Shown here piece by piece: positions 1 to 64,000 of a DNA stretch of 64,000 bases (positions are counted from its first letter, which is position 1; the number at the start of each line of letters is the position of its first letter). Source of the DNA: Arminella tubonensis (GTDB taxonomy: Bacteria > Pseudomonadota > Alphaproteobacteria > Rhizobiales > Rhizobiaceae). The stretch is taken from NCBI RefSeq assembly GCF_003240585.1, contig NZ_PCDP01000001.1, positions 372,001 to 436,000 on the forward strand. Reading direction: 5' to 3'. Under the pieces are notes generated by a model. That model was not told where the DNA came from, ran no database searches, and was given only the letters and a program-made list of their open reading frames with translations. The position numbers and the translations under genes are program-made.

Positions 1-440
1 GTCAGGAAAGCGCGTTCAACCCGCAGGCCGTCTCCTCGGCAAACGCTCGCGGCCTTCTCCAGCTGCTGCCGAAGACCGCGAAGGCCGTCGCCAGCCGCCA
101 TGGCATCGCCTACTCCAAGGATCGCCTGACCGATGATGCCGGCTACAATGCGACGCTTGGCGCGCATTATCTCGGCGAACAGATCGATGCCTTCGGCGGC
201 TCCTACATCCTGACTTTCATTGCCTACAATGCAGGCCCGAACAAGGTGCCGGAATGGATCGACCGTTATGGCGATCCGCGCGGCAAGTCGATCGACCAGG
301 TCGTCGACTGGATCGAGCGCATCCCCTTCCCCGAAACCCGGAACTATGTCCAGCGTGTCATGGAAAACTACCAGGTTTACAAGGCGCGGCTCGGCCAGAA
401 GACCGATATCGAGCAGGACCTGATCCGCGGTCGAGGCTGA
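1..440 (+). CDS. Lytic murein transglycosylase, C-terminal part (5' end outside window)
   Basis: The reading frame is open from the left edge and ends at a TGA, giving about 145 residues of a soluble lytic transglycosylase. The SLT motif QESAFNPQAVSSANARGLLQ holds the catalytic Glu (second residue visible). It is followed by LLP, a Tyr-rich helix (GAHYLGEQ) and the IAYNAGPNKV segment typical of Slt70-like enzymes, and it closes with the IPFPETRNYVQRVMENYQVY motif. Enzymes of this family cleave the MurNAc-GlcNAc bond of periplasmic peptidoglycan with 1,6-anhydro ring formation. The N-terminal superhelical domain and the signal peptide, if present, lie outside the window. Confidence 0.9.
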   Translation, partial: QESAFNPQAVSSANARGLLQLLPKTAKAVASRHGIAYSKDRLTDDAGYNATLGAHYLGEQIDAFGGSYILTFIAYNAGPNKVPEWIDRYGDPRGKSIDQVVDWIERIPFPETRNYVQRVMENYQVYKARLGQKTDIEQDLIRGRG

Positions 441-526
441 AGGCTACTCCCAAGGGAGTAGATTGTCGAAACTGCAAAAATGGCGTTACATCCTCGTCGG
501 GGAATCAACGACCGAGGGCAGCGTCG

Positions 527-1420
527 ATGACCACCGACTACGAGATCGGCTTTCTTGCAAGGATATTCGAGGCATCGGACGGGCTGAAGCTCTATGCGCG
601 TGACTACGGCCACGACAACCCGCTGACGGCAGATCGGCCGACTGTATTCTGTCTGCCGGGGCTGACGCGCAATTCGCGTGACTTCCACCAACTGGCACTT
701 ATCCTCTCCAGCGACACGATCGCCCCACGCCGCGTCATCACGCTCGATGCGCGTGGCCGCGGGCTATCGGGCTGGGACGACGACAAGAGCCGTTACAATC
801 TCAGCGTCGAAGCGGCGGACGTGCTGTCTGCCTGTGCGATTTTCGACGTGCCAGAGGCGGTGTTCATAGGGACATCTCGCGGCGGGTTGGTTCTGCATCT
901 GCTTGCTACCCAGCGGCCGGACATCTTGAAGTCCGTTATTCTCAACGATATTGGGCCTGCCCTTGAGGTGGAGGGCCTGGCCGAGATCCGAGACTACCTC
1001 AACAGCGACAGGAGGCCTGTCAGCTGGGACGATGCGGCCGCAATCATCAGGGCCAACCACGGCGACAGCTTCACGATCCTCAACGATGAGGACTGGCTGG
1101 ATATGTGCCATGCGATCTACGCTGACATTGATGGAAAAGTCACCGCGGATTTCGACGCCGCGATTGCGCAGCAGATGACAGCGCTCGATCTGAGCAGACC
1201 CTTGCCGACGCTGTGGGAGCAGTTCGACGCGTTCGGCGGCATTTCGCTGATGACCATACGCGGCGAAAATTCGAAGCTTCTCTCCGTGGAAACGCTTGCA
1301 GAAATGGGGAAGCGGCACCCCGGCATGCTAGCCAAGACGGCAATCGGGCAAGGTCATGCGCCTATCCTGCACCTCGACGATTTGCCGTCGGCGATCCAGA
1401 GCTTCCTGTCGGCGAGTTGA
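527..1420 (+). CDS. Alpha/beta hydrolase
   Basis: A 297-residue alpha/beta hydrolase. The N-terminal strand region reads GLKLYARDYG, the oxyanion-loop region is VFCLPGLTRNSRDF, and the nucleophile elbow is GTSRGG (Ser nucleophile). A conserved LNDIGP segment follows, and a late His lies in GQGHAPILH. The start ATG at 527 was preferred over an in-frame start 270 bases upstream, because the upstream extension overlaps the transglycosylase gene and has no family-like sequence. Substrate cannot be read from sequence; esterase, lactonase or haloalkane-type activity are all possible. The gene lies 86 bp downstream of the transglycosylase on the same strand and faces the porin genes. Confidence 0.85.
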   Translation: MTTDYEIGFLARIFEASDGLKLYARDYGHDNPLTADRPTVFCLPGLTRNSRDFHQLALILSSDTIAPRRVITLDARGRGLSGWDDDKSRYNLSVEAADVLSACAIFDVPEAVFIGTSRGGLVLHLLATQRPDILKSVILNDIGPALEVEGLAEIRDYLNSDRRPVSWDDAAAIIRANHGDSFTILNDEDWLDMCHAIYADIDGKVTADFDAAIAQQMTALDLSRPLPTLWEQFDAFGGISLMTIRGENSKLLSVETLAEMGKRHPGMLAKTAIGQGHAPILHLDDLPSAIQSFLSAS

Positions 1421-1433
1421 CCAGCATAATTGC

Positions 1434-1465
1434 AAAAAGAATGGCCCGGCTGCTATGCCGGGCCA
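1434..1465 (-). terminator. Rho-independent terminator of porin 1
   Basis: A perfect 9-bp stem (TGGCCCGGC / GCCGGGCCA) with a 6-nt loop is followed, on the minus strand, by a T-rich run (TTCTTTTT). It lies just past the stop of the first porin gene and between two convergent genes. On the plus strand no T-run follows, so it serves the porin. Confidence 0.85.
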
Positions 1466-1497
1466 CTCCTCCTGGGATCAATTAGAACGATACGAGC

Positions 1498-2601
1498 TTA
1501 GAAGCTGCGCTGGAAGCGAAGGATTCCGGCCCACTGATCCTGGTTGACGGAGTCGAAGTTCGTGTAGCTGACTTCAGGCGTCACGACCAAGCCCTTGACC
1601 ACGGTGTACTTGACGTTGGCAGTGGCTGCGAAAATCTTCGAGTCCGTATACGCGAGCTGCAGGTTGGCGTTCAGCTTGGCGTCGAAGGGTACGGTTACGC
1701 CGCCCCAAACAGCCCAGTCGCCCCAACCGCAAAGATCGCCGCGACCTACCGGGCAGGCCGACCGCGCCAGGTTCGTGCCGGCATACTGGTTAAGCTTCGA
1801 ACCATCCGTGTTCCAGCCACCCATCAGGAAGGCCTTGAAGACGCCGAAATCAGCATCGACGCGAGCCTTGATCGCGCCTTCTTCGACGATCGAATCATAA
1901 CCGCCAACAACCTTGAAGGACCAGTTGCCAGCCTTATAGCCGAGACCGAGAACGCCGTTCGGAGCGTATTGATTCGTCTTTGCAGTGACCCAAGCCGTGT
2001 TGCTCTTGCCGATAGCGTTTACGGTGGAGTTGCTGTCTTCGATCGAAGCGACCGCCGTGAAGCCGTTGCCAGCGTCGTAGTTGTAGGTCAGCTGATTGAG
2101 CTCGTACGGGCCGTCATAGATAACGTCGTCGTTCATCACGCCGCCGGCATAGCCCGCGAACTGATTGTACTGCGAGTCCGTCTTACCGACGGTGAAGCCG
2201 CCCAGGCTGATGTTTGCCCAAAGGAGCTTGGTCTTGTTGCCGTCGGAGCCGTTGCCGCCTTCCTGCCAATCCCAACGAACAACAACGTTGGTCTTGAGCG
2301 CGCCGTATTCGGAGTCGGTCGCCGTGTCGAGCTTGAGCTCGGCGCGGGTGTGCCAAAGCGTACCGTTATGGCTGAGGGGATCATAAGCGTCATACCACTT
2401 GCCTTCGGTACGAACAGCGCCGCCGACTTTGAGGCAGGTTTCCGTGCCGGGGATGTAGAAATATCCGGCGCCATATGCGTCGCAGATGCGAACGTATTCA
2501 AGGGGCTCCGGCTCGGCTGCAACAATAGCATCAGCCGCGTGAGCACCGGTAACCGCTGCGAGGGCAGCAGCGGAGCCGAGAAGAAGGCTCTTGATGTTCA
2601 T
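1498..2601 (-). CDS. RopA-type outer membrane porin (Porin_2 family), copy 1
   Basis: A 367-residue outer-membrane porin. The signal peptide is residues 1-22 (MNIKSLLLGSAAALAAVTGA, then HA|AD). The mature N-terminus EPLEYVRICDAYGAGYFYIP, a CLKVGG motif and the terminal aromatic IL.FQRSF are hallmarks of rhizobial RopA porins, which form trimeric beta barrels for small hydrophilic solutes and often act as phage receptors. Two Cys in the N-terminal third (ICDAYG and ETCLK) and one pair in a long loop (CPVGRGDLCG) are present. It is the first of three tandem paralogues; identity is highest at the N-terminus and in the barrel strands, while loops differ. Its own promoter-like element and terminator suggest independent transcription. 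Confidence 0.95.
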   Translation of the reverse strand: MNIKSLLLGSAAALAAVTGAHAADAIVAAEPEPLEYVRICDAYGAGYFYIPGTETCLKVGGAVRTEGKWYDAYDPLSHNGTLWHTRAELKLDTATDSEYGALKTNVVVRWDWQEGGNGSDGNKTKLLWANISLGGFTVGKTDSQYNQFAGYAGGVMNDDVIYDGPYELNQLTYNYDAGNGFTAVASIEDSNSTVNAIGKSNTAWVTAKTNQYAPNGVLGLGYKAGNWSFKVVGGYDSIVEEGAIKARVDADFGVFKAFLMGGWNTDGSKLNQYAGTNLARSACPVGRGDLCGWGDWAVWGGVTVPFDAKLNANLQLAYTDSKIFAATANVKYTVVKGLVVTPEVSYTNFDSVNQDQWAGILRFQRSF

Positions 2602-3004
2602 AGTAACTCCATTTCGAAATATTGCTGGCGTGAAATTTCGCGCCGAAAATTGACGCGCAGTACCTCACACCGGTTCAAACAATCCCTACCCGGGCGAAGC
2701 GGGGCACACGACCCTGCTTCCGATGTTGAATTTACAGATCGAATTTTTCAGAGCAACAATAACAATAGATTATCGAAACAATCGCCATTTAATTATCGCC
2801 CGACGTTGCACAAAGATCACGTCACTATATCTTCATATCTATTTTAGTATTTTCTACATTATTGTATCGTTATCATATCAATTACATTCATATAAACGAT
2901 CCACTTATATATCTATAGCTGCATTTAATTCGATAAAGTGACGAGTTATCTATATATAACTTTCCTGCTTCGGCGAAAGACAAACCACCCAGGTCGATCA
3001 GACG
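2602..3004. other. AT-rich intergenic region between porins 1 and 2
   Basis: About 400 bp without a credible gene. Nearest porin 1 it holds the presumed 5' untranslated leader and promoter of that gene. From about 2750 to 2960 it is strikingly AT-rich compared with the rest of the window, with short ATATAT-type runs. No open frame with family resemblance is seen. Such AT-rich stretches upstream of porin genes are plausible binding ground for nucleoid-associated proteins (inference). Confidence 0.6.
2729..2756 (-). promoter_or_regulatory. Putative sigma-70-type promoter of porin 1
   Basis: On the minus strand TTGCTC is followed after exactly 16 bp by TAAATT, about 127 bp upstream of the porin start codon. 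The same architecture (TTGC-leading hexamer, 16-bp spacer, AT-rich hexamer) occurs at a similar distance in front of the other two porins, embedded in sequence conserved between copies. That conservation is the main support. Confidence 0.5.
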
Positions 3005-3032
3005 AAAAAAAGCCCGGCTCAAAAGCCGGGCT
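3005..3032 (-). terminator. Rho-independent terminator of porin 2
   Basis: A 9-bp GC-rich stem (AGCCCGGCT / AGCCGGGCT) with a 4-nt loop, followed on the minus strand by seven T residues, directly downstream of the second porin gene. The stem core is nearly the same as in the terminators of porins 1 and 3. Confidence 0.9.
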
Positions 3033-3063
3033 CCTCTCATTGGCCAAGACCAATTCGAAATTA

Positions 3064-4110
3064 TTAGAAACTACGCTCGAAGCGAAGAATACCAGCCCAC
3101 TGATCCTGATTGATCGAATCCCAGTTGGTGTAGGAGACTTCCGGCTCGACCAGCAGGTTCTTAACCGGGTTCCACTTGACGTTCGTCGTTGCGGCGAAGA
3201 TCTTGCTGTCGGTGTATGCGAGCTGCAGGTTCCACTTGACCTTGTCGTTGAACGGTACGCCAACGCCACCCCAAACTGCCCAATCACCCCAGCCGATACC
3301 GGAAGCGGGGCCTGAGCCACCAGCACCCGCGTACTTGTTCAGCTTGTTGCCGTCCGTGTTGTAGCCGCCCATCAAGAAAGCCGTGAAACCACCGAAGTCG
3401 GCATCGACGCGAGCCTTGACAGCACCTTCTTCAACGATCGAGTCGTAACCGCCAACGACCTTGAAGCCCCAAGCACCAGCCTTGTAGCCGAGACCGACGA
3501 CGCCATCTGGAGTGTAGTGGTTGCGGCTGGCCGGATTTCCCGGACCGGAGTTGCTGTCTTCAACGGAGACTACAGCCGTGAAGCCGTTGCCGGCATCATA
3601 GTTGTAGGTCAGCTGGTTGAGTTCGTACGGGCCGTCATAGACCACGTCGTCGTTGATGACGTCGCCGGCATAACCGGTGAAGACGTTGAACTGCGAGTCT
3701 TCCTTACCAACGGTGAAACCACCGAGGCTGATGCTTGCATGCAGAAGGTTAGTGCCGGTGGAGAGACCTTCCTGCCAATCCCAACGGATTTCAGTGTTGG
3801 TCTTCAGGGCGCCGTATTCGCTGTCAGTCGCGGTCTGCAGCTGCAATTCAGCACGGGTATGCCAAAGCGTACCGCGAGCGGAATTCGGGTTGTACGCATC
3901 GTACCATTGACCTTCGGTACGAACTTTACCGCCGATCTTCAGGCAGGTTTCCGTGCCCGGAATGTAGAAGTAACCGGCGCCGTATGCATCGCAGATGCGG
4001 ACGTATTCCAGCGGCTCGGGTTCGGCGGCAACAATGGCGTCGGCCGCGTGAGCACCGGAAACTGCTGCAAGCGCCGCAGCGGAGCCGATAAGTAGGCTCT
4101 TGATGTTCAT
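3064..4110 (-). CDS. RopA-type outer membrane porin (Porin_2 family), copy 2
   Basis: A 348-residue porin, shortest of the three paralogues because loop regions are reduced: the Cys-containing loop present in copies 1 and 3 is replaced by a Gly/Ser-rich GAGGSGPASG segment. Signal peptide MNIKSLLIGSAAALAAVSGA then HA|AD, mature start DAIVAAEPEPLEYVRICDAY, and terminal IL.FERSF match the RopA family. It works as a trimeric outer-membrane channel (family knowledge). It is flanked on both sides by porin copies on the same strand and has its own terminator and promoter-like element. Confidence 0.95.
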   Translation of the reverse strand: MNIKSLLIGSAAALAAVSGAHAADAIVAAEPEPLEYVRICDAYGAGYFYIPGTETCLKIGGKVRTEGQWYDAYNPNSARGTLWHTRAELQLQTATDSEYGALKTNTEIRWDWQEGLSTGTNLLHASISLGGFTVGKEDSQFNVFTGYAGDVINDDVVYDGPYELNQLTYNYDAGNGFTAVVSVEDSNSGPGNPASRNHYTPDGVVGLGYKAGAWGFKVVGGYDSIVEEGAVKARVDADFGGFTAFLMGGYNTDGNKLNKYAGAGGSGPASGIGWGDWAVWGGVGVPFNDKVKWNLQLAYTDSKIFAATTNVKWNPVKNLLVEPEVSYTNWDSINQDQWAGILRFERSF

Positions 4111-4865
4111 ATTAACTCCAATTCAAAATCAATCGAGCTCGAGATTTTGCGCCTGACTGGACGCAACGCACCGGCCCCGGTTCAATATTCCCTTTTTCAG
4201 GAGAAACCGGATTTCAAGTCGCCTCTGATGGTGAGATTACAGATTCGGTTTTTCTAAGCAACATGAACAGCGTCTTCCACTCTGACTCAACAAACTATTG
4301 GTATTTCGAGTTGCAAAAAAAACACATTACCGATTTGCGACGCGATTTTTTCGCGATTTATGGGAATTAATATTATATATTAGTTAATTTATAGATATAT
4401 TCTTTCTTAGTATTCCCTTTTATACGTTATAGTACAATATCACTATTCTATTTTACTTAAGTAGCGCTTTCTAAATCTACCCAAGTTGCGGAGGCCTGAT
4501 GTTCAGGTCGGCCAAAGGCGCATTCGAGTCCAAGGACGCCGCTTGACCGGACGTCTCGCTCCTCCCGGCCTGCCTCAGTCGAGCCGGGCCAACTGCGGAT
4601 GCCATGGGTCTGGAGATCTGCTGCCGGGCCGGCGATCTCAAAGGCTGGTAGTCTGATGGGAGAGCGGGAGGCGTTGCCGATGTAAATGGCTCTAGCGCGG
4701 CAGTTGCCCAGCGCTCGGCTGGAAAGCCTTCGCAAGCACGCGTCGCCTCGGCCCTGCGCTGAGACAGCCGTCGAAGATGGAGGAGAGGTGGCGGACCAGA
4801 ACCTCTCGTCCTGCTAGGTGCCGGAAACGAACTCGACACACGCGAAGCGGCACTACCCAAAAACG
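4111..4865. other. Long intergenic region between porins 2 and 3, AT-rich half plus GC-rich island
   Basis: About 750 bp without a supported gene. The part next to porin 2 (to about 4460) is leader/promoter followed by a very AT-rich stretch. From about 4465 to 4850 the composition flips to GC-rich, gene-like sequence. Open frames exist there on the minus strand (up to about 140 codons), but none has a convincing start, ribosome-binding site or family motif, and the most open frame runs into the porin 3 terminator. It may be a decayed gene or inserted fragment. Confidence 0.5.
4234..4261 (-). promoter_or_regulatory. Putative sigma-70-type promoter of porin 2
   Basis: On the minus strand TTGCTT, a 16-bp spacer and TAATCT lie about 124 bp upstream of the start codon. 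The surrounding 40 bp align closely with the equivalent region of porin 1 at the same distance from the gene, including the shared ...AGCAAC and TTACAGAT blocks on the plus strand. Confidence 0.5.
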
Positions 4866-4892
4866 AAAAAGCCCGGCTCGAAAGCCGGGCTT
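4866..4892 (-). terminator. Rho-independent terminator of porin 3
   Basis: A 10-bp stem (AAGCCCGGCT / AGCCGGGCTT) with loop CGAA; on the minus strand the stem runs directly into TTTTTCG. It lies just downstream of the third porin gene and repeats the stem sequence used by porin 2. Confidence 0.9.
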
Positions 4893-4923
4893 CTCTCATT
4901 GGCCGAAGCCAAATCAGATCATA

Positions 4924-6024
4924 TTAGAAGCTGCGTTCGAAACGAAGGATACCAGCAACCGTGTCGTCGGATGGTACGTCGTAGTGAACGTAGGTGATTT
5001 CAGGCTCGACCAGCAGGTTCTTAACTGGGTTGAACTTGAGGTTCGTCGTAGCTTCGAAGATCTTGCTGTCAGAGTAAGCGAGCTGCAGGTTCCACTTGAG
5101 CTTGTCGTTGAACGGTACGCCAACGCCACCCCAAACTGCCCAGTCGCCCCAGCCGCAATCTGCCCCGTGAACAACGCCGTCAGACGTCGTGCAAGCAGAA
5201 ACGTTCTGGTTCGAACCAGCGTACTGGTTCAGCTTGTCGCCGTCCGTGTTCCAGCCGCCCATCAAGAAGGCTGTGAAGCCGCCGAAGTCGGCGTCGATAC
5301 GAGCCTTGATAGCGCCTTCTTCGACGATCGAGTCGTAACCGCCAACAACCTTGAAGGACCAAGCACCAGCCTTGTAGCCGAGACCGGCAACAACGTTCGG
5401 AGCATAGTGATCCTGCTTGGAAGTTTCCCAAGCACCGCCGTAGCTGGATGCATCGCTCGACGAGTTGGAGTCTTCAAGCGAGATAACGCCGGTAAAGCCG
5501 GTGCCGCTATCGTAGTTGTAGGTCAACTGGTTGAGTTCGTACGGGCCGTCATAGATCACGTCATCGTTGATGACGTCGCCGGCATAGCCAACGAACTGGT
5601 TGTACTGCGAGTCAGTCTTACCAACGGTGAAACCACCGAGGCTGATGTAGGACCACAGCAGGTTGGTGTTGGTGCTGTTGCCTTCCTGCCAATCCCAACG
5701 AACGATCGTCTCGGTCTTCAGGGCACCGTATTCGGTGTCCGTTGCCGTGTCGACGTTCAATTCAGCGCGGGTGTGCCACAGAGTGCCAACCTTGCTGTCA
5801 CGGTTGTAAGCGTCATACCATTCACCTTCGGTACGAACCTTACCACCGATCTTCAGGCAGGTTTCCGTGCCCGGGATGTAGAAGTAGCCAGCACCGTATG
5901 CATCGCAGATACGTACGTATTCAAGTGGTTCCGGTTCAGCAGCAACAATAGCGTCAGCCGCGTGAGCACCGGATACTGCTGCGAGGGCAGCAGCGGAGCC
6001 GAGAAGTAGGCTCTTGATGTTCAT
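4924..6024 (-). CDS. RopA-type outer membrane porin (Porin_2 family), copy 3
   Basis: A 366-residue porin. The first 21 residues (MNIKSLLLGSAAALAAVSGA, H) form the signal peptide, and the mature N-terminus is the same as in copies 1 and 2. A Cys-bearing loop (SACTTSDG, then GADCGWGD) resembles copy 1 rather than copy 2, and the C-terminus ends in the barrel-closing IL.FERSF. The region near the C-terminus (VHYDVPSDDT) differs from the TNWDSINQDQ type segment of the other two. A GGAG-like site 8-10 bp upstream supports the start. The role is general diffusion across the outer membrane; surface loops are likely phage or antibody targets (family knowledge). Confidence 0.95.
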   Translation of the reverse strand: MNIKSLLLGSAAALAAVSGAHAADAIVAAEPEPLEYVRICDAYGAGYFYIPGTETCLKIGGKVRTEGEWYDAYNRDSKVGTLWHTRAELNVDTATDTEYGALKTETIVRWDWQEGNSTNTNLLWSYISLGGFTVGKTDSQYNQFVGYAGDVINDDVIYDGPYELNQLTYNYDSGTGFTGVISLEDSNSSSDASSYGGAWETSKQDHYAPNVVAGLGYKAGAWSFKVVGGYDSIVEEGAIKARIDADFGGFTAFLMGGWNTDGDKLNQYAGSNQNVSACTTSDGVVHGADCGWGDWAVWGGVGVPFNDKLKWNLQLAYSDSKIFEATTNLKFNPVKNLLVEPEITYVHYDVPSDDTVAGILRFERSF

Positions 6025-6630
6025 ATTGACCTCCAGTTCAAAGTTTCAATCGGATCCAGGATTTTTTGCCCTAAGGCATTCCCTGCCCCAGACCCATGTT
6101 TCAAGAAGTGGACGACACGCCCTCGCTTCCGAAGTTGAAAATACAAGACGCGGGCCGTCACGCAATCGACATCCGCTCGAACTAGCTAATTATGAGGCCT
6201 CTTATATAAGTGTTGTTGCTTAAAGGTCACAAAGCCGACACAGCCTGCCTTATTTCTTTATACTTTATTAAGAAAAGCTTTATCCTGCCGGGACTTAGGG
6301 CCTTCGCGAGACGGGCTACGCCTGTGGAAAACAGCGCAATCACGGCGCTGATTCCGGCCAAATGGGGCAGATCGGCCGTAACGAGAGGGAGTAACGCTCA
6401 AGGTCCGGCAACGAAGTCCGACTGACAAATCGCGCGGCGTTGACGCCAACTTGCGATTCGGGAGGCAGCGATTCCACAGTCTGTTGATTCGTCGATGAAA
6501 TTCGATTCCGTGTCGCCGCCGATCATAATGTGACAATGGTGACGGGTGGAAAAGCTGACCGCTCGACCGCGATTGGTCAATTACCCAGATGTGAGTAGCC
6601 GGCGAGCAGATCTGAAATTTGGAAGGGTAG
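6025..6630. other. Intergenic region between porin 3 and tRNA-Ser
   Basis: About 600 bp. The porin-proximal 150 bp contain the leader and presumed promoter of porin 3, then a short AT-rich patch. From about 6290 to 6630 the sequence is GC-balanced. Open frames crossing it overlap the tRNA and show no family resemblance. I see no credible gene. Confidence 0.5.
6138..6165 (-). promoter_or_regulatory. Putative sigma-70-type promoter of porin 3
   Basis: On the minus strand TTGCGT, 16-bp spacer, TATTTT, about 114 bp upstream of the start codon. The -10 flank (CAACTTCGGAAGC on the minus strand) matches the corresponding flank of porin 1 (CAACATCGGAAGC), while the spacer has diverged. Confidence 0.5.
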
Positions 6631-6721
6631 TGGCGGAGAGGAAGGGATTCGAACCCTCGATACGCTTTTGACGTATACTCCCTTAGCAGGGGAGCGCCTT
6701 CGGCCACTCGGCCACCTCTCC
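6631..6721 (-). tRNA. tRNA-Ser (anticodon GCU)
   Basis: On the minus strand the sequence opens with acceptor GGAGAGG, continues TGGCCGAGTGG (D arm), anticodon stem CTCCC with loop CTGCTAA and GGGAG, a long variable arm (TATACG...CGTAT), the T arm GAGGGTTCGAATCCCTTC, acceptor strand CCTCTCC, discriminator G and an encoded CCA. The loop centre gives anticodon GCU, reading AGC/AGU serine codons. The long variable arm is diagnostic of a class II tRNA. Length is 91 nt including CCA. Confidence 0.97.
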
Positions 6722-6807
6722 GAGGCCGTGACTATTTCGCCGAACCCATAAACGCAAGGTTTTTTTTCAGGCGGGTGGATAAATCAGGATAAAAAGTGTG
6801 GGGTTGG

Positions 6808-7614
6808 TCAGTAACCGCCGGACGTTGGTGTTTCGCCCGTGTCCGCATCAGGCTTGTATTTCATGCGCAGCCGCTTGAGCGCTGCTGAAAACTCCGACAC
6901 ATCGGCGCCGACGGCGACGAAGGTCGCACCGAGATCGAGGTATCGACGGTTCAGGCTCTCATGAGATGTCAGGATACCGGCCGGCTTCCCCGCCCTGAGG
7001 ATCGTCGCTATCCCCTGCTCGATCGCCGCCTGCACTTCGGGAGCCTCGATGTTGCCCGGGAAATCCATGTCGGCTGCAAGATCCGAGGGGCCGATGAAGA
7101 CGCCGTCGATGCCATCGACCTTGGCCATGCGCTCAAGATCGGCCATCGCTGCCCGGCTCTCGGCCTGGATCAGCAGGCAGATGTCGTCGCTCGCCTTGGC
7201 GACATAGTTGGGAATCGTGCTGAAACGGGACGCCCGCGCTATACCCGAGCCCATTCCTCGGACGCCATGCGGCGGATAGCGGACAGCGCGGACCAGCATC
7301 TCGGCCTGCTCGGCGCTGTCGACCATGGGGATCAGCAATGTCCGCGCACCGATGTCGAGCGCCTGCTTGATCATCCAGGTCTCGCCCACCGGCAAGCGCA
7401 CGACCGGTTCGGACGGTGAGCCCTGAAGCGCCTGCAGCTGTGCCAGAATACTGCGCAGGTCATTCGGTCCATGTTCGCCGTCGATCACCAGCCAATCGAA
7501 ACCGGCGTGACCGGCGATCTCGGCGGCATAGGCGTCCGCCATGGCGACCCAGAGGCCGATTTGCGGCCGGCGTTCGCGCAGGGCGATCTTGAAGGCGTTT
7601 GGCGGCAGGGTCAT
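6808..7614 (-). CDS. HpcH/HpaI family aldolase
   Basis: A 268-residue class II pyruvate aldolase. The visible motifs are GLWVAMADAYAAEIAG, the metal/substrate region FDWLVIDGEHGPNDL, the loop GVRGMGSGIARASRF and the IDGVFIGPSDLAADM segment near residue 180. Family members reversibly cleave 2-keto-3-deoxy sugar acids or 4-hydroxy-2-oxoheptanedioate to pyruvate and an aldehyde, using a divalent metal. The start overlaps the stop of the upstream FAD reductase by four bases (ATGA), so the two are translationally coupled and probably form one operon. The exact substrate cannot be told. Confidence 0.88.
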   Translation of the reverse strand: MTLPPNAFKIALRERRPQIGLWVAMADAYAAEIAGHAGFDWLVIDGEHGPNDLRSILAQLQALQGSPSEPVVRLPVGETWMIKQALDIGARTLLIPMVDSAEQAEMLVRAVRYPPHGVRGMGSGIARASRFSTIPNYVAKASDDICLLIQAESRAAMADLERMAKVDGIDGVFIGPSDLAADMDFPGNIEAPEVQAAIEQGIATILRAGKPAGILTSHESLNRRYLDLGATFVAVGADVSEFSAALKRLRMKYKPDADTGETPTSGGY

Positions 7615-8837
7615 GAGGGCGATCCGAGCAGTTGCTTTAGGTCGGCATTTGGGTCGGCGAGGATGGCGCGGTCGGGTTCGATGCCGGCTTCCAGCAGTTT
7701 CTTGCCGGTGACGTAGGCACGCGCATCGTTGATGGCGTCGACAGCCACGAACTTGCCTGCCTTGAAATACCAGACCGAGGCCGAGCCTTCGCGCACCCCG
7801 TGCTTGAGGACGGTCTCGTCGTAGCCAATGTTGAAACCGGCGATCTGCAGTTTCACATCGTACTGGTCCGACCAGAACCAGGGCTTCGGATCATAGGGCT
7901 CGGTACCGCCTGCAAGGATCACTGCCACCGCCTCGGCCTGGTCGACCGCGTTCTGTACCGATTCGAGGCGGATGCGTCCGCCATTCCAGGGAAGCTCGGC
8001 GCAATCACCCATGGCGTAGATGGCGGGATCGGATGTGCGGGCAAATTCATCGACGACGATGCCGTTGCCGACATCCAGTCCCGCTTCCTTCGCGAGCCGA
8101 TCGAGCGGCACGACGCCGATACCGACGACGACGAAATCGATGTCGAGGGTCGTGCCGTCGGACAGCTCAGCAGCGACAACATGCCCGTTTTTGCCGATCA
8201 GGCGCTTGAGGCCGGTCTTCTCACGGATGACGACATCACGGTCCTGATGGATCACGCGCATGATGTCGGCGGTTTCCTTGGCGGCGACGCGCTGGAGGAT
8301 GCGATCGGCCATTTCGATGACGGTCACTTCGAGCCCGCGGTGGCGGGCAACGGCAGCTGCTTCAAGGCCGATATAGCCGCCGCCTATAATAAGGACGCGG
8401 CGGCCGGCCCGCATTTCGCCTGAGAGCAGGTCCGCATCGTTCTTGTCGCGGGCGACGTAGACACCTTCAAGCTCGCCACCAACGGCAAGGGGCAGGCGCC
8501 GCGGGGTTGCGCCGGTTGCCAATGCCAGGGTCTCGTATTCAAGCGTGCTTCCGTCCTGCATGACGACCTGTCTCTTGTCGCGCTTGATCTGCTCGACCCA
8601 GGTCGACAGGCGGATTTCAACATTGTTGTCGGCATACCAATGCTCGGGGCGGAACAGCAGCCTGTCGAAGGTCATTTCGCCAAGCAGGTATTTCTTGGAA
8701 AGCGGCGGACGTTGATAAGGCAGGACGTCTTCGGCGCCGATGATAGTGATTGGCCGCTGGTCCTTCAGTGTCCTCAGCTTTGCGGCAAGGGCGAAACCAG
8801 CCTGTCCGGCTCCGACGATGACCAATCTACCCGCCAC
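7611..8837 (-). CDS. FAD-dependent ferredoxin reductase-type oxidoreductase
   Basis: A 408-residue pyridine nucleotide-disulfide oxidoreductase of the putidaredoxin/rhodocoxin reductase type. The first FAD GxGxxG motif (VIVGAGQAGFALAAKLR) is at residues 6-22, an NAD(P)H-binding GGGYIGLEAAAVARHRG follows near residue 153, and the second FAD motif YAMGDCAELPW lies near residue 270. The C-terminal domain matches the reductase_C type. Such enzymes pass electrons from NADH to a [2Fe-2S] ferredoxin serving an oxygenase. No ferredoxin or oxygenase gene is adjacent, so the partner is unknown. GTG start with GGAG about 8 bp upstream; coupled to the downstream aldolase by an ATGA overlap. Confidence 0.87.
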   Translation of the reverse strand: MAGRLVIVGAGQAGFALAAKLRTLKDQRPITIIGAEDVLPYQRPPLSKKYLLGEMTFDRLLFRPEHWYADNNVEIRLSTWVEQIKRDKRQVVMQDGSTLEYETLALATGATPRRLPLAVGGELEGVYVARDKNDADLLSGEMRAGRRVLIIGGGYIGLEAAAVARHRGLEVTVIEMADRILQRVAAKETADIMRVIHQDRDVVIREKTGLKRLIGKNGHVVAAELSDGTTLDIDFVVVGIGVVPLDRLAKEAGLDVGNGIVVDEFARTSDPAIYAMGDCAELPWNGGRIRLESVQNAVDQAEAVAVILAGGTEPYDPKPWFWSDQYDVKLQIAGFNIGYDETVLKHGVREGSASVWYFKAGKFVAVDAINDARAYVTGKKLLEAGIEPDRAILADPNADLKQLLGSPS

Positions 8838-9000
8838 GATATCCGCTCCACATTGCCGACGACATACTCGCCGTGTTCGGCGAGCATCTTCCGATGTCGA
8901 CGGCAGGGGTATCCCCTCGCCCTTGGGGCGTCAACCACACCCCGCCTGCTGCCATCGATATCCAGCCCAATTAGTGCGGCAGCCTTGCTATTCCAGATGG

Positions 9001-10119
9001 TCAGTCGGCGATCTCTATCCAGCGCCGCTCGTGGAAGGACTGCGCCATGGCGTGCACGGACCTCTCGATCCGCAGGCCATCCGTGAAGGTGACAGTCGAA
9101 GATGGTTCACCCGAAATCGCCCGGATCAATTCGCGGCATTCGATGATCTTCAGGTCATTGAAGCCGAGACCGTGACCTGGCGCCGGGATAAAACGGTCAT
9201 AGGGATGGTGCGCGGGTGCGGCCAGGATCTTGCGGTAGCCCTGCTCGGTGCCCCGCCCCTCGGCCTGATAAAGCTCGAATTCGTTCATCCGCTCCTGATC
9301 GAAAGAGATGGAGCCCTTCGAGCCGAATATCTGCAGGGCGATGCGTCCCTTCCGGCCCCACGCGGCGCGATTGGCCATCAGGACGGCGGAAATTCCACCG
9401 CCAAGGCGCATCAGCACATTGGCCGCATCGTAGTTCTCGACTTCCCGGCGTCCACCATCCTTGAGAGGGCGATCCGCATAGGGCTTGACCATATCAGTGA
9501 TGACCGCTTCGACATGGCCGAACAGGAACCAGAGCATCGACAGCGGATGCACGGCGAAATCGTCGAGCGCGCCGGATCCGGAGACGCTTTCACTCTTCCA
9601 ATAGAAGAGAGCTTCGGCATCGGCCATGTAGTCCTCGTCCATCTCGACGCGGACGTGATTGACGGCACCGATTGCGCCTTCGCCGATCAATGTCTTGATG
9701 TGTCGCATGAGCGGGTTCTGGATATAGTTGTAGCCAAGGATCGCTACCTTGCCGGAGTTCTTTGCGGCGGCGAGCATACGTTCCGCTTCTGCATAAGCCG
9801 GCGCCATCGGCTTTTCGCACCAGACATGCTTGCCGGCGTCAAGCGCCGCGATCGCCATCTCGGCGTGAAACTGGTTTGGCGTGGTGACGGAGACGACATC
9901 GACATCAGGGTCGGCGATCAGCTGCCGCCAATCGGAGGTCGCCTTTTCGAAGCCGAACTCCGAAGCGCGGCTCTGCGCCAGTTCGGCATTTGCTTCGGCG
10001 AGATGAACCAGCTTCGGACGCTCGACGTCGCCGAAAACCGTCTTCACCGCGTTCCAGGCCAGCGCATGGCATTTGCCCATGTAGCCGGTTCCAATGAGAC
10101 CGATGCCCAACGCCTTCAT
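9001..10119 (-). CDS. Gfo/Idh/MocA family oxidoreductase, probable inositol dehydrogenase (IolY-like)
   Basis: A 372-residue NAD(P)-dependent sugar dehydrogenase. The Rossmann motif GLIGTGYMGKCHALAW lies at residues 7-22, the EKPMA motif near residue 97 carries the catalytic-region Lys, and GFNDLKIIECREL lies near the C-terminus. The gene diverges from iolR and is the first gene of a myo-inositol locus. In Sinorhizobium meliloti an oxidoreductase of this family at this place is, from memory, iolY and concerned with scyllo-inositol; this assignment is by context. A strong ribosome site GGAGAGGG lies 6 bp before ATG. Alternative: another polyol or sugar dehydrogenase. Confidence 0.82.
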   Translation of the reverse strand: MKALGIGLIGTGYMGKCHALAWNAVKTVFGDVERPKLVHLAEANAELAQSRASEFGFEKATSDWRQLIADPDVDVVSVTTPNQFHAEMAIAALDAGKHVWCEKPMAPAYAEAERMLAAAKNSGKVAILGYNYIQNPLMRHIKTLIGEGAIGAVNHVRVEMDEDYMADAEALFYWKSESVSGSGALDDFAVHPLSMLWFLFGHVEAVITDMVKPYADRPLKDGGRREVENYDAANVLMRLGGGISAVLMANRAAWGRKGRIALQIFGSKGSISFDQERMNEFELYQAEGRGTEQGYRKILAAPAHHPYDRFIPAPGHGLGFNDLKIIECRELIRAISGEPSSTVTFTDGLRIERSVHAMAQSFHERRWIEIAD

Positions 10120-10166
10120 ATTTAACCCTCTCCTCTAGCCCGCTCCCGGCTTCAAGGACAGTTTTT

Positions 10167-10180
10167 GGAATATTTGGACC
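10167..10180. promoter_or_regulatory. Weak IolR-like half-palindrome in the iolY-like/iolR divergent region
   Basis: GGAATATTTGGACC fits GGAA-N6-TTCC in the left half and only two of four right-half positions. It lies about 48 bp upstream of the divergent oxidoreductase gene. It is included because two better sites occur just downstream of iolR. Confidence 0.25.
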
Positions 10181-10307
10181 GTTTTGACAAGGCACTGCTC
10201 GGTCGTGGCAAGATACGATACGGCCGCTTTTCGCAATTCTAATAGAAAATACAGCGGCTTAAAAATCTTGGTGCCGCGAAAAACGAAATCCGCTATGGTC
10301 GCCATAT

Positions 10308-10321
10308 GGAACGTTTGTTTC
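10308..10321. promoter_or_regulatory. Candidate IolR operator upstream of iolR
   Basis: GGAA-CGTTTG-TTTC matches the GGAA-N6-TTCC pattern with one mismatch, 33 bp upstream of the chosen iolR start. The position would suit autoregulation. The motif for rhizobial IolR is recalled, not looked up. Confidence 0.45.
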
Positions 10322-10354
10322 ATCAGCAGATATAAACCCGCGAAGGGCCGAGGA

Positions 10355-11230
10355 ATGGACGACGATATCAAGGTTCCGAGGAAAGTCCCCCGGGATTTCG
10401 AAAGCCTGCGCAGCACGATCATCGAGCGCAAGAAGGCGATGCCCAAGCGCCTTGCGCAGGTCGCGGCGTTCGCGCTGAACAGCCCTGACGAGATTGCCTT
10501 CGGCACGACGGCAAGCATTGCGGCGGCGTCCGACGTACAGCCTTCGACGCTCGTGCGACTGGCTCACCATCTCGGCTATGAAGGCTTTTCAGATCTCCAG
10601 AGCATTTTCCGGGAGCGGTTGCGGGATCGGACCTTGAGTTACGAGGAACGGCTGATTTCGCTGGAGGAAACCAGTGGCGAGGACGAGAACGCCAATATCC
10701 TGTCCGGCTTTATTTCCGCGGCGAGCCAATCGGTCAACCGGCTCGCAGCGACGATACAAACGGACACCTTTGCCAAGTCGGTAGAGATCCTGGCGGCGGC
10801 AGAGACGATCTACCTGATCGCCAAGCGACGGTCCTATCCCCTCACCGCGCACATGACCTATGCCTTCTCGAAACTGAACATCCGCCACCAGATCGTCGCC
10901 TCGCCGAATGGCGTCGACCAGGAGCTCGTGCAGTTCGCCACACCGCGAGATGCGGCGATCGCTGCGAGCTTCTCACCCTATGCGGCCGAAAGCCTGATCC
11001 AAAGTCAGGCGCTCACTGAGCGTGGCGTTCCCGTTATCGCGATCACCGATTCGGCGTTTTCACCCCTGGCCGCCTGCGCGACGCATTGGTTCGAAGTGGC
11101 GGAATCGGATTTTGCCGGTTTCCGGTCGCTGTCGGCCTCGATGGCTTTGATCATGGCTTTTCCCGTTGCCATTGCAGAACGGCGGCGCAAAACTATCCTT
11201 GCAAAACCTATCAAGGCCAAAATGGAATAA
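10355..11230 (+). CDS. iolR: RpiR/MurR family regulator of inositol catabolism
   Basis: A 291-residue transcription regulator with an N-terminal HTH_6 (RpiR) domain: KKAMPKRLAQVAAFALNSPD, then TTASIAAASDVQPSTLVRLA as the recognition region around residues 50-75. A C-terminal SIS sugar-phosphate-binding domain (residues about 130-270; AETIYLIAKRRSYPL, ASFSPYA) follows. The ATG at 10355 is preferred because upstream in-frame residues are not family-like and a purine-rich GAGGA precedes it. The gene lies upstream of iolC in the same direction; SIS ligands in this context are likely inositol pathway phosphates (inference). Known IolR proteins of this type repress iol genes until an inositol-derived inducer appears. 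Confidence 0.88.
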   Translation: MDDDIKVPRKVPRDFESLRSTIIERKKAMPKRLAQVAAFALNSPDEIAFGTTASIAAASDVQPSTLVRLAHHLGYEGFSDLQSIFRERLRDRTLSYEERLISLEETSGEDENANILSGFISAASQSVNRLAATIQTDTFAKSVEILAAAETIYLIAKRRSYPLTAHMTYAFSKLNIRHQIVASPNGVDQELVQFATPRDAAIAASFSPYAAESLIQSQALTERGVPVIAITDSAFSPLAACATHWFEVAESDFAGFRSLSASMALIMAFPVAIAERRRKTILAKPIKAKME

Positions 11231-11237
11231 ACATTCC
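11224..11237. promoter_or_regulatory. Candidate IolR operator 1 of the iolCDEB operon
   Basis: GGAA-TAAACA-TTCC is a perfect match to GGAA-N6-TTCC. It overlaps the iolR stop codon and lies immediately upstream of a TTGACA hexamer at 11241-11246, which is a good -35 element. The second site begins exactly 30 bp later. Confidence 0.6.
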
Positions 11238-11240
11238 GAA

Positions 11241-11246
11241 TTGACA
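11241..11246 (+). promoter_or_regulatory. Putative -35 element of the iolC promoter
   Basis: A consensus TTGACA hexamer in the 98-bp iolR-iolC gap, lying between the two IolR-like palindromes. A clear -10 hexamer at 16-18 bp is not seen; TTTCAT or CATTAT are the nearest candidates. Confidence 0.4.
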
Positions 11247-11253
11247 AAATACT

Positions 11254-11267
11254 GGAACCAATGTTTC
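11254..11267. promoter_or_regulatory. Candidate IolR operator 2 of the iolCDEB operon
   Basis: GGAA-CCAATG-TTTC, one mismatch to GGAA-N6-TTCC, located where the spacer/-10 region of the TTGACA promoter should be. Binding here would block polymerase. Centre-to-centre distance to operator 1 is 30 bp, about three helical turns. Confidence 0.5.
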
Positions 11268-11328
11268 ATTATGGCTATAAGGCGCCGGCACCGGGAGATG
11301 CCCGCTGCGATCTCGACGGGAGGATATC

Positions 11329-13260
11329 ATGGCAGATCAGAACCACGGCGCGCGGCCGGAGCCGACGCTTGATGTGATTGCCATTGGCCGTTCGTCGGTC
11401 GATCTCTACGGCCAGCAGATCGGCTCGCGACTCGAAGATATTGCATCCTTTGCCAAGTCCGTCGGCGGCTGCCCGGCCAACATTGCCATCGGCACTGCGC
11501 GTCTCGGCTTGAAGTCGGGTTTGATCACGCGGGTCGGCAACGAACAGATGGGTCGCTTCATTCGCGAGCAGTCGGCCCGTGAAGGCGTCGCGACCGATGG
11601 AATTGTCACCGACAAGGAACGATTGACAGCCTTGGTGCTGCTCGCCGTCGAGGCCGAGGGCGTCTCACCGATGATCTTTTACCGCTCGGACTGTGCCGAC
11701 ATGGCGCTTTGCGAAGAGGATATAGACGAGGCTTTCATCCGCTCTTCCGGCGCGGTGCTGGTTTCCGGCACGCATTTTTCCAAGCCGAACACCGAGGCTG
11801 CACAACGCAAGGCGATCAGGATTGCTAAGGCTGCCGGCCGCAAGGTCGTGTTCGACATCGATTATCGCCCAAACCTCTGGGGCCTTGCCGGCCATGCGGA
11901 AGGTTTCGAGCGCTACGTGAAATCCGATCGCGTCACTGACAAGATGAAACAGACGCTGCCGGATTGCGACCTGATCGTCGGGACGGAAGAGGAAATCCTG
12001 ATCGGATCCGGTGCCGACGACGTGCTTGGCGCATTGAAAACCATCCGAAGCCTCAGCGCCGCGACCATTGTCCTGAAGCGTGGTGCCATGGGCTGCATCG
12101 TCTATGACGGGCCGATCGCCGATGACCTCGAAGCCGGCATCGTGGGCGAAGGGTTTCCGATCGAAGTTTACAATGTACTCGGGGCCGGCGACGCTTTCAT
12201 GTCTGGTTTCCTGCGCGGCTGGCTGAAGGGCGAAGCGTTGAAGACCTGCGCCACATGGGCCAATGCCTGCGGTGCCTTCGCGGTCTCCCGCCTTCTCTGC
12301 TCGCCGGAATATCCGACCTGGGCCGAGCTCGATTTCTTCCTGAAAAACGGCAGCAAGCACCGGGCGCTGCGCAAGGACGAGACGATCAATCACATCCATT
12401 GGGCAACCACGCGGCGTGGTGAAGTGCCTTTGCTGATGGCGCTGGCGATCGACCATCGTTCCCAACTGGTGAGTGTCGCCGACGAACTCGGCGTGTCGTA
12501 CGAGCGGATCAACGCGTTCAAGCGGCTTGCGGTTTCGGCTGCGGCGCGCGTGGCCGACGGCCGCGAGGGCTACGGCATGCTGATCGACGAGCGCTTCGGG
12601 CGCGATGCCTTCTTCGATGCTGCAACCAAGAACTTCTCCTGGATCGGACGCCCGGTCGAGCTGCCGGGTTCCAAGCCGCTGCGTTTCGAATTCAGCCAGG
12701 ATATCGGCTCGCAGCTTATCGAGTGGCCGACGAACCATTGCATCAAGTGCCTTTGCTTCTATCATCCTGACGATCCGGCCGAGCTGAAGACCGAACAGCA
12801 GGAAAAGCTTACGACTTTGTTTGAAGCGGCGCGCAAGGTCGGACGCGAACTTCTGGTCGAAATCATCGCCAGCAAGAACGGGCCGTTGACCGACACGACC
12901 ATCTCGACGGCGATGGAGGAGCTTTATGCGCTTGGCATCAAGCCTGACTGGTGGAAGCTGGAGCCGCAGGCATCGACTGCCGCATGGCGCAGAATAGAGG
13001 CGGTGATCGCCAAAAACGACCCATTGTGCCGCGGTATCGTGCTGCTTGGACTGGAAGCGCCGGCGGAAGAGCTGCTGAAGGGTTTCGAGGCGACGCTCGC
13101 AGCGCCTTCGGTCAAGGGCTTTGCGGTCGGTCGGACGATCTTTGCCGATGCGGCACGGGCCTGGATGTCCGGTGAAATCAACGACGAGGAAGCGATCGCC
13201 GACATGGCCGGCCGCTTCCGGCACTTGACCGAGGCGTGGCTCAAGACCCGCGGCCTTTGA
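11329..13260 (+). CDS. iolC: Bifunctional 5-dehydro-2-deoxygluconokinase / DUF2090 aldolase-like protein
   Basis: A 643-residue fusion. Residues 1-330 are a PfkB-family kinase: DVIAIGRSSVDLYGQQ at the start, GGCPANIAIGTARLG near residue 47, and the PfkB signature GAGDAFMSGFLRGW with catalytic Asp288. The kinase phosphorylates 5-dehydro-2-deoxy-D-gluconate. Residues about 350-640 form a DUF2090 domain (PLLMALAIDHRSQL, HCIKCLCFYHPDD, KPDWWKLEP, GFAVGRTIF), thought to act as the phosphogluconate aldolase that yields malonate semialdehyde and DHAP, so one protein may do two consecutive steps. GGGAGG lies 6-7 bp before ATG. It is the first gene of the operon after the IolR-like sites; no separate iolJ is seen here. 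Confidence 0.93.
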   Translation: MADQNHGARPEPTLDVIAIGRSSVDLYGQQIGSRLEDIASFAKSVGGCPANIAIGTARLGLKSGLITRVGNEQMGRFIREQSAREGVATDGIVTDKERLTALVLLAVEAEGVSPMIFYRSDCADMALCEEDIDEAFIRSSGAVLVSGTHFSKPNTEAAQRKAIRIAKAAGRKVVFDIDYRPNLWGLAGHAEGFERYVKSDRVTDKMKQTLPDCDLIVGTEEEILIGSGADDVLGALKTIRSLSAATIVLKRGAMGCIVYDGPIADDLEAGIVGEGFPIEVYNVLGAGDAFMSGFLRGWLKGEALKTCATWANACGAFAVSRLLCSPEYPTWAELDFFLKNGSKHRALRKDETINHIHWATTRRGEVPLLMALAIDHRSQLVSVADELGVSYERINAFKRLAVSAAARVADGREGYGMLIDERFGRDAFFDAATKNFSWIGRPVELPGSKPLRFEFSQDIGSQLIEWPTNHCIKCLCFYHPDDPAELKTEQQEKLTTLFEAARKVGRELLVEIIASKNGPLTDTTISTAMEELYALGIKPDWWKLEPQASTAAWRRIEAVIAKNDPLCRGIVLLGLEAPAEELLKGFEATLAAPSVKGFAVGRTIFADAARAWMSGEINDEEAIADMAGRFRHLTEAWLKTRGL

Positions 13261-13287
13261 GAGAAGAGTAGATTGGGAGGCGCCCCG

Positions 13288-15138
13288 ATGGGCAAGACAA
13301 TCAGATTGACGATGGCGCAGGCGATTGCGCATTTCCTCAAGAAGCAGATGACCGTCATCGATGGCCAGAAGGTGCAGATATTCGGCGGCGTCTGGGCGAT
13401 CTTCGGCCATGGCAACGTCGCCGGCATGGGCGAAGCGCTCTACCAGGTACGCGACGAGCTTCCGACGTATCGCGCCCACAACGAGCAAGGCATGGCGCAT
13501 GCCGCGATTGCCTATGCAAAGACCAGCTTTCGCCAGCGCTTCATGGCCTGCACGACATCGATCGGCCCCGGCGCTTTGAACATGGTGACCGCGGCGGGCG
13601 TTGCCCATGTCAACCGCATCCCCGTTCTCTTCCTGCCGGGCGACGTCTTTGCTAACCGCGCGCCCGATCCGGTGCTGCAGCAGATCGAGGACTTCGGCGA
13701 CGGTACGGTTTCCGCCAACGACGCTTTTCGCCCGGTCTCACGCTATTTCGACCGGATCACGCGTCCGGAGCAGATCATCTCCGCGCTGAAGCGGGCCATG
13801 CAGGTTTTGACCGATCCGCTCGATTGTGGTCCGGTGACGCTGGCGCTCTGCCAGGATGTGCAGGCGGAAGCATTCGACTATCCGGAAAGCTTCTTCGAGG
13901 AACATGTCTGGACGCATCGCCGGCTGCAGCCGGATGCCGATGAACTGGCGCATGCCATCGCCCTCATTCGCAAGTCGGAGCGCCCGGTTATCATTGCCGG
14001 CGGCGGTGTGCTTTATTCACAGGCGACGAAGGAACTGATTTCGTTTGCAGAGGCGCACGGGATTCCCGTGGTCGTGACCCAGGCGGGGAAATCCGCCATC
14101 AACGAGACACATCCGCTGGCGCTCGGCTCCGTCGGTGTCACCGGGACATCGGCCGCCAATGCGATTGCCGAGGATACCGATCTCGTCATCGCTGTCGGCA
14201 CGCGCTGCCAGGACTTCACGACAGGCTCGTGGGCCCTCTTCAAGAACGAGAAGCTCGAGATGATCGGGCTCAACATAGCGGCTTACGACGCGGCCAAGCA
14301 CAATAGTCACCCGCTGGTGACAGATGCGCGCGAGGGGCTGAAGGCGATGTCGAAGGGACTTTCCGGCTGGAAAGCGCCGGCGGCACTCGCTGACAGAGCT
14401 GCCCGAGAAAAGAAAGTGTGGATGGAGGCTGCCGCAAGAGCGATGGCGACCACCAATGCCGCCCTGCCTTCGGATGCACAGGTGATCGGCGCGGTCGCCC
14501 GGACCCTCGGCGGCGAGAACACAATTCTCTTATGCGCAGCGGGCGGATTGCCCGGCGAACTGCACAAGCTCTGGCCGGCGACTGCTCCCGGCAGCTATCA
14601 TATGGAATATGGTTTCTCGTGCATGGGCTATGAGCTCGCCGGGGGGCTGGGCGCCAAGATGGCCAGGCCGGACAAGGATGTCGTTGTGATGGTCGGCGAC
14701 GGGTCGTACATGATGCTCAATTCGGAGATCGCCACTTCGGTGATGCTCGGCCTGAAGCTGAACATCGTCCTTCTCGACAACCGTGGCTACGGCTGCATCA
14801 ACCGGCTGCAAATGGGCACGGGCGGCGCCAACTTCAACAATCTGCTGAAGGACTCACGCCACGAGGTCATGCCGGAGATCGATTTCCGGGCGCATGCCGA
14901 AAGCATGGGGGCGATATCGGTCAAGGTTGCGTCCATTGCCGAACTGGAGCAGGCGATCGAAGCGTCGCGAAACAACGACCGCACCTCGGTCTTCGTCATC
15001 GACACCGATCCGCTGATCACGACTGATGAAGGCGGCCACTGGTGGGATGTCGCCGTTCCTGAGGTCAGCCCGCGCAAACAGGTCAACGAGGCTCGCGCGG
15101 CCTATGAACAAGCACTGAAGCAGCAACATGTCCGTTAA
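13288..15138 (+). CDS. iolD: 3D-(3,5/4)-trihydroxycyclohexane-1,2-dione hydrolase
   Basis: A 616-residue thiamine-diphosphate enzyme that opens the inositol-derived ring to 5-deoxy-glucuronate. The visible parts are the N-terminal TPP domain with RAHNEQGMAHAAIAYAKT (Glu activating TPP, about residue 65), the central domain VIIAGGGVLYSQATKEL, and the C-terminal TPP/Mg motif GDGSYMMLNSE through LLDNRGYGCINRLQ. The ATG at 13288 with GGGAGG 7 bp upstream was chosen over a TTG 15 bases earlier, which would overlap that ribosome site. It begins 27 bp after iolC, consistent with one transcript. Confidence 0.95.
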   Translation: MGKTIRLTMAQAIAHFLKKQMTVIDGQKVQIFGGVWAIFGHGNVAGMGEALYQVRDELPTYRAHNEQGMAHAAIAYAKTSFRQRFMACTTSIGPGALNMVTAAGVAHVNRIPVLFLPGDVFANRAPDPVLQQIEDFGDGTVSANDAFRPVSRYFDRITRPEQIISALKRAMQVLTDPLDCGPVTLALCQDVQAEAFDYPESFFEEHVWTHRRLQPDADELAHAIALIRKSERPVIIAGGGVLYSQATKELISFAEAHGIPVVVTQAGKSAINETHPLALGSVGVTGTSAANAIAEDTDLVIAVGTRCQDFTTGSWALFKNEKLEMIGLNIAAYDAAKHNSHPLVTDAREGLKAMSKGLSGWKAPAALADRAAREKKVWMEAAARAMATTNAALPSDAQVIGAVARTLGGENTILLCAAGGLPGELHKLWPATAPGSYHMEYGFSCMGYELAGGLGAKMARPDKDVVVMVGDGSYMMLNSEIATSVMLGLKLNIVLLDNRGYGCINRLQMGTGGANFNNLLKDSRHEVMPEIDFRAHAESMGAISVKVASIAELEQAIEASRNNDRTSVFVIDTDPLITTDEGGHWWDVAVPEVSPRKQVNEARAAYEQALKQQHVR

Positions 15139-15195
15139 TCGCCTATCGTCCGATTTCGGAAAAGCGTTTGCACAGCATTCCTATGGAGAATTTCG

Positions 15196-16113
15196 ATGAA
15201 GGCCAAACTCGGTATGTCGCCCATCGCGTGGTGGAACGACGACCTTCCTGAACTGAGCGACGATGTGTCCCTCGAGGAGTGCCTGCGGCAATCGCGCAGT
15301 GCGGGCTTTACCGGCATGGAAAAGGGCCGCCGTTTCCCAGAAGACCCGAAGGTGATGCTGCCCATTCTGCGCGCCGCCGACGTGACGCTGTGCGGCGGCT
15401 GGTTCTCGGGCACGCTCGTCGATCAGGACCTTTCAGCGAACAAGGACCGCATTGCGCCGATGATCGAGCTGTTCAAGGCAGTCGACGCGCCCTGCATCGT
15501 CTACGGAGAGGTCGGCCGCTCCATCCAGGGCGACCGCTCCAAGCCGCTTGCGACGAAGCCTCGCCTATCCGACGACGAGATGAGGGCCTATGGTCGCCGG
15601 GTGACCGAGTTCGGAGAATGGTGCGCCGAGCAGGGCATGCCGCTCTCATATCACCATCACATGGCCGCCGTGGTCGAAACCGAGCCGGAACTCGACGCCT
15701 TCATGCGCAATTCGGGCGAAGGAATCCCTCTGCTGCTAGATGCCGGACATCTGGCCTTTGCCGGCGGCGACGTGTTGCGCGCCATCGACAACCACCACGC
15801 CCGCATCAACCATGTCCATGTCAAGGACATCCGCCAGTCTGTCGTGGATGGGCTGGACCGCAATCGGCAGTCCTTCCTCGATGCGGTAGCGCTCGGCGCC
15901 TTCACGGTACCCGGCGACGGCTCGCTCGATTTCGGCGCCATCGTCCAGCGGCTCGCCGATCACGGCTATCAGGGGTGGTTCGTTGTCGAGGCCGAACAGG
16001 ACCCACGCAAGGCGCCGCCGCAGAAAATGGCGGAGATCGGCCATGCCGAATTGGTGCGGATCATGATTAGTGCCGGATATACGGTGGAGACTGAGGGGTT
16101 TCCGAAGGGGTAA
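15196..16113 (+). CDS. iolE: Myo-inosose-2 dehydratase
   Basis: A 305-residue TIM-barrel (xylose isomerase-like/AP endonuclease 2 superfamily) enzyme that dehydrates 2-keto-myo-inositol to the trihydroxycyclohexanedione used by IolD. Motifs are KLGMSPIAWWNDDLPEL at the N-terminus, the metal-site segments SYHHHMAAVVET and LLDAGHLAFAGGD, INHVHVKD near residue 210, and WFVVEAEQDPRKAPP near residue 260. GGAGAA lies 6 bp before ATG and the gene follows iolD after 57 bp. It is the last gene before a composite repeat that separates it from iolB. Confidence 0.95.
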   Translation: MKAKLGMSPIAWWNDDLPELSDDVSLEECLRQSRSAGFTGMEKGRRFPEDPKVMLPILRAADVTLCGGWFSGTLVDQDLSANKDRIAPMIELFKAVDAPCIVYGEVGRSIQGDRSKPLATKPRLSDDEMRAYGRRVTEFGEWCAEQGMPLSYHHHMAAVVETEPELDAFMRNSGEGIPLLLDAGHLAFAGGDVLRAIDNHHARINHVHVKDIRQSVVDGLDRNRQSFLDAVALGAFTVPGDGSLDFGAIVQRLADHGYQGWFVVEAEQDPRKAPPQKMAEIGHAELVRIMISAGYTVETEGFPKG

Positions 16114-16132
16114 GATCGACCACCGAGCAAGC

Positions 16133-16185
16133 GCCCTCGCCCTTCGAGGCTCCGGCCTCCGGCCTGTGCACCTCAGGATGAGGGC
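16133..16185. repeat. Palindromic intergenic repeat, element 1
   Basis: Imperfect inverted repeat: the left arm GCCCTCGCCCTTCGAGG resembles the reverse complement of the right arm CCTCAGGATGAGGGC. Sequences of this type (CCTCAGGATGAGGG with CCTCGAAGG) are widespread intergenic palindromes in Rhizobiales (from memory). Confidence 0.65.
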
Positions 16186-16215
16186 TTAACGTCGGATGCT
16201 CCGCCCTAGTGACAA

Positions 16216-16298
16216 GGGCCGTCCAGCCCTCATGGTGAGGTGCCTCGATGCCGGAGCGAAGGCGGAGGCGGCGGGCCTCGAACCACGAGGGCTGGCCC
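16216..16298. repeat. Palindromic intergenic repeat, element 2
   Basis: Arms are AGCCCTCATGGT on the left and ACCACGAGGGCT on the right, flanked by GGGCC/GGCCC, with an inner complementary GAGGTGCC/GGGCCTC. It resembles rhizobial intergenic mosaic elements (RIME-like), though the family name is from memory only. Confidence 0.65.
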
Positions 16299-16319
16299 GG
16301 GGCGCGGAGCTTTCTTCAC

Positions 16320-16433
16320 CTCACCCTTGATGGGGGAGGTCGCAGCGGAGCTACGGATGGGGGTGATAGTTGGGTGCCTGAGGCGATCACCACACCCCGG
16401 CACTGCGTGCCGACCCTCCCCCTCAAGGGGAGG
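16320..16433. repeat. Palindromic intergenic repeat, element 3
   Basis: Left arm CTCACCCTTGATGGGGGAGG and right arm CCTCCCCCTCAAGGGGAGG are near reverse complements about 75 bp apart. An internal CGGCACTGCGTGCCG hairpin is also present. With elements 1 and 2 it fills the whole gap between iolE and iolB and stops about 7 bp before the iolB ribosome-binding site. Confidence 0.65.
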
Positions 16434-16458
16434 ATGAACGTCAACATGGAGACAACCG

Positions 16459-17256
16459 ATGCCGAACCTTAAAGTCAAACCGACGGGGACAAACGGCCGA
16501 GTAACGCATGTCACCCCCGAGAGTGCCGGATGGACCTATGTCGGCTTCGACCTGCATCGGCTGAAGCCGGGACAATCCGCGTCGGGTGAGACCGGTGAGC
16601 GCGAGGTTTGCCTTGTCTGGGTGAGTGGCAAGGGGAAAGCCAAGGCGGGCAGCAAGGATTTCGGTACGCTGGGCGAGCGGATGAGCCCGTTCGATGGTGC
16701 TCCGCATGCGCTTTATATCCCGGCTGGATCGAACTGGTCGGTCACGGCCGAGACCGATCTCGAGTTAGGTGTCTGCTCGGCGCCCGGAGGTGGAAACCAT
16801 GAGGCTCGCGCCATTCCGCCGGGCACGCATCCGCCGCTGACCCGCGGCAAGGGCACGAATGTCCGCCACGTCAACAACATCATGCCGGAAGACGATGGTG
16901 CTGCGCATTCGCTGCTGGTGGTCGAGGTGATCACGCCCGGCGGGCATACGTCTTCGTATCCGCCGCACAAGCATGACCAGGACGATTTGCCGAACGAGAG
17001 CTTTCTTGAGGAGACCTACTACCACCGTCTCAACCCGCCGCAGGGTTTCGCCTTCCAGCGCGTCTATACGGATGATCGTTCGCTCGACGAGGCTATGGCA
17101 GTCGAGGACGGCGACGTGACGATGGTGCCCAAGGGATATCACCCCTGCGCTGCCTGCCACGGCTACGATCTCTACTATCTGAACGTCATGGCTGGGCCGA
17201 AGCGCGTCTGGAAGTTCTACAATGCGCCTGAGCATGAGTGGCTGCTAAAGGCCTGA
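16459..17256 (+). CDS. iolB: 5-deoxy-glucuronate isomerase
   Basis: A 265-residue double cupin (KduI/IolB family) enzyme converting 5-deoxy-glucuronate to 5-dehydro-2-deoxy-gluconate, the substrate of IolC. Motifs are GWTYVGFDLHRLKPGQS near the N-terminus, TNVRHVNNIMPED, YPPHKHDQDDLPNESFLEET with metal-binding His/Glu near residue 165, and GYHPCAACHGYDLYYLNVMA near the C-terminus. GGAG lies 9 bp before ATG. It is the final gene of the iol cluster and is followed by a strong hairpin; repeats separate it from iolE, so its transcript may be processed there. Confidence 0.95.
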   Translation: MPNLKVKPTGTNGRVTHVTPESAGWTYVGFDLHRLKPGQSASGETGEREVCLVWVSGKGKAKAGSKDFGTLGERMSPFDGAPHALYIPAGSNWSVTAETDLELGVCSAPGGGNHEARAIPPGTHPPLTRGKGTNVRHVNNIMPEDDGAAHSLLVVEVITPGGHTSSYPPHKHDQDDLPNESFLEETYYHRLNPPQGFAFQRVYTDDRSLDEAMAVEDGDVTMVPKGYHPCAACHGYDLYYLNVMAGPKRVWKFYNAPEHEWLLKA

Positions 17257-17276
17257 TTATCAGGAATTGCCGGATT

Positions 17277-17306
17277 GAGAGCCGGGCGTGCAACCGCCCG
17301 GCTCTC
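17277..17306. terminator. Hairpin at the end of the iol operon
   Basis: Perfect 12-bp inverted repeat (GAGAGCCGGGCG / CGCCCGGCTCTC) with loop TGCAAC, placed between the convergent iolB and MATE genes. No long T-run follows on either strand, so termination efficiency is uncertain, but the position suits a shared bidirectional terminator. Confidence 0.65.
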
Positions 17307-17312
17307 GTGTGT

Positions 17313-18677
17313 TCAGCCTGGCAGAAGTCCGTACCGCCAGCCGCGCCGCCGGGCATTCTGCGACAGCACCAGCAGCGCAAGCAGGCACATGCCACCCTCC
17401 GCGGCGATCGAGACCATCCAGATGCCGGTCTCGCCGAAAGCATAGGGCAACAGAAATGTCAGCGGCAGCACGAAGAGATAAGGCCGCGCCAGTCCGAAAG
17501 CGCCGGCTCGGAGAGGGTCGCCGAGCGCCTGGAAATATCCAGACAGGACGATCATCTGCCCGAAGAGGAAATATGACGCCACCATCCAAGGCAGGATACG
17601 CGTGGTCGCGGCGATGATTTGCGGATCGGCAACGAAGATGCCTCCCAGGTGGCCCGCCAGCAATTCGACAACGATTTCCACCATCGCGCAATAGATGAGC
17701 GCCGACAGCAACGCGATCTGAAGACTGCGGCCAACGCGCTGCGTCAGGCCTGCGCCGTAGTTATTGCCGCAAATCGTCTGAAAAGCGATGTTGATCCCGA
17801 GCAGCGGCAGATAGGCGAAGGTCATGATCCGCGTGATGATGCCGTAGGCGCCGACTGTCGCGACGTAGTTCGAGGCGTCCCAGATGGACAGATTGTAGAT
17901 GACTGCAGCCGAACTCAGCGACATGCCGATGAAGCCGAGGCTCATCGGTGCACCGAGCGAGAGGATTCTCGGCCAGTCGGAGATGGGGAAGCGCAGCCAT
18001 GGCCGAAGCGCCTCAACATTGCGCCACCGATAGAACAGGATCGCGATCAGGCAAATGAATTGCGCCAAGACAGAACCGGCAGCGGAGCCGATGACGCCCC
18101 AGTGCGCAACAGCCATCAAGAGCCAATTCGCCAGGATATTCAGCAGCGACGAGGCGATAGTCACCAACGCCATGAAGCCGATCCTGCCCTCGCATCGCAA
18201 GGCGTCGACGTTCAGCGAGAGAAAGAAGGCGACCGGCGCGAAGGCGATCGTGACCGCCATGAAGGATCGGGCGTTGGTCGCGACATCAACCGCACCTTCC
18301 GCCGCCGCATCGATGATGCGGGCGCCAGCAAGCCAGTAGAGCGCGTAGAGCAGCAGGACCAATCCGATAGCCAGCGCATTGGCGGCCGCAAAAGTCTGCC
18401 TTGCGCCCTCGCGATCGCCGGCCCCGAGTTTCCGGGCAAGGATGCTGGCCATTCCGTTCGATACCAGCGCTTGGAGGGCGATCAGCATCATCAAACCGGG
18501 AAAGATCAGCGTGACGGCAGACAAGGCCGCCGGGCCGACATAGGCGCCGAGAAAATAGGCGTCGACGACAACAAAGAGGCCGTTGATGGTGGTGATGAGG
18601 ACGATCGGTGCTGCAGTCCTTGCGAAGACACCGGGGAGCCATCCGGTCAGGAAGATATTGTCTCTATTATTTTTCAT
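17313..18677 (-). CDS. MATE family efflux transporter
   Basis: A 454-residue inner-membrane protein with about 12 predicted hydrophobic segments in two homologous halves. MATE features include TAAPIVLITTINGLFVVVDA near the N-terminus, the ALSAVTLIFPGLMML segment and the second-half repeat LSLGAPMSLGFIGMSLSSA. MATE proteins export cationic drugs or metabolites using Na+ or H+. The start at MKNNRDN was preferred because the frame extends 44 residues further upstream with no membrane or family features and overlaps the neighbouring gene. It lies 67 bp downstream of a Glyoxalase_8-type gene on the same strand; co-transcription is possible. Confidence 0.88.
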   Translation of the reverse strand: MKNNRDNIFLTGWLPGVFARTAAPIVLITTINGLFVVVDAYFLGAYVGPAALSAVTLIFPGLMMLIALQALVSNGMASILARKLGAGDREGARQTFAAANALAIGLVLLLYALYWLAGARIIDAAAEGAVDVATNARSFMAVTIAFAPVAFFLSLNVDALRCEGRIGFMALVTIASSLLNILANWLLMAVAHWGVIGSAAGSVLAQFICLIAILFYRWRNVEALRPWLRFPISDWPRILSLGAPMSLGFIGMSLSSAAVIYNLSIWDASNYVATVGAYGIITRIMTFAYLPLLGINIAFQTICGNNYGAGLTQRVGRSLQIALLSALIYCAMVEIVVELLAGHLGGIFVADPQIIAATTRILPWMVASYFLFGQMIVLSGYFQALGDPLRAGAFGLARPYLFVLPLTFLLPYAFGETGIWMVSIAAEGGMCLLALLVLSQNARRRGWRYGLLPG

Positions 18678-18744
18678 AGCAAACCCATGGCAAAAGCCAG
18701 CCGCACCAGGCGACCGAGATGAAACGTCGAGGAAATCGGGAGCC

Positions 18745-19185
18745 CTAGATGGCCAGCACCAGATGCGGCAGTCCGTTCGAGGTCTTTCGGGGCGAGATGC
18801 CCTTGGCATCTACCTGCGCGCGGATGCGGTGGCGCAGGGCGGAAAAGCTGTCGAAAGTGACGACGTCCACCGGCTTGTCGAACTGGATTGCGATGTTGAA
18901 GAGATTGCCGCCCGGTAGCGCGGCCAGCGATAGCACCCTGCCCTCGAAATCCTGGTTCAGATAGCGGCCGGAGACTTTGCTGCCGACCGCAAAGGGTAGC
19001 ACGCGCTCAGGGAGCTCACGCAGCACGCGGGCTGAAAGCGTGTTCCAGTCTCGGGCGCCGTGCTGCTGGGCAAGGAGTTCGAGTGCGGCGCCGTGCGCAA
19101 TGGGAGTGCCGCGATCGGCCATCGCCTGACGCAGACGCTTGGCCTGTTGTTTCAATTCGTCAATCGTCGGGAGCGACGTCGTCAT
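18745..19185 (-). CDS. Glyoxalase_8-type (glyoxalase superfamily-related) small protein
   Basis: A 146-residue protein. The first 65 residues carry the pattern LKQQAKRLRQAMADRG followed by HGAALELLAQQHGARDWNTL, which I recognise as the Glyoxalase_8/'glyoxalase superfamily protein' N-terminal module usually found on toxin- or antibiotic-related proteins. The second half (SGRYLNQDFEGRVLSLAALP, then IAIQFDKPVDVV) is a small beta domain with no obvious active site. No glyoxalase metal ligands are visible, so enzymatic activity is doubtful. Function unknown. Confidence 0.75.
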   Translation of the reverse strand: MTTSLPTIDELKQQAKRLRQAMADRGTPIAHGAALELLAQQHGARDWNTLSARVLRELPERVLPFAVGSKVSGRYLNQDFEGRVLSLAALPGGNLFNIAIQFDKPVDVVTFDSFSALRHRIRAQVDAKGISPRKTSNGLPHLVLAI

Positions 19186-19514
19186 GATAAAGCCTTTCAG
19201 GAAGGCATGCTTTCAGACCGGAATTAGGGTGCTCGCATTGCCTTCAGTCAGCATGCACTGATTGGGCTTCATAACCGACGTAAGGGCTTCACCAAGAGCT
19301 TTTGGCTCGCGAGCGGCAGGCGCCTCGACCGATCCGTGATATGCGCGATGGGCCGGTCATTGTCAAGGACGGCAGAATCGTCCCTGAAATGCCCAAATTA
19401 GAAGCGCCTGAGTGATTTTTGCACATGTTTGTTGGCGTTTAAGCGAATGGATTCAACATTCATCAACGGTCAAATATTATTCTGGAACAGTAGATTAAAA
19501 CAGCGGAGGGCAAC
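19186..19514. other. Intergenic region without visible gene
   Basis: 329 bp between divergent genes. It should contain promoters for the Glyoxalase_8-type gene and for the PilZ-like gene. The part next to the PilZ-like gene (19430-19500) is AT-rich. I see no strong promoter hexamers, RNA gene or repeat. Confidence 0.5.
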
Positions 19515-19865
19515 ATGCCCCTTCAGACGCACCTTGATATGCAACACCCCGAACCCGACCGCGCGCTCGAGGAATTTGTCGTCGACCGCCCCGGCAGCAT
19601 CATTTTCGTCGGCCATCATCTCAGCACCGGGACGCAAGTTCGCTGCCTGATCAGAACGATCTCGCTCGGTGGGGCAGTTCTCGAGATCGGCGAGGGCCTT
19701 GAGGTACCGAACAACTTCTTCCTTGAAATTCTCGGCATCCATGACGAGATCGGCTGCACGCTGGTCAAGCGCGAGGGCAGTGCGGTTACCGTCGGCTTCA
19801 ACATGCTGATCGACCCGGAATTTCTGCATCACGTCATCCGGCTGAATTTCGAAGCCAGCCAGTAG
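19515..19865 (+). CDS. PilZ-like domain protein
   Basis: A 116-residue single-domain protein. Residues about 20-110 fit the PilZ beta-barrel pattern: RCLIRTISLGGAVLEIGEG (the [D/N]xSxxG motif with the acidic residue replaced), FLEILGIHDEIGCTLVKREG and VGFNMLIDPEFLHHVIR near the end. The N-terminal RxxxR c-di-GMP-binding motif is not evident, so it may be a PilZ fold that no longer binds c-di-GMP. GGAGG lies upstream of ATG. It resembles a second PilZ-like gene 1.2 kb away. Confidence 0.75.
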   Translation: MPLQTHLDMQHPEPDRALEEFVVDRPGSIIFVGHHLSTGTQVRCLIRTISLGGAVLEIGEGLEVPNNFFLEILGIHDEIGCTLVKREGSAVTVGFNMLIDPEFLHHVIRLNFEASQ

Positions 19866-19866
19866 A

Positions 19867-19894
19867 AGGCCGCGACTCCTGCGAATCGCGGCCT
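19867..19894. terminator. Hairpin downstream of PilZ-like gene
   Basis: 9-bp perfect stem AGGCCGCGA / TCGCGGCCT with a 10-nt loop, between the convergent PilZ-like and host-attachment genes. No clear T-run follows. Confidence 0.5.
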
Positions 19895-19918
19895 CCGATC
19901 CAACACCTATTCGTCGGT

Positions 19919-20365
19919 CTACGCGGCCAGATGCCGTTCAATCTGGTCGATCGGAATGTTGGTCAAATCCTTGGCGAGTTCGGACGTGATCGCGGCCTGC
20001 GCATCGGCACTCAGGTTCGGCCGGAGCTTGCCGAGCGCTTTCGGCGGCGCCACCAGAACTATGCGTCTGGCGTTCTTCTCATGGACGAGCTCATCCAGCT
20101 TGATGGCGACCTGCTTCAGAAAAGCATCTTCCGCCTGATCGTGCCATGTGGTTTCCTCGACCGCACTGCCGCCAGCGCCATCGGCCTGGTGCGATCGCCC
20201 CGGCTTGCCCGCGCCGATGTCGCGATCGGCCTCGTTCGGCTGTAACAGGGTTTCGTGAACTTGCAGGTTCATGTGCTGGTTGTCGCCCGCATTCTGCAGG
20301 ATCAGCGCCTTGGCGCCGTCGCAGACAACCACCCATGACTCCCACGGAACCTTGATATCGCTCAT
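19919..20365 (-). CDS. Host attachment family protein (baeRF-like)
   Basis: A 148-residue cytosolic protein of the Host_attach family, related to eRF1-like baeRF proteins. The N-terminus WESWVVVCDGAKALILQNAG and the later NARRIVLVAPPKALGKLRPN and AAITSELAKDLTNIPIDQIE segments are typical. Despite the family name its biochemical role is unsettled; links to ribosome rescue have been proposed for relatives. The start at MSDIKVPWE is supported by GAGGAA 7 bp upstream; the reading frame is open far beyond it without family resemblance. Confidence 0.82.
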   Translation of the reverse strand: MSDIKVPWESWVVVCDGAKALILQNAGDNQHMNLQVHETLLQPNEADRDIGAGKPGRSHQADGAGGSAVEETTWHDQAEDAFLKQVAIKLDELVHEKNARRIVLVAPPKALGKLRPNLSADAQAAITSELAKDLTNIPIDQIERHLAA

Positions 20366-20527
20366 TATTTTTTCCTCATACTTCTCGTTCGGCACATGAA
20401 GCGCCCATGTGCCATCGACGAGAGGAAACGCCCGAGGCAACAAAGGGTTCGAACAAATCGAGAATTGGAGGCGCGAAACAATCCGACGATCATTTTCGTT
20501 CGTAACAATCTGAAAAGGAGCCCATTG

Positions 20528-20932
20528 ATGATCAAGACCGCCCTCACCGCTTATGCCGGTTCGTTCGCCACGTTGCTGGTGCTGGATGCGATCTGGCTCG
20601 GATTGGTCGCCCGGACATTCTATCGCGACCAGCTGGGGGAGCTGATGCTGCCGCAGCCCGATCTGGCGGTGGGGGCTGCCTTCTACATCTTCTTCACCGT
20701 CGCCGTGGTCGTGCTCGCGGTCATGCCGGGCTTGGCGGCCGCGTCGGTCGGAAAAGCGCTGCTTTACGGCGCCGTCCTCGGGCTTGCCGCCTACGGCACC
20801 TACGATATCACCAACCTCTCCACCCTTAGGAACTGGCCGCTCCTGATGAGCGCCGTCGACATGGCCTGGGGCACGGTCATCACGGCGGCGGCGGCGGGCG
20901 GAGGATATGCGGTCGCGCGCTATTTCGGTTGA
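20528..20932 (+). CDS. DUF2177 family membrane protein
   Basis: A 134-residue protein with four predicted membrane helices: ALTAYAGSFATLLVLDAIWL, a second after GAAFYIFFTVAVVVLAVMPG, a third around LLYGAVLGLAAYGTYDITNL and a fourth near the C-terminus. The LDAIWLG and YGTYDITNLSTLRNWP motifs identify DUF2177. Function is unknown; located in the inner membrane. AAGGAG lies 7 bp before ATG. It diverges from the host-attachment gene. Confidence 0.85.
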   Translation: MIKTALTAYAGSFATLLVLDAIWLGLVARTFYRDQLGELMLPQPDLAVGAAFYIFFTVAVVVLAVMPGLAAASVGKALLYGAVLGLAAYGTYDITNLSTLRNWPLLMSAVDMAWGTVITAAAAGGGYAVARYFG

Positions 20933-21080
20933 ATTCCGGCTCAGCTGATGCCGACCGGTCGCAAAGAGCGTGATCGCTAGAATTTTAATATTACAATTGA
21001 CGAAAGCACAAATGCTTCGTGCAAGGCTTATGCTGCATAAGACCGAGATAAATTTGGTCGTGCAGAGCCGGGGAACGTCG

Positions 21081-21470
21081 ATGCTGAACGCAACGCATCT
21101 TGCGAAGGTCAAATCGGAAGTCTACGAACGACAATATGAGCGCTTTTACGTGCAGCGTCCGGCACGTCTGGTCGCCGTTCGTCCATGCCTGACAGGCGTT
21201 TCGATGCGCAGCGCCGAAATCATCGATATTTCCCAAGGCGGCGCCAGCTTCCTTGTCGGTACGACGATCGGTCTGCCGCTTCATTATTATCTCAATATCC
21301 TTGGCCTTGCCTATCGCATCGGCTGCGCCGAGGTTTACCGGACCAACGAAAACCGGGTCGGTGTCAAATTCATCAATCTGCTGACACCCGAGACATTGCG
21401 GCTGGTCGTACGTGCCGACTTCATGATCGGCAACGCGGAAGCCAACGCCGCCCGCAAGATGCGCCGCTAA
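21081..21470 (+). CDS. PilZ domain protein
   Basis: A 129-residue (from the chosen ATG) protein with a PilZ fold. RFYVQRPARLVAVRP near residue 20 offers the arginines of the first c-di-GMP motif in a slightly altered spacing, and IIDISQGGASFLVG near residue 50 is a full DxSxGG motif. LNILGLAYRIGCAEVYRTNE and VGVKFINLL follow. It may therefore bind c-di-GMP. Two further in-frame ATGs exist 51 and 69 bases upstream; the start is uncertain. Its layout parallels the PilZ-like protein at 19.5 kb. Confidence 0.75.
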   Translation: MLNATHLAKVKSEVYERQYERFYVQRPARLVAVRPCLTGVSMRSAEIIDISQGGASFLVGTTIGLPLHYYLNILGLAYRIGCAEVYRTNENRVGVKFINLLTPETLRLVVRADFMIGNAEANAARKMRR

Positions 21471-21564
21471 CAGCGCCCCAACAGGATCATCTACTATTGC
21501 ACCGGCTCGACAAGGGCCTATTGTGCGTGCGATTTCCAATCGCAATCCGGGATAAAACGACAGA

Positions 21565-22677
21565 ATGTCCGCTTTTTTGCGCTTCACGCCGCTGACCAGC
21601 GCCCTCCCCTCCACCGTTCCCTTCGTCGGGCCCGAAGCCTTGGAGCGCCAGCGCGGCCTCACCATCAAGGCGCGGATCGGAGCCAACGAGAACGGCTTCG
21701 GTCCCGCCCCCTCCATCATCGAGGCGATGCGCCGCGAGGCGGCCGATATCTGGAAATATAACGACCCCGAGAATTTCGCATTGAAACAGGCGCTGGCCGC
21801 ACATCTCGGCGTCAAGGCCTCGAATGTCTGTGTCGGCGAAGGCGTCGATGCACTGCTTGGCCTCATCGTCCGGATGATCGTCGAGCCGGGGACCGCCGTC
21901 GTCACGTCCCATGGCGGATATCCGACGTTCAATTTCCACGTCGTGGGGTATGGCGGCCGGTTGGTAACCGTCCCCTATGTCGAGGATCGCGAGGATCTCG
22001 ACGGATTGCTTCAGGCGGTGAAGCGCGAGGATGCTTCGCTCGTCTATTTTGCCAACCCTGATAATCCGATGGGAAGTTGGTGGGATGCGGACAAGATCGT
22101 CGCTTTTGCCAAGGCGTTGCCGGAAACCTGCATGCTGGTTCTCGACGAAGCCTACAGCGAGACCGGCCCGAAGGGTTCCACTCCCGATATCGCCGCGCTG
22201 ATCGACATGCCGAATGTCCTACGCACGCGGACATTTTCGAAAGCCTATGGCCTTGCCGGTGCGCGCGTCGGCTACGTGATCGGGGTGGCCGAGACCGTGC
22301 AGGCCTTCGACAAGGTCCGTAATCACTTCGGGATGAACCGGCTTGCGACGGTAGCGGCACTGGCGGCACTCAAGGACCAAGCCTACCTCTCAGAAGTGAT
22401 CGGGAACATTCATGCGGCGCGGGAGCGCATCGGCATGATCGCCCGCGACAAGGGACTTACGCCCCTCGCCTCCGCGACCAATTTCGTGGCGATCGACTGC
22501 GGCCGCGACGGCGTCTTTGCGCGAGCCATCGTCGATGGACTGATCGAACACGGGGTCTTCATCCGCATGCCGGGCGTTGCTCCGCTCAACCGCTGCATTC
22601 GCGTCAGCGTCGGGCCGAAAGCCGATCTCGATCTGTTCGAGGAAGCGCTGCCGAAGGTTCTGAAAGCGCTCGGCTGA
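21565..22677 (+). CDS. Histidinol-phosphate aminotransferase-like PLP enzyme
   Basis: A 370-residue class I/II aminotransferase of the HisC type. Features are IGANENGFGPAPSIIEAM near the N-terminus, GEGVDALLGLIVRM, YFANPDNPMGSW (PLP-contacting Asn), LVLDEAYSE (Asp), and RTFSKAYGLAGARVGY with the Schiff-base Lys near residue 229. The C-terminal FIRMPGVAPLNRCIRVSVG holds the substrate-carboxylate Arg. Family members transaminate histidinol phosphate or aromatic amino acids with 2-oxoglutarate. No other his gene is nearby, so this may be a paralogue acting on aromatic or other amino acids. Confidence 0.85.
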   Translation: MSAFLRFTPLTSALPSTVPFVGPEALERQRGLTIKARIGANENGFGPAPSIIEAMRREAADIWKYNDPENFALKQALAAHLGVKASNVCVGEGVDALLGLIVRMIVEPGTAVVTSHGGYPTFNFHVVGYGGRLVTVPYVEDREDLDGLLQAVKREDASLVYFANPDNPMGSWWDADKIVAFAKALPETCMLVLDEAYSETGPKGSTPDIAALIDMPNVLRTRTFSKAYGLAGARVGYVIGVAETVQAFDKVRNHFGMNRLATVAALAALKDQAYLSEVIGNIHAARERIGMIARDKGLTPLASATNFVAIDCGRDGVFARAIVDGLIEHGVFIRMPGVAPLNRCIRVSVGPKADLDLFEEALPKVLKALG

Positions 22678-22690
22678 ATACAAAAGACGA

Positions 22691-22733
22691 AGAACCGCGC
22701 CGGCATTGTATCTGCCGGTCGCGGTTCTCTTTT
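22691..22733 (+). terminator. Rho-independent terminator after the aminotransferase
   Basis: A long stem formed by AGAACCGCG with CGCGGTTCT and an inner CCGGCA/TGCCGG, followed by CTTTT on the plus strand, 13 bp after the stop codon. Confidence 0.85.
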
Positions 22734-22843
22734 CGGCATCGGCCCCTCCCCAGAGCGCCAGCCGTTCCCCCTCTTTCCGAGGTATTGTTCTTTTAGAATT
22801 TCTTGAACCGGGCGATCTGGGAGCATTTCAATGCCCCAGGGCC

Positions 22844-23110
22844 TCAGTGCATCGTCATCCATTCGCGAGCGGAGCGAAGGGCAGCAGCCAGCTGCATCTT
22901 GGTGAGCGTAGCCGCGACATCGGCGCGAAGTTCGGCGGCGCGATCGCAGCCCTTGATGGCGGCGATGTTCAGCCACTTGTGGGCGGCGATCAGGTCGATG
23001 TCGCAACCGCGGCCGGTTGCGTACATCAGACCCATTTCACAGAAGACGTCGGCGTTGTTTTCGCCACCCATGGTGGCCATTTCAGAAGTCGTCATTTCAA
23101 AGCGTGCCAT
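22844..23110 (-). CDS. SEL1-repeat-like small protein
   Basis: An 88-residue alpha-helical protein. The segment CEMGLMYATGRGCDIDLIAA through HKWLNIAAIKGCDRAAELR matches one full SEL1-like repeat. A leading helix and a trailing AREW helix complete the protein. No signal peptide. It likely mediates protein-protein contact, partner unknown. AGGGA lies 9 bp before ATG. Confidence 0.8.
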   Translation of the reverse strand: MARFEMTTSEMATMGGENNADVFCEMGLMYATGRGCDIDLIAAHKWLNIAAIKGCDRAAELRADVAATLTKMQLAAALRSAREWMTMH

Positions 23111-23494
23111 CGGTTCAATCCCTGTTTCAGCCTGTTAACGCTATCCCTGTCTTCCCGTCGGAGCCTCGCCGTCTATCGCAGCTTTTTGGCCCTTCCGGTC
23201 GGCGGGTTTGCCCCGCTCGTTTGATGGCTTCACTATCGCAGACGGCTTTCAAAAAGCGCTTAAAATGCATGATTAATTTGAGACAAACAAAGTACAAACG
23301 CTTGGTAAACTTGGGATTTTGTTAAACATCGCATCCCTTGCAAATTAAGGACTTTGGCGCGAGTTTTACGAAAAATTAGTATTTCAAAATAAACCCTTCC
23401 TTCACCACGAAATCAGCGGCATTTTGCGGAAGGACATTTTTCTCTCGATAGAACGGCTGCAAATGGGCGGTTTTCGGCGTTCCGGACGCATACG
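23111..23494. other. Intergenic region without visible gene
   Basis: About 385 bp. The portion from 23240 to 23420 is AT-rich and probably carries the promoter of the SEL1 gene. No gene, RNA or repeat is recognised. Confidence 0.5.
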
Positions 23495-23521
23495 AAAAGG
23501 CCCGGCAAGCTGCCGGGCCTT
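23495..23521 (-). terminator. Rho-independent terminator of the GST gene
   Basis: Perfect 11-bp stem AAGGCCCGGCA / TGCCGGGCCTT with a 3-nt loop; the minus strand continues with TTTTCG. It lies just downstream of the GST stop codon. Confidence 0.85.
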
Positions 23522-23548
23522 CGATGCAAATTAAAAAATTAGCGGGAA

Positions 23549-24247
23549 TTAACGGGCGCGCTGGCCGAACAGTATCTTTTGGGCTTCCTTGTCGGTTGCC
23601 AGATTGCTCTTTTCGCGCTCTTCCCTGCCGACGGCCATCCCCTTGATAACGGCCGGGCGCGCCATCAGCGTGTCGAACCAGCGCTTGAGGTTGGGGAACT
23701 CGTCGAGGTCCTGGCCCTGACGCTCATAGGAGACGACCCAGCCGACACTCGCCATGTCGGCGATCGAATTATCGCCAGCGAGGAAATCGCGGTTGGCCAG
23801 GCGCTTGTTCATGACGCCATAGAGGCGGTTGACCTCATTGGTGTAACGAGTGATGCCGTATTCGATCTTTTCGGGCGCGTAGTGGCGGAAATGGTTTGCC
23901 TGTCCAGCCATCGGTCCGAGACCGCCGACCTGCCAGAACAACCATTCCTCGACCTCTACGCGGGCGCGTTCGTCGCTTGGATAGAACTTTGAATATTTGC
24001 GGCCGAGATATTGCAGGACGGCGCCGGATTCAAAGACCGAGATCGGCGTACCGCCCGGACCGTCTGGATCGACGATTGCCGGCATGCGGTTATTCGGGGC
24101 AATCTTCAGGAACTCAGGCGTAAATTGCTCGCCCTTGCCGATGTTGACGTATTTGACCTCGTAGGGAACGCCGAGTTCCTCGAGCATGATGCTGATTTTC
24201 CAGCCGTTCGGCGTGGGCCAGTAGTGCAGTTCGATCGGTGCCGCCAT
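23549..24247 (-). CDS. Glutathione S-transferase family protein (Ure2p/YfcG-like)
   Basis: A 232-residue GST. The N-terminal thioredoxin-fold domain has YWPTPNGWKISIMLEELGVP (the TPNGWK type of nu-class/Ure2-like enzymes), NNRMPAIVD with the cis-Pro, and ISVFESGAVLQYLG (Glu-Ser glutathione-binding pair). The C-terminal helical domain contains NHFRHYAPEKIEYGITRYTN and FLAGDNSIADMASVGWV. Such proteins show disulfide-bond reductase or peroxidase activity with glutathione. The start at MAAPIEL has GGAG 9 bp upstream and was preferred over a start 33 bases earlier. Confidence 0.88.
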   Translation of the reverse strand: MAAPIELHYWPTPNGWKISIMLEELGVPYEVKYVNIGKGEQFTPEFLKIAPNNRMPAIVDPDGPGGTPISVFESGAVLQYLGRKYSKFYPSDERARVEVEEWLFWQVGGLGPMAGQANHFRHYAPEKIEYGITRYTNEVNRLYGVMNKRLANRDFLAGDNSIADMASVGWVVSYERQGQDLDEFPNLKRWFDTLMARPAVIKGMAVGREEREKSNLATDKEAQKILFGQRAR

Positions 24248-24421
24248 CCAGATAACTCCATGTTTGATGTCCGAAAACATATGAAAGCGCTCGAGGCATT
24301 CAAGCCCTGACCGCGCGGCGAAGCTGAACGCCCGATGAACCGGTGTCTCAGCGTCCGTTCAGCCGAACCATGTCAAAACCAAGGCCAGGATCGGCGATGA
24401 TCCTACTAAAGGAAAACGGAC

Positions 24422-24592
24422 ATGGTCATTCTGGCGCGGCGCTTCACCATCATTATGCTTTTTGCGACGGTGTTCGCGATCACATTTTCGGCAGCGGTGC
24501 AGCATTCGAACTCAAGCGGCGCGCAGTCGCATTTCGGTGCAAGCTTCACTTGCCTGCAATCTTCGAGCCCATATTGCTCGACGGTTCAATAA
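24422..24592 (+). CDS. Small secreted/membrane protein, function unknown
   Basis: A 56-codon frame in an otherwise empty gap. The N-terminus MVILARRFTIIMLFATVFAI followed by TFSAAVQ looks like a signal peptide or single membrane helix (two Arg, then a 14-residue hydrophobic core, then an AAV-type cleavage region). The remainder is Ser-rich with two Cys (FTCLQSSSPYCSTVQ). AAAGGA lies about 8-9 bp upstream of ATG. It is supported by structure only; I do not recognise a family. Confidence 0.5.
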   Translation: MVILARRFTIIMLFATVFAITFSAAVQHSNSSGAQSHFGASFTCLQSSSPYCSTVQ

Positions 24593-24713
24593 ATAACGGC
24601 ATCCGGACCCCGAATTCGCCTCCGCACGACCGAAAATTGCGAAAACACCACGAATATCCTGAATTCTCCGAGCCCGTCGTTTGCTTGTCAAAGACAACAT
24701 TATATAATGGCTC

Positions 24714-26216
24714 ATGAGCAACCGAATCTCTCCTTTACCGACCCTCGACGTTTCATCTCCCGCTCCATTTCAGCCGCAAAGCTTCGATGACCCGGCCAAG
24801 GCAGTCGATGCGCTGACCGAGCTTTACGAGCGCAACACCGCTTTCCTCATCAATAATTTCGCAGATCTTGCTCAGGGCGCGCCGATTGCCTCGCGCTATC
24901 GCGCCTTTTATCCCCAGGTGAGCATCGAGACGACCAGTTTCGGGCATATCGACTCGCGGCTGTCCTACGGCCATGTGACGGCGCCGGGCGTCTACACCAC
25001 GACGATCACCCATCCCCGACTGTTCCGCCACTATCTGAAGGAACAGCTGGCGTTGTTGATGCGCAGTCACAATGTTCCTGTCATCGTCTCGGAATCATCA
25101 ACGCCGATCCCGCTGCATTTCGCCTTCGGCGAAGGAGCCCATGTCGAGGCGTCTTCTTCGGCTTTCGTCGACATCCCCTTGCGCGATATATTCGACACGC
25201 CGGATCTCAACACGACGGACGACGAGATCGCCAACGGCGAATATATTCCACCGCCCGGCCAGCCCTCGCCGCTTGCCCCCTTCACGGCGCAGCGCATCGA
25301 CTATTCGCTTGCCCGCCTGTCGCACTACACGGCGACAAGCGCCTCGCATTTCCAGAATTTCGTGCTGTTCACCAACTACCAGTTCTACATCGACGAATTC
25401 TGCGCCTGGGCGCGCGACGTGATGGCCAAGGGCGGCGAGGACTATTGCGCCTTCGTCGAGCCCGGCAACATCGTGACGCACGCTGGCTCCAGCCAGCCGG
25501 AAACCGATGCAGTGTTGACCCGCCTGCCCCAGATGCCGGCCTATCACCTGAAGAAAAAAGGTCATGGCGGGATCACCATGATCAATATCGGCGTCGGCCC
25601 TTCGAACGCCAAGACCATTACCGACCACGTCGCGGTGCTTCGGCCGCATGCGTGGCTGATGCTCGGTCACTGCGCCGGACTGCGCAACAGCCAGCGCCTC
25701 GGCGACTACGTGCTGGCGCATGCCTATATGCGCGAAGACCATGTGCTCGACGACGACCTTCCGGTCTGGGTGCCGATCCCGGCGCTTGCCGAAGTGCAGG
25801 TCGCACTTGAGGCCGCCGTTGCGGAAATCACCGGTTATGAGGGCTTCGAGCTGAAGCGCATCATGCGGACCGGCACGGTCGGCACCATCGACAACCGGAA
25901 CTGGGAGCTGCGCGACCAGGCGGGGCCGGTGAAGCGGCTGAGCCAGGCGCGCGCCATCGCGCTCGACATGGAATCGGCGACGATTGCCGCAAACGGCTTC
26001 CGCTTTCGCGTGCCCTACGGCACCCTGCTCTGCGTCTCCGACAAGCCGTTGCACGGCGAACTCAAGCTGCCGGGCATGGCGACCGCGTTTTATCGCACGC
26101 AGGTCAACCAGCATCTCAGGATCGGCATCCGCGCCGTCCAGAAGCTGGCTGCCATGCCGCCGGAGAAACTGCATTCGCGCAAGCTGCGCAGCTTCTTCGA
26201 GACGGCCTTTCAATAA
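24714..26216 (+). CDS. amn: AMP nucleosidase
   Basis: A 500-residue enzyme hydrolysing AMP to adenine and ribose 5-phosphate. The N-terminal AMP nucleosidase domain (RYRAFYPQVSIETTSFGHID, then DSRLSYGHVTAPGVYTTTIT) is followed by a phosphorylase-like domain: TMINIGVGPSNAKTITDHVA, MLGHCAGLRNSQRLGDYVLA, HAYMREDHVLDDDLPVWVP, ALDMESATIAANGFRFRVPY (purine-phosphorylase-type Glu) and LLCVSDKPLHGELKLPG. The length matches the family. Its end overlaps a small convergent gene by 7 bp. Confidence 0.95.
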   Translation: MSNRISPLPTLDVSSPAPFQPQSFDDPAKAVDALTELYERNTAFLINNFADLAQGAPIASRYRAFYPQVSIETTSFGHIDSRLSYGHVTAPGVYTTTITHPRLFRHYLKEQLALLMRSHNVPVIVSESSTPIPLHFAFGEGAHVEASSSAFVDIPLRDIFDTPDLNTTDDEIANGEYIPPPGQPSPLAPFTAQRIDYSLARLSHYTATSASHFQNFVLFTNYQFYIDEFCAWARDVMAKGGEDYCAFVEPGNIVTHAGSSQPETDAVLTRLPQMPAYHLKKKGHGGITMINIGVGPSNAKTITDHVAVLRPHAWLMLGHCAGLRNSQRLGDYVLAHAYMREDHVLDDDLPVWVPIPALAEVQVALEAAVAEITGYEGFELKRIMRTGTVGTIDNRNWELRDQAGPVKRLSQARAIALDMESATIAANGFRFRVPYGTLLCVSDKPLHGELKLPGMATAFYRTQVNQHLRIGIRAVQKLAAMPPEKLHSRKLRSFFETAFQ

Positions 26217-26440
26217 GGGCCTCTTCGCTCTGTACCTGACGTCCCCCATGAATGATCGGTCGCAACTGTTTGCGGCCGCTTGTCGTCGTACGCCACGCTC
26301 AGCGACAGGATCAGCAAGGCGAAGGCGGCAAAGGCTATTCCGAGCCGCAAGGCAAGCCCTTTGATATCAACGGGCTGCATCAGTTCTTCTTCCGTCAGTT
26401 TCTTCGAAGGGCCCATCAGGGTCAAACCTGGGAAATACAT
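26210..26440 (-). CDS. Small membrane protein, function unknown
   Basis: A 76-residue protein with one predicted membrane helix (LALRLGIAFAAFALLILSLS) preceded by a polar, Lys/Glu-containing N-terminal third and followed by a hydrophilic tail. GAGGAG lies 8 bp before the chosen ATG; a GTG nine bases upstream overlaps that ribosome site and is less likely. It converges on amn with a 7-bp overlap and diverges from the ECF sigma operon. No family recognised. Confidence 0.55.
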   Translation of the reverse strand: MYFPGLTLMGPSKKLTEEELMQPVDIKGLALRLGIAFAAFALLILSLSVAYDDKRPQTVATDHSWGTSGTERRGPY

Positions 26441-26543
26441 GACTGCCACTCCTCATTGGTGATGACGGAGGTTAGTCGAACGGTCACGATGCTTTTCGAC
26501 AGGAATGTCCCTCGAAAAAAATTCACCTCGGGGGCATCATCGC

Positions 26544-26570
26544 TGTCGATTTGCAGTCAGCCCATTCGTC
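26544..26570 (+). promoter_or_regulatory. Putative ECF42-type promoter of the DGPF/sigma operon
   Basis: TGTCGA, 17-bp spacer, CGTC, 38 bp upstream of the first DGPF gene. From memory, ECF42 sigma factors recognise TGTCGA at -35 and a CG[A/T]C-like -10. The fit and its position in front of the operon encoding such a sigma factor suggest autoregulation. Confidence 0.6.
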
Positions 26571-26608
26571 TAAAGGCTGAGATCAATGAAACGGGAGGCG
26601 ACGCTGCC

Positions 26609-26968
26609 ATGAAATATCTTTGCCAGGTCTGGATGGAAGACGGGATGGTCGATGCCATGTCGGTGGAAGACAAGAAAAAGCTCGACAGGGATTCGCTTGC
26701 CTATGACGAGGTTCTCGTCGAGCGCGGGCAGCTGATTGCTGCCGAAGCGCTGCAATCGCCGCGCTCAGCCGTGACGGTGCGGGTTCGCGACGGCGAAGTA
26801 TTGACGACCGATGGACCCTACGCCGAAACGAAGGAACAACTCGGCGGCTTCATCCTGATCGATGCGAAAGACATGAACGATGCGATCCGCATCGCTGCCG
26901 GTATTCCACTTGCGAAACTCTGCAGCGTCGAGGTGCGTCCGATCTATGATTTCAGCACCGAGCAATAG
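26609..26968 (+). CDS. YciI/DGPF-domain protein 1
   Basis: A 119-residue ferredoxin-like-fold (dimeric alpha-beta barrel) protein. MKYLCQVWMEDGMVDAMSVE begins the protein; VTVRVRDGEVLTTDGPYAET carries the DGP[FY] signature, and QLGGFILIDAKDMNDAIRIA follows. Members of this family accompany ECF42 and ECF41-like sigma factors, and their biochemical function is not settled. The chosen ATG has GGGAGG upstream; the frame is open further upstream but without similarity. It shares roughly half its residues with the next gene, so the two look like a tandem duplication. Confidence 0.85.
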   Translation: MKYLCQVWMEDGMVDAMSVEDKKKLDRDSLAYDEVLVERGQLIAAEALQSPRSAVTVRVRDGEVLTTDGPYAETKEQLGGFILIDAKDMNDAIRIAAGIPLAKLCSVEVRPIYDFSTEQ

Positions 26969-26978
26969 GGAGGAGAAG

Positions 26979-27338
26979 ATGAAATTCCTCTGCCAGGTCT
27001 GGTTCGACACCGCTGAGATAAGCGCCATTTCTGAAAAAGAAGGCGAATTGCTGACCAGGGAATCGATCGTCAACGACGACAGATTGCGGGACAGCGGACA
27101 TCTGCTCGTGGCGCAGGCACTGCGGGCACCGTCGACGGCCGTGACAGTGCGCGTTCGAAGCGGCGGTGTATCCGTGACGGACGGTCCGTTTGCCGAGCTC
27201 AAGGAACATCTCGGTGGCTTCGTACTGATCGAGGCTGGGGATATTGACGAGGCATCCCGGATCGCCGCCAGCTTCCCGGTCGCCCGCTACGGCGCCATCG
27301 AGGTGCGGCCGGCCTATTCAATCACGGAGGAATGCTGA
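26979..27338 (+). CDS. YciI/DGPF-domain protein 2
   Basis: A 119-residue paralogue of the preceding gene: MKFLCQVWFDTAEISAISEK at the start, VSVTDGPFAELKEHLGGFVL with the exact DGPF motif, and DIDEASRIAASFPVARYGAI near the end. AGGAGA lies 4-5 bp before ATG. It starts 10 bp after its sister and its stop is 18 bp before the sigma-factor start, so the three genes form one transcription unit. Confidence 0.88.
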   Translation: MKFLCQVWFDTAEISAISEKEGELLTRESIVNDDRLRDSGHLLVAQALRAPSTAVTVRVRSGGVSVTDGPFAELKEHLGGFVLIEAGDIDEASRIAASFPVARYGAIEVRPAYSITEEC

Positions 27339-27356
27339 GTTGACGAGGCGGGTTCC

Positions 27357-28580
27357 TTGGAAAACGTGATCGAAGAAATCTACCGCTCGCAATCGCGCCG
27401 GGTCTTGGCGACGTTGATCCGCCTGCTTGGCGATTTCGACCGGGCGGAGGAGGCGTTGCACGACGCCTTCGCGGCGGCGGCGCGGCAATGGACAGCCGAG
27501 ACCATGCCGGCCAATCCCTTTGCCTGGCTCGTTTCCGCCGGCCGCTTCAAGGCGATCGACCATTTGCGGAGGCGCGCGCGCTTCGATGCCTCGATGGCAG
27601 ATATCGCCGACAACCTGTATCCGGGAACCGAAATGGGCGAGATGGAAGCCATCGAAGACGACATGCTGCGGCTGGTCTTCACCTGCTGCCATCCGGTCAT
27701 GCCCGTCGATGCCCAGATCGCGATGGCGCTCCGGGAAGTTTGCGGATTGACCACGGAGGAAATCGGCCGCGCGTTCCTCGTCTCGACGCCAACCATCGCG
27801 CAGCGCATCGTGCGGGCCAAGAACCGCATCCGGACGGCGGGAGTTCCTTATGAAGTACCCGACGAGGCCGAACTGCTGGCGCGATTTCAACAGGTATTGC
27901 ACGTCATCTACCTGGTCTTCAACGAGGGCTACTCGGCCTCGTCAGGCCCGGCCGTCGTCCGAACCGATCTATCCGCAGAGGCCATTCGCCTCGGCCGGCT
28001 GCTCATCAGCCTTCTGCCAGACAAGGAAGCAATCGGGCTTCTGGCATTGATGCTGCTGCAGGATTCGCGGCGTCTGGCTCGCACCGATCCGTCGGGCAAT
28101 CTGGTGCTGCTTGGCGATCAGGATCGGACCCGCTGGGATCGCGACGAGATTGCCGAGGGGCTTGCCCTCGTCGACCAGATCGTTGCGACGGATACGGCCG
28201 GGCGATTCACGTTGCAGGCGGCGATTGCTGCCGAGCATGCGCGTACCGACAGCACAGCAGCTACGAACTGGCAGCGCATCGCGTCTCTTTACGACAGGCT
28301 TCTGGAAGTGCAGCCCTCTCCAGTGATCGAGCTCAACATGGCCGTTGCCGTCTCGATGTGCGAAGGGCCTCTCGCCGGCCTTTCGGCCATCGACGCCATT
28401 CTGGACCGGAACCAGCTCGCGGAATATCATCTCGCCCATGCAGCGAGAGCCGATTTTCTTCGGCAACTCCGTCGTCTCGACGAAGCCCGGCAAGCGTATG
28501 AGAGGGCTCTGTCGCTATGCCATCAGGCGCCGGAACAAGCGTTTTTACGGAAGAGACTGGCCGAATTGAACCGCGGCTGA
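27357..28580 (+). CDS. ECF42-type RNA polymerase sigma factor
   Basis: A 407-residue sigma factor, much longer than ordinary ECF proteins. Sigma-2 region: RRVLATLIRLLGDFDRAEEA, LHDAFAAAARQW and NPFAWLVSAGRFKAIDHLRR (residues 10-75). Sigma-4 region: ALREVCGLTTEEIGRAFLVS, TPTIAQRIVRAKNRIR (about 125-165). The C-terminal 200 residues begin with the diagnostic VFNEGYSASSG and contain TPR-like helices (ALALVDQ-type repeats, LRRLDEARQAYERALSLC), as in ECF42/DUF6596 proteins. No anti-sigma gene is adjacent; the C-terminal extension is thought to control activity. A TTG start with GAGG upstream is used; a GTG nine bases later is the alternative. Confidence 0.88.
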   Translation: MENVIEEIYRSQSRRVLATLIRLLGDFDRAEEALHDAFAAAARQWTAETMPANPFAWLVSAGRFKAIDHLRRRARFDASMADIADNLYPGTEMGEMEAIEDDMLRLVFTCCHPVMPVDAQIAMALREVCGLTTEEIGRAFLVSTPTIAQRIVRAKNRIRTAGVPYEVPDEAELLARFQQVLHVIYLVFNEGYSASSGPAVVRTDLSAEAIRLGRLLISLLPDKEAIGLLALMLLQDSRRLARTDPSGNLVLLGDQDRTRWDRDEIAEGLALVDQIVATDTAGRFTLQAAIAAEHARTDSTAATNWQRIASLYDRLLEVQPSPVIELNMAVAVSMCEGPLAGLSAIDAILDRNQLAEYHLAHAARADFLRQLRRLDEARQAYERALSLCHQAPEQAFLRKRLAELNRG

Positions 28581-28589
28581 CGCGACCTC

Positions 28590-29552
28590 TCAGATCACGC
28601 GCTTTTTCGAGATCAGCAATCCGAGCGCGCTGCCGATCAGGGCCGAGACAACGATCAGCAGGTGGCAGTTGATGCTGGCCTGCGCCAGCGTGGTCAATGC
28701 GGCCTTGTCGTTCAAAGCGCCGAAGGCAAGGGCGCCGGCGGTAATCCCGGCCGGATAGGTGCCGATACCACCGGGCGCGTGAACCGGCAGGACGGCCGAA
28801 AGCTCGCCGCCGAGCGCGCCACCGAAGCTTGCGACCAGCGGGGTGACATTCATCAGGCGCAACGCCCAGGCAAGAACCAGGACCTTCACCAGCCAATTGA
28901 CGATTGTCGCAAACCACGCGCGGGCAAATGCGCGGGCATCGGCGGGCAGACCGCGCTCGATTTCATGCACCACGGGCTGCGCCTTCTTCGGCAATACCCT
29001 GGCTGCAAACCGAACCAGCGCCCGGCGAGCAACGAAGGCGCCTACCGGCAGCAGCAGGAACGCAAGCCAGAAGGCCCAGGCAAGCAGGCGATGGGGGGAT
29101 GCGACCGCCAGGCCGATGCCGGCGGCGGCCATCAAGGCGTGCAGATCGAGAAGCCGCATCACGAAAAGGGCGGAAGTCCCGCGCGCCAGCGGGATGGCGA
29201 ATTCGGAGCGCATCAACAGGGGGAAGCTGGTCTCGCCCGATCGAAACGGCATCATGACGTTCAGCAGATTGTGGATTTGCGTCACCCGGAAAAGGGCGGT
29301 GAAACGACCTGATGTCTCGCGGGGGAAGTAGTCGTAGATCCGCCAGGTTCTTAGGAAGTACGTGCCTGTCAGCAGCGCCAGCGCGGTGAGGATCGGCCCG
29401 ATTCCCACCTGCGCCCATTGTGAGAGGATCGTCGACCAGCCCCAGAACCACTCGATGAAGGCGGCGTAGGCGATAACGACCCCAAGGGTCAGCAGCGTCA
29501 TGCGGTTGCGAATAAACCAGGTGTCGCGGCTGGCAACCGTCGGAGTCTTCAT
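28590..29552 (-). CDS. UPF0104/LPG-synthase-TM-like membrane protein
   Basis: A 320-residue inner-membrane protein with about eight hydrophobic segments. FRVTQIHNLLNVMMPFRSGE resembles the conserved N-terminal motif of the lysylphosphatidylglycerol synthase transmembrane (flippase-like) family, and LSAVLPVHAPGGIGTYPAGI matches its second signature. The family includes MprF-type flippases and proteins moving glycolipids. It diverges from a GT2/GT39 pair, which suggests a part in lipid-linked sugar transfer or flipping (inference). The ATG at 29552 was chosen; a GTG 12 bases upstream is possible. Confidence 0.8.
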   Translation of the reverse strand: MKTPTVASRDTWFIRNRMTLLTLGVVIAYAAFIEWFWGWSTILSQWAQVGIGPILTALALLTGTYFLRTWRIYDYFPRETSGRFTALFRVTQIHNLLNVMMPFRSGETSFPLLMRSEFAIPLARGTSALFVMRLLDLHALMAAAGIGLAVASPHRLLAWAFWLAFLLLPVGAFVARRALVRFAARVLPKKAQPVVHEIERGLPADARAFARAWFATIVNWLVKVLVLAWALRLMNVTPLVASFGGALGGELSAVLPVHAPGGIGTYPAGITAGALAFGALNDKAALTTLAQASINCHLLIVVSALIGSALGLLISKKRVI

Positions 29553-29644
29553 GTAGTTAAGCACCCATGTAAGCTTTGGCTGGCGGCTGGACTATCGCTC
29601 ATCTTGTCCGGTCGATCACACCGGTCTTTTAGGAGAGTTAAGAG

Positions 29645-30664
29645 TTGCAGACAACGGTAGAGTCAATCCGCTCGCTGACGGATACGGCAAGCCCGATCGA
29701 ACTTTCGGTTGTTGTGCCCATTTTCAACGAGGAGGAGAGCGTCGGCCCGCTGGTCGAGCGCATCTCCGCGGCGATGGCCGGCTTTTCCATGTCCTGGGAA
29801 TTGATCCTGGTGGACGATGGCAGCACGGACGCGACGCTGGCCAATGCCCGTGGATATCTCGGTCGCGACGGCCTGGTTTTGCGCATCATCGAACTGCAGC
29901 GAAATTTCGGCCAGACGGCGGCCATGCAGGCGGGGATAGATGCGGCAACCGGCCGGCTGATTGCCACCATGGACGGCGATCTCCAGAATGATCCGAAGGA
30001 TATTCCGGCGATGGTTGCCGAGCTGGAGCGGCGCGAGCTCGACCTGCTCGTCGGCTGGCGCAAGGATCGGCAGGACGGCCTGCTGCTGCGCAGGATCCCA
30101 TCCTGGTGTGCCAATTCGCTGATCGGGCGAATGACGGGCGTGAAGCTGCACGACTATGGCTGCAGCCTGAAGATCTACCGCGCGTCGATCATCAAGCAAG
30201 TCAAGCTGATGGGCGAAATGCACCGTTTTATTCCGGCCTGGGTCGCCGGCGTCGTGCCCAGCTCGCGGATCGGAGAAATGGTCGTGACGCACCATGCCCG
30301 CGCCCATGGCAAATCCAAATACGGAATATCGCGGACATTCCGCGTCATCCTCGATTTGCTCTCAGTAATGTTCTTCATGCGCTACAAGGCGCGGCCGGGC
30401 CATTTCTTCGGCTCGCTTGGCCTCGGGATCGGGGCGCTGGCGATGTTGATCCTTTTCTATCTTTTCGTCGACAAGTTCATCATGGGCAACGATATCGGCA
30501 CGAGGCCGATGCTGATGGTCGGGGTCGTGCTGCTATTGTCCTCGGTGCAGCTGATCACCACCGGCATCCTCGCCGAAATGATCGCGCGGACCTACTATCG
30601 GGACGACGCCTCGCCGAACTACATCGTGCGCAATATCTTCGACGGAGATCGTCGGGATGCATAA
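29645..30664 (+). CDS. GT2 glycosyltransferase, polyprenyl-phosphate sugar synthase type
   Basis: A 339-residue membrane-anchored glycosyltransferase. The GT-A domain has LSVVVPIFNEEESVGPLVER, ILVDDGSTDAT (nucleotide-sugar Asp), ATMDGDLQNDPKDIP (metal-binding DxD-type) and HGKSKYGISRTFRVILDLL near residue 220. Two C-terminal membrane helices (FFGSLGLGIGALAMLILFYL and MLMVGVVLLLSSVQLITTGI) resemble ArnC, GtrB and dolichol-phosphate-mannose synthase. Such enzymes build polyprenyl-phosphate-linked sugars at the cytoplasmic face. The TTG start has AGGAGAG upstream. It overlaps the following GT39 gene by 8 bp. Confidence 0.87.
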   Translation: MQTTVESIRSLTDTASPIELSVVVPIFNEEESVGPLVERISAAMAGFSMSWELILVDDGSTDATLANARGYLGRDGLVLRIIELQRNFGQTAAMQAGIDAATGRLIATMDGDLQNDPKDIPAMVAELERRELDLLVGWRKDRQDGLLLRRIPSWCANSLIGRMTGVKLHDYGCSLKIYRASIIKQVKLMGEMHRFIPAWVAGVVPSSRIGEMVVTHHARAHGKSKYGISRTFRVILDLLSVMFFMRYKARPGHFFGSLGLGIGALAMLILFYLFVDKFIMGNDIGTRPMLMVGVVLLLSSVQLITTGILAEMIARTYYRDDASPNYIVRNIFDGDRRDA

Positions 30665-32153
30665 GCTTCTGGTCCGCAAACCGGATACAGTCGTTCTTCT
30701 CATCGCCGCCTACTTCATCCTCGAATTTCTCGTGCGGCTGGCGATGCCGCACGGCATGCGCTACGACGAATCGCAGCAGGCGCTTTTCTCGCAATGGCTG
30801 ACGTTCGGTTACGATTCCCAGCCGCCACTCTATAACTGGGTCCAGACGGCAGTGGTCTCCCGTCTCGGCTTGTCGCTGGCGGCAATCTCGCTGGTCAAGA
30901 ACACCGTCCTCTTCCTAGTCTACCTCTCCTACTACAGGCTGGCACAGCTGGTATTGTCGGACAAGGTATTCGCCGTCATCGCGACGCTGTCGCTGCTGAC
31001 GATCCCGCAGCTGTTCTGGGAAGCCCAGCGCGACCTGACCCACACCGTCGCCCAGCTGCTGACCATCAATCTCTTCCTCTACAGCGCCATCCGCACGCTG
31101 AAGTCGCCGGACCTGACATCCTACGTCATGACCGGGATCACGCTTGGTCTCGGCATGCTGTCGAAATACAATTTCGCGCTGTTGGCGGTGGCGGCCATCG
31201 TTGCCGTCTGGTTTCATCCGCAGGGCCGCGCGAGGCTCCTCGACAAGCGCTTCCTGGTGACGATCCTCATCGCGCTGCTGATCTTCCTGCCGCATGGGCT
31301 GTGGCTGATCCACAATCTCGGGCTCGCCTCCGGCCGTACGCTTGGCATCATGGAGCAGGACGCGCCGGCAAGTGCGCTGGCGAAAATCGCCACGGGGCCG
31401 CTAAAATTCCTGAGAGTGGTCATAGTCATCTGCGCGCCGACGCTGGTTATCTACGCCCTTGTCTTCGGCAAGGATTTCTTCCGCAGCCTGCGGCAATCCA
31501 ATGAGTGGACCCGCTTCTTCGGAACCATTTTCCTCGTTATCGGGGTGTTGGTGCTGGCTCTGATCGTCGGCATCGGCATGACCGCGTTGCGCGACCGCTG
31601 GCTGCTGCCTTTCCTGTTCCTGCTGCCGATCTACCTCTGCCTGAAGATGGAGGCTGCCGGCGTCAGGGCTGAAGATTTCGCCAAGCGTTTCTTCTATATT
31701 CCGCTGGCGATGATGCTGATCATCCCGGCGCTGCTCTTCAGCCACGCCAGCTTTCCAAGGCTGTTCAGGGTCTACGAAGCCTATAATGTTCCCTACACCG
31801 GCTTCATCGACCAGATCGTCGCCGCCGAAGGCAAGCGACCGGGGCTCGTGCTGACCGACGACTGGCTGCCGGCGGGAAATCTGCGGCTGCAGTTAACCGA
31901 TGTTCCTGTCATGTCACTGTTCTTCGCCAATCTCACCCTGCCCTACAGCTGGTCGGCCGACCGGCCGGTCCTGGTAGCGTGGTTGCCGAGAAGGACTGGA
32001 GAAACGCTACCGCCGATTCTTGCCACCTGGCTGCGCGACAATCTCGGTCCGCAATATGCGACACCTGACGTCAAGAACACCGAAATCCGCTACGTCTACG
32101 GCAAGGACGGCGACAATTACCGCTTCGCCTATTCCTGGATCTATCCGAAGTAG
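30657..32153 (+). CDS. GT39/PMT_2 family glycosyltransferase (ArnT/Rgt-like)
   Basis: A 498-residue integral membrane transferase with about ten hydrophobic segments. The first periplasmic loop contains GMRYDESQQALFSQWLTFGY then DSQPPLYNWVQ, corresponding to the catalytic-Asp loop of GT-C enzymes; GLGMLSKYNFALL follows near residue 170. Such enzymes use polyprenyl-phosphate sugar donors to decorate lipid A, core sugar or proteins in the periplasm. The 8-bp overlap with the GT2 gene implies coupled synthesis. In rhizobia the Rgt proteins transfer galacturonic acid from a GT2-made donor; whether this is one of them or uses another sugar cannot be told. Confidence 0.85.
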   Translation: MHKLLVRKPDTVVLLIAAYFILEFLVRLAMPHGMRYDESQQALFSQWLTFGYDSQPPLYNWVQTAVVSRLGLSLAAISLVKNTVLFLVYLSYYRLAQLVLSDKVFAVIATLSLLTIPQLFWEAQRDLTHTVAQLLTINLFLYSAIRTLKSPDLTSYVMTGITLGLGMLSKYNFALLAVAAIVAVWFHPQGRARLLDKRFLVTILIALLIFLPHGLWLIHNLGLASGRTLGIMEQDAPASALAKIATGPLKFLRVVIVICAPTLVIYALVFGKDFFRSLRQSNEWTRFFGTIFLVIGVLVLALIVGIGMTALRDRWLLPFLFLLPIYLCLKMEAAGVRAEDFAKRFFYIPLAMMLIIPALLFSHASFPRLFRVYEAYNVPYTGFIDQIVAAEGKRPGLVLTDDWLPAGNLRLQLTDVPVMSLFFANLTLPYSWSADRPVLVAWLPRRTGETLPPILATWLRDNLGPQYATPDVKNTEIRYVYGKDGDNYRFAYSWIYPK

Positions 32154-32169
32154 TCAGCCGGAGCAGTTT

Positions 32170-33537
32170 TCACAGCTTCATTTCGCTCCACACCAGGTCA
32201 AGCGCCTGTCGCGTGATGCGAACCATCGTGTCGACTTCCTCGTGGCTGATGACCAGCGGTGGGGATGCCAGCATGCGGTCGGAAGTGGCTCGCAGAACCA
32301 GCCCGTTTGCCAGCGCATGATTGCGGACTGCCGAGCCGACTGCGTCCGGTTTCTCGAAGCGGCGGCGGGTCGCTTTGTCGGCTGCCAGCTGAAGCGCGCC
32401 CATCAGCCCGACGCTGACCGCCTCCCCGACCAGCGCGTGATCTGCCAGGGCTCCCCAGGCTTGGGCGAAGTAAGGGCCGATATCGTCGCGCACCCGCTCC
32501 ACCAGCCGCTCACCCTCAATGATCCGCAGGTTTTCGAGCGCCGCGGCGGCGCAGACGGGATGGCCGGAATAGGTGAAGCCATGGTTGAACTCACCGACAT
32601 CGTTGATCAGGACATCCGCGATGCGGTCGCTGACCAGCACGCCGCCAATGGGCAGGTAGCCTGAGGAAAGCCCCTTGGCGATCGGCGCCAGATCCGGTTC
32701 CACGCCGAAATGCTGGTAGCCGAACCACGAGCCGAGCCTACCGAAGCCGCAGATCACTTCATCCGAAACCAGCAGGATATTGCGCGCCTTGCAGATCCGG
32801 GCGATCTCCGGCCAATAGGTGGCGGGTGGGATGATCACACCGCCGGCGCCCTGGATCGGCTCGGCGACGAAAGCTGCCACATTCTCCTCGCCAAGCTCAT
32901 CGAGCTTCGCTTCCAGCTCCCGCGCGACCGCGAGGCCGAATTCATCGGGGGAAAGCTCGCCGCCCTCGGCATACCAGTAGGGCTGGCCGATATGGACGAT
33001 GCCAGCTATCGGCAGGTCGCCCTGCTCGTGCATATATTTCATGCCGCCCATGCTGGCACCGGCGACGGTGGAACCGTGGTAGCCGTTCCTCCGGGCAATG
33101 ACGATCTTCTTCGACGGCAGGCCTATCGCGCTCCAATAGACCCGAGCCATGCGAAACCAGGTGTCGTTCGCCTCCGACCCGGAATTGGTGAAGAAGATGT
33201 GGTTGAAGTTCGGCCCTGCATGGGAGCAGACTTTCTCGGCCAGCAACGTTGCGGGCGTCGTCGTCGTTCCGAAGAAGGTGTTGTAGTAGGGCAGCTCGTT
33301 CATCTGCCGCGCCACGGCGTCGGCGATCTCCGTCCGTCCGTAGCCGATATTGACGCACCATAGTCCGGCGAAGCCATCGAGATACTTCCTGCCGTGATTG
33401 TCGAAGATATGGACACCCTCGCCGCGCTGGATGATCCGCGACCCCTCCGCGTTCAGCTTTTTCGTATCCGCAAACGGATGAAGGTGATGAGCGGCATCGA
33501 TGGCTGCGAGGTTGGACAGGCTGGATGTCTCTGGCAT
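32170..33537 (-). CDS. Class III omega-aminotransferase
   Basis: A 455-residue (from the chosen ATG) PLP-dependent aminotransferase. Features are FDNHGRKYLDGFAGLWCVNI at the N-terminus, FFTNSGSEANDTWFRMAR (PLP phosphate), NGYHGSTVAGASMGG, VAAFVAEPIQGAGGVIIPP, LLVSDEVICGFGRLGSWFG, and PIAKGLSSGYLPIGG with the Schiff-base Lys near residue 285. Family members transaminate beta-alanine, gamma-aminobutyrate, putrescine or related omega-amines with pyruvate or 2-oxoglutarate. The frame extends 19 residues further upstream into the neighbouring kinase gene; that extension is less likely. Confidence 0.9.
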   Translation of the reverse strand: MPETSSLSNLAAIDAAHHLHPFADTKKLNAEGSRIIQRGEGVHIFDNHGRKYLDGFAGLWCVNIGYGRTEIADAVARQMNELPYYNTFFGTTTTPATLLAEKVCSHAGPNFNHIFFTNSGSEANDTWFRMARVYWSAIGLPSKKIVIARRNGYHGSTVAGASMGGMKYMHEQGDLPIAGIVHIGQPYWYAEGGELSPDEFGLAVARELEAKLDELGEENVAAFVAEPIQGAGGVIIPPATYWPEIARICKARNILLVSDEVICGFGRLGSWFGYQHFGVEPDLAPIAKGLSSGYLPIGGVLVSDRIADVLINDVGEFNHGFTYSGHPVCAAAALENLRIIEGERLVERVRDDIGPYFAQAWGALADHALVGEAVSVGLMGALQLAADKATRRRFEKPDAVGSAVRNHALANGLVLRATSDRMLASPPLVISHEEVDTMVRITRQALDLVWSEMKL

Positions 33538-33556
33538 TTCGGGCGATGATCCTTGG

Positions 33557-34504
33557 TCAGACAGCGGCGGTCTCGACGACCCCGTTTTCGGCAACGCGAC
33601 GCGCAGTCCCCTTCTCGACCATCACCTTCAGTTCGCCGGGATGAAGCTTCAGGAAGACGTCCCTCGCCAGAGGCAACAGCTCGCCATCGATAACGCAGTT
33701 CGCCTTGGCGCTCTTCTTCGGAAAATTCAGGTGAATTGCCCGCGTGTTCATCACCATGACGTCGGCATTTTCACGGAACCTGCCGCGGAACATGTCGAAG
33801 GCCAGCCTGGCGACGCCGAAGGGCTTCATCGGTTTGGCGAGATAGACGCCGAGTGTGCCGGTGGTCAGGTCGTCGGCATAGAAAAGTGTGTTTTTGCCGA
33901 AGGGGTTATTCGAGACCGATATCGCCGAGACGCACCGCCGCTCGCGGTTGCCGTCCAACTCGAACAGGACATCGAATTCCGGCGGGTTGAACAATACGCC
34001 GAGGGCAGCGCGCGTGCTCGCAGACATTTTGCCTATCCTTGAGCGGTAGGTGTAGGAATTGCGGTAGCGCACCAGGCGGGCGTGCATGCCGGCCGAAAAC
34101 TGGTGGATGAACGGCCGGCCATTGGCGCTGCCGATATCGACTGCGTCGACCTCGCCGTTGGCAATCACTTCCAGTACCTGCCAGATATCGAGCGGCAACC
34201 GCAGCGAACGGGCAAACAGGTTCATGGTGCCGGCCGGAATGACGCCGAGCGGTATGCCGTTCTTCCAGGCGACCGAGGCGGCGGCAGAGATCGTGCCGTC
34301 GCCGCCGCCGGCGATGATGCCGTCGATGTCGTCACGCCGGGCGGCTCGCTCCATGGCGGGAACGATCTCGCTTCCGGCAACAACCATGCCCTGAAAATCA
34401 TGGCCGGCCGCACGGAAAACCTCTTCGGCGCGCCGCTCATAGGCTGCCATGTCGGTGGTTCTGAAGGTGCCGCCATCGCGATTGAAAAAGCCAATAAGTC
34501 TCAT
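33557..34504 (-). CDS. Diacylglycerol kinase-like (DAGK catalytic domain) protein
   Basis: A 315-residue soluble lipid-kinase-family protein. The DAGK_cat domain carries IDGIIAGGGDGTISAAASVA (the GGGDGT nucleotide motif) and IPLGVIPAGTMNLFARSLRL (GT.N motif), followed by a C-terminal beta domain with VLFELDGNRER, DGELL and VKMVEKGT-like strands. Relatives include YegS, DgkB and sphingosine/ceramide kinases; substrate is unknown. It lies 19 bp upstream of the class III aminotransferase in the same direction, possibly one operon. The start is uncertain: an ATG 21 bases upstream is also in frame. Confidence 0.82.
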   Translation of the reverse strand: MRLIGFFNRDGGTFRTTDMAAYERRAEEVFRAAGHDFQGMVVAGSEIVPAMERAARRDDIDGIIAGGGDGTISAAASVAWKNGIPLGVIPAGTMNLFARSLRLPLDIWQVLEVIANGEVDAVDIGSANGRPFIHQFSAGMHARLVRYRNSYTYRSRIGKMSASTRAALGVLFNPPEFDVLFELDGNRERRCVSAISVSNNPFGKNTLFYADDLTTGTLGVYLAKPMKPFGVARLAFDMFRGRFRENADVMVMNTRAIHLNFPKKSAKANCVIDGELLPLARDVFLKLHPGELKVMVEKGTARRVAENGVVETAAV

Positions 34505-34855
34505 CGAGGATCCCGGTTTCCTCATTTCGATAACTTGCTCGGCAGTTTCCTCGCCTCCCCACAAGCATCAACGAAAAGATGGGTCAATCCGGCAGTCATT
34601 TCAAGCTGATCCGCGATCTCCGATAAATGACCGTGTGTAAGGCTGCTCGTTTCGGAGGCGACTTATGCATGAAACGATATGCTGCACTGCATAAAACGCA
34701 CGCGACACGGGTAGCGCATTGGCTGATAAATAACATATTCGGCGCTTCGCGCCTTTCCAGCCATTTCCCCGGATAAGTGTCCGATGTAGGCGTACCGGAA
34801 ATATCCGGCTGCTGCTTCGACGAGCCTGTCCCATGCCCGCTGCCAAGGAGCTCTC
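34505..34855. other. Divergent intergenic region, no gene seen
   Basis: 350 bp between the lipid-kinase-like gene and the MFS gene. It contains the ATGCTGCACTGCAT palindrome described separately. No open frame with family resemblance is visible. Confidence 0.5.
34679..34692. promoter_or_regulatory. TGCACTGCA-type palindrome, copy 1
   Basis: ATGCTGCACTGCAT, sharing 13 bases with a site at 50876 and a TGCACTGCA core with a site at 43801. All three are intergenic. TGC-rich palindromes of this type are reported for PhaR/AniA-like regulators (memory). Confidence 0.35.
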
Positions 34856-36073
34856 GTGAGCGATATCGCCGTCGACATCCTCGATTCGCAAACAGTTTCC
34901 GAAACGCCGTCGCGCAGCGCAATTGCCTTGGTGACCCTGGCGCTCGCGGTCGGCAGCTTCGGTATCGGCACGGGCGAATTCGTGATCATGGGCCTGCTGC
35001 CAGATGTTGCGAGGACATTCGATGTCTCGACGCCCCAGGCGGGGCATGTCATCAGCGCCTATGCACTCGGTGTCGTCGTCGGCGCACCCGTCATCGCCGT
35101 GCTTGCGGCAAAGATGGCCCGTCGCACCCTCCTCCTCCTGATGATGACCATCTTCACGCTCGGCAATATCAGCAGCGCGATGGCACCCACCTTCGAAAGC
35201 TTCACGGCTCTGCGCTTCATCACCGGCCTGCCGCATGGCGCGTTCTTCGGCGTAGCCGCGCTCGTTGCCGCGTCGATGGTGCCGATCAATCGTCGCGTTC
35301 GAGCGGTCGGCCAGGTGATGCTGGGGCTGACGATCGCCACTCTCGTCGGCACGCCGATCGCAACGTTCCTCGGGCAGATGCTGAGCTGGCGGGCGGCCTT
35401 CATGATGGTTGGAGCCGTAGGCGCCTTGACGGTCGTGCTGATCGCCGTGTTCCTGCCGAAGGACAAGGTCTCGGAAGGCGCCGGTGTGATGCGCGAACTT
35501 GGTGCGCTTCGCCGGGTGCAGGTATGGCTGACGCTTGCCATCGCCGCCGTCGGCTTCGGCGGCATGTTTTCGATCTTCACCTACATCGCCTCGGCGACCA
35601 CCGATGTTGCCGGCATGTCCCCAACGATGATCCCGATCGTGCTGGCACTGTTCGGCATAGGCATGAACGTTGGCAACGTCGTCGGATCGCGGCTTGCCGA
35701 CATCTCGCTGACCGGCACGATCGGCAGCATGCTGGCGTTCAACGTGGTGATCATGACCGTCTTCTCGCTGACGGCAACAAACCCGATGATGCTCTGCATC
35801 TGCGTTTTCCTGGTCGGCTGCGGATTTGCCGCCTGTCCGGCAGTTCAGACGCGGCTGATGGATGTCGCGGCTGACGCACAAACGCTGGCTGCCGCATCGA
35901 ACCACTCCGCATTCAACGTTGCCAATGCGCTTGGCGCCTGGCTCGGCGGCCTTGCGATTTCCTGGGGGTTCACGGCCGCATCGACCGGATATGTCGGCGC
36001 GGTTCTTTCAGCCGGCGGACTGGTGGTGTTTGTGATATCAATTTCCCTGGAGCGCCGGGGCCGGACGGTTTAG
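34856..36073 (+). CDS. MFS transporter (DHA1, AraJ/sugar-efflux-like)
   Basis: A 405-residue inner-membrane transporter with 12 predicted helices. [25 protein letters not shown]-type start is characteristic of the AraJ/CmlA-like DHA1 group, with [20 protein letters not shown] in helix 2 and [20 protein letters not shown] (motif C-like) in helix 4. Such proteins export sugars, drugs or amino acids using proton exchange. The GTG start has AAGGAG 5 bp upstream. Its 3' end overlaps the convergent HxlR gene by 36 bp. Confidence 0.88.
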
Positions 36074-36442
36074 GGCGTTTGCCGAGCCGATTTCCATCTT
36101 GCCCGACACGCAGAACACATTCTCCTCGCCCCATTCCGCAAGAGCGCGAATAACCGGCTCCAAGGTCAGCCCGAGCGGCGTCAGCGCATAGTCGACGCGC
36201 GGCGGCACAACCGCGAATACGGTGCGCGACACCAACCCGCAAGTTTCCAGTTCGCGAAGCTGCTTCGTCAGCATGCGCTGCGTGACTGCCGGCAGGCGGC
36301 GGCGTAGTTCGTTGAACCGCAGCGTTCCGTCCATGAGATGGAACAGGATGACGCCCTTCCACTTTCCATCCAGAAAGCTCAACGTCGCCTCAACCGGGCA
36401 GCCGGGGAAATTCTTCGTGAGCTTGGCGCGTGGCAGGGACAT
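36038..36442 (-). CDS. HxlR family transcriptional regulator
   Basis: A 134-residue winged-helix regulator. [20 protein letters not shown] (the single N-terminal Cys in the position often used for redox/electrophile sensing), [20 protein letters not shown] (helix 2-3 region) and [20 protein letters not shown] (the wing) define the HxlR fold, with [20 protein letters not shown] completing it. It diverges from a quinone reductase-like gene that it probably controls. A GTATCC-TTTT-GGGTAC palindrome lies 6 bp upstream of its start, suggesting autoregulation. Confidence 0.88.
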
Positions 36443-36447
36443 CGACG

Positions 36448-36463
36448 GTATCCTTTTGGGTAC
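36448..36463. promoter_or_regulatory. Candidate HxlR operator
   Basis: GTATCC-TTTT-GGGTAC, an inverted repeat with one mismatch (arms GTATCC and GGGTAC), located between the HxlR start and the divergent quinone reductase-like gene. HxlR family sites commonly have this GTA(C/T)-N-GTAC type symmetry (general knowledge). Confidence 0.5.
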
Positions 36464-36545
36464 TATATACAGAAATTGTGCGTTCTTGCCTTTGTCAGAC
36501 GTAATGCGCATCTAGCCTCTGTGCAATAAAACATTGGAGCCTTCC

Positions 36546-37559
36546 ATGCGAGCAGTCGCCTATAAGAACCCGCAGCCGATCTCGGCCGAGACCTCCCTGA
36601 TCGACGTCGATCTGCCCACACCTGAAGCGACGGGACGCGATCTTCTAGTCGAGATCAAGGCCGTTTCCGTCAATCCCGTCGACGTCAAAGTTCGCGCCGG
36701 CGTCGCCCCCGAAGCGGGAAAATTCAAGGTTCTCGGCTGGGACGCCGCAGGGATCGTCAAGGCTGTGGGCGCCGACGTCACCATGTTCAAGCCGGGAGAC
36801 GAGGTCTTCTACGCCGGGGCGATCAATCGCGACGGCTCGAATGCCGAATTCCACCTCGTCGACGAGCGCATCGTCGGCGCCAAGCCGAAGAGCCTGGACT
36901 TTGCCGCAGCGGCGGCCCTGCCATTGACCTCGATCACTGCCTATGAGGCTCTGTTCGACCGTCTGAAGGTTCAGCAACCGGTCGCCGGTGTCGCCAATGC
37001 TATCCTCATCATCGGCGGTGCGGGTGGCGTGGGTTCGATCGCGATACAGGTGGCGCGCGCCCTGACAGACCTCACCGTCATCGCCACGGCCTCGCGCCCG
37101 GAAACCCGGGAATGGGTCGAGGCACTGGGTGCCCACCACGTCATCGACCATTCGAAGCCCCTTGCCCCTCAGGTCCAGGCTCTTGGCCTCGGAGCGCCGG
37201 CCTTCGTGTTTTCGACGACCAACACGGCCGACCACATCGTCGACATCGCCGAGCTCATCGCACCGCAGGGTCGCTTTGCCCTGATCGACGATCCGAAGAC
37301 GCTCGACGTCATGCCTTTCAAGCGCAAGGCGGTCTCGATCCATTGGGAGCTGATGTTCACGCGTCCGCTCTTCGGCACCGCCGACATGATCGAGCAACAC
37401 AGGCTCCTGAACAAGGTGGCGGAGCTCGTCGACGCCGGCCGGATACGCACTACGCTGACCGAGACTGTCGGCACGATCAATGCTGCGAACCTCAAGAAGG
37501 CGCATGCGCTGGTCGAAAGCGGCAGGATGAAAGGCAAGGTCGTTCTGGCCAGCTTCTGA
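36546..37559 (+). CDS. Zinc-type alcohol dehydrogenase/quinone reductase family protein
   Basis: A 337-residue medium-chain dehydrogenase/reductase. MRAVAYKNPQPIS and DLLVEIKAVSVNPVDVKVRA start the GroES-like domain; LGWDAAGIVKAVGADVTMFK and GDEVFYAGAINRDGSNAEFH follow, and the Rossmann motif is IIGGAGGVGSIAIQVARA near residue 160. Relatives reduce quinones or alpha,beta-unsaturated carbonyls with NADPH. Catalytic zinc ligands of classical alcohol dehydrogenases are not all evident. GGAG lies 7 bp before the chosen ATG; a TTG 12 bases earlier overlaps that site. Confidence 0.88.
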   Translation: MRAVAYKNPQPISAETSLIDVDLPTPEATGRDLLVEIKAVSVNPVDVKVRAGVAPEAGKFKVLGWDAAGIVKAVGADVTMFKPGDEVFYAGAINRDGSNAEFHLVDERIVGAKPKSLDFAAAAALPLTSITAYEALFDRLKVQQPVAGVANAILIIGGAGGVGSIAIQVARALTDLTVIATASRPETREWVEALGAHHVIDHSKPLAPQVQALGLGAPAFVFSTTNTADHIVDIAELIAPQGRFALIDDPKTLDVMPFKRKAVSIHWELMFTRPLFGTADMIEQHRLLNKVAELVDAGRIRTTLTETVGTINAANLKKAHALVESGRMKGKVVLASF

Positions 37560-37896
37560 CATGGCAACTGGTCGGGCGGAACGATCGCCCGGCCATTTCC
37601 TCGTCAAGGCAAATCCAGTTTTAACAGCGCGTACACCCTGTTAGCCGCCAAATTGAAGTACAGGTGCGGCATTATGGCACTAAGCCTCTATGCCACTTGA
37701 CTTTTTCGCAACTTGGAGCGATCTCTCGCGATGTGAAAGACATTATGCTTTCACGCCGATCAACCGGAGTCATCTTACGATGCCTAGCGACAGTAGTAGT
37801 CGATTGCCTTTGCCGTCAGCGGCGTTCGTGCAGTAACCGACTCCTGTCGGCTCGCCACGATCTGCCGCGACGGCGGATCGACGGAAAGGCGAGCAA
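37560..37896. other. mgtE upstream region and 5' leader
   Basis: 337 bp between the quinone reductase-like gene and mgtE with no credible gene. It holds several potential hairpins, including GTGAAAG/CTTTCAC at 37733-37754 and the ribosome-site hairpin at 37850-37894. No promoter hexamers stand out. Confidence 0.6.
37850..37894 (+). promoter_or_regulatory. Leader hairpin sequestering the mgtE ribosome-binding site
   Basis: Outer stem GCTCGCC (37850-37856) with GGCGAGC (37888-37894) is a perfect 7-bp pair. The inner stem CGATCTGCCG (37858-37867) with CGGCGGATCG (37871-37880) pairs over 10 bp with one G-U, closed by a 3-nt loop. The outer 3' arm ends 2 bases before the mgtE ATG and covers the purine-rich GGCGAG ribosome site. 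Such an arrangement could act as a translational switch, possibly responding to Mg2+ (inference). Confidence 0.55.
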
Positions 37897-39270
37897 ATGA
37901 ACATCAACAGCTTACCCATTCGGGCCGGCCACGCTGCCCGTAATCTCATCAACGAAGGCCGCGGAATAACCACTGCCGAGCGGGTCGAACGCTTGAATGC
38001 GCTCGATATCGACGAGGCAGCACGCACCCTTGCAGCACTCCCTCTGCAGAAGGCGGTCCACGTGCTCAACCGGCCGGAGCTGCACAATGCGGCGGCCATC
38101 CTCACGCAGATACTGCCGGAGCATGCGGCAAAGCTCCTGAACGCCACGGCCAACGACCGCGTCGCCGACATCTTTCTCGAGATGGACGACGATGTGCGCG
38201 CGCCGCTGCTCGCGCGACTCGACAACGCCACCCGTCTCGCCATCCAGAACCTGATGGGCTACCCGCCACGGACGGCGGGCAGCATCATGACGACGGAGTT
38301 CGTCAGCGTGCCGGACAACTGGACCGTCGGGCAGACGCTCGACCATGTTCGCCAGGTCGAGCGTTCGCGCGAAACCGTCTATGCCATCTACGTACTGGAT
38401 GCCCTAACTCAGGCATTGACCCATGTCGTGACCTTGCGGCGGCTGATCAACGGTGCAAGCGATGCGTCCATCCTGTCCGTCGCGCAGCTCGGCGAGCCGG
38501 TAACGGCGCGTCCACTGATGAAGCAGGAGGATGTTGCAAGGCTCATCCGCAAGCATAATCTGCTGGCCCTTCCGATCGTTCAGGATGACGGACATATGCT
38601 TGGCATTGTCACGGTCGACGACGTCATCGACACGATGATCGCCGATACCACCGAAGACGCCCAGAAGTTCGGCGGTATGGAGGCGCTCGGCAAGCCGTAC
38701 ATGCAGATCGGTTTCGCCGGTATGATCCGCAAGCGCGCCGGCTGGCTCGCTGCCCTCTTCCTCGGCGAAATGCTGACCGCCAGCGCGATGCAGCACTTCG
38801 AGGGGGAACTCGAGAAGGCTGTCGTGCTGACGCTGTTCATCCCGTTGATCATGAGCTCGGGCGGCAACTCCGGTTCCCAGGCGACATCGCTGATCATCCG
38901 GGCGCTGGCGCTTGGCGAACTCAAGCTTTCCGACTGGTGGCGGGTAATGCTGCGCGAACTGCCCACCGGCGTCGTGCTCGGCGCGATCCTTGGCATGGTC
39001 GGCTTTGCCCGTGTCGTGCTCTGGCAGACCACCGGTCTATTCGACTACGGGCCGCATTGGCAGCTCGTCGGGCTCACCGTCTTTGCGGCACTCATCGGCA
39101 TCGTCACGTTCGGGTCAATCTGCGGGTCTATGCTGCCGTTCATATTGCAAAGGCTGCGCCTCGATCCCGCCAGCGCTTCGGCACCGTTCGTCGCTACCCT
39201 TGTCGATGTGACCGGACTGGTGATCTACTTCAGCGTCGCTTTGGCTATTCTCAGCGGCACGCTTCTCTGA
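37897..39270 (+). CDS. mgtE: Magnesium transporter MgtE
   Basis: A 457-residue Mg2+ channel. The N-terminal MgtE_N superhelical domain (residues about 30-130: ARTLAALPLQKAVHVLNRPE, ILPEHAAKLLNATANDRVAD), tandem CBS domains (about 135-255: AGSIMTTEFVSVPDNWTVGQ, LPIVQDDGHMLGIVTVDDVI) and five membrane helices follow. The signature SSGGNSGSQATSLIIRALAL lies in the pore region. In characterised MgtE proteins Mg2+ binding to the CBS/N domains closes the channel. The gene is preceded by a structured leader and followed by a terminator. Confidence 0.93.
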   Translation: MNINSLPIRAGHAARNLINEGRGITTAERVERLNALDIDEAARTLAALPLQKAVHVLNRPELHNAAAILTQILPEHAAKLLNATANDRVADIFLEMDDDVRAPLLARLDNATRLAIQNLMGYPPRTAGSIMTTEFVSVPDNWTVGQTLDHVRQVERSRETVYAIYVLDALTQALTHVVTLRRLINGASDASILSVAQLGEPVTARPLMKQEDVARLIRKHNLLALPIVQDDGHMLGIVTVDDVIDTMIADTTEDAQKFGGMEALGKPYMQIGFAGMIRKRAGWLAALFLGEMLTASAMQHFEGELEKAVVLTLFIPLIMSSGGNSGSQATSLIIRALALGELKLSDWWRVMLRELPTGVVLGAILGMVGFARVVLWQTTGLFDYGPHWQLVGLTVFAALIGIVTFGSICGSMLPFILQRLRLDPASASAPFVATLVDVTGLVIYFSVALAILSGTLL

Positions 39271-39296
39271 TCGCAAGAGAGAAACAATGTGATCGA

Positions 39297-39320
39297 GGGG
39301 CCGGCGACGGCCCCTTTTCT
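39297..39320 (+). terminator. Rho-independent terminator of mgtE
   Basis: 6-bp GGGGCC/GGCCCC stem with loop GGCGAC, followed by TTTTCT on the plus strand, 26 bp after the mgtE stop codon. Confidence 0.75.
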
Positions 39321-39334
39321 GTTTGGAGAAATGC

Positions 39335-39808
39335 TCATTTCGGTTCCGGCAATTTCAGCCTCCCGCCGGTTTTCATGGTGCGGATTGCGAAATTCGAGCG
39401 GATATCGGTGACGCCGGGCAGCGCCAGCAGCGTTTCCGTCAACAGCCGCTCATAGGCGGACAGATCCTCGACCACCACCTCCGCCAGGAAATCGGCCGTG
39501 CCCGAAATCAGGAAGCAGGAAACGATTTCCGGAATAGACAGCAACGCCTTCTGCTGCGCATCGGAATTCTCGCGACTGTGGTGGCCGACCTTGAACTCGA
39601 CGAAGACGGTCAGGCCCAACCCCACTTCCTTCCGATCGATATCGGCACGATAGCCGCGCAATATTCCCGATTTTTCCAGGTTGCGAATACGCCTCAGGCA
39701 GGGCGACGGCGAGAGGTTCACCTTCTCGGCGATTTCGACGTTGGTGGCGCGCGCGTCCTCCTGAAGGCACCGGAGGATGGCGATATCGAATTTATCTAGA
39801 TTTGGCAT
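39335..39808 (-). CDS. Lrp/AsnC family transcriptional regulator
   Basis: A 157-residue regulator. LDKFDIAILRCLQEDARATN, then VEIAEKVNLSPSPCLRRIRN forms the N-terminal helix-turn-helix; the C-terminal RAM ligand-sensing domain includes VFVEFKVGHHSRENSDAQQK and EVVVEDLSAYERLLTETLLA, then LPGVTDIRSNFAIRTMK. It diverges from an EamA transporter and probably controls it in response to an amino acid (a common Lrp arrangement; inference). Confidence 0.9.
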   Translation of the reverse strand: MPNLDKFDIAILRCLQEDARATNVEIAEKVNLSPSPCLRRIRNLEKSGILRGYRADIDRKEVGLGLTVFVEFKVGHHSRENSDAQQKALLSIPEIVSCFLISGTADFLAEVVVEDLSAYERLLTETLLALPGVTDIRSNFAIRTMKTGGRLKLPEPK

Positions 39809-39955
39809 TTTCGTGATCTTTTGCGATACATATTGGCCGATAATTGCTCATATCATAATTTCAGCGCCACATATAGCAAGGACATGCCCCGGCCATCAGC
39901 AGTATCTTTCTTTTCGACCGGACGTCACGCCGGATGATCAGGAAAGGATACTCCG

Positions 39956-40867
39956 ATGACCGTTTTGACCCTCTCACCAAGCACAAGCAAACAACCTTCA
40001 ACAGCCTTCGGCTACGCCGGCGCTGTCGTTACCGTGTTGATCTGGGCGAACTGGATCCTTGCCACCCGCCACACCGCGGAGACGCAGATGGGCACGATCG
40101 ATCTCGGCCTGATCCGCTACGGCATCCCGGCACTTGTGCTATCGCCTGTCTGGCTGAAAACGGGCCTTCTTCCGAAAGGCGTGCCGCTCAAGCTTCTGGC
40201 GCTTATGGTCTGCGGCGCCGGCGCCCTGTTCTTCCAGCTCACCACATTTGCTATCCACTCGATCCCTGCTGCCTCGGCAGGTATCCTGCTCGGCGGATCG
40301 ATGCCACTCGCCGCCGCCCTGATCGGCATCACGCTTTTCCGCGAGCGGCCGGATACCATGCGCTTGCTTGGTCTCGCCGGTATTGTCGCCGGTGTGGCGA
40401 TCCTACTGGTTCGCAGCCTCTCAGGCAGTGACGTTTCCTGGATTGGTTTTGCCCTGCTGCCGGCGGCGGCCATTCTCTGGGCGAGCTACACCCATGCCTT
40501 CCGCCGCTCCGGCCTTAGCGCCATCCAGTCGAGCGCTCTCATCGCCATCTGGTCGTTCCTCATCCACCTCGGACTGGCAGCAATATTCGGAACGTCGCTT
40601 GCGAGCATCCCGCTTCCGGAAATCGGGCTGCAGGTGGTGAGCCAGGGCTTCCTCTCCGGTCTCGCCGCCACCGTCGCCTACGGCATCGCCGTGCAAGCGC
40701 TCGGCGGCAGCCAGGCAGCGGCCTTCACGGCAATCACGCCGGTCCTCGCCACTCTCGGCGGCGGCTTGCTTCTCGGCGAGACGATAGGGGCGGCGGAGAT
40801 TGTTGCGGCCATCGTCACCGGTATGGGTGTAGCGCTGTCGACCGGGGTTATGTCGCGCAAGGGATGA
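39956..40867 (+). CDS. EamA/DMT superfamily transporter
   Basis: A 303-residue inner-membrane protein with ten predicted helices in two EamA repeats. GYAGAVVTVLIWANWILATR starts the first; SIPAASAGILLGGSMPLAAA and LGLAGIVAGVAILLVRSLSG follow. The second repeat ends with AAFTAITPVLATLGGGLLLG and ETIGAAEIVAAIVTGMGVAL. Such proteins are usually amino-acid or metabolite exporters. AAGGA lies upstream of the ATG. Regulated probably by the divergent Lrp-type gene. Confidence 0.9.
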   Translation: MTVLTLSPSTSKQPSTAFGYAGAVVTVLIWANWILATRHTAETQMGTIDLGLIRYGIPALVLSPVWLKTGLLPKGVPLKLLALMVCGAGALFFQLTTFAIHSIPAASAGILLGGSMPLAAALIGITLFRERPDTMRLLGLAGIVAGVAILLVRSLSGSDVSWIGFALLPAAAILWASYTHAFRRSGLSAIQSSALIAIWSFLIHLGLAAIFGTSLASIPLPEIGLQVVSQGFLSGLAATVAYGIAVQALGGSQAAAFTAITPVLATLGGGLLLGETIGAAEIVAAIVTGMGVALSTGVMSRKG

Positions 40868-40886
40868 TTTCCCAGTGAAAACAAAT

Positions 40887-40929
40887 CGAGCCGCAGAGGT
40901 TGAGTAAGGCAACCTCTGCGGCTCTTTTT
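40887..40929. terminator. Strong bidirectional terminator between EamA and ETF-QO genes
   Basis: A perfect 15-bp stem (GAGCCGCAGAGGTTG / CAACCTCTGCGGCTC) with a 7-nt loop. On the plus strand TTTTTT follows; on the minus strand a weaker T-rich stretch (GATTTGTTTT) follows. It separates two convergent genes and can serve both. Confidence 0.9.
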
Positions 40930-40934
40930 TGAGT

Positions 40935-42599
40935 TCACATATTCGGATAAACCGGTCCCTCGCCGCCCTGTGGCGGGACCCAGTTGATGTTCTGGTTGGG
41001 GTCCTTGATGTCACAGGTCTTGCAGTGGACGCAGTTCTGGGCGTTGATGACGAAGGTCTCCTCGCCGTTTTTCTCCACCCATTCATAGACGCCGGCCGGA
41101 CAGTAGCGCGTCGATGGGCCGGCATAGATGTCGTGCTCGGAGGATTTTTGCAGGGCCATGTCCTTGACCTGCAGATGGACCGGCTCGTTTTCCTCGTGGT
41201 TGGTATTCGACAGGAACACCGAGGACAGGCGGTCGAAGGTGAGGACGCCGTCCGGGCGGGGATAGTCGATCTTCTTGTGCATCGATGCCGGCTCCAGCGA
41301 GGCGGCATCGGTCTTGCCATGCTTCAGCGTACCAAAGAACGAGAAGCCGAAAAGCTGGTTCGTCCACATATCGAGGCCGCCCAGCGCTATGCCGATCGCG
41401 GTGCCGAACTTCGACCAGAGCGGCTTGACGTTGCGCACGCGCTTCAGATCCTTGCCGATATCGGTGGCGCGCCATTCGTTCTCGATCTCGACGACCTCGT
41501 CATTGGCGCGACCGGCAGCGATCGCCGCGGCGATCTTGTCGGCGGCGAGCATTCCCGACAGCACGGCGTTGTGCGAACCCTTGATGCGCGGCACGTTGAC
41601 GAAGCCGGCGGAGCAGCCGATGAGGGCGCCGCCGGGGAAGGTGAGCTTTGGCACGGACTGGTAGCCGCCCTCGGTGATGGCGCGGGCGCCATAGGAAATG
41701 CGCTTGCCGCCTTCGAAGGTGCCGCGGATCGACGGATGCGTCTTGAAACGCTGGAATTCCTCGAAGGGGTAGAGATAGGGATTCTTGTAGTTGAGGTGGA
41801 TGACAAAGCCGACGGCGACGAGATTGTCCTCCAGGTGATAAAGGAACGACCCGCCACCGGTCTTCATGCCGAGCGGCCAGCCGAAGGAGTGCTGCACGAG
41901 GCCCTGCCTATGATGCTCCGGCTTGACCTGCCACAGTTCCTTGATGCCGATGCCGAATTTCTGCGGTTCGCGATCCTTCTGGAGGTCGAACCTGGCAATC
42001 AGCTGCTTGGCAAGCGAGCCACGGACGCCTTCGCCGATCAGGACGTATTTTCCAAGCAGTTCCATGCCACGGGTATAATTCGGACCGGGCTCGCCGTTGC
42101 GCTCGACACCCATGTCCCCGGTTGCGACACCGATCACGGCGCCGTCGCCGTTGTAAAGCACTTCGGTTGCCGCGAACCCAGGATAGATCTCGACGCCGAG
42201 CGCTTCGGCCTTTTCGGCCAGCCAACGACAGACTGTGCCGAGCGATACGATGTAGTTGCCGTGATTGTTCATCAGTGGCGGCATGAGGAAATTCGGCAGC
42301 CGCACAGAGCCCGCCGGGCCGAGAAACAGGAAATGGTCGGCGGTTACTTCGGTCTTGAACGGATGCCCCGCTTCTTCGCGCCAGCCGGGCAGCAGGCGAT
42401 CGATGCCGATGGGGTCGACGACGGCACCTGACAGGATATGCGCACCGACCTCCGCACCCTTTTCGAGCACGACCACGGTCAGATCCGGATTGATCTGCTT
42501 CAGTCGGATCGCTGCGGCCAGACCAGCCGGGCCGGCTCCGACGATCACCACATCGAATTCCATGCTCTCGCGTTCAGGCAGTTCGATTGCATCAGTCAT
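40935..42599 (-). CDS. Electron transfer flavoprotein-ubiquinone oxidoreductase
   Basis: A 554-residue inner-membrane-associated flavoprotein passing electrons from ETF to ubiquinone. The FAD motif DVVIVGAGPAGLAAAIRLKQ is at residues 15-34; LSGAVVDPIGIDRLLPGW and GYQSVPKLTFPGGALIGCSA are typical ETF-QO segments. The C-terminal [4Fe-4S] domain has CPAGVYEW and NCVHCKTCDIKDPNQNINWV. All four Cys ligands are visible (CPAG, NC, HC, TC). GGAG lies upstream of ATG. ETF genes are not in the window. Confidence 0.95.
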   Translation of the reverse strand: MTDAIELPERESMEFDVVIVGAGPAGLAAAIRLKQINPDLTVVVLEKGAEVGAHILSGAVVDPIGIDRLLPGWREEAGHPFKTEVTADHFLFLGPAGSVRLPNFLMPPLMNNHGNYIVSLGTVCRWLAEKAEALGVEIYPGFAATEVLYNGDGAVIGVATGDMGVERNGEPGPNYTRGMELLGKYVLIGEGVRGSLAKQLIARFDLQKDREPQKFGIGIKELWQVKPEHHRQGLVQHSFGWPLGMKTGGGSFLYHLEDNLVAVGFVIHLNYKNPYLYPFEEFQRFKTHPSIRGTFEGGKRISYGARAITEGGYQSVPKLTFPGGALIGCSAGFVNVPRIKGSHNAVLSGMLAADKIAAAIAAGRANDEVVEIENEWRATDIGKDLKRVRNVKPLWSKFGTAIGIALGGLDMWTNQLFGFSFFGTLKHGKTDAASLEPASMHKKIDYPRPDGVLTFDRLSSVFLSNTNHEENEPVHLQVKDMALQKSSEHDIYAGPSTRYCPAGVYEWVEKNGEETFVINAQNCVHCKTCDIKDPNQNINWVPPQGGEGPVYPNM

Positions 42600-42803
42600 T
42601 CATCGTCTCCGGATTGGCCGCGTGCGCGGCCTTATTCCCTATTTCTGATCTATCTCTTCTCAAACCGGAAAAGGATTGTCGAGCCGGGAAGCGACAGGCA
42701 ATCCTCCAATTCGCACAAATGCGCTTTATGTCTTCAATCGAGACCGGCTCCACTCTATATCGTCGACAGCTTTTGAAAATGCTGCAGCAAGGGACCGACC
42801 GTC

Positions 42804-43592
42804 ATGGATTTGGGTATCAAGGGAAAACGCGCGCTTATCCTCGCCTCGTCGAAGGGTCTCGGCCATGGCATTGCCGTCGCCTTGGCGCGCGAAGGTGCGG
42901 ATGTCCTGCTCTGCGGGCGCAGCAGCGACCGACTGGCAGCAAATTGCGCCGCGATCAATGCCGAAGGCAACGGCAAGGCCGACTGGATGACGGCCGACCT
43001 CTCGGATCCGGCTTTTGTCGAGACGATGAGCAAGGGCGTGGCTGAGAAATTCGGTGGTCTTGATATTCTCGTCAACAACTCGGGCGGACCGACGCCGGGC
43101 ACCACCGAAGACATGTCAGCTGAAAAACTGGAAACCTATTTCTTTTCGATGGTGGCGCGAATCATCACGCTGACCAACGCGCTGCTCCCCGGCATGAAAG
43201 CGCAGGGCTGGGGCCGCATCCTTACCGTCGCCTCCTCCGGTGTCATCGAACCGCTCGCCAACCTCGCTTTGTCGAACACGCTTCGCCCCGCCCTTGCCGG
43301 CTGGAGCAAGACGCTCGCCTCGGAGGTCGCGGGATTGGGCATCACCGCCAATATGCTTCTGCCGGGTAGCATTGCGACCGACCGCCTCGACGACCTCGAC
43401 GGCGCGGCCGCCAAACGCACCGGGCGCAGCATGGAAGACATCCGCGAGGAAAAGCAGGCCCGTATTCCGGCCGGCCGCTATGGACGGGTGGACGAATTCG
43501 CTGCGACCGCTGCATTTTTATGCAGCCAGCCGGCAAGTTATATCACCGGTGCAATGGTGCGCTGCGATGGCGGCGCAGCCCGTTCGGTCTAG
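42804..43592 (+). CDS. Atypical short-chain dehydrogenase/reductase (BKR-like)
   Basis: A 262-residue Rossmann-fold protein. The nucleotide motif is ASSKGLGHG (residues 14-22), not the classical TGxxxGxG. NNSGGP (91-96) replaces NNAG and VASSG (143-146) supplies the active-site Ser. Where a classical SDR has YxxxK there is S157-N-T-L-R161, so the catalytic Tyr and Lys are both absent; the substitution fits a recognised subgroup (LSN[AT]LR type) of BKR-like SDRs. NADP(H) binding is likely, but normal oxidoreductase chemistry is doubtful. The gene stands alone downstream of the divergent ETF-QO gene. Confidence 0.85.
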   Translation: MDLGIKGKRALILASSKGLGHGIAVALAREGADVLLCGRSSDRLAANCAAINAEGNGKADWMTADLSDPAFVETMSKGVAEKFGGLDILVNNSGGPTPGTTEDMSAEKLETYFFSMVARIITLTNALLPGMKAQGWGRILTVASSGVIEPLANLALSNTLRPALAGWSKTLASEVAGLGITANMLLPGSIATDRLDDLDGAAAKRTGRSMEDIREEKQARIPAGRYGRVDEFAATAAFLCSQPASYITGAMVRCDGGAARSV

Positions 43593-44049
43593 CGCCGAAT
43601 CCATCAGCTAAGTGCCAATAGCGCGCGTGTCTCGCTGTCAACGAACGGCAGCGAGCCGTTGCGACTGCAACTCGGGGTGTCGAAACCGGTCGTTGGTGGT
43701 CACAAATTAGTGTTCGACCCGCCTACTCCAAGCAGAAATCGACAATCGCACTGAAACCAACGCGTGAAAACGGCGGCCGGAATCGTACAGATTCATGGTT
43801 TGTTGCACTGCAACGTGCACGATGCCTTTCGAAAGCTTTCCAAGCTTTAATTTTTCACCGGATTGAACTGTGGTAAAGTTTGAGGCGAACAGAGTGTCAC
43901 AAATAAACGTTAGATGGACCAATCGCCCGACGTAAGCGGTAACAGCGATGTGATCAGTTGCGGCGAAACCTGTCTTGTTTGCGTCGCAAAAATTCATTTC
44001 AGCTGCACCCGCGTGCTCCCGAAACACGCCTAGACCGGTTTTATCAAAT
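43593..44049. other. Intergenic region upstream of the RND efflux genes
   Basis: About 450 bp. A minus-strand frame of 106 codons crosses it, but it has no family resemblance and overlaps the adaptor's upstream region. The GTTGCACTGCAAC palindrome lies within and could be an operator. No local regulator gene for the pump is present. Confidence 0.5.
43801..43814. promoter_or_regulatory. TGCACTGCA-type palindrome, copy 2
   Basis: TGTTGCACTGCAAC; the inner 13 bases (GTTGCA-C-TGCAAC) are perfectly symmetrical and are followed directly by a GTGCAC palindrome. The site lies 236 bp upstream of the RND adaptor. Core shared with copies at 34679 and 50876. Confidence 0.35.
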
Positions 44050-45282
44050 ATGAAGAAATTCTGGCTCGCTTTAAGCCTTCTCGTCGTCGCGGCCGTGGCA
44101 GTCTACTCGTACCGCGACCGCATCCCTTATGTTTCAGCACTGGTCGACCAAGCTTCCGCCGCAACGAAATCCGCAAGCAGTGGGCAAAAGCCCAAGCGCG
44201 AGGTGGCACCCACCGTCGTCAAGACCATTGCGGCAGTTCGCCGGACGCTGCCGACCGACATTACGGCCACGGGCTCGGCCGAAGCGCAGGACACCACGAC
44301 GATCGCCGCTCAGGAAGCCGGCATCATTACCTCGGTCCAGGCTCAAGACGGCGCGATGGTGAAAGCCGGCGATCTGATCGCAACGCTAGACGCGCGCACG
44401 GCGCAGGCAGCGGTCGACAAGGACAAGGCGCAGCAGACCAAGGACGAAGCGGCGCTCGCTCAAACCGAGAGTGCATTGACCCGCGCGCAAAGCCTTTTGA
44501 ACAGCGCCGGCACGCAGCAGACCGTCGATCTGGCCCGGGTTGCCCGCGACACGGCGGCGGCCGACGTCAACAGCGACAAGGCCCAGCTCGCCGCAGACCA
44601 GGTTACGCTCGAGCACACGAGGATCGTGGCGCCGTACGACGGCAGGCTCGGCGCTGTTAGTTTAAGTCTCGGCGCCTATGTCAGCCCTGGAACGGCAATC
44701 GTCACGATCGCCGAATACGATCCGATCTATGTCAACTTCCACCTTCAGGAAAGCCATCTTCGGGAGTTGAAGGACGCGCTCGTCGGCGGCCCTGTTGCAG
44801 TCTCGACCATTCCCCGGTCCGACAAGGGCAAGTCGCGCCAAGGCCAGGTCAGCTTCTACGACAACAACGTCGACGCTGCCTCCGGGACAATTCTCGTCAA
44901 AGCGAAGTTCGACAACAAGAATGGCGCCATCTGGCCGGGTCAGTCGATCAACCTGGTCCTTCACTTCAACAATACCGACCAAGTCATTGTCGTGCCCACT
45001 GTTGCCGTCAATCCCGGTGCGGATGGCTTCTTTGCCTATGTCGTCAAGGACAGCAAGGTGAAGCTGACGCCGGTAACGGTTGAACGCGCAAACGGTGGCT
45101 TTACCGCCATCGCCAAGGGCATTTCGGAGGGTGATCATCTGGTTGTCGAAGGCCAGGTGCAACTATCGGACGGGCAGAAAGTTAATGAGCAGTTCAACGA
45201 CGGCACTGCTCAGAATGTCGCTTCAGCCGCCACGACAGCCAGTCAGCAGAACGAAACGATCGCGGTTGGAGCCGGCCAATGA
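44050..45282 (+). CDS. RND efflux periplasmic adaptor subunit (HlyD/MFP family)
   Basis: A 410-residue membrane-fusion protein. An N-terminal membrane anchor/signal (FWLALSLLVVAAVAVYSY) is followed by the biotinyl-lipoyl segment EAQDTTTIAAQEAGIITSVQ, then QDGAMVKAGDLIATLDART; a coiled-coil hairpin of about 70 residues rich in Ala/Gln/Asp repeats (VDKDKAQQTKDEAALAQTES) is followed by IVAPYDGRLGAVSLSLGAYV and beta-barrel segments. It bridges the inner-membrane pump to an outer-membrane channel (family knowledge). It overlaps the pump gene by four bases (ATGA). No outer-membrane factor gene is nearby. Confidence 0.92.
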   Translation: MKKFWLALSLLVVAAVAVYSYRDRIPYVSALVDQASAATKSASSGQKPKREVAPTVVKTIAAVRRTLPTDITATGSAEAQDTTTIAAQEAGIITSVQAQDGAMVKAGDLIATLDARTAQAAVDKDKAQQTKDEAALAQTESALTRAQSLLNSAGTQQTVDLARVARDTAAADVNSDKAQLAADQVTLEHTRIVAPYDGRLGAVSLSLGAYVSPGTAIVTIAEYDPIYVNFHLQESHLRELKDALVGGPVAVSTIPRSDKGKSRQGQVSFYDNNVDAASGTILVKAKFDNKNGAIWPGQSINLVLHFNNTDQVIVVPTVAVNPGADGFFAYVVKDSKVKLTPVTVERANGGFTAIAKGISEGDHLVVEGQVQLSDGQKVNEQFNDGTAQNVASAATTASQQNETIAVGAGQ

Positions 45283-48200
45283 TCCCTAATTTCTGTATTC
45301 AACGCCCGGTCGCAACGACGCTCCTGGCTCTTGGCGTCGTACTGGCAGGGCTTGCCGGCTACCGCCTGGTGCCGGTGGCAGCTCTGCCGCAGGTCGACTT
45401 CCCGACGGTCAATGTCTCCGCACAGCTGACGGGCGCCTCGCCGCAGACGATGGCGACGTCAGTCGCGACGCCGCTGATCAAACAGTTCGAGACCATCCCC
45501 GGCATCAGCGAAATCAGTTCGACGAACTCGCTGGGCAATACCAGCATTGTCCTGCAGTTCGACCTGAACCGCAATATCGATGCCGCGGCCGCCGACGTTC
45601 AGGCGGCGATTTCGCACGCGACCCGGCAGCTGCCCGACAACCTGACGACACCGCCGAGCTACCGAAAGACCAACCCGGCGGATGCGCCGGTGATGCTGCT
45701 TGCCGTGCAGAGCGATACGATGCCGCGCAGCAAGCTCGATTCAATTGCCGAAGACATCATCTCGCCGTCGCTCTCGACGCTTCCTGGCGTCGCCGAAGTT
45801 ACCGTATTCGGCGCGCAGACCTATGCCGTCCGCGTCGAGGTGGACCCCAACAAGCTGCAGAATCGCGGCATCGGCATCGATACGGTCAACACCGCCATCG
45901 TCAATGCCAACAGCCAGGTTCCGGTCGGCACGCTGCAGAACGATTCGCAGAGCATGACCATCACGGCCAATACCCAGCGCACCAACGCCGAGGAATTCAA
46001 GTCGCTGGTGATTGCCTCGCCCAACGGCGCACCGATCCACCTCGCAGACGTAGCGGATGTCCAGGACAGCGTCGAAAACCAGAACACGGGCAGCTGGTAT
46101 GACGGCAAGCGCGCGATCATCCTCGCCATCCAGCGCCAGCCGGACGCCAACACCGTCGACGTGGTCGATTCGATCAACGCCAAATTGCCGGGCCTTGCAG
46201 CCGAGCTTCCCGGCTCCGTCTCCATGAAGGTGATGAACGATTCGGCAAAGCCGATCCGCGATGCAATTTCAGACGTCAAATTCACCTTGATGCTGACGAT
46301 CGGCCTCGTCGTCCTCGTCATCTATCTCTTTACCGGACACCTGACAGCGACGATCATTCCGGGCCTTGCGGTGCCCCTGTCGCTGGTTGCGACCTTCGGC
46401 GCCATGTATGTCCTTGGCTACAGTATCGACAACATATCTCTATTGGGATTGACGCTCGCGGTCGGGCTGGTGGTGGACGACGCCATCGTGATGCTGGAAA
46501 ACATTCTCAGGCATGTCGAGGAAGGCATGCCGCCGATGCAGGCGGCGATCAAGGGTGCAGCTGAAGTCAGCTATACGATCATCTCGATGTCGGTGTCGCT
46601 GATCGCGGTTTTTATCCCGATCCTTTTGATGGGCGGCGTCGTCGGCCGTATCTTCAACGAATTCGGCATGGTCGTTGCCATCGCCATCGTCTCGTCGGCG
46701 ATCGTCTCGCTGACGGTGACGCCAATGCTGAGTGCGCGCCTCTCCGGCGGCCACAGCCGGCCACCGTGGCCAGTTCGCGTTTTCAACGCCGGTTTCGAGT
46801 GGACCCAGCGCGGCTATGACAGGGGTGTCAGTTGGTGCCTGAGGCACCGTCCCATCATCTTGCTAGTGTTCCTCGGTTCAATCGGCCTGACGGCCTACCT
46901 GTTCATGGTGCTGCCGGCGAGCTTCTTCCCGACGGAAGATATCGGTCGTCTTTCGATCTCGACCCGAGCCCGCCAGGATATCTCCTATCCAGCAATGCGC
47001 GACCTGCAAAACCAGGCCGCGGCACTGGTAAAGCAGAACCCTGCAGTCAACCACGTCATGTCGATCGTCGGCGGCAATGCCCGTCAGCCTTTGAACAACG
47101 GCACGATGTACGTCGAACTGAAGGACAAGAAGGACCGCGAGCCGCTTGACCAGACACTGCGCGAACTGCGCGCCAGCATCGCCAAGATCGCCGGCCTGCA
47201 GGCCTTCATCACGCCACAGCAGAGCCTTCGCTTCGGCGGCCGCCAGACGGCCAGCCAGTATCAGCTCGTCGTCCAGGCCCTGAGTGCCGACCAGACCAAC
47301 CTCTGGGCCGGCAAGATCCAGGACGCGATGAGCCACGACAGCCGTTTCGTCGACGTCACGTCCGATGCGCAGAACAATGCGCTCCAGGCCAATATCGTCG
47401 TCGACACGGAAAAGGCGGCCGCCTTCGGCATCAATGACAACGAACTCAGAACGACGTTGCAGGAATCGTTCGGCGGGTTTGCGGCGGCCCAGATCCAGTC
47501 GACGGGTGACAGTTACGACGTGCTCGTCGAGTACGATACGAGCAAGCCCTGGGACGACGGAAAACTGCAGGAAATACGGGTGATGTCCGCCAATGGCAGC
47601 CTGGTTCCCCTTGCGAACTTCGCTACCGTCGAACGAAACACCGGTCCGGTAACAATCAACCAGACCGGCCAGCTGGTGTCGACCACAGTGTCGTTCAACC
47701 TTCCCGCAGGCGTCGCACTCGGTGATGCGACAGCGCAGATCGATGTGATGAAGCAGCAGATCGGCATGCCGACCGACGTCTTCACATCCTACGGCGGCAC
47801 GGCACAGATCTTCCAGGATTCGCAGGGCAACACGCCGATGTTGATCCTCGCCGCTGTCCTTACGATCTATGTGGTTCTCGGCGTTCTCTACGAGAGCTTC
47901 ATCCACCCGCTGACCATCCTGTCCGGTCTGCCGGCGGCGGCGCTTGGCGCCCTGCTGGCGCTGAAGGTCATGGGCTTCGACCTGTCGATCATCGCCCTCA
48001 TCGGCCTCTTGATGCTGATTGGTATCGTCAAGAAAAACGCGATCATGATGATCGACGTGGCGCTGGAGACGCTTCGGACTGAGAAGATGACCCCATCGGA
48101 GGCGATCCACGAGGCTTGCGTCCGACGTTTCCGGCCGATCATGATGACGACGTTCTGCGCCCTGCTCGGCGCGCTGCCGATCGCACTTGGCGGCGGCGCC

Positions 48201-48392
48201 AGCTCCGAACTGCGCCAGCCACTCGGCATCGCGGTGGTCGGCGGCCTGATCGTCTCGCAGGCGCTGACGCTGTTCATCACGCCCGTCATCTTCGTCGAGA
48301 TGGACAGGCTGAACACCTGGGTCAAGAACCTCGGCCGCAAGAAGGAAAAGGAGCCGGAGAAACATGTTCCGGCTGCGATCGCCGCCGAATGA
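45279..48392 (+). CDS. RND efflux pump permease (MdtB/MdtC-like HAE1 type)
   Basis: A 1037-residue proton-driven drug or metabolite pump. Twelve membrane helices and two large periplasmic loops are implied by length and pattern. IQRPVATTLLALGVVLAGLA begins TM1; LPQVDFPTVNVSAQLTGASP and GLTLAVGLVVDDAIVMLENI (TM4 with the conserved Asp pair of the proton relay) are hallmark HAE1 motifs, and LIGIVKKNAIMMIDVALETL marks TM10. Similarity in loops points to the MdtB/MdtC (MuxB) branch. The start codon overlaps the adaptor's stop. Confidence 0.94.
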   Translation: MIPNFCIQRPVATTLLALGVVLAGLAGYRLVPVAALPQVDFPTVNVSAQLTGASPQTMATSVATPLIKQFETIPGISEISSTNSLGNTSIVLQFDLNRNIDAAAADVQAAISHATRQLPDNLTTPPSYRKTNPADAPVMLLAVQSDTMPRSKLDSIAEDIISPSLSTLPGVAEVTVFGAQTYAVRVEVDPNKLQNRGIGIDTVNTAIVNANSQVPVGTLQNDSQSMTITANTQRTNAEEFKSLVIASPNGAPIHLADVADVQDSVENQNTGSWYDGKRAIILAIQRQPDANTVDVVDSINAKLPGLAAELPGSVSMKVMNDSAKPIRDAISDVKFTLMLTIGLVVLVIYLFTGHLTATIIPGLAVPLSLVATFGAMYVLGYSIDNISLLGLTLAVGLVVDDAIVMLENILRHVEEGMPPMQAAIKGAAEVSYTIISMSVSLIAVFIPILLMGGVVGRIFNEFGMVVAIAIVSSAIVSLTVTPMLSARLSGGHSRPPWPVRVFNAGFEWTQRGYDRGVSWCLRHRPIILLVFLGSIGLTAYLFMVLPASFFPTEDIGRLSISTRARQDISYPAMRDLQNQAAALVKQNPAVNHVMSIVGGNARQPLNNGTMYVELKDKKDREPLDQTLRELRASIAKIAGLQAFITPQQSLRFGGRQTASQYQLVVQALSADQTNLWAGKIQDAMSHDSRFVDVTSDAQNNALQANIVVDTEKAAAFGINDNELRTTLQESFGGFAAAQIQSTGDSYDVLVEYDTSKPWDDGKLQEIRVMSANGSLVPLANFATVERNTGPVTINQTGQLVSTTVSFNLPAGVALGDATAQIDVMKQQIGMPTDVFTSYGGTAQIFQDSQGNTPMLILAAVLTIYVVLGVLYESFIHPLTILSGLPAAALGALLALKVMGFDLSIIALIGLLMLIGIVKKNAIMMIDVALETLRTEKMTPSEAIHEACVRRFRPIMMTTFCALLGALPIALGGGASSELRQPLGIAVVGGLIVSQALTLFITPVIFVEMDRLNTWVKNLGRKKEKEPEKHVPAAIAAE

Positions 48393-48398
48393 TGCTGA

Positions 48399-48430
48399 AC
48401 GGGCGCCATTGGCGCCCGCTTCGTTTCCCG
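48399..48430 (+). terminator. Hairpin terminator after the RND operon
   Basis: CGGGCGCC-ATT-GGCGCCCG forms an 8-bp perfect stem with a 3-nt loop, followed by CTTCGTTT on the plus strand, 8 bp after the pump stop codon. The T-run is short. Confidence 0.6.
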
Positions 48431-48554
48431 CCAACCGTCTCTTGCACTCCCATCCCGGCTATGCCATTACGCGCCCTCTTTGCTCGAAGGGCGCGTCTCG
48501 CCTTTCCCGGGATCGGTTCCCATTTCACATTTTGCGACAATAAGGAGTGCGGGC

Positions 48555-49844
48555 ATGGCTCAGGCGCTGGGTTTCGACTTCGGTACGACGAACACTGTCC
48601 TGGCGCTTGCCGATGGGCCCGCAACGCAGTCGGTAGGCTTCACGAGCGCAACCGGCAAGGCCGAGAGCATGCGCACGGCGCTGTCATTCATGAAGGACCC
48701 GATACTTGGAGCATCGGTCTTGAAGGTCGAGGCCGGCCACGCCGCCATCCGCCAGTTCATCGACAATCCGGGCGACTGCCGGTTCCTGCAATCCATCAAG
48801 ACCTTTGCCGCGAGCGCCCTCTTCCAGGGCACCTTGGTCCATGGCAAGCGGCAGACCTTCGAGGATCTGATGGAGGTGTTCGTGCGGCGCCTGAAGGCCT
48901 ATGCCGGTGACGCGTGGCCATCTGACGTCACGCGGATCGTCACAGGCCGGCCGGTGCACTTTGCCGGCGCCAACCCGGATCCTGCCCTTGCCACCGCCCG
49001 CTACAACGAGGCACTGACGCGCCTCGGTTTTCCTGAGATCCACTACGTCTACGAGCCGGTGGCGGCGGCGTTCTATTTCGCGCAGAACCTCAAATCAGAC
49101 GCCACCGTCCTGGTGGCGGACTTCGGCGGCGGCACGACTGACTATTCACTCGTCCGCTTCGAGACCCACGCCGGCAAGCTGACCGCAACGCCGATCGGAC
49201 ATTCCGGCGTCGGGGTCGCCGGTGATCATTTCGACTATCGCATGATCGACAACATCGTCGCGCCGCAAATCGGCAAAGGCAGCTATTTCAAGAGCTTCGA
49301 CAAGGTACTTGAAGTGCCGTCATCCTACTACGCGAATTTCGGCCGCTGGAACCAGCTGTCCATCTTCAAGACGTCGCGCGAATTCGCCGAGATGCGGAAG
49401 CTGGTGCGCACCAGCCTGGAGCCGGAAAAGCTCGAGATATTCATCGATCTCGTCGATCATGACGAAGGCTATCCCCTGTACCAGGCGGTGTCCGCCACCA
49501 AGATGGCGCTCTCTGCGCAGGAGGAAGCGGAATTCAACTTCGCCCCGCTCGGGCCGGGTGGCCGCAAGACAATCCGTCGCGCGGACTTCGAACGATGGAT
49601 CTCCGACGACCTCACCCGGATCGAAGGCGCGCTCGACGAAGTGCTTGAAAAGACCAATACGGCCATCGGCGCCATCGACAAGGTGTTCCTCACGGGCGGC
49701 ACCTCCTTCGTTCCTGCCGTCCGGCGGATCTTCACCGAACGATTCGACCATGATCGCATCGAGACCGGCGGCGAACTGCTGTCGATTGCCCATGGCCTTG
49801 CACTGATCGGCGAGCGAGACGACATCGCGCAGTGGACAGCTTGA
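48555..49844 (+). CDS. Hsp70 family protein, YegD-like
   Basis: A 429-residue protein with an Hsp70/actin-type ATPase fold and no separate substrate-binding domain. LGFDFGTTNTVLALADGPAT carries the phosphate-1 motif, VLVADFGGGTTDYSLVRFET the phosphate-2 motif, and FLTGGTSFVPAVRRIFTERF the adenosine motif. Length and layout match Escherichia coli YegD-type proteins of unknown role. AAGGAG lies 8 bp before the chosen ATG; the upstream extension of the frame is unsupported. Confidence 0.87.
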   Translation: MAQALGFDFGTTNTVLALADGPATQSVGFTSATGKAESMRTALSFMKDPILGASVLKVEAGHAAIRQFIDNPGDCRFLQSIKTFAASALFQGTLVHGKRQTFEDLMEVFVRRLKAYAGDAWPSDVTRIVTGRPVHFAGANPDPALATARYNEALTRLGFPEIHYVYEPVAAAFYFAQNLKSDATVLVADFGGGTTDYSLVRFETHAGKLTATPIGHSGVGVAGDHFDYRMIDNIVAPQIGKGSYFKSFDKVLEVPSSYYANFGRWNQLSIFKTSREFAEMRKLVRTSLEPEKLEIFIDLVDHDEGYPLYQAVSATKMALSAQEEAEFNFAPLGPGGRKTIRRADFERWISDDLTRIEGALDEVLEKTNTAIGAIDKVFLTGGTSFVPAVRRIFTERFDHDRIETGGELLSIAHGLALIGERDDIAQWTA

Positions 49845-49908
49845 AGCCCTGCCGAATAGCAGCGCCGGCGCTCTTCCCCCGCCAGGTACCATTCGATAGA
49901 GTTCGGGC

Positions 49909-50784
49909 ATGATTTCCGTCAACGACCTCAGCCCGGCAGAACTGGCCGCCCTTTTGCATTTCCATGCGGATGCGGGCGTCGAGTGGCTTTTGGAGGACGA
50001 GGCCGTCGATCGGTTTGCCGAATTCGAGGCTATGAAGGCGGCGCGCCAGGGCGCACGCGCGGCGCCACCTGTCGTGTCGAGCGCACCGACGCCATCGCAG
50101 GCGCCAACTCAGGCAGCGCGACGGTCGTCTGCAGCACCTCTCGCTCCGCCGTCCTCCAGAGCCGCCCCTGCGATCCCCGACGAGCAGGCGGTGGAACAGG
50201 CGCGTTTCGCTGCGGAAACAGCCCGTTCGCTCGGCGAACTCAAGACCGCGCTGGAGGCCTTCAGCGGCTGCAATCTGAAGAATAGCGCCAAGTCGACGAT
50301 TTTTGCCAGCGGCAGCGCGGAGAGCGGCATCATGGTGATCGGCCCTATGCCGAGCGCCGACGACGATCGCGAGGGTCTGGCCTTTGCTGGCCGAAATGGA
50401 CAGTTGCTGGACCGGATGCTCGCCGCCATCGGCCTCAAGCGCGAGCAGATACTGCTCACCAATGTGATCCCGTGGAGGCCGCCGGGCAATCGCACGCCTT
50501 CAGGCCCCGAAATGGACATCTGCCGGCCGTTCATCGAACGGCAGATCGCGCTTGCCGAACCGAAAGCCGTGCTGTTGCTCGGCAATTTCACCGCGCGCTT
50601 TTTCTTCGGCGGCAACGACACCATTCATGGCATGCGCGGGCAATGGCGGGAAATAGGCATTGCCGGCAAAGCAATCCCGGCAATTGCCAGCCTGCATCCT
50701 CAGGAACTGCTGACGGCGCCGGTCAACAAGCGCCTGGCATGGGCCGATCTTCTGGCGTTCGAGAGCCGTCTCATCAGGGAATGA
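49909..50784 (+). CDS. Uracil-DNA glycosylase family 4-like protein, divergent
   Basis: A 291-residue protein. The N-terminal 110 residues are a helical segment plus a Pro/Ala-rich linker (residues 50-90); the C-terminal domain has the family-4 uracil glycosylase layout: GPMPSADDDREGLAFAGRNG then QLLDRM (motif A region), LTNVIPWRPPGNRTPSGPEM, AVLLLGNFTARFF and SLHPQELL (motif B His). Active family-4 enzymes carry GEAPG and four Cys for a [4Fe-4S] cluster; here the motif is GPMPS (145-149) and only Cys121 and Cys205 remain. It is probably cluster-free, so activity is uncertain. Confidence 0.82.
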   Translation: MISVNDLSPAELAALLHFHADAGVEWLLEDEAVDRFAEFEAMKAARQGARAAPPVVSSAPTPSQAPTQAARRSSAAPLAPPSSRAAPAIPDEQAVEQARFAAETARSLGELKTALEAFSGCNLKNSAKSTIFASGSAESGIMVIGPMPSADDDREGLAFAGRNGQLLDRMLAAIGLKREQILLTNVIPWRPPGNRTPSGPEMDICRPFIERQIALAEPKAVLLLGNFTARFFFGGNDTIHGMRGQWREIGIAGKAIPAIASLHPQELLTAPVNKRLAWADLLAFESRLIRE

Positions 50785-50875
50785 GCGACTATTTTATGAG
50801 CAATATTAAAGAAGTATGAAATAAGCCATGTCATTTATGCATGGCAGCGTCACGTTATGGCTCATTGTAGAATCG

Positions 50876-50890
50876 ATGCTGCACTGCAAT
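50876..50890. promoter_or_regulatory. TGCACTGCA-type palindrome, copy 3
   Basis: ATGCTGCACTGCAAT lies 46 bp upstream of a 63-codon small gene. Thirteen bases (ATGCTGCACTGCA) are identical to copy 1. Its spacing before the small gene would suit an operator or promoter-overlapping site. Confidence 0.4.
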
Positions 50891-50935
50891 ATAGAGGTTG
50901 TGTCTTGGGAGGAACCAAATTTAGGAACCAAGACG

Positions 50936-51127
50936 ATGACTGCACGCTACCGTCCTATTCATTGTGGGTTTGAAACCCTCCGCCACGCCAGCGAAATGGC
51001 ACGCACCACGCAGGGTTACCGCGGACACGGTTCCGCTGCCAACGAGCAGATGATCGCTCGCGGCACCGGCGTATCTGCCCGGATCGCCCGTCCTGCCGCC
51101 ATCTTCGCCGATTTCCGCGAGTGCTGA
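50936..51127 (+). CDS. Small basic protein, function unknown
   Basis: A 63-codon frame with TAGGAA about 8 bp before the ATG. The product begins MTARYRPIHCGFETLRHASE, has a Gly/His/Asn-rich middle (GYRGHGSAANEQMI) and ends FADFREC. It is basic overall, with no signal peptide or membrane helix. It stands between the UDG-like gene and another small frame. Ribosome site, an upstream ATGCTGCACTGCA element and codon pattern support it; no family is recognised. Confidence 0.5.
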   Translation: MTARYRPIHCGFETLRHASEMARTTQGYRGHGSAANEQMIARGTGVSARIARPAAIFADFREC

Positions 51128-51164
51128 TCACGGCCGTTGGTCGCGTAACGCCTGGAGTGCCGTT

Positions 51165-51317
51165 TTGTCCTTGAGTTTTCGTCCATTTCTCGCCCTGCTG
51201 GAATCGGCTGCCGACATCGGTGTCGCTGTGCGCGCTGCCGAGGAATTTGAGCGGGCACGAGGCGATCGCGAAAGCGATGCGCCGACGACCGCTCCGACAT
51301 CAGGCATCCCATTGTAG
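51165..51317 (+). CDS. Small protein, function unknown
   Basis: A 50-codon frame starting at TTG with GGAG 7 bp upstream. The product (after initiator Met) begins SLSFRPFLALLESAADIGVA, an amphipathic helix, then VRAAEEFERARGDRESDAPT with a charged tail ending SGIPL. A strong plus-strand terminator follows 53 bp downstream with nothing else in between, which supports a real transcript ending here. No family is recognised, and the evidence is structural only. Confidence 0.45.
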   Translation: MSLSFRPFLALLESAADIGVAVRAAEEFERARGDRESDAPTTAPTSGIPL

Positions 51318-51369
51318 AGCAGGCCGGATAACTTCCGCCGCCTCTTACTTCGCTTCAAACGACTTTCGC

Positions 51370-51397
51370 AAGCCGGGCACTTTTGCCCGGCTTTTTG
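51370..51397 (+). terminator. Rho-independent terminator after the small genes
   Basis: AAGCCGGGCA / TGCCCGGCTT stem with loop CTTT, followed by TTTTTG on the plus strand. It shows that a plus-strand transcript ends before the MFS gene, although only two small frames lie upstream within 600 bp. Confidence 0.85.
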
Positions 51398-51537
51398 TGT
51401 TTTCGCCGAGTTTGAACCAACCGACGAAGTCGACCCGCCGGTGCGCCAGCTTCTGTCGCGATTGATCGCGCGCATTTCGTCAGATAGAGGAAGATGCACG
51501 CCGACGTCCCTCAATCACATCGACCGGAATCTTCGCT

Positions 51538-52785
51538 ATGCTGGCCAGCCTCGTTTCGATCGCCAGTCTGATGTTGTCAACATTCTTGATGATGGTCGGC
51601 TATGGCCTGATGAACTTCGTCGTGCCTATCCGCTCGGTCGCCGAGGGTTGGTCGACTTTCACCATCTCCGTCATCGCCACAGGCTACACCTTCGGCTTCA
51701 CCATATCCTGCATCGTCACGCCGCGCTTCGTGAAGCGTGTCGGCCATGTTCGCGTGTTCGGCGCCCTGATCTCGTTGCTCAGCGTCGGTATCCTCCTCTG
51801 CGCACTGATGGTCGACTGGCGTGCCTGGGTCGCTTTCCGCTTCATCAGCGGCTTCGGTATCGCCGGCAGCTACCTCATCATCGAAAGCTGGCTGAACGAG
51901 CGGGTCAACAACGCCAATCGTGCGACCATATTCTCGGTCTACATGATCACCTGCCTGGTCGGCTCGATCGGCGGGCAATATCTCGTGCCGCTTGGCGATC
52001 CGAAGACCACCTATCTCTTCGTTCTTTGCGGCATCATCTTTGCGCTGGCCATGCTGCCGACCGCGCTTTCGTCTGCAAAGTCGCCGACGCCGATCGCCCA
52101 GGCGAAGTTCGACCTTCCAAAGCTCTACCGGCTGTCGCCGATCGCCTTCATCGGTTCGCTGCTCTCCGGCGCCCTGTCGGGAACCTGGAACAGCCTCGGC
52201 GGCGTCTATACGCAGAATGTCGGGATGAATACCGCCCAGGGCGCGACGCTGCTTGCCTGCGTGCTTGCCGGCGGCGCGATCTCGCAGATGCCGATCGGAC
52301 GGATTTCCGACTTGATCGACCGCCGGATCATGATGATCATCTGCGGCATCGTCGGAGTCTTCGCCTGCGCCGTCATGACCATCTTCGACGCGCAGTCTAT
52401 CGTCGCGTTGTACGTCGCCGGCTTTTTCGTCGGCACGGTGCTTTATCCGATCTATGCCATCAACGTTGCCCACGCGAACGACCGCGCGGCGCCGGACGAA
52501 TATGTGACGATCTCCAGCGGTATCATGATCCTGTACGGATTGGGCACCGTCTCCGGCCCGCTCGTCGGCGGAGCGCTGATGCAGATTGCCGGGCCTTCGG
52601 GGCTTCTATGGTTCATGACGCTCAGCTTCGCGTTCTATGCGGGATATGCGGCCTGGCGGATGGCAAGACGCAAGGTTGGCGAAGGGCGCATCGAGAAGTG
52701 TGATTTCCAGGCGATGCCCCTGCCACTGCGCGGTACGGACCCCGGCACGCGCGCGATCCCCAATCCCGGGGATCAGCCGGCCTGA
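51538..52785 (+). CDS. MFS transporter (YcaD-like)
   Basis: A 415-residue inner-membrane transporter with 12 predicted helices. YGLMNFVVPIRSVAEGWSTF, then ISVIATGYTFGFTISCIVTP opens it; RFISGFGIAGSYLIIESWLN with the ESWLNE motif is typical of the YcaD/UMF-like MFS group. A hydrophilic tail of about 35 residues follows the last helix. Substrate is unknown. It begins 140 bp after the terminator that closes the preceding small genes. Confidence 0.88.
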   Translation: MLASLVSIASLMLSTFLMMVGYGLMNFVVPIRSVAEGWSTFTISVIATGYTFGFTISCIVTPRFVKRVGHVRVFGALISLLSVGILLCALMVDWRAWVAFRFISGFGIAGSYLIIESWLNERVNNANRATIFSVYMITCLVGSIGGQYLVPLGDPKTTYLFVLCGIIFALAMLPTALSSAKSPTPIAQAKFDLPKLYRLSPIAFIGSLLSGALSGTWNSLGGVYTQNVGMNTAQGATLLACVLAGGAISQMPIGRISDLIDRRIMMIICGIVGVFACAVMTIFDAQSIVALYVAGFFVGTVLYPIYAINVAHANDRAAPDEYVTISSGIMILYGLGTVSGPLVGGALMQIAGPSGLLWFMTLSFAFYAGYAAWRMARRKVGEGRIEKCDFQAMPLPLRGTDPGTRAIPNPGDQPA

Positions 52786-53072
52786 GGGACTGTTCCAAAT
52801 TAAAAATGCCATTCGGCACTAGATAAAGCCCGCCAACAGCCTGGCGAGGGCATTTCAGGAACGAGATATAGTCTTGATTCCATGAACATACGTTCGGAGC
52901 GAAGCAAACCCGATTGTATCCGCGCTCATCACAAATAGCGGCAAAGCTGCGATGGGGCTTTAGTTTTAGTTCAGAATTTAATGTAATTATATCGAAGAAC
53001 AATTCCGTCTCGGGAACCCCATTCCCGAAAAGGTGCAATGGCACCGCCGATAACGCCTGATCAGGAAGTACC

Positions 53073-55721
53073 ATGCGCACAGACACCGGCCAGATCGTCT
53101 ATCTGGCAGACTACCGCCCCACCGACTTCGTACTGGAACGTGTGGACCTGACCTTCGAACTGGACCCGACGGAGACCAAGGTCGAAGCCCGGTTGATCTT
53201 CCACCGCCGCGAAGGCACCGATACCAAGGCGCCACTTGTTCTCGATGGCGACGAGTTGGTCCTTTCCGGCCTGCTGCTCGACCAGGTGGAATTGCCGGCC
53301 GAACAATATAGCGCGATGCCGGAAAGCCTGACGGTGCGCGACCTGCCCGAGACGGCGCCGTTCGAGCTGACTATCACCACCATCATCAACCCGGAAGCCA
53401 ATACGCAGCTCATGGGTCTCTACCGCACGGGCGGCATCTACTGCACCCAGTGCGAGGCCGAGGGATTTCGTCGGATCACCTATTTCCCGGACCGGCCCGA
53501 TGTGCTGGCTCCCTACACCGTCAACATCATCGCCGACAAGGCCGCCAATCCGCTGCTGCTTTCGAACGGAAACTTCCTCGGCGGCGCCGGCTATGGCGAA
53601 GGCAAGCATTTCGCCGCCTGGTTCGATCCGCATCCGAAGCCGAGCTATCTGTTCGCACTTGTCGCCGGCGATCTGGGCGTCGTCGAAGACACGTTCACGA
53701 CCATGTCCGAGCGCGAGGTCGCGCTGAAGATCTATGTCGAGCACGGAAAAGAACCGAGAGCGGCCTATGCGATGGACGCACTCAAGCGTTCGATGAAGTG
53801 GGATGAGGAGACGTTCGGCCGCGAATACGATCTCGATATCTTCATGATCGTTGCCGTCTCCGATTTCAACATGGGGGCGATGGAGAACAAGGGTCTCAAC
53901 GTCTTCAACGACAAATACGTGCTGGCCGACCCCGAAACGGCAACCGATGCGGACTATGCCAATATCGAAGCGATCATCGCGCATGAATATTTTCACAACT
54001 GGACCGGCAACCGCATTACCTGCCGCGACTGGTTCCAGCTTTGCCTGAAGGAAGGCCTCACGGTCTTTCGCGACCACGAGTTCTCGGCCGACCAGCGCTC
54101 CCGTCCAGTGAAGCGTATCGCCGAGGTGCGCCATCTGAAGTCGGAGCAGTTTCCCGAGGACAACGGTCCGCTCGCCCATCCGGTTCGTCCGACGAAATAC
54201 CGCGAGATCAACAACTTCTATACGACGACGGTCTACGAGAAGGGCAGCGAAGTCACCCGCATGATCGCGACGCTGCTCGGCAAGGACCTGTTCAAGAAGG
54301 GCATGGACCTCTATTTCGAGCGACATGACGGCGATGCGGCAACTGTCGAGGATTTCGTCGCCTGCTTTGCCGAAGTCAGCGGTCGCGACCTGACCCAGTT
54401 TTCGCTCTGGTATCACCAGGCGGGCACACCGCTGGTCACTGCCTCCGGCACCTATGATGCGGCTAGCGCCACCTTTGCGCTCTCGCTTGAGCAGATGGTT
54501 CCGGCAACGCCCGGCCAGTCGGCCAAGGAACCGATGCACATTCCGCTGCGGCTCGGGCTCATCGCCGAAAGCGGCGCGCAGCTCACGCCCAGCGCCGTCA
54601 CTGGCGCGGAGTTTACCGATGATGTCCTGCATCTGACCGAGCGGACACAGACTGCGATCTTCCAGGGGATTTCCTCGCGGCCGGTTCTGTCGCTCAACCG
54701 CAGTTTCTCCGCGCCGATCAATCTGCACTTCGACCAGAGCACGGCCGATCTGGCGCTGATCGCGCGGCATGAGAAGGATCATTTCGCCCGCTGGCAGGCG
54801 CTGACCGATCTGGCGCTTCCAAACCTCCTGCAGGCGGCGCGTGACGCGAGCCTTCGAAAGCCGATCACCTGCGACGCCGCTTTTCTCGACGCGCTGCTCG
54901 CTGCCGCCGCCGACGAGAGCCTGGAACCGGCATTCCGCGCCCAGGCGCTCGCTTTGCCTAGCGAAGCCGACATCGCCCGCGAACTCGGCAGCAACAATGA
55001 TCCGGATGCGATCCACACCGGGCGACAGGCGATCCTGGCGCAGATTGCTGACGCAGGGAAAGACATCTTCGGCGCGCTCTACGACAGCGTGACTACATCG
55101 GGGGCCTTCAACCCGGACGCGGCAAGCGCCGGCCGGCGAGCATTGCGCAACACCGCTCTCGCCTTCCTGTCGCAGTCCGACAACGCCCCCGCCCGCGCCA
55201 AGGCTGTGTTCGACGCTGCGAACAACATGACCGATCTCAGCCACGCGCTGACCGTGCTCGCCCATCGCTTCCCGGGTTCTGCAGAAGCGCAGCAGGCTTT
55301 GGCGACCTTCAAGGCGCGCTATGAGAACAATGCGCTGGTGGTCGACAAATGGCTGGCGATCCAGGCGGCTATTCCCGGCGCCGAGACCCTGGAGCGGGTG
55401 AAGGGTCTCATGGAGGATCCACTGTTCAAACGCACCAATCCGAACCGGGTACGCGCGCTGGTCGGTACCTTTGCGTTCGCCAATCCGACCGGTTTCAGTC
55501 GCGCCGATGGTGCCGGCTACCGTTTCCTCGCGGAGGAAATCCTCGATATCGATGGCCGCAATCCACAGCTCGCAGCCCGGATATTGACCTCGATGCGTTC
55601 GTGGCGATCGCTGGAACCGGTGCGGGCCGACCACGCACATGCGGCCCTGATGCAGATCGAACGCTCCGGCGAGCTCTCGACCGACGTCAGGGATATTGTG
55701 GACCGCATCCTGAAAGAGTGA
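53073..55721 (+). CDS. pepN: Aminopeptidase N (M1 family)
   Basis: An 882-residue zinc metallopeptidase removing N-terminal residues from peptides. The N-terminal beta-saddle domain starts with TGQIVYLADYRPTDFVLERV; the exopeptidase motif GAMEN (in NMGAMENKGLNVFNDKY) and the zinc site H304-E-Y-F-H308 with Glu327 (HEYFHNW...LCLKEG) are intact. ITYFPDRPDVL and the YEKGSEVTRM catalytic-Tyr region are present. Length and layout match bacterial cytosolic PepN with the DUF3458 C-terminal domain. AGGAAG lies 5-6 bp before ATG. A terminator follows. Confidence 0.96.
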   Translation: MRTDTGQIVYLADYRPTDFVLERVDLTFELDPTETKVEARLIFHRREGTDTKAPLVLDGDELVLSGLLLDQVELPAEQYSAMPESLTVRDLPETAPFELTITTIINPEANTQLMGLYRTGGIYCTQCEAEGFRRITYFPDRPDVLAPYTVNIIADKAANPLLLSNGNFLGGAGYGEGKHFAAWFDPHPKPSYLFALVAGDLGVVEDTFTTMSEREVALKIYVEHGKEPRAAYAMDALKRSMKWDEETFGREYDLDIFMIVAVSDFNMGAMENKGLNVFNDKYVLADPETATDADYANIEAIIAHEYFHNWTGNRITCRDWFQLCLKEGLTVFRDHEFSADQRSRPVKRIAEVRHLKSEQFPEDNGPLAHPVRPTKYREINNFYTTTVYEKGSEVTRMIATLLGKDLFKKGMDLYFERHDGDAATVEDFVACFAEVSGRDLTQFSLWYHQAGTPLVTASGTYDAASATFALSLEQMVPATPGQSAKEPMHIPLRLGLIAESGAQLTPSAVTGAEFTDDVLHLTERTQTAIFQGISSRPVLSLNRSFSAPINLHFDQSTADLALIARHEKDHFARWQALTDLALPNLLQAARDASLRKPITCDAAFLDALLAAAADESLEPAFRAQALALPSEADIARELGSNNDPDAIHTGRQAILAQIADAGKDIFGALYDSVTTSGAFNPDAASAGRRALRNTALAFLSQSDNAPARAKAVFDAANNMTDLSHALTVLAHRFPGSAEAQQALATFKARYENNALVVDKWLAIQAAIPGAETLERVKGLMEDPLFKRTNPNRVRALVGTFAFANPTGFSRADGAGYRFLAEEILDIDGRNPQLAARILTSMRSWRSLEPVRADHAHAALMQIERSGELSTDVRDIVDRILKE

Positions 55722-55747
55722 TTTTCCGGTTGCCATCGCCATGATCG

Positions 55748-55774
55748 AAGCGGGTGATTTGCGCCCGCTTTTTT
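55748..55774 (+). terminator. Rho-independent terminator of pepN
   Basis: 7-bp stem AAGCGGG / CCCGCTT with a 9-nt loop, followed by TTTTCTT on the plus strand, 27 bp past the stop. Confidence 0.8.
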
Positions 55775-55950
55775 CTTGGGAGATGGGAAAGGCCCGTACC
55801 GCTCTTTTCATTGAGTCGTAAAAACCCTGCGATCGCAAATAGTTAAGAAAGTTTTACCGCGCCCTCTGGACAAGGCGAATCACCAGTGATTCATTAGGAC
55901 AGGTTCGAGCGAGCGGGCGGCGAATCACACGAGGGATCAAGGCGGTAGAG

Positions 55951-58329
55951 ATGGTGGACGTGCGGCGGGCAACCGCGGCCGATGGTCGGCTGCGTGTCAA
56001 TTTCGACGGTCTGAAGTCGTGGCAAAACGGCCTTGCCCAGCGTGCAGGGATCCGTGCGGAGACAGTGACCCGGCGCTATCCGCAGGCGGAGAACATCCTG
56101 AAGCGGGCAATCCCTGTTCTGATCATCGCCTTCCTTGCAGTCGTCGCTGCATCGCATTTTTTCGGGATGATGATGGAGCACGCGAGAATGGAGGCGGCGA
56201 CGCGCCACTCCGTCTCGCTTTCAGCGGCCGCCGCCTCGGCTGCTTTTTCCGACGATCCCACCCTGTTCGAAGCGGGCAACCGCGTTGCGGCAGAAGGTCG
56301 CCTTGCAACTTATCTGCCGCAAGACCGGCTCGACGCCAGCGGCTTCGTCCTGCTCGTCAAGGCAAGCGGTCGAGTGTTCGGCGCGTCGGCGGCAGGAACC
56401 TCCTATGTCGGGCTGGCGGTTTCCGATTTCTTTCCCGAGGTCTCCACGATCCGTCGCTTCGGCGATCGTGCCGGCGTGATCGAAACCACCATCGCCGGTG
56501 ACCCCTATTATGCGGCGATCGCGCTTGTCGGCGACAAGGGCGACTTCATACTTTCAGCCTCTTCGCTCAATCAGATCGACGATCTCTGGCGCCAGGAGCT
56601 GACGCTCAACGTCACGCTGTTTGCCGGTATCTCTTCGATCCTGCTCGTCATCCTCTATGCCTACTACGTGCAGGTGAAACGCGCCCGCGACGCGGATGAA
56701 ATCTTTCTCGAATCCAATCTGCGCGTCGAGACGGCGCTGTCGCGCGGCCGCTGCGGATTGTGGGATTTCGACTTTTCCAGCCGCGAGTTCTTCTGGTCGC
56801 GGTCGATGTACGACATGCTCGGACTGCCTGCCTCCGACAAGACGCTTTCCTTCGGTGATGCGGCTCGTTTGATGCATCCCGACGACAACAGCCTCTATGC
56901 ACTGGCGCGCTCCGTTGCCAAGGGCAATGCCGGACAGGTCGACCAAATCCTCCGCATCCGCCATGCCAAGGGACACTACGTCTGGATGCGCGCTCGTGCC
57001 CAGGTGATCCGAACCAACTCCGGCAGCGTCCACATGATCGGTATTGCCATGGACGTGACGGAGCAGCATCGGCTGGCGCAGCGCTACGCAGAGGCCGACC
57101 AGCGCCTCGCGGACGCGATCGAATGCACGTCCGAAGCCTTCGTGCTCTGGGATAAGAACGACCGCCTGGTCATGTGCAACGCTCACTATCAGCAGGCTTA
57201 CGGACTTCCCGACAGCGTATTGGTGCCAGGCACGGAACGCCTGAGCGTCTATGCAGCCGCGGCGCGGCCGGTGATCGAGCGCCGCATCGCCGACCCGGAT
57301 CGCTCCGGTTATTCGCAGACGACGGAAGTGCAGCTCGCCGACGAGCGCTGGCTGCAGATCAACGAGCGGCGCACCCGCGACGGCGGCATGGTATCGGTCG
57401 GCACCGACATCACCCTCCTGAAGCGCAATCAGGAGCGCCTGCGCGATTCCGAACGCCGGCTGATGGCGACGATCAACGACCTCTCGGCGTCGCGGCAGAT
57501 TCTCGAACGGCAGAAGGCCGAACTTTCGACCGCGAACAAGAATTACCTGGCCGAGAAGGATCGCGCGGAAGCCGCCAACAAGGCGAAGTCGGAATTCCTC
57601 GCCAATATGTCACACGAACTGCGCACACCGCTGAACGCCATCCTGGGCTTCTCGGAGATATTGCAGAACCAGATGTTCGGACCGCTCGGCTCCGGCAAAT
57701 ACGACGAATATGCCAAGGATATCCACGACAGCGGCAAGCACCTCTTGAACGTCATCAACGACATTCTCGACATGTCGAAGATCGAGGCCGGACATATCAA
57801 GCTCTATTGCGAGAGCATCGACCTCGTACCGCTCGTCGAGGAATGCCTGCGTTTCACCTCCATTCCGGCCAGAGCCAAGAATATCCTGGTCGAACAGCGC
57901 ATGTGCTCCGGCATGAGCCTGACCGCGGATCGACGCGCGATGAAGCAGATCCTGCTCAACCTGCTCTCCAATGCGGTCAAGTTCACCAATGATGGGGGAC
58001 GGATTGCCGTGCGCACCCGCGAAGTTTCCGGCGGCGTCGTGCTGACGATCGCCGATACCGGCATCGGCATTCCCAAATCCGCGCTTGGCAAGATCGGCCA
58101 GCCCTTCGAACAGGTGCAGAGCCAGTATGCCAAGAGCAAGGGCGGCTCCGGCCTTGGGTTGGCAATTTCCAGGTCTCTGACGATCCTGCACCACGGCCGC
58201 ATGAAGATCCGCTCGCGGGTCGGGTTCGGCACCGTCATCTCGATCCACATCCCCGATCAGAACAGGCAAGTCGTAGACATGTCAGTGGGCCGTGACCGTC
58301 TGGAATATGCTGCGCACAGCTTTGGATAG
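55951..58329 (+). CDS. PAS-domain sensor histidine kinase, PdhS/CbrA-like
   Basis: A 792-residue membrane histidine kinase. Two membrane helices (about 51-75: RAIPVLIIAFLAVVAASHFF; about 225-245: LFAGISSILLVILYAYYVQV) flank a periplasmic domain. PAS modules (about 265-375 and 385-490; MYDMLGLPASDKTLSFGDAA, then ECTSEAFVLWDKNDRLVMCN) and a coiled-coil linker follow. The HisKA box FLANMSHELRTPLNAILGFS holds His555 and HATPase motifs are NLLSNAVKFTNDGG and GTGIGIP-like DTGIGIPKS. The H-box type matches DivJ/PleC/PdhS/CbrA kinases that feed the DivK-CtrA cell-cycle circuit. It resembles S. meliloti CbrA by position beside pepN; this is recalled, not checked. Its 3' end overlaps glnE by 48 bp. Confidence 0.88.
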   Translation: MVDVRRATAADGRLRVNFDGLKSWQNGLAQRAGIRAETVTRRYPQAENILKRAIPVLIIAFLAVVAASHFFGMMMEHARMEAATRHSVSLSAAAASAAFSDDPTLFEAGNRVAAEGRLATYLPQDRLDASGFVLLVKASGRVFGASAAGTSYVGLAVSDFFPEVSTIRRFGDRAGVIETTIAGDPYYAAIALVGDKGDFILSASSLNQIDDLWRQELTLNVTLFAGISSILLVILYAYYVQVKRARDADEIFLESNLRVETALSRGRCGLWDFDFSSREFFWSRSMYDMLGLPASDKTLSFGDAARLMHPDDNSLYALARSVAKGNAGQVDQILRIRHAKGHYVWMRARAQVIRTNSGSVHMIGIAMDVTEQHRLAQRYAEADQRLADAIECTSEAFVLWDKNDRLVMCNAHYQQAYGLPDSVLVPGTERLSVYAAAARPVIERRIADPDRSGYSQTTEVQLADERWLQINERRTRDGGMVSVGTDITLLKRNQERLRDSERRLMATINDLSASRQILERQKAELSTANKNYLAEKDRAEAANKAKSEFLANMSHELRTPLNAILGFSEILQNQMFGPLGSGKYDEYAKDIHDSGKHLLNVINDILDMSKIEAGHIKLYCESIDLVPLVEECLRFTSIPARAKNILVEQRMCSGMSLTADRRAMKQILLNLLSNAVKFTNDGGRIAVRTREVSGGVVLTIADTGIGIPKSALGKIGQPFEQVQSQYAKSKGGSGLGLAISRSLTILHHGRMKIRSRVGFGTVISIHIPDQNRQVVDMSVGRDRLEYAAHSFG

Positions 58330-61236
58330 ACGCCGGATCTCGGCTTCGAGCGTGCGGATGTCAGGGCAATCCCCTGCCCGGCAGACGAGTTCGATCAGAC
58401 CGGCGGGGGCTTCTTCCGGATCGAACAGACCGTCGACGCAAAGCCTGATCAACTGCGCGAGCTCGGTATAGAGCGCGAGCGCCTCCAGGCAGGTGTCGAG
58501 GTCGTTTCGGTCCATCAGTCTCAGACCCAGCGCCTTCAAGGCTTCCCCAGTGTTCAAGCTGCCGGTTTCGAGTTCCACACCCTTGGCCGGCGCGATGAGC
58601 CTGAGATACTGGGCGATGAATTCGATGTCGATCAATCCGCCCGGCATCAGCTTGAGGTCCCAGATGCTTTTCGGCGGCTTTTCCTGTTCGAGGAGCACGC
58701 GCATCTCAGCCACATCCCGTGCGATTTTCGCAACGTCTGATTTGGTCGAAAGCACCTCGCCGATGATCCTCTCGGCGTCGCGGATCAGGCCGTCGTCACC
58801 ACAGAGCAGACGAGCGCGGCTGAGCGCCATATGCTCCCAGGTCCAGGCTTCCTCGCGCTGGTATTTTTCGAAGGAATTGATGCGGGTGGCGACCGGGCCC
58901 TTGTTGCCGGACGGGCGCAGGCGCATGTCCACCTCGTAGAGGACACCTTCGGCCGTCGGGGCCGAGAGTGCGGCGATCAGCCTCTGCGTGATGCGGGTGA
59001 AATAGCGCGTCGCATCGAGAGGCTTCGGGCCGTCGGATTCGCCTGCATCATCGTCGTAGTCGTAGAGCAGGATGATGTCGATGTCGGAACCGGCGGTGAG
59101 TTCGAAACTGCCGAGCTTGCCCATGCCCATGATCGCGACGCGACCGCCGGGATAGTCGCCATGCGCCAGTCTTACCTCCTTCATCACAGCCTCGAAGGCT
59201 GCTGCGACGACGAGATCAGCCAGATGCGTGAAGGCGCGTGCCGCCATCGCGCCGCTGATGCCGCCGGTCAGGAGACGGATGCCGATAAGGAAGCGCTGCT
59301 CGGACGCGAAAATCCGCAACCGGTCGAGGATCTCCTCGTAGTGGCGCGCGGAGACCAGGAAGCTCTTGATGCGCCCTGCGAGATAGTCGCGCGTCGGAAG
59401 CTCCGCCATCAGGCCCGGGTCCAGCATGCCGTCGAATACATGCGGCTTTGCAGCGATGATATCGGCGAGACGAGGTGCCGAGGACATGATGTTGACAATG
59501 AGGGACAGGAGGGCCGGATTGTTACCGAGAAGGGAGAAAAGCTGGATCCCCGCCGGCAGCCCGGAGAGGAAGTTGTTGAAGCGAAGCAACGCTTCGTCGG
59601 CCCTCTTGTTTGCGCCGAACACCTGCAGCAGTTCCGGCGTCAGTTCCGTAAGGCGCTCGCGGGCCTCGACCGACTGGGTGGCACGATAGCGCCCATAGTG
59701 CCAGGTCCTGATGACGCGCGAGATGTCCGACGGCCGCTCGAAACCAAGCTTGCGCAGCGTCTCCAGCGTATCCGGATCGTCGTTCTGGCCGGTGAAGACA
59801 AGATTGCCCGCTTCGTTTGAAAGCTTCGCTTCCTGTTCGAAAAGCCTGGAATAGCGCCGCTCGACCGTCTTCAGGATTGAAACAAGCGCCTCGGAAAAAC
59901 TCGGCGTATCGCTGAAACCCATCATGAAGGCGATGCGCTTCAGCTCGCTTTCCGTCTCAGGCAGCAGATGTGTCTGCTCGTCCCGGACCATCTGAATCCG
60001 ATGCTCGACATTGCGGAGAAACCAGTAGGCACCCGTCAGCTCATCGCGGGTTTCCTCGTCGATCCACTTCGCCTTCGTCAGTTCTTCCAGCGTTTCCTCG
60101 GTGGCGCGGGAACGCAGGGCCGGCATGCGGCCACCGGCAATCAGCTGTTGGGTCTGGACGAAAAACTCGATCTCGCGGATGCCGCCGCGACCGAGCTTGA
60201 CGTTGTGGCCCTTCACCGCGATTGCGCCGTGTCCCTTGTGGACGTGGATCTGGCGCTTGATGGAATGGATGTCGGCAATTGCGGCGTAATCCAGATACTT
60301 GCGGAAGACAAAGGGGACGAGATCCTGCACGAAGGCGGCACCGGCTACCCTGTCACCACCGACTGGACGGGCCTTGATGAAGGCAGCTCGCTCCCAGTTC
60401 TGCCCACGGCCCTCGTAATATATCATCGCGGCATCGACGGGCATCGCAAGCGGCGTTGCACCGGGATCGGGGCGTAGGCGCAGGTCGGTGCGAAACACAT
60501 AGCCGTCGGCGGTGCGCTCTTGCAGGATACGGACCAGCCGACGCATCAGCCGTGGGAAAATCTCGATAGCATCCTGCGGATCGGGCACGATGCCGGCCGT
60601 CTCGTCGAAAAAGATGACGAGGTCGATATCCGAAGAATAGTTCAGCTCTTCGGCGCCGAGCTTTCCCATTCCGAGCACGATGAGCCCAGAGCCCTCGCTC
60701 GGACGCGCAGGGTCCTTCAGGACTATCTTGCCCGCATGGTGTGCCGAGAGCAGCAGGTGATCGATGGTGGCTGAAATCGCACCTTCGGCGAGCGCGCTCA
60801 ACCAGCTCGTGGTGGCGCGGGCGTCGAAGACGCGTGCAAGATCGGCAAGCGCGATCAGGAAGGCCGCCTTTCGCTTGATGATGCGCAGGCGGCTCATGAC
60901 TTCGGACTCGGACGGCTGCCCCTCTCCCGGCAGCGTCTCCCAGGCATGGCGCGCCGCCACGACGAGTTGCTCGATCTGCGGCTCAAGCGGCTGCTCGATG
61001 GCCGCGGCGAGCACGGTTGGATCCAGCTTGGCCATGTCGCGCAGATAGGGCGATAAGGTCAGCACGCTGATGACAAACTCGCGCAGAGGCGTTTCACCCT
61101 CGAGAAGCGTCGCGACCGCCGGCTCCGATTTGCCGATGTCTTTTAGATCAGCCAGGACAGACTTCGCTTCGGTCTGATTGACGGGGCGAAGCAGCCCCTT
61201 TTGAACAGAAGCAAGACGATGATCGGATGTCGGCAT
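58282..61236 (-). CDS. glnE: Bifunctional glutamine synthetase adenylyltransferase/deadenylase
   Basis: A 984-residue enzyme adding or removing AMP on glutamine synthetase in response to PII and glutamine. Two nucleotidyltransferase domains are visible: LGAEELNYSSDIDLVIFFDE (N-terminal deadenylase domain, near residue 200) and MGKLGSFELTAGSDIDIILL YD-type (C-terminal adenylylation domain, near residue 715). Linker helices hold LGRGGIREIEFFVQTQQLIA and LMPGGLIDIEFIAQYLRLI. Length is typical. It faces the PAS kinase gene with a 48-bp 3' overlap and lies downstream of the HK/RR pair. Confidence 0.96.
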   Translation of the reverse strand: MPTSDHRLASVQKGLLRPVNQTEAKSVLADLKDIGKSEPAVATLLEGETPLREFVISVLTLSPYLRDMAKLDPTVLAAAIEQPLEPQIEQLVVAARHAWETLPGEGQPSESEVMSRLRIIKRKAAFLIALADLARVFDARATTSWLSALAEGAISATIDHLLLSAHHAGKIVLKDPARPSEGSGLIVLGMGKLGAEELNYSSDIDLVIFFDETAGIVPDPQDAIEIFPRLMRRLVRILQERTADGYVFRTDLRLRPDPGATPLAMPVDAAMIYYEGRGQNWERAAFIKARPVGGDRVAGAAFVQDLVPFVFRKYLDYAAIADIHSIKRQIHVHKGHGAIAVKGHNVKLGRGGIREIEFFVQTQQLIAGGRMPALRSRATEETLEELTKAKWIDEETRDELTGAYWFLRNVEHRIQMVRDEQTHLLPETESELKRIAFMMGFSDTPSFSEALVSILKTVERRYSRLFEQEAKLSNEAGNLVFTGQNDDPDTLETLRKLGFERPSDISRVIRTWHYGRYRATQSVEARERLTELTPELLQVFGANKRADEALLRFNNFLSGLPAGIQLFSLLGNNPALLSLIVNIMSSAPRLADIIAAKPHVFDGMLDPGLMAELPTRDYLAGRIKSFLVSARHYEEILDRLRIFASEQRFLIGIRLLTGGISGAMAARAFTHLADLVVAAAFEAVMKEVRLAHGDYPGGRVAIMGMGKLGSFELTAGSDIDIILLYDYDDDAGESDGPKPLDATRYFTRITQRLIAALSAPTAEGVLYEVDMRLRPSGNKGPVATRINSFEKYQREEAWTWEHMALSRARLLCGDDGLIRDAERIIGEVLSTKSDVAKIARDVAEMRVLLEQEKPPKSIWDLKLMPGGLIDIEFIAQYLRLIAPAKGVELETGSLNTGEALKALGLRLMDRNDLDTCLEALALYTELAQLIRLCVDGLFDPEEAPAGLIELVCRAGDCPDIRTLEAEIRRLSKAVRSIFQTVTAH

Positions 61237-61328
61237 GCGGCTCTCCGGCCTCGCGAGGAATCGCGACGCGTCACTGACAACCTAGGGCCATCAGCGGATG
61301 ACGCCAATAGGGTGCTTGAAGCGCGCTG

Positions 61329-62738
61329 TCAGTCCTTCTTCGCAGGGAAGACAATGCTGGCCGTCAGACCACGCGAATCGGTGCTCTCCGCGTCCGTGTC
61401 GGAAAGCTCCAGCCGTCCGCCATGCAGCTCCATCACCGCCTCGACCAGCGACAGGCCGAGGCCCGTACCGGGTTTGGAGCGGCTCTCGTCCATGCGGTAG
61501 AAGCGTTTGACTACATCCTCGCGCTTCTGGACAGGAATGCCCGGGCCGTGGTCAGCGATACAGAGGTGGACGCCATCTGGACGTTGCAGAAGCCGAAGTG
61601 TCACCTCCGGCTTGCCGGCGCCTCCCGGCGCATATTTGACGGCGTTGTCGATCAGATTGAAGATCGCCTGGCCGATCAGTTCGCGGTTGCCCTGGACCTC
61701 GATGCCGGGTTCGATATCCGTCGTCAGTGCCAGACCGGCCTCCTCGGCGACAGGTTCGTAGAGCTCGGCCGTATCAGCGACGATTGCCGAGATATCGACC
61801 GGCGTCATCTCGGCTGCGACGGAGCCCGCCTCAACGCGTGAAATCATCAGCAGGGCATTGAACGTGCGGATCAACTGGTCGGACTCGCCGATGATCCCTT
61901 CGAGCGCAACGCGGCGACCTTCACCGTCGGCGCTGTCGAGCGCATCGGCCGCCTTGTTGCGAAGGCGGGTCAGCGGTGTCTTCAGGTCGTGGGCGATGTT
62001 GTCGGAGACCTGGCGAAGCCCCTCGTTCAGCTTCTCGATGCGTTCAAGCATGGTATTCAGCGAATCCGACATGCGGTCGAATTCGTCGCCGGAGCCGCCG
62101 GATGGCAGGCGCTGGGAAAGGTCGCCAGCCATGATCTTGCGGCTGGCGTCAGTCATACGATCGATACGCTTCAGCGCATTGCGGCCGATGGCGAACCATA
62201 TGACCAGCGCGCCGACGCCCATGATCGCCAAAGCCAGCATCAGCGCCTGGCGGACCAGCACGCGGAACCGCTCCGGCTCCCCAAGGTCGCGGCCGATCAG
62301 GATGCGAAGACCGTTGTCCAGCGTGAAGATGTTGGCGATCGCCAGGTGCCGTTTCTCGGCGCCGGTGTCCGCATAGCGATCGTAGAGAAAGGGAAGCTCC
62401 GTCCAGCCCTCATCGTCGAAGACGCCCGGCTGCACGGAGGCAACGTTGCCGGCGAGGATATCGCCCGATGGACCGGCGATGACATAGAGATTGGCACCCG
62501 GTTGGCGGGCGCGACGCTCCATGGTGCGCAACAAAAGGTTCAGCCCGCCGACTTCGTAGGCGTGCTTGACCTGGTTGACTTCCTGCTGGACCGCATCGCG
62601 GATCTGCCCGGTCAACAACCGTTCCGACATCGCCGTGACATAGAAGACCAGCGTCGCGGCGCAGAGTGCGAACAGAAGAATATAAAGGGCAGAAAGGCGA
62701 ACCGCTGTCGACTTGAAGAGGACGCGGAAGCGACTCAT
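61329..62738 (-). CDS. Sensor histidine kinase
   Basis: A 469-residue membrane kinase. TM1 (LYILLFALCAATLVFYVTAM) and TM2 (ALMLALAIMGVGALVIWFAI) flank a periplasmic domain of about 130 residues; a HAMP domain (about 185-240) precedes SDNIAHDLKTPLTRLRNKAA with His250. The HATPase motifs are FNLIDNAVKYAPGG, DHGPGIPVQKR and GTGLGLSLV. It is coupled to the response regulator by an ATGA overlap and lies upstream of glnE in the same direction. From genome context it is the kinase next to degP in rhizobia; the signal is unknown. Confidence 0.92.
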   Translation of the reverse strand: MSRFRVLFKSTAVRLSALYILLFALCAATLVFYVTAMSERLLTGQIRDAVQQEVNQVKHAYEVGGLNLLLRTMERRARQPGANLYVIAGPSGDILAGNVASVQPGVFDDEGWTELPFLYDRYADTGAEKRHLAIANIFTLDNGLRILIGRDLGEPERFRVLVRQALMLALAIMGVGALVIWFAIGRNALKRIDRMTDASRKIMAGDLSQRLPSGGSGDEFDRMSDSLNTMLERIEKLNEGLRQVSDNIAHDLKTPLTRLRNKAADALDSADGEGRRVALEGIIGESDQLIRTFNALLMISRVEAGSVAAEMTPVDISAIVADTAELYEPVAEEAGLALTTDIEPGIEVQGNRELIGQAIFNLIDNAVKYAPGGAGKPEVTLRLLQRPDGVHLCIADHGPGIPVQKREDVVKRFYRMDESRSKPGTGLGLSLVEAVMELHGGRLELSDTDAESTDSRGLTASIVFPAKKD

Positions 62739-63412
62739 CCCTCGTCCTTGATCATATAGCCGGCACCCCGGATCGTCTTCAGAAGCGGCATATTGAAGTC
62801 TTTCTCGATCTTCGAGCGCAGCCGCGAGACGTGGACGTCGATGACATTGGTCTGCGGATCGAAGTGGTAATCCCAGACGTTTTCGAGCAGCATCGTGCGG
62901 GTAACGACCTGCCCGGCATTCTTCATCAGGTACTCAAGAAGACGGAATTCGCGCGGCTGCAGGACGATCTCCTTGCCCGCACGGCGAACCTCGTGCGAAA
63001 GCCGGTCGAGCTCCAGGTCACCGACGCGATAGAGCACGTCCTGGTCAGGCGTTCCCTTGCGGCGGCCGAGAACCTCGACGCGGGCCAGCAATTCGCTGAA
63101 AGCATATGGCTTCGGCAGGTAGTCGTCGCCGCCGGCACGCAAACCCGTGACCCTGTCGTCCACCTGGCCGAGTGCCGACAGGATGAGAACAGGCGTATGC
63201 ACGCTCTTGCGGCGCAGCTCGCCGATCACCGACAGGCCGTCACGGCGCGGGAGCATGCGATCGATGACTATCACGTCATAGGAGTTCTCGGTGCCCATGA
63301 AGAGACCGCTCTCGCCGTCGCTTGCATGATCGGCAACGATGCCGGCTTCCCGGAACGCCTTCGTCAGATAGGCGGCGGCTTCGAGGTCGTCTTCAATGAT
63401 CAAAATCTTCAT
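62735..63412 (-). CDS. OmpR-type response regulator
   Basis: A 225-residue response regulator. The receiver domain starts MKILIIEDDLEAAAYLTKAF with acidic pair Glu/Asp/Asp at 7-9, phospho-acceptor Asp51 in YDVIVIDRMLPRRDG, Lys in GGDDYLPKPYAFSELLARVE; the winged-helix DNA-binding domain (about 130-225) has QPREFRLLEYLMKNAGQVVT and VDVHVSRLRSKIEKD-type segments. The ATG at MKILIIED was chosen; the frame continues 38 residues upstream without family likeness. It is the partner of the downstream kinase. Confidence 0.94.
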   Translation of the reverse strand: MKILIIEDDLEAAAYLTKAFREAGIVADHASDGESGLFMGTENSYDVIVIDRMLPRRDGLSVIGELRRKSVHTPVLILSALGQVDDRVTGLRAGGDDYLPKPYAFSELLARVEVLGRRKGTPDQDVLYRVGDLELDRLSHEVRRAGKEIVLQPREFRLLEYLMKNAGQVVTRTMLLENVWDYHFDPQTNVIDVHVSRLRSKIEKDFNMPLLKTIRGAGYMIKDEG

Positions 63413-63594
63413 ATGGACGACAATACTCGCCGGTCGCGCCTCTGCACAACCAGAATCGGGCGTATTGGCGGAATCGGGACTGTCGACGGTATCTTGGCTG
63501 CCGGGGGTCATGTTTTCACCCATCATCGATCAAGAAGCGACGAAGCCGTGCAAGCGGTCGGCCTGCACGGCTCCGTTTGTCGTTGGATCGGAAC

Positions 63595-64000
63595 TCAGCC
63601 CTGATTGAGCGGGAGAGCGACGAAGCGGCTTCCGCTGTTGGACTGGATCTGGAAGAGCGCCTTGGTGCGACCATCCTTCTTCGCCTGGGTGATGACCTTG
63701 GCGATGTCAGCCGCGTTGGCCACTTCCTGGTTGTTGACGGAGGTGATCTTCTCGCCTTCCTTCACGCCCTTGTCGGCGGCGTCGCTATCCGGATCGACGC
63801 CGGTGATGGCGACGCCCTTGCCGTCGTCAGACGGACCGACGGTCAGGCCGAGATCGGCAAGCGCCTTTTCGGAGGCCGGCTGCTGAGGCGTTGCCTGCTG
63901 AGGCGCGTTATCGTCGTTCGACGCTTCCTTCTGCTCTGCCGGCAGCGTGCCGAGATCGACCGTGACCGACTGCGGTTTGCCATCGCGCCAGAGCGAGACT
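63595..64000 (-). CDS. DegP/HtrA-type serine protease, C-terminal PDZ part (5' end outside window)
   Basis: About 135 residues of the C-terminus, read on the minus strand. The PDZ domain has GLTVGPSDDGKGVAITGVDP, DSDAADKGVKEGEKITSVNN and ANAADIAKVITQAKKDGRTK, ending in ALFQIQSNSGSRFVALPLNQ-G. A Gln/Pro-rich linker (APQQATPQQPAS) precedes the PDZ. The protease domain and signal peptide are outside the window. HtrA proteases degrade or refold damaged periplasmic proteins. It lies upstream of the response regulator in the same direction. Confidence 0.85.
   Translation of the reverse strand, partial: VSLWRDGKPQSVTVDLGTLPAEQKEASNDDNAPQQATPQQPASEKALADLGLTVGPSDDGKGVAITGVDPDSDAADKGVKEGEKITSVNNQEVANAADIAKVITQAKKDGRTKALFQIQSNSGSRFVALPLNQG

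Follow-up and report, generated by a model that had tools for sequence, protein, structure and literature searches.

The window analysed here, a stretch of 64,000 nucleotides from Arminella tubonensis, carries on its forward strand the magnesium transporter gene mgtE (37897-39270). Its product harbors MgtE_N, CBS, and MgtE domains (Pfam PF01769, 7.6e-38) and belongs to the NCBIfam equivalog TIGR00400 (335.4 bits, for a cut-off of 232.75). All the features of its leader described below lie on the same strand. The most upstream is TTGAC (37697-37701), a probable -35 box at a position conserved among leaders: it occurs 71-110 nt 5' of the ATG of a small upstream open reading frame (uORF) in 78 of 86 diverse leaders, as compared to about 10% of shuffles, this promoter evidence covering the -35 box only. 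Near the transcript start expected from TTGAC at 37697 is a 5' hairpin (37733-37754), read directly from the sequence, in which GTGAAAG (37733-37739) pairs with CTTTCAC (37748-37754); a preliminary description of this DNA had already noted this further perfect 7-bp hairpin. This hairpin is backed less well than the one described below that covers the Shine-Dalgarno (SD) sequence of mgtE, its stretch finding modest support in relatives (mean folding z of -1.27 over 78 leaders, 30 of them below -1.5). The uORF (37780-37836) comes next, between the 5' hairpin and the SD-sequestering hairpin. It is preceded by its own SD, GGAG (37766-37769), at a place where an SD-like 4-mer is conserved among leaders, and it comprises 18 codons and a TAA (MPSDSSSRLPLPSAAFVQ; ATG at 37780, stop at 37834-37836). 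A small hairpin in its core, conserved in relatives, joins CGAC (37788-37791) to GTCG (37799-37802).

The segment between uORF and mgtE folds as a two-part hairpin, named here structure A. Its outer, basal stem is a perfect 7-bp helix joining GCTCGCC (37850-37856), which starts 13 nt after the uORF stop in the window, to GGCGAGC (37888-37894). The inner stem (37858-37880) pairs CGATCTGCCG (37858-37867) with CGGCGGATCG (37871-37880) over 10 bp, one of them G-U. The SD zone of mgtE, GGAAAGGCGAGC (37883-37894), includes the 3' arm of the outer stem (37888-37894), and only two bases (AA) separate the end of the hairpin at 37894 from the ATG at 37897. Both stems, and the placement of the GGCGAG ribosome site in a hairpin ending two bases before the ATG, are thus as the preliminary description had given them. 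Folding of the 211-nt leader (37720-37930) yields -77.3 kcal/mol, as compared to -65.9 +/- 4.27 kcal/mol for dinucleotide shuffles, with 1 of 200 as low.

The covariation check that the preliminary description had proposed was carried out on leaders of relatives, and revealed compensatory changes, so that the refuting outcome it had named, a lack of such changes, did not occur. A first alignment of 40 leaders was drawn from 54, after dropping 10 divergent ones, three near-duplicates, and one with a long insert. Within it, 82.7% of the structure A cells are paired and 10 of 17 pairs show double changes; none of 500 shuffles reached the observed covariation, and 15 of 500 reached the number of further pair types. 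A larger set of 88 diverse leaders, sharing less than 85% identity, was aligned by covariance model; 86.4% of its cells are paired, all 17 pairs are doubly changed (186 cells), and covariation amounts to 0.323 versus 0.135 in shuffles (0/500), values that favor structure A in that the alignment was fitted to it. Sliding the partner strand by 1-3 columns brings covariation down to at most 0.065. The basal helix is paired in 94.2% of cells and the inner stem in 80.0%, with double changes in 7/7 and 10/10 pairs, respectively. A chance hairpin was rejected on the basis of the shuffle folding energies and of the compensatory changes in both the 40 and the 88 leaders.

The uORF, which the preliminary description had missed in reading the hairpin alone, was looked for at the 30 best MgtE loci from 151 genomes of the family, and 21 of these loci have it in front of mgtE. 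Its core was not found within ~700 nt upstream of the other nine (L021 and L023-L030), seven of which come from genomes of 1.1-2.0 Mb. A covariance model, built from the 40 leaders (found both through the protein and through a sequence pattern), gave 75 matches in the order, 73 of which contain the uORF frame, three with a TTG start. Of the 88 diverse leaders, 72 have an SD-like 4-mer ahead of the uORF, as compared to 12% of random upstream windows of the same length. The frame is usually 17-20 codons long. As many other leaders were found by the exact core pattern (those from L176 onward; L031-L092 mostly by a shorter exact pattern), conservation of the core was recounted in 21 protein-found and 57 model-found leaders, which also passed the rule defining the whole set of 204 leaders: a second residue P, S, or N, an acidic residue, and R. 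Numbering follows the uORF of the window, some leaders being devoid of the x codon. Codon 2 is Pro in 19 of the 21 protein-found leaders (CCA 10, CCC 5, CCT 4; Ser in the other 2) and in 47 of the 57 model-found ones (CCA 20, CCC 18, CCT 7, CCG 2; Ser in 10). Codon 3 specifies S, G, D, or N, with C as third base in 78 of 78. Among the 52 model-found leaders that could be parsed, codon 4 reads GAC in 51 and, in the remaining one, GAA; AGT stands at codon 5 in 51 and at codon 7 in 46 (AGC, TGT, or CGT in the others), and CGA at codon 8 in all 52. A Pro is found four residues after the Arg in 18 of 19 protein-found and 48 of 52 model-found parsed leaders. A larger codon table, in which 195 of 202 leaders were parsed, agrees with this recount, and in it the x codon varies freely; its "acidic 195/195" and "R 195/195" are true by construction, because parsing takes only cases that fit the rule.

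The CGAC/GTCG core hairpin is present in 21/21 protein-found and 49/57 model-found leaders; covariation cannot test it because its stem hardly varies. Over 73 uORF pairs no synonymous excess was observed (fraction 0.22, for 0.24 expected), so selection on the peptide along the uORF is not supported; for codons 2-8 the fraction is 0.33, for 0.28 expected, with 37 of 300 simulations as high. The near-fixed AGT and CGA codons point to a constraint on the RNA or on the codons of the core. Variants without the exact core exist, such as MPSNDHSRL, MPGESHSRS, MPSDHSRS, MPSDSRYLPS, and frames starting with TTG. The TTG-start leaders L115, L124, and L135 were left out of the set of 204, and some leaders in which the main start had been mis-set (a GTG 5' of the real ATG) were corrected in part. 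To note, the mgtE leader at L105 (1501-1631) has a uORF, MPSDSRYLPSAVGVI, with a shortened core and a lost CGAC/GTCG hairpin. A second leader before mgtE in a genome of the order (L300) encodes MPSDSPTDPARPADIVLTA, without the S-R core and with Pro and Asp kept, as if the start of the peptide might matter more there than the RNA core.

The second half of the uORF offers a competing fold, structure B, equally missed by the hairpin-only reading. In the window, an anti-sequestor strand (37799-37831) pairs with 37854-37882 over 26 bp (-38.9 kcal/mol), through helices formed by GTCGATT (37799-37805 with 37876-37882), TGCCGTC (37811-37817 with 37869-37875), GCGGCG (37819-37824 with 37863-37868), and 37826-37831 with 37854-37860. 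Structures A and B exclude each other because B takes bases of the inner stem of A. RNAalifold, run on the 40 leaders, picked B unprompted, as a fold in which the inner 3' arm is bound by uORF codons 7-9 and 11-13. Double changes are found at the alignment pairs 63:134, 64:133, 65:132, 66:131, and 67:130, and covariation is 0.135 versus 0.057 in shuffles (0/500). On two of five measures the excess is small or absent: 13 further pair types were counted versus 12.7 in shuffles (289/500), and 5 doubly changed pairs versus 3.9 (25/500).

Evidence independent of any alignment was provided by a swap test, in which the uORF segment of each leader was folded with its own downstream segment or with that of another leader. 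With 36 leaders, drawn from 202 of the 204 (gap of 38-95 nt), the native combination reached -31.9 kcal/mol versus -25.5 kcal/mol when swapped, and none of 5000 permutations did as well. Three control pairings, one setting the opening 18 bases of the uORF against that downstream segment and two setting the uORF segment against other targets, remained at chance level (1943, 2269, and 3205 of 5000). Extension to the 88 leaders gave z = -18.1 (0/5000). Each of its two subsets, 51 leaders located before MgtE and 37 without an MgtE assignment, likewise gave 0/5000, the 37 including at least one cut contig that may hold MgtE. The control with the 5' part of the uORF gave 3188, 3595, and 2405 of 5000 for the 88, 51, and 37 leaders, respectively. 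Below 65% identity, where only five leaders make the test weak, the values are 85/5000 for B and 576/5000 for A.

The switch between the two folds was modelled by masking parts of the uORF, in imitation of ribosomes, when the 88 leaders were folded. With nothing covered, the predicted medians are 17.0 B pairs and 1.4 outer-stem A pairs. Covering codons 1-8 leads to 19.8 B pairs and 0.1 outer-stem pairs, and covering the whole uORF to 0 and 10.8; a median of 8.4 outer-stem pairs remains when 12 nt past the uORF stop are covered as well. From the full to the early state, predicted SD exposure rises by more than 0.1 in 44 of the 88 leaders and falls in seven. The leader of the window goes the opposite way (0.22 early, 0.40 full), because 37806-37811 can pair with SD-zone bases 37885-37890. 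In ribosome-free RNA, the best SD-open fold is more stable than the best fold devoid of pairs between uORF and downstream segment in 51 of 88 leaders and trails it by more than 2 kcal/mol in 23; the leader of the window is near balance, with -55.1 versus -56.4 kcal/mol, hence an SD-open fold 1.3 kcal/mol less stable. In these predictions the logic of the A-versus-B switch is clear, and that of SD exposure is less clear.

The leader exhibits the features of a uORF attenuator, namely a short frame ahead of the gene, complete with SD, start, and stop, and mutually exclusive folds, one of which hides the SD. We propose, with a probability of roughly 0.6, that it works as a translational attenuator, controlled by the uORF, of genes for Mg2+ homeostasis, and that it turns mgtE on at low Mg2+. 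Structure A, with its outer and inner stems, would bury the ribosome site of mgtE, while in structure B the second half of the uORF would pair with the inner part of A and leave that site open. A ribosome reading the uORF to its stop would strip the B strand, so that A folds and mgtE is off. A ribosome slowing or dropping off in the first codons (M-P-x-D-S) would free the B strand, so that B folds and mgtE is on. The trigger would be low Mg2+ destabilizing ribosomes on the Pro2/Asp4 start of the peptide, in the way reported for mgtQ of Salmonella and MgtL of E. coli. The architecture itself, a uORF with two exclusive folds, is judged very probable from the comparative data, and for Mg2+ as the signal with the proposed sign the chances are about even. 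We infer that the uORF is translated and that ribosome abortion, and not stalling, is the controlling step. Given that many alphaproteobacteria share this arrangement, in most cases in front of genes for magnesium transport, we regard it as a probable switch for magnesium supply that has not been described before.

The same architecture might serve another sensor, and this is the alternative that survives best, unlikely as it is. Ribosomes would be slowed at the AGT Ser and CGA Arg codons, or by a shortage of charged tRNA, and the leader would report translation state or an amino acid instead of Mg2+. The fixity of these codons in leaders not chosen by the exact core (AGT in 51/52 at the fifth and 46/52 at the seventh, CGA in 52/52 at the eighth) and the absence of synonymous excess in the uORF pairs speak for it; the freedom of the x codon does not, nor does the fact that most downstream genes are Mg2+ genes and not amino-acid genes. 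Furthermore, the fixed bases form the core hairpin in 49 of 57 leaders, which could explain the codons without tRNA sensing. Coupling of the opposite sign, with more uORF translation giving more mgtE because ribosomes that reach the uORF stop would open the 5' arm of A, has a rather small chance of being right. The stop codon lies 13 nt before that arm in the window, and in Salmonella the removal of mgtQ uORF translation is reported to lower mgtB (PMC8092293). Such coupling would, however, have no need of B, yet B covaries, and a median of 8.4 outer-stem pairs would still form with 12 nt beyond the stop covered.

A direct riboswitch for Mg2+ or a metabolite, with a frame falling in the aptamer by chance, is distinctly improbable. 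Magnesium genes are classic riboswitch targets, and the core is strongly conserved. Against this, Rfam yields no match, whether the gathering threshold or E<=10 is applied; the core hairpin, A, and B are the only conserved stems that were seen (as judged without a dedicated aptamer search); and the SD, the start, and the stop, together with a third base left free in Pro codon 2, are consistent with a frame. The uORF-controlled attenuator fits the evidence better. A protein or small RNA that sets the fold by binding the CGAC/GTCG hairpin is the least credible option: the hairpin is kept in 21/21 protein-found and 49/57 model-found leaders, and the codon 3 amino acid varies (S, G, D, N) over a last base that is C in 78/78, but the hairpin is absent from 8/57 model-found leaders and we know of no candidate binder.

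A known RNA family was rejected, Rfam having no match in the leader of the window or within those at 20 loci of relatives. The Rfam 15 scan of the window at gathering threshold gave none in the mgtE leader, and the search of 37600-38000 at E<=10 gave none at all, in line with the preliminary description, which had seen no resemblance to a recognised riboswitch. The scan of 20 relatives' loci returned only a chrB-a RNA and tRNA, neither within the leader. The chrB-a RNA belongs to a Sphingobium locus (L184, 314-391), ~3 kb from the leader, and the sole gathering-level match in the window is a tRNA gene (6634-6721, minus strand). The M-box (ykoK) riboswitch, which is also Mg2+-related and, in M. 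tuberculosis, has a translational platform and a uORF (PMC12810186), has no match in these scans of the window leader and of the 20 loci. The serC, speF, and ybhL leader RNAs are alphaproteobacterial as well, and a serC hairpin is held to hide a ribosome site, but they precede other genes (PMC1273637), and these Rfam families have no match here. The Thioalkalivibrio mgtE motif, a strong riboswitch candidate with 32 representatives found exclusively in that genus, is likewise an RNA in front of mgtE, and its SD and AUG also lie at the foot of a stem; it is set apart by description only, no uORF being mentioned in the available portion of its report (PMC11109978).

Closer parallels come from leaders controlled by small peptides. 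In Salmonella mgtQ, folds 1:2/3:4 alternate with 2:3, the ribosome site is hidden in 3:4, acidic codons are needed, and release of the site is attributed to a uORF translation that is slow or aborted (PMC8092293). Like mgtQ of mgtCBRU, the present leader has a short uORF that overlaps exclusive folds, one hiding the ribosome site of an Mg2+ transporter, and acidic codon(s) near the uORF start. It differs in that mgtQ has 8 codons and lies between mgtC and mgtB, whereas here the uORF usually has 17-20 codons and lies in the 5' leader of mgtE; in that mgtQ has Asp2 and Glu5, whereas here Pro2 is followed by Asp4 as the lone acidic residue; and in having its own probable promoter and a module that precedes many different genes (PMC8092293). 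MgtL of E. coli mgtA senses Mg2+ by ribosome drop-off at EPDP, where Glu2 and Asp4 were tested (PMC11282234), and the same step would operate here. Both are leader peptides before an Mg2+ transporter gene with Pro and Asp4 near their start, but MgtL acts on a Rho-dependent terminator, whereas the output here appears to be SD sequestration, and its motif EPDP shares only Asp4 with the PSDS found here (PMC11282234). Conserved acidic residues number one in the uORF peptide here and two in both MgtL and mgtQ, a point against the proposed attenuator. The leader belongs to neither mgtQ nor MgtL by the features tested, the uORF being set apart by descriptions and peptide motif and not by sequence alignment. 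No description of the element was found in the open-licence PubMed Central papers searched; subscription papers and preprints are outside this scope, so an earlier description is possible. The strings MPSDSSSR, MPSDSHSR, MPSDSSR, and MPSDSPSR are absent from the open-licence papers searched, and the main text of a paper on the S. meliloti small proteome, in its available part, makes no mention of mgtE (PMC10117765).

The element was surveyed with covariance models in three samples, under strict filters by which weak matches are lost. In the order, 70 of 397 genomes gave matches, and 68 genomes in 14 families keep the element after two are discarded as false. In the class and phylum samples, searched with a second covariance model, it is rare. 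The class sample has it in 6 of 385 genomes, that of the window and one from the order included, and the phylum sample in 19 of 299, two of which are kin at phylum level only. Three model matches, L160 and L162 in the order and L298 in the class sample, were judged false since no such uORF was seen. Within the class sample, L296 has a 22-codon frame, L297 a frame without ATG or GTG start, and L299 a weaker leader with a longer frame, as read from the sequence. Searching by pattern is noisy (65 matches versus 13 for a reversed control); a scan of named records with the exact core pattern reached at least 119 loci, each with such a uORF frame. Among the matches listed (the first 80 of at least 119 loci) are Rhizobium, Agrobacterium, Brucella/Ochrobactrum, Methylobacterium, Ancylobacter, Bosea, Labrys, Kaistia, Microvirga, Sphingomonas, Sphingobium, Caulobacter, Phenylobacterium, and Stenotrophomonas nitritireducens, among others. 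The earlier proposal of a new cis-regulatory element in rhizobia, then, holds as to a leader that probably hides the SD, but the element is confined neither to rhizobia nor to mgtE. As to further copies, the window holds one match, the covariance model gives one in the genome of the window, and the exact core pattern occurs at four places in that genome, three of them judged not leader-like. A second MgtE paralogue in this genome (G000:C16:88452-89531), 31% identical, seems to be without leader because the model matched one leader only.

The gene following the leader is MgtE in 132 of 204 distinct leaders, a small membrane protein in 26 (and in 4 more, further away), a NitT-type ABC permease in 11, DUF1003 in 5, and OprB in one, while MgtA lies some way downstream in 4. 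It is unassigned in 21, two of which are cut contigs (L227 and L264) and six of which resemble the ABC permease and were missed by the filter (L107, L121, L130, L215, L251, and L256; Pfam BPD_transp_1 was found at the L107 and L130 loci). The Mg2+ theme is not owed to MgtE alone, because other Mg2+ targets also occur: MgtC at L184 (one of the 21, by a Pfam-domain scan), CNNM at L299, a CorA-domain gene shortly downstream at L296 (below the NCBIfam cut-off and above that of Pfam), and MgtA directly next or in the operon at L171, L200, and L307. For the OprB porin, ABC permease, and small-protein targets, no involvement with Mg2+ is known, which counts against the proposed attenuator. A two-domain NitT-type ABC permease stands behind the same leader at L107, L121, L130, L194, L196, L215, and others, followed at L165 by an ATPase with an AAA_assoc_C domain; it is a candidate Mg2+ system. 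At L114, L131, L136, L140, L142, L150, and others, the leader precedes proteins of ~65-100 amino acids with one apparent membrane span. They share a VF[AV]PxxxxH-like stretch, and the three that were scanned have no Pfam match. The leaders of L212 (Stenotrophomonas nitritireducens), L258, L305, and L306 precede an MgtE 64-66% identical to that of the window, two of the last three coming from genomes related at phylum level only; transfer between classes is possible.

A broader reading, held more tentatively and at a little under even odds, is that one uORF module, M-P-x-D-S-(x)-S-R with its A/B switch, serves as a general Mg2+ sensor, defines an Mg2+ gene regulon, and marks unrecognised Mg2+-homeostasis families. 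The sensor would then extend over much of the Rhizobiales, with scattered Sphingomonadales, Caulobacterales, and Stenotrophomonas, and the regulon would encompass mgtE, mgtA, mgtC, corA-like, and CNNM genes. DUF1003, the NitT-type ABC permease, and the ~65-aa single-pass proteins would be unrecognised parts of Mg2+ homeostasis. If the attenuator proposed here is real, alphaproteobacteria would have an Mg2+ sensor that works through the ribosome, for which a core peptide and two folds with covariation can be named. The Mg2+ logic of Salmonella would have a counterpart, built on a different peptide, in another class, and uncharacterised membrane-protein families would be tied to a probable Mg2+ regulon.
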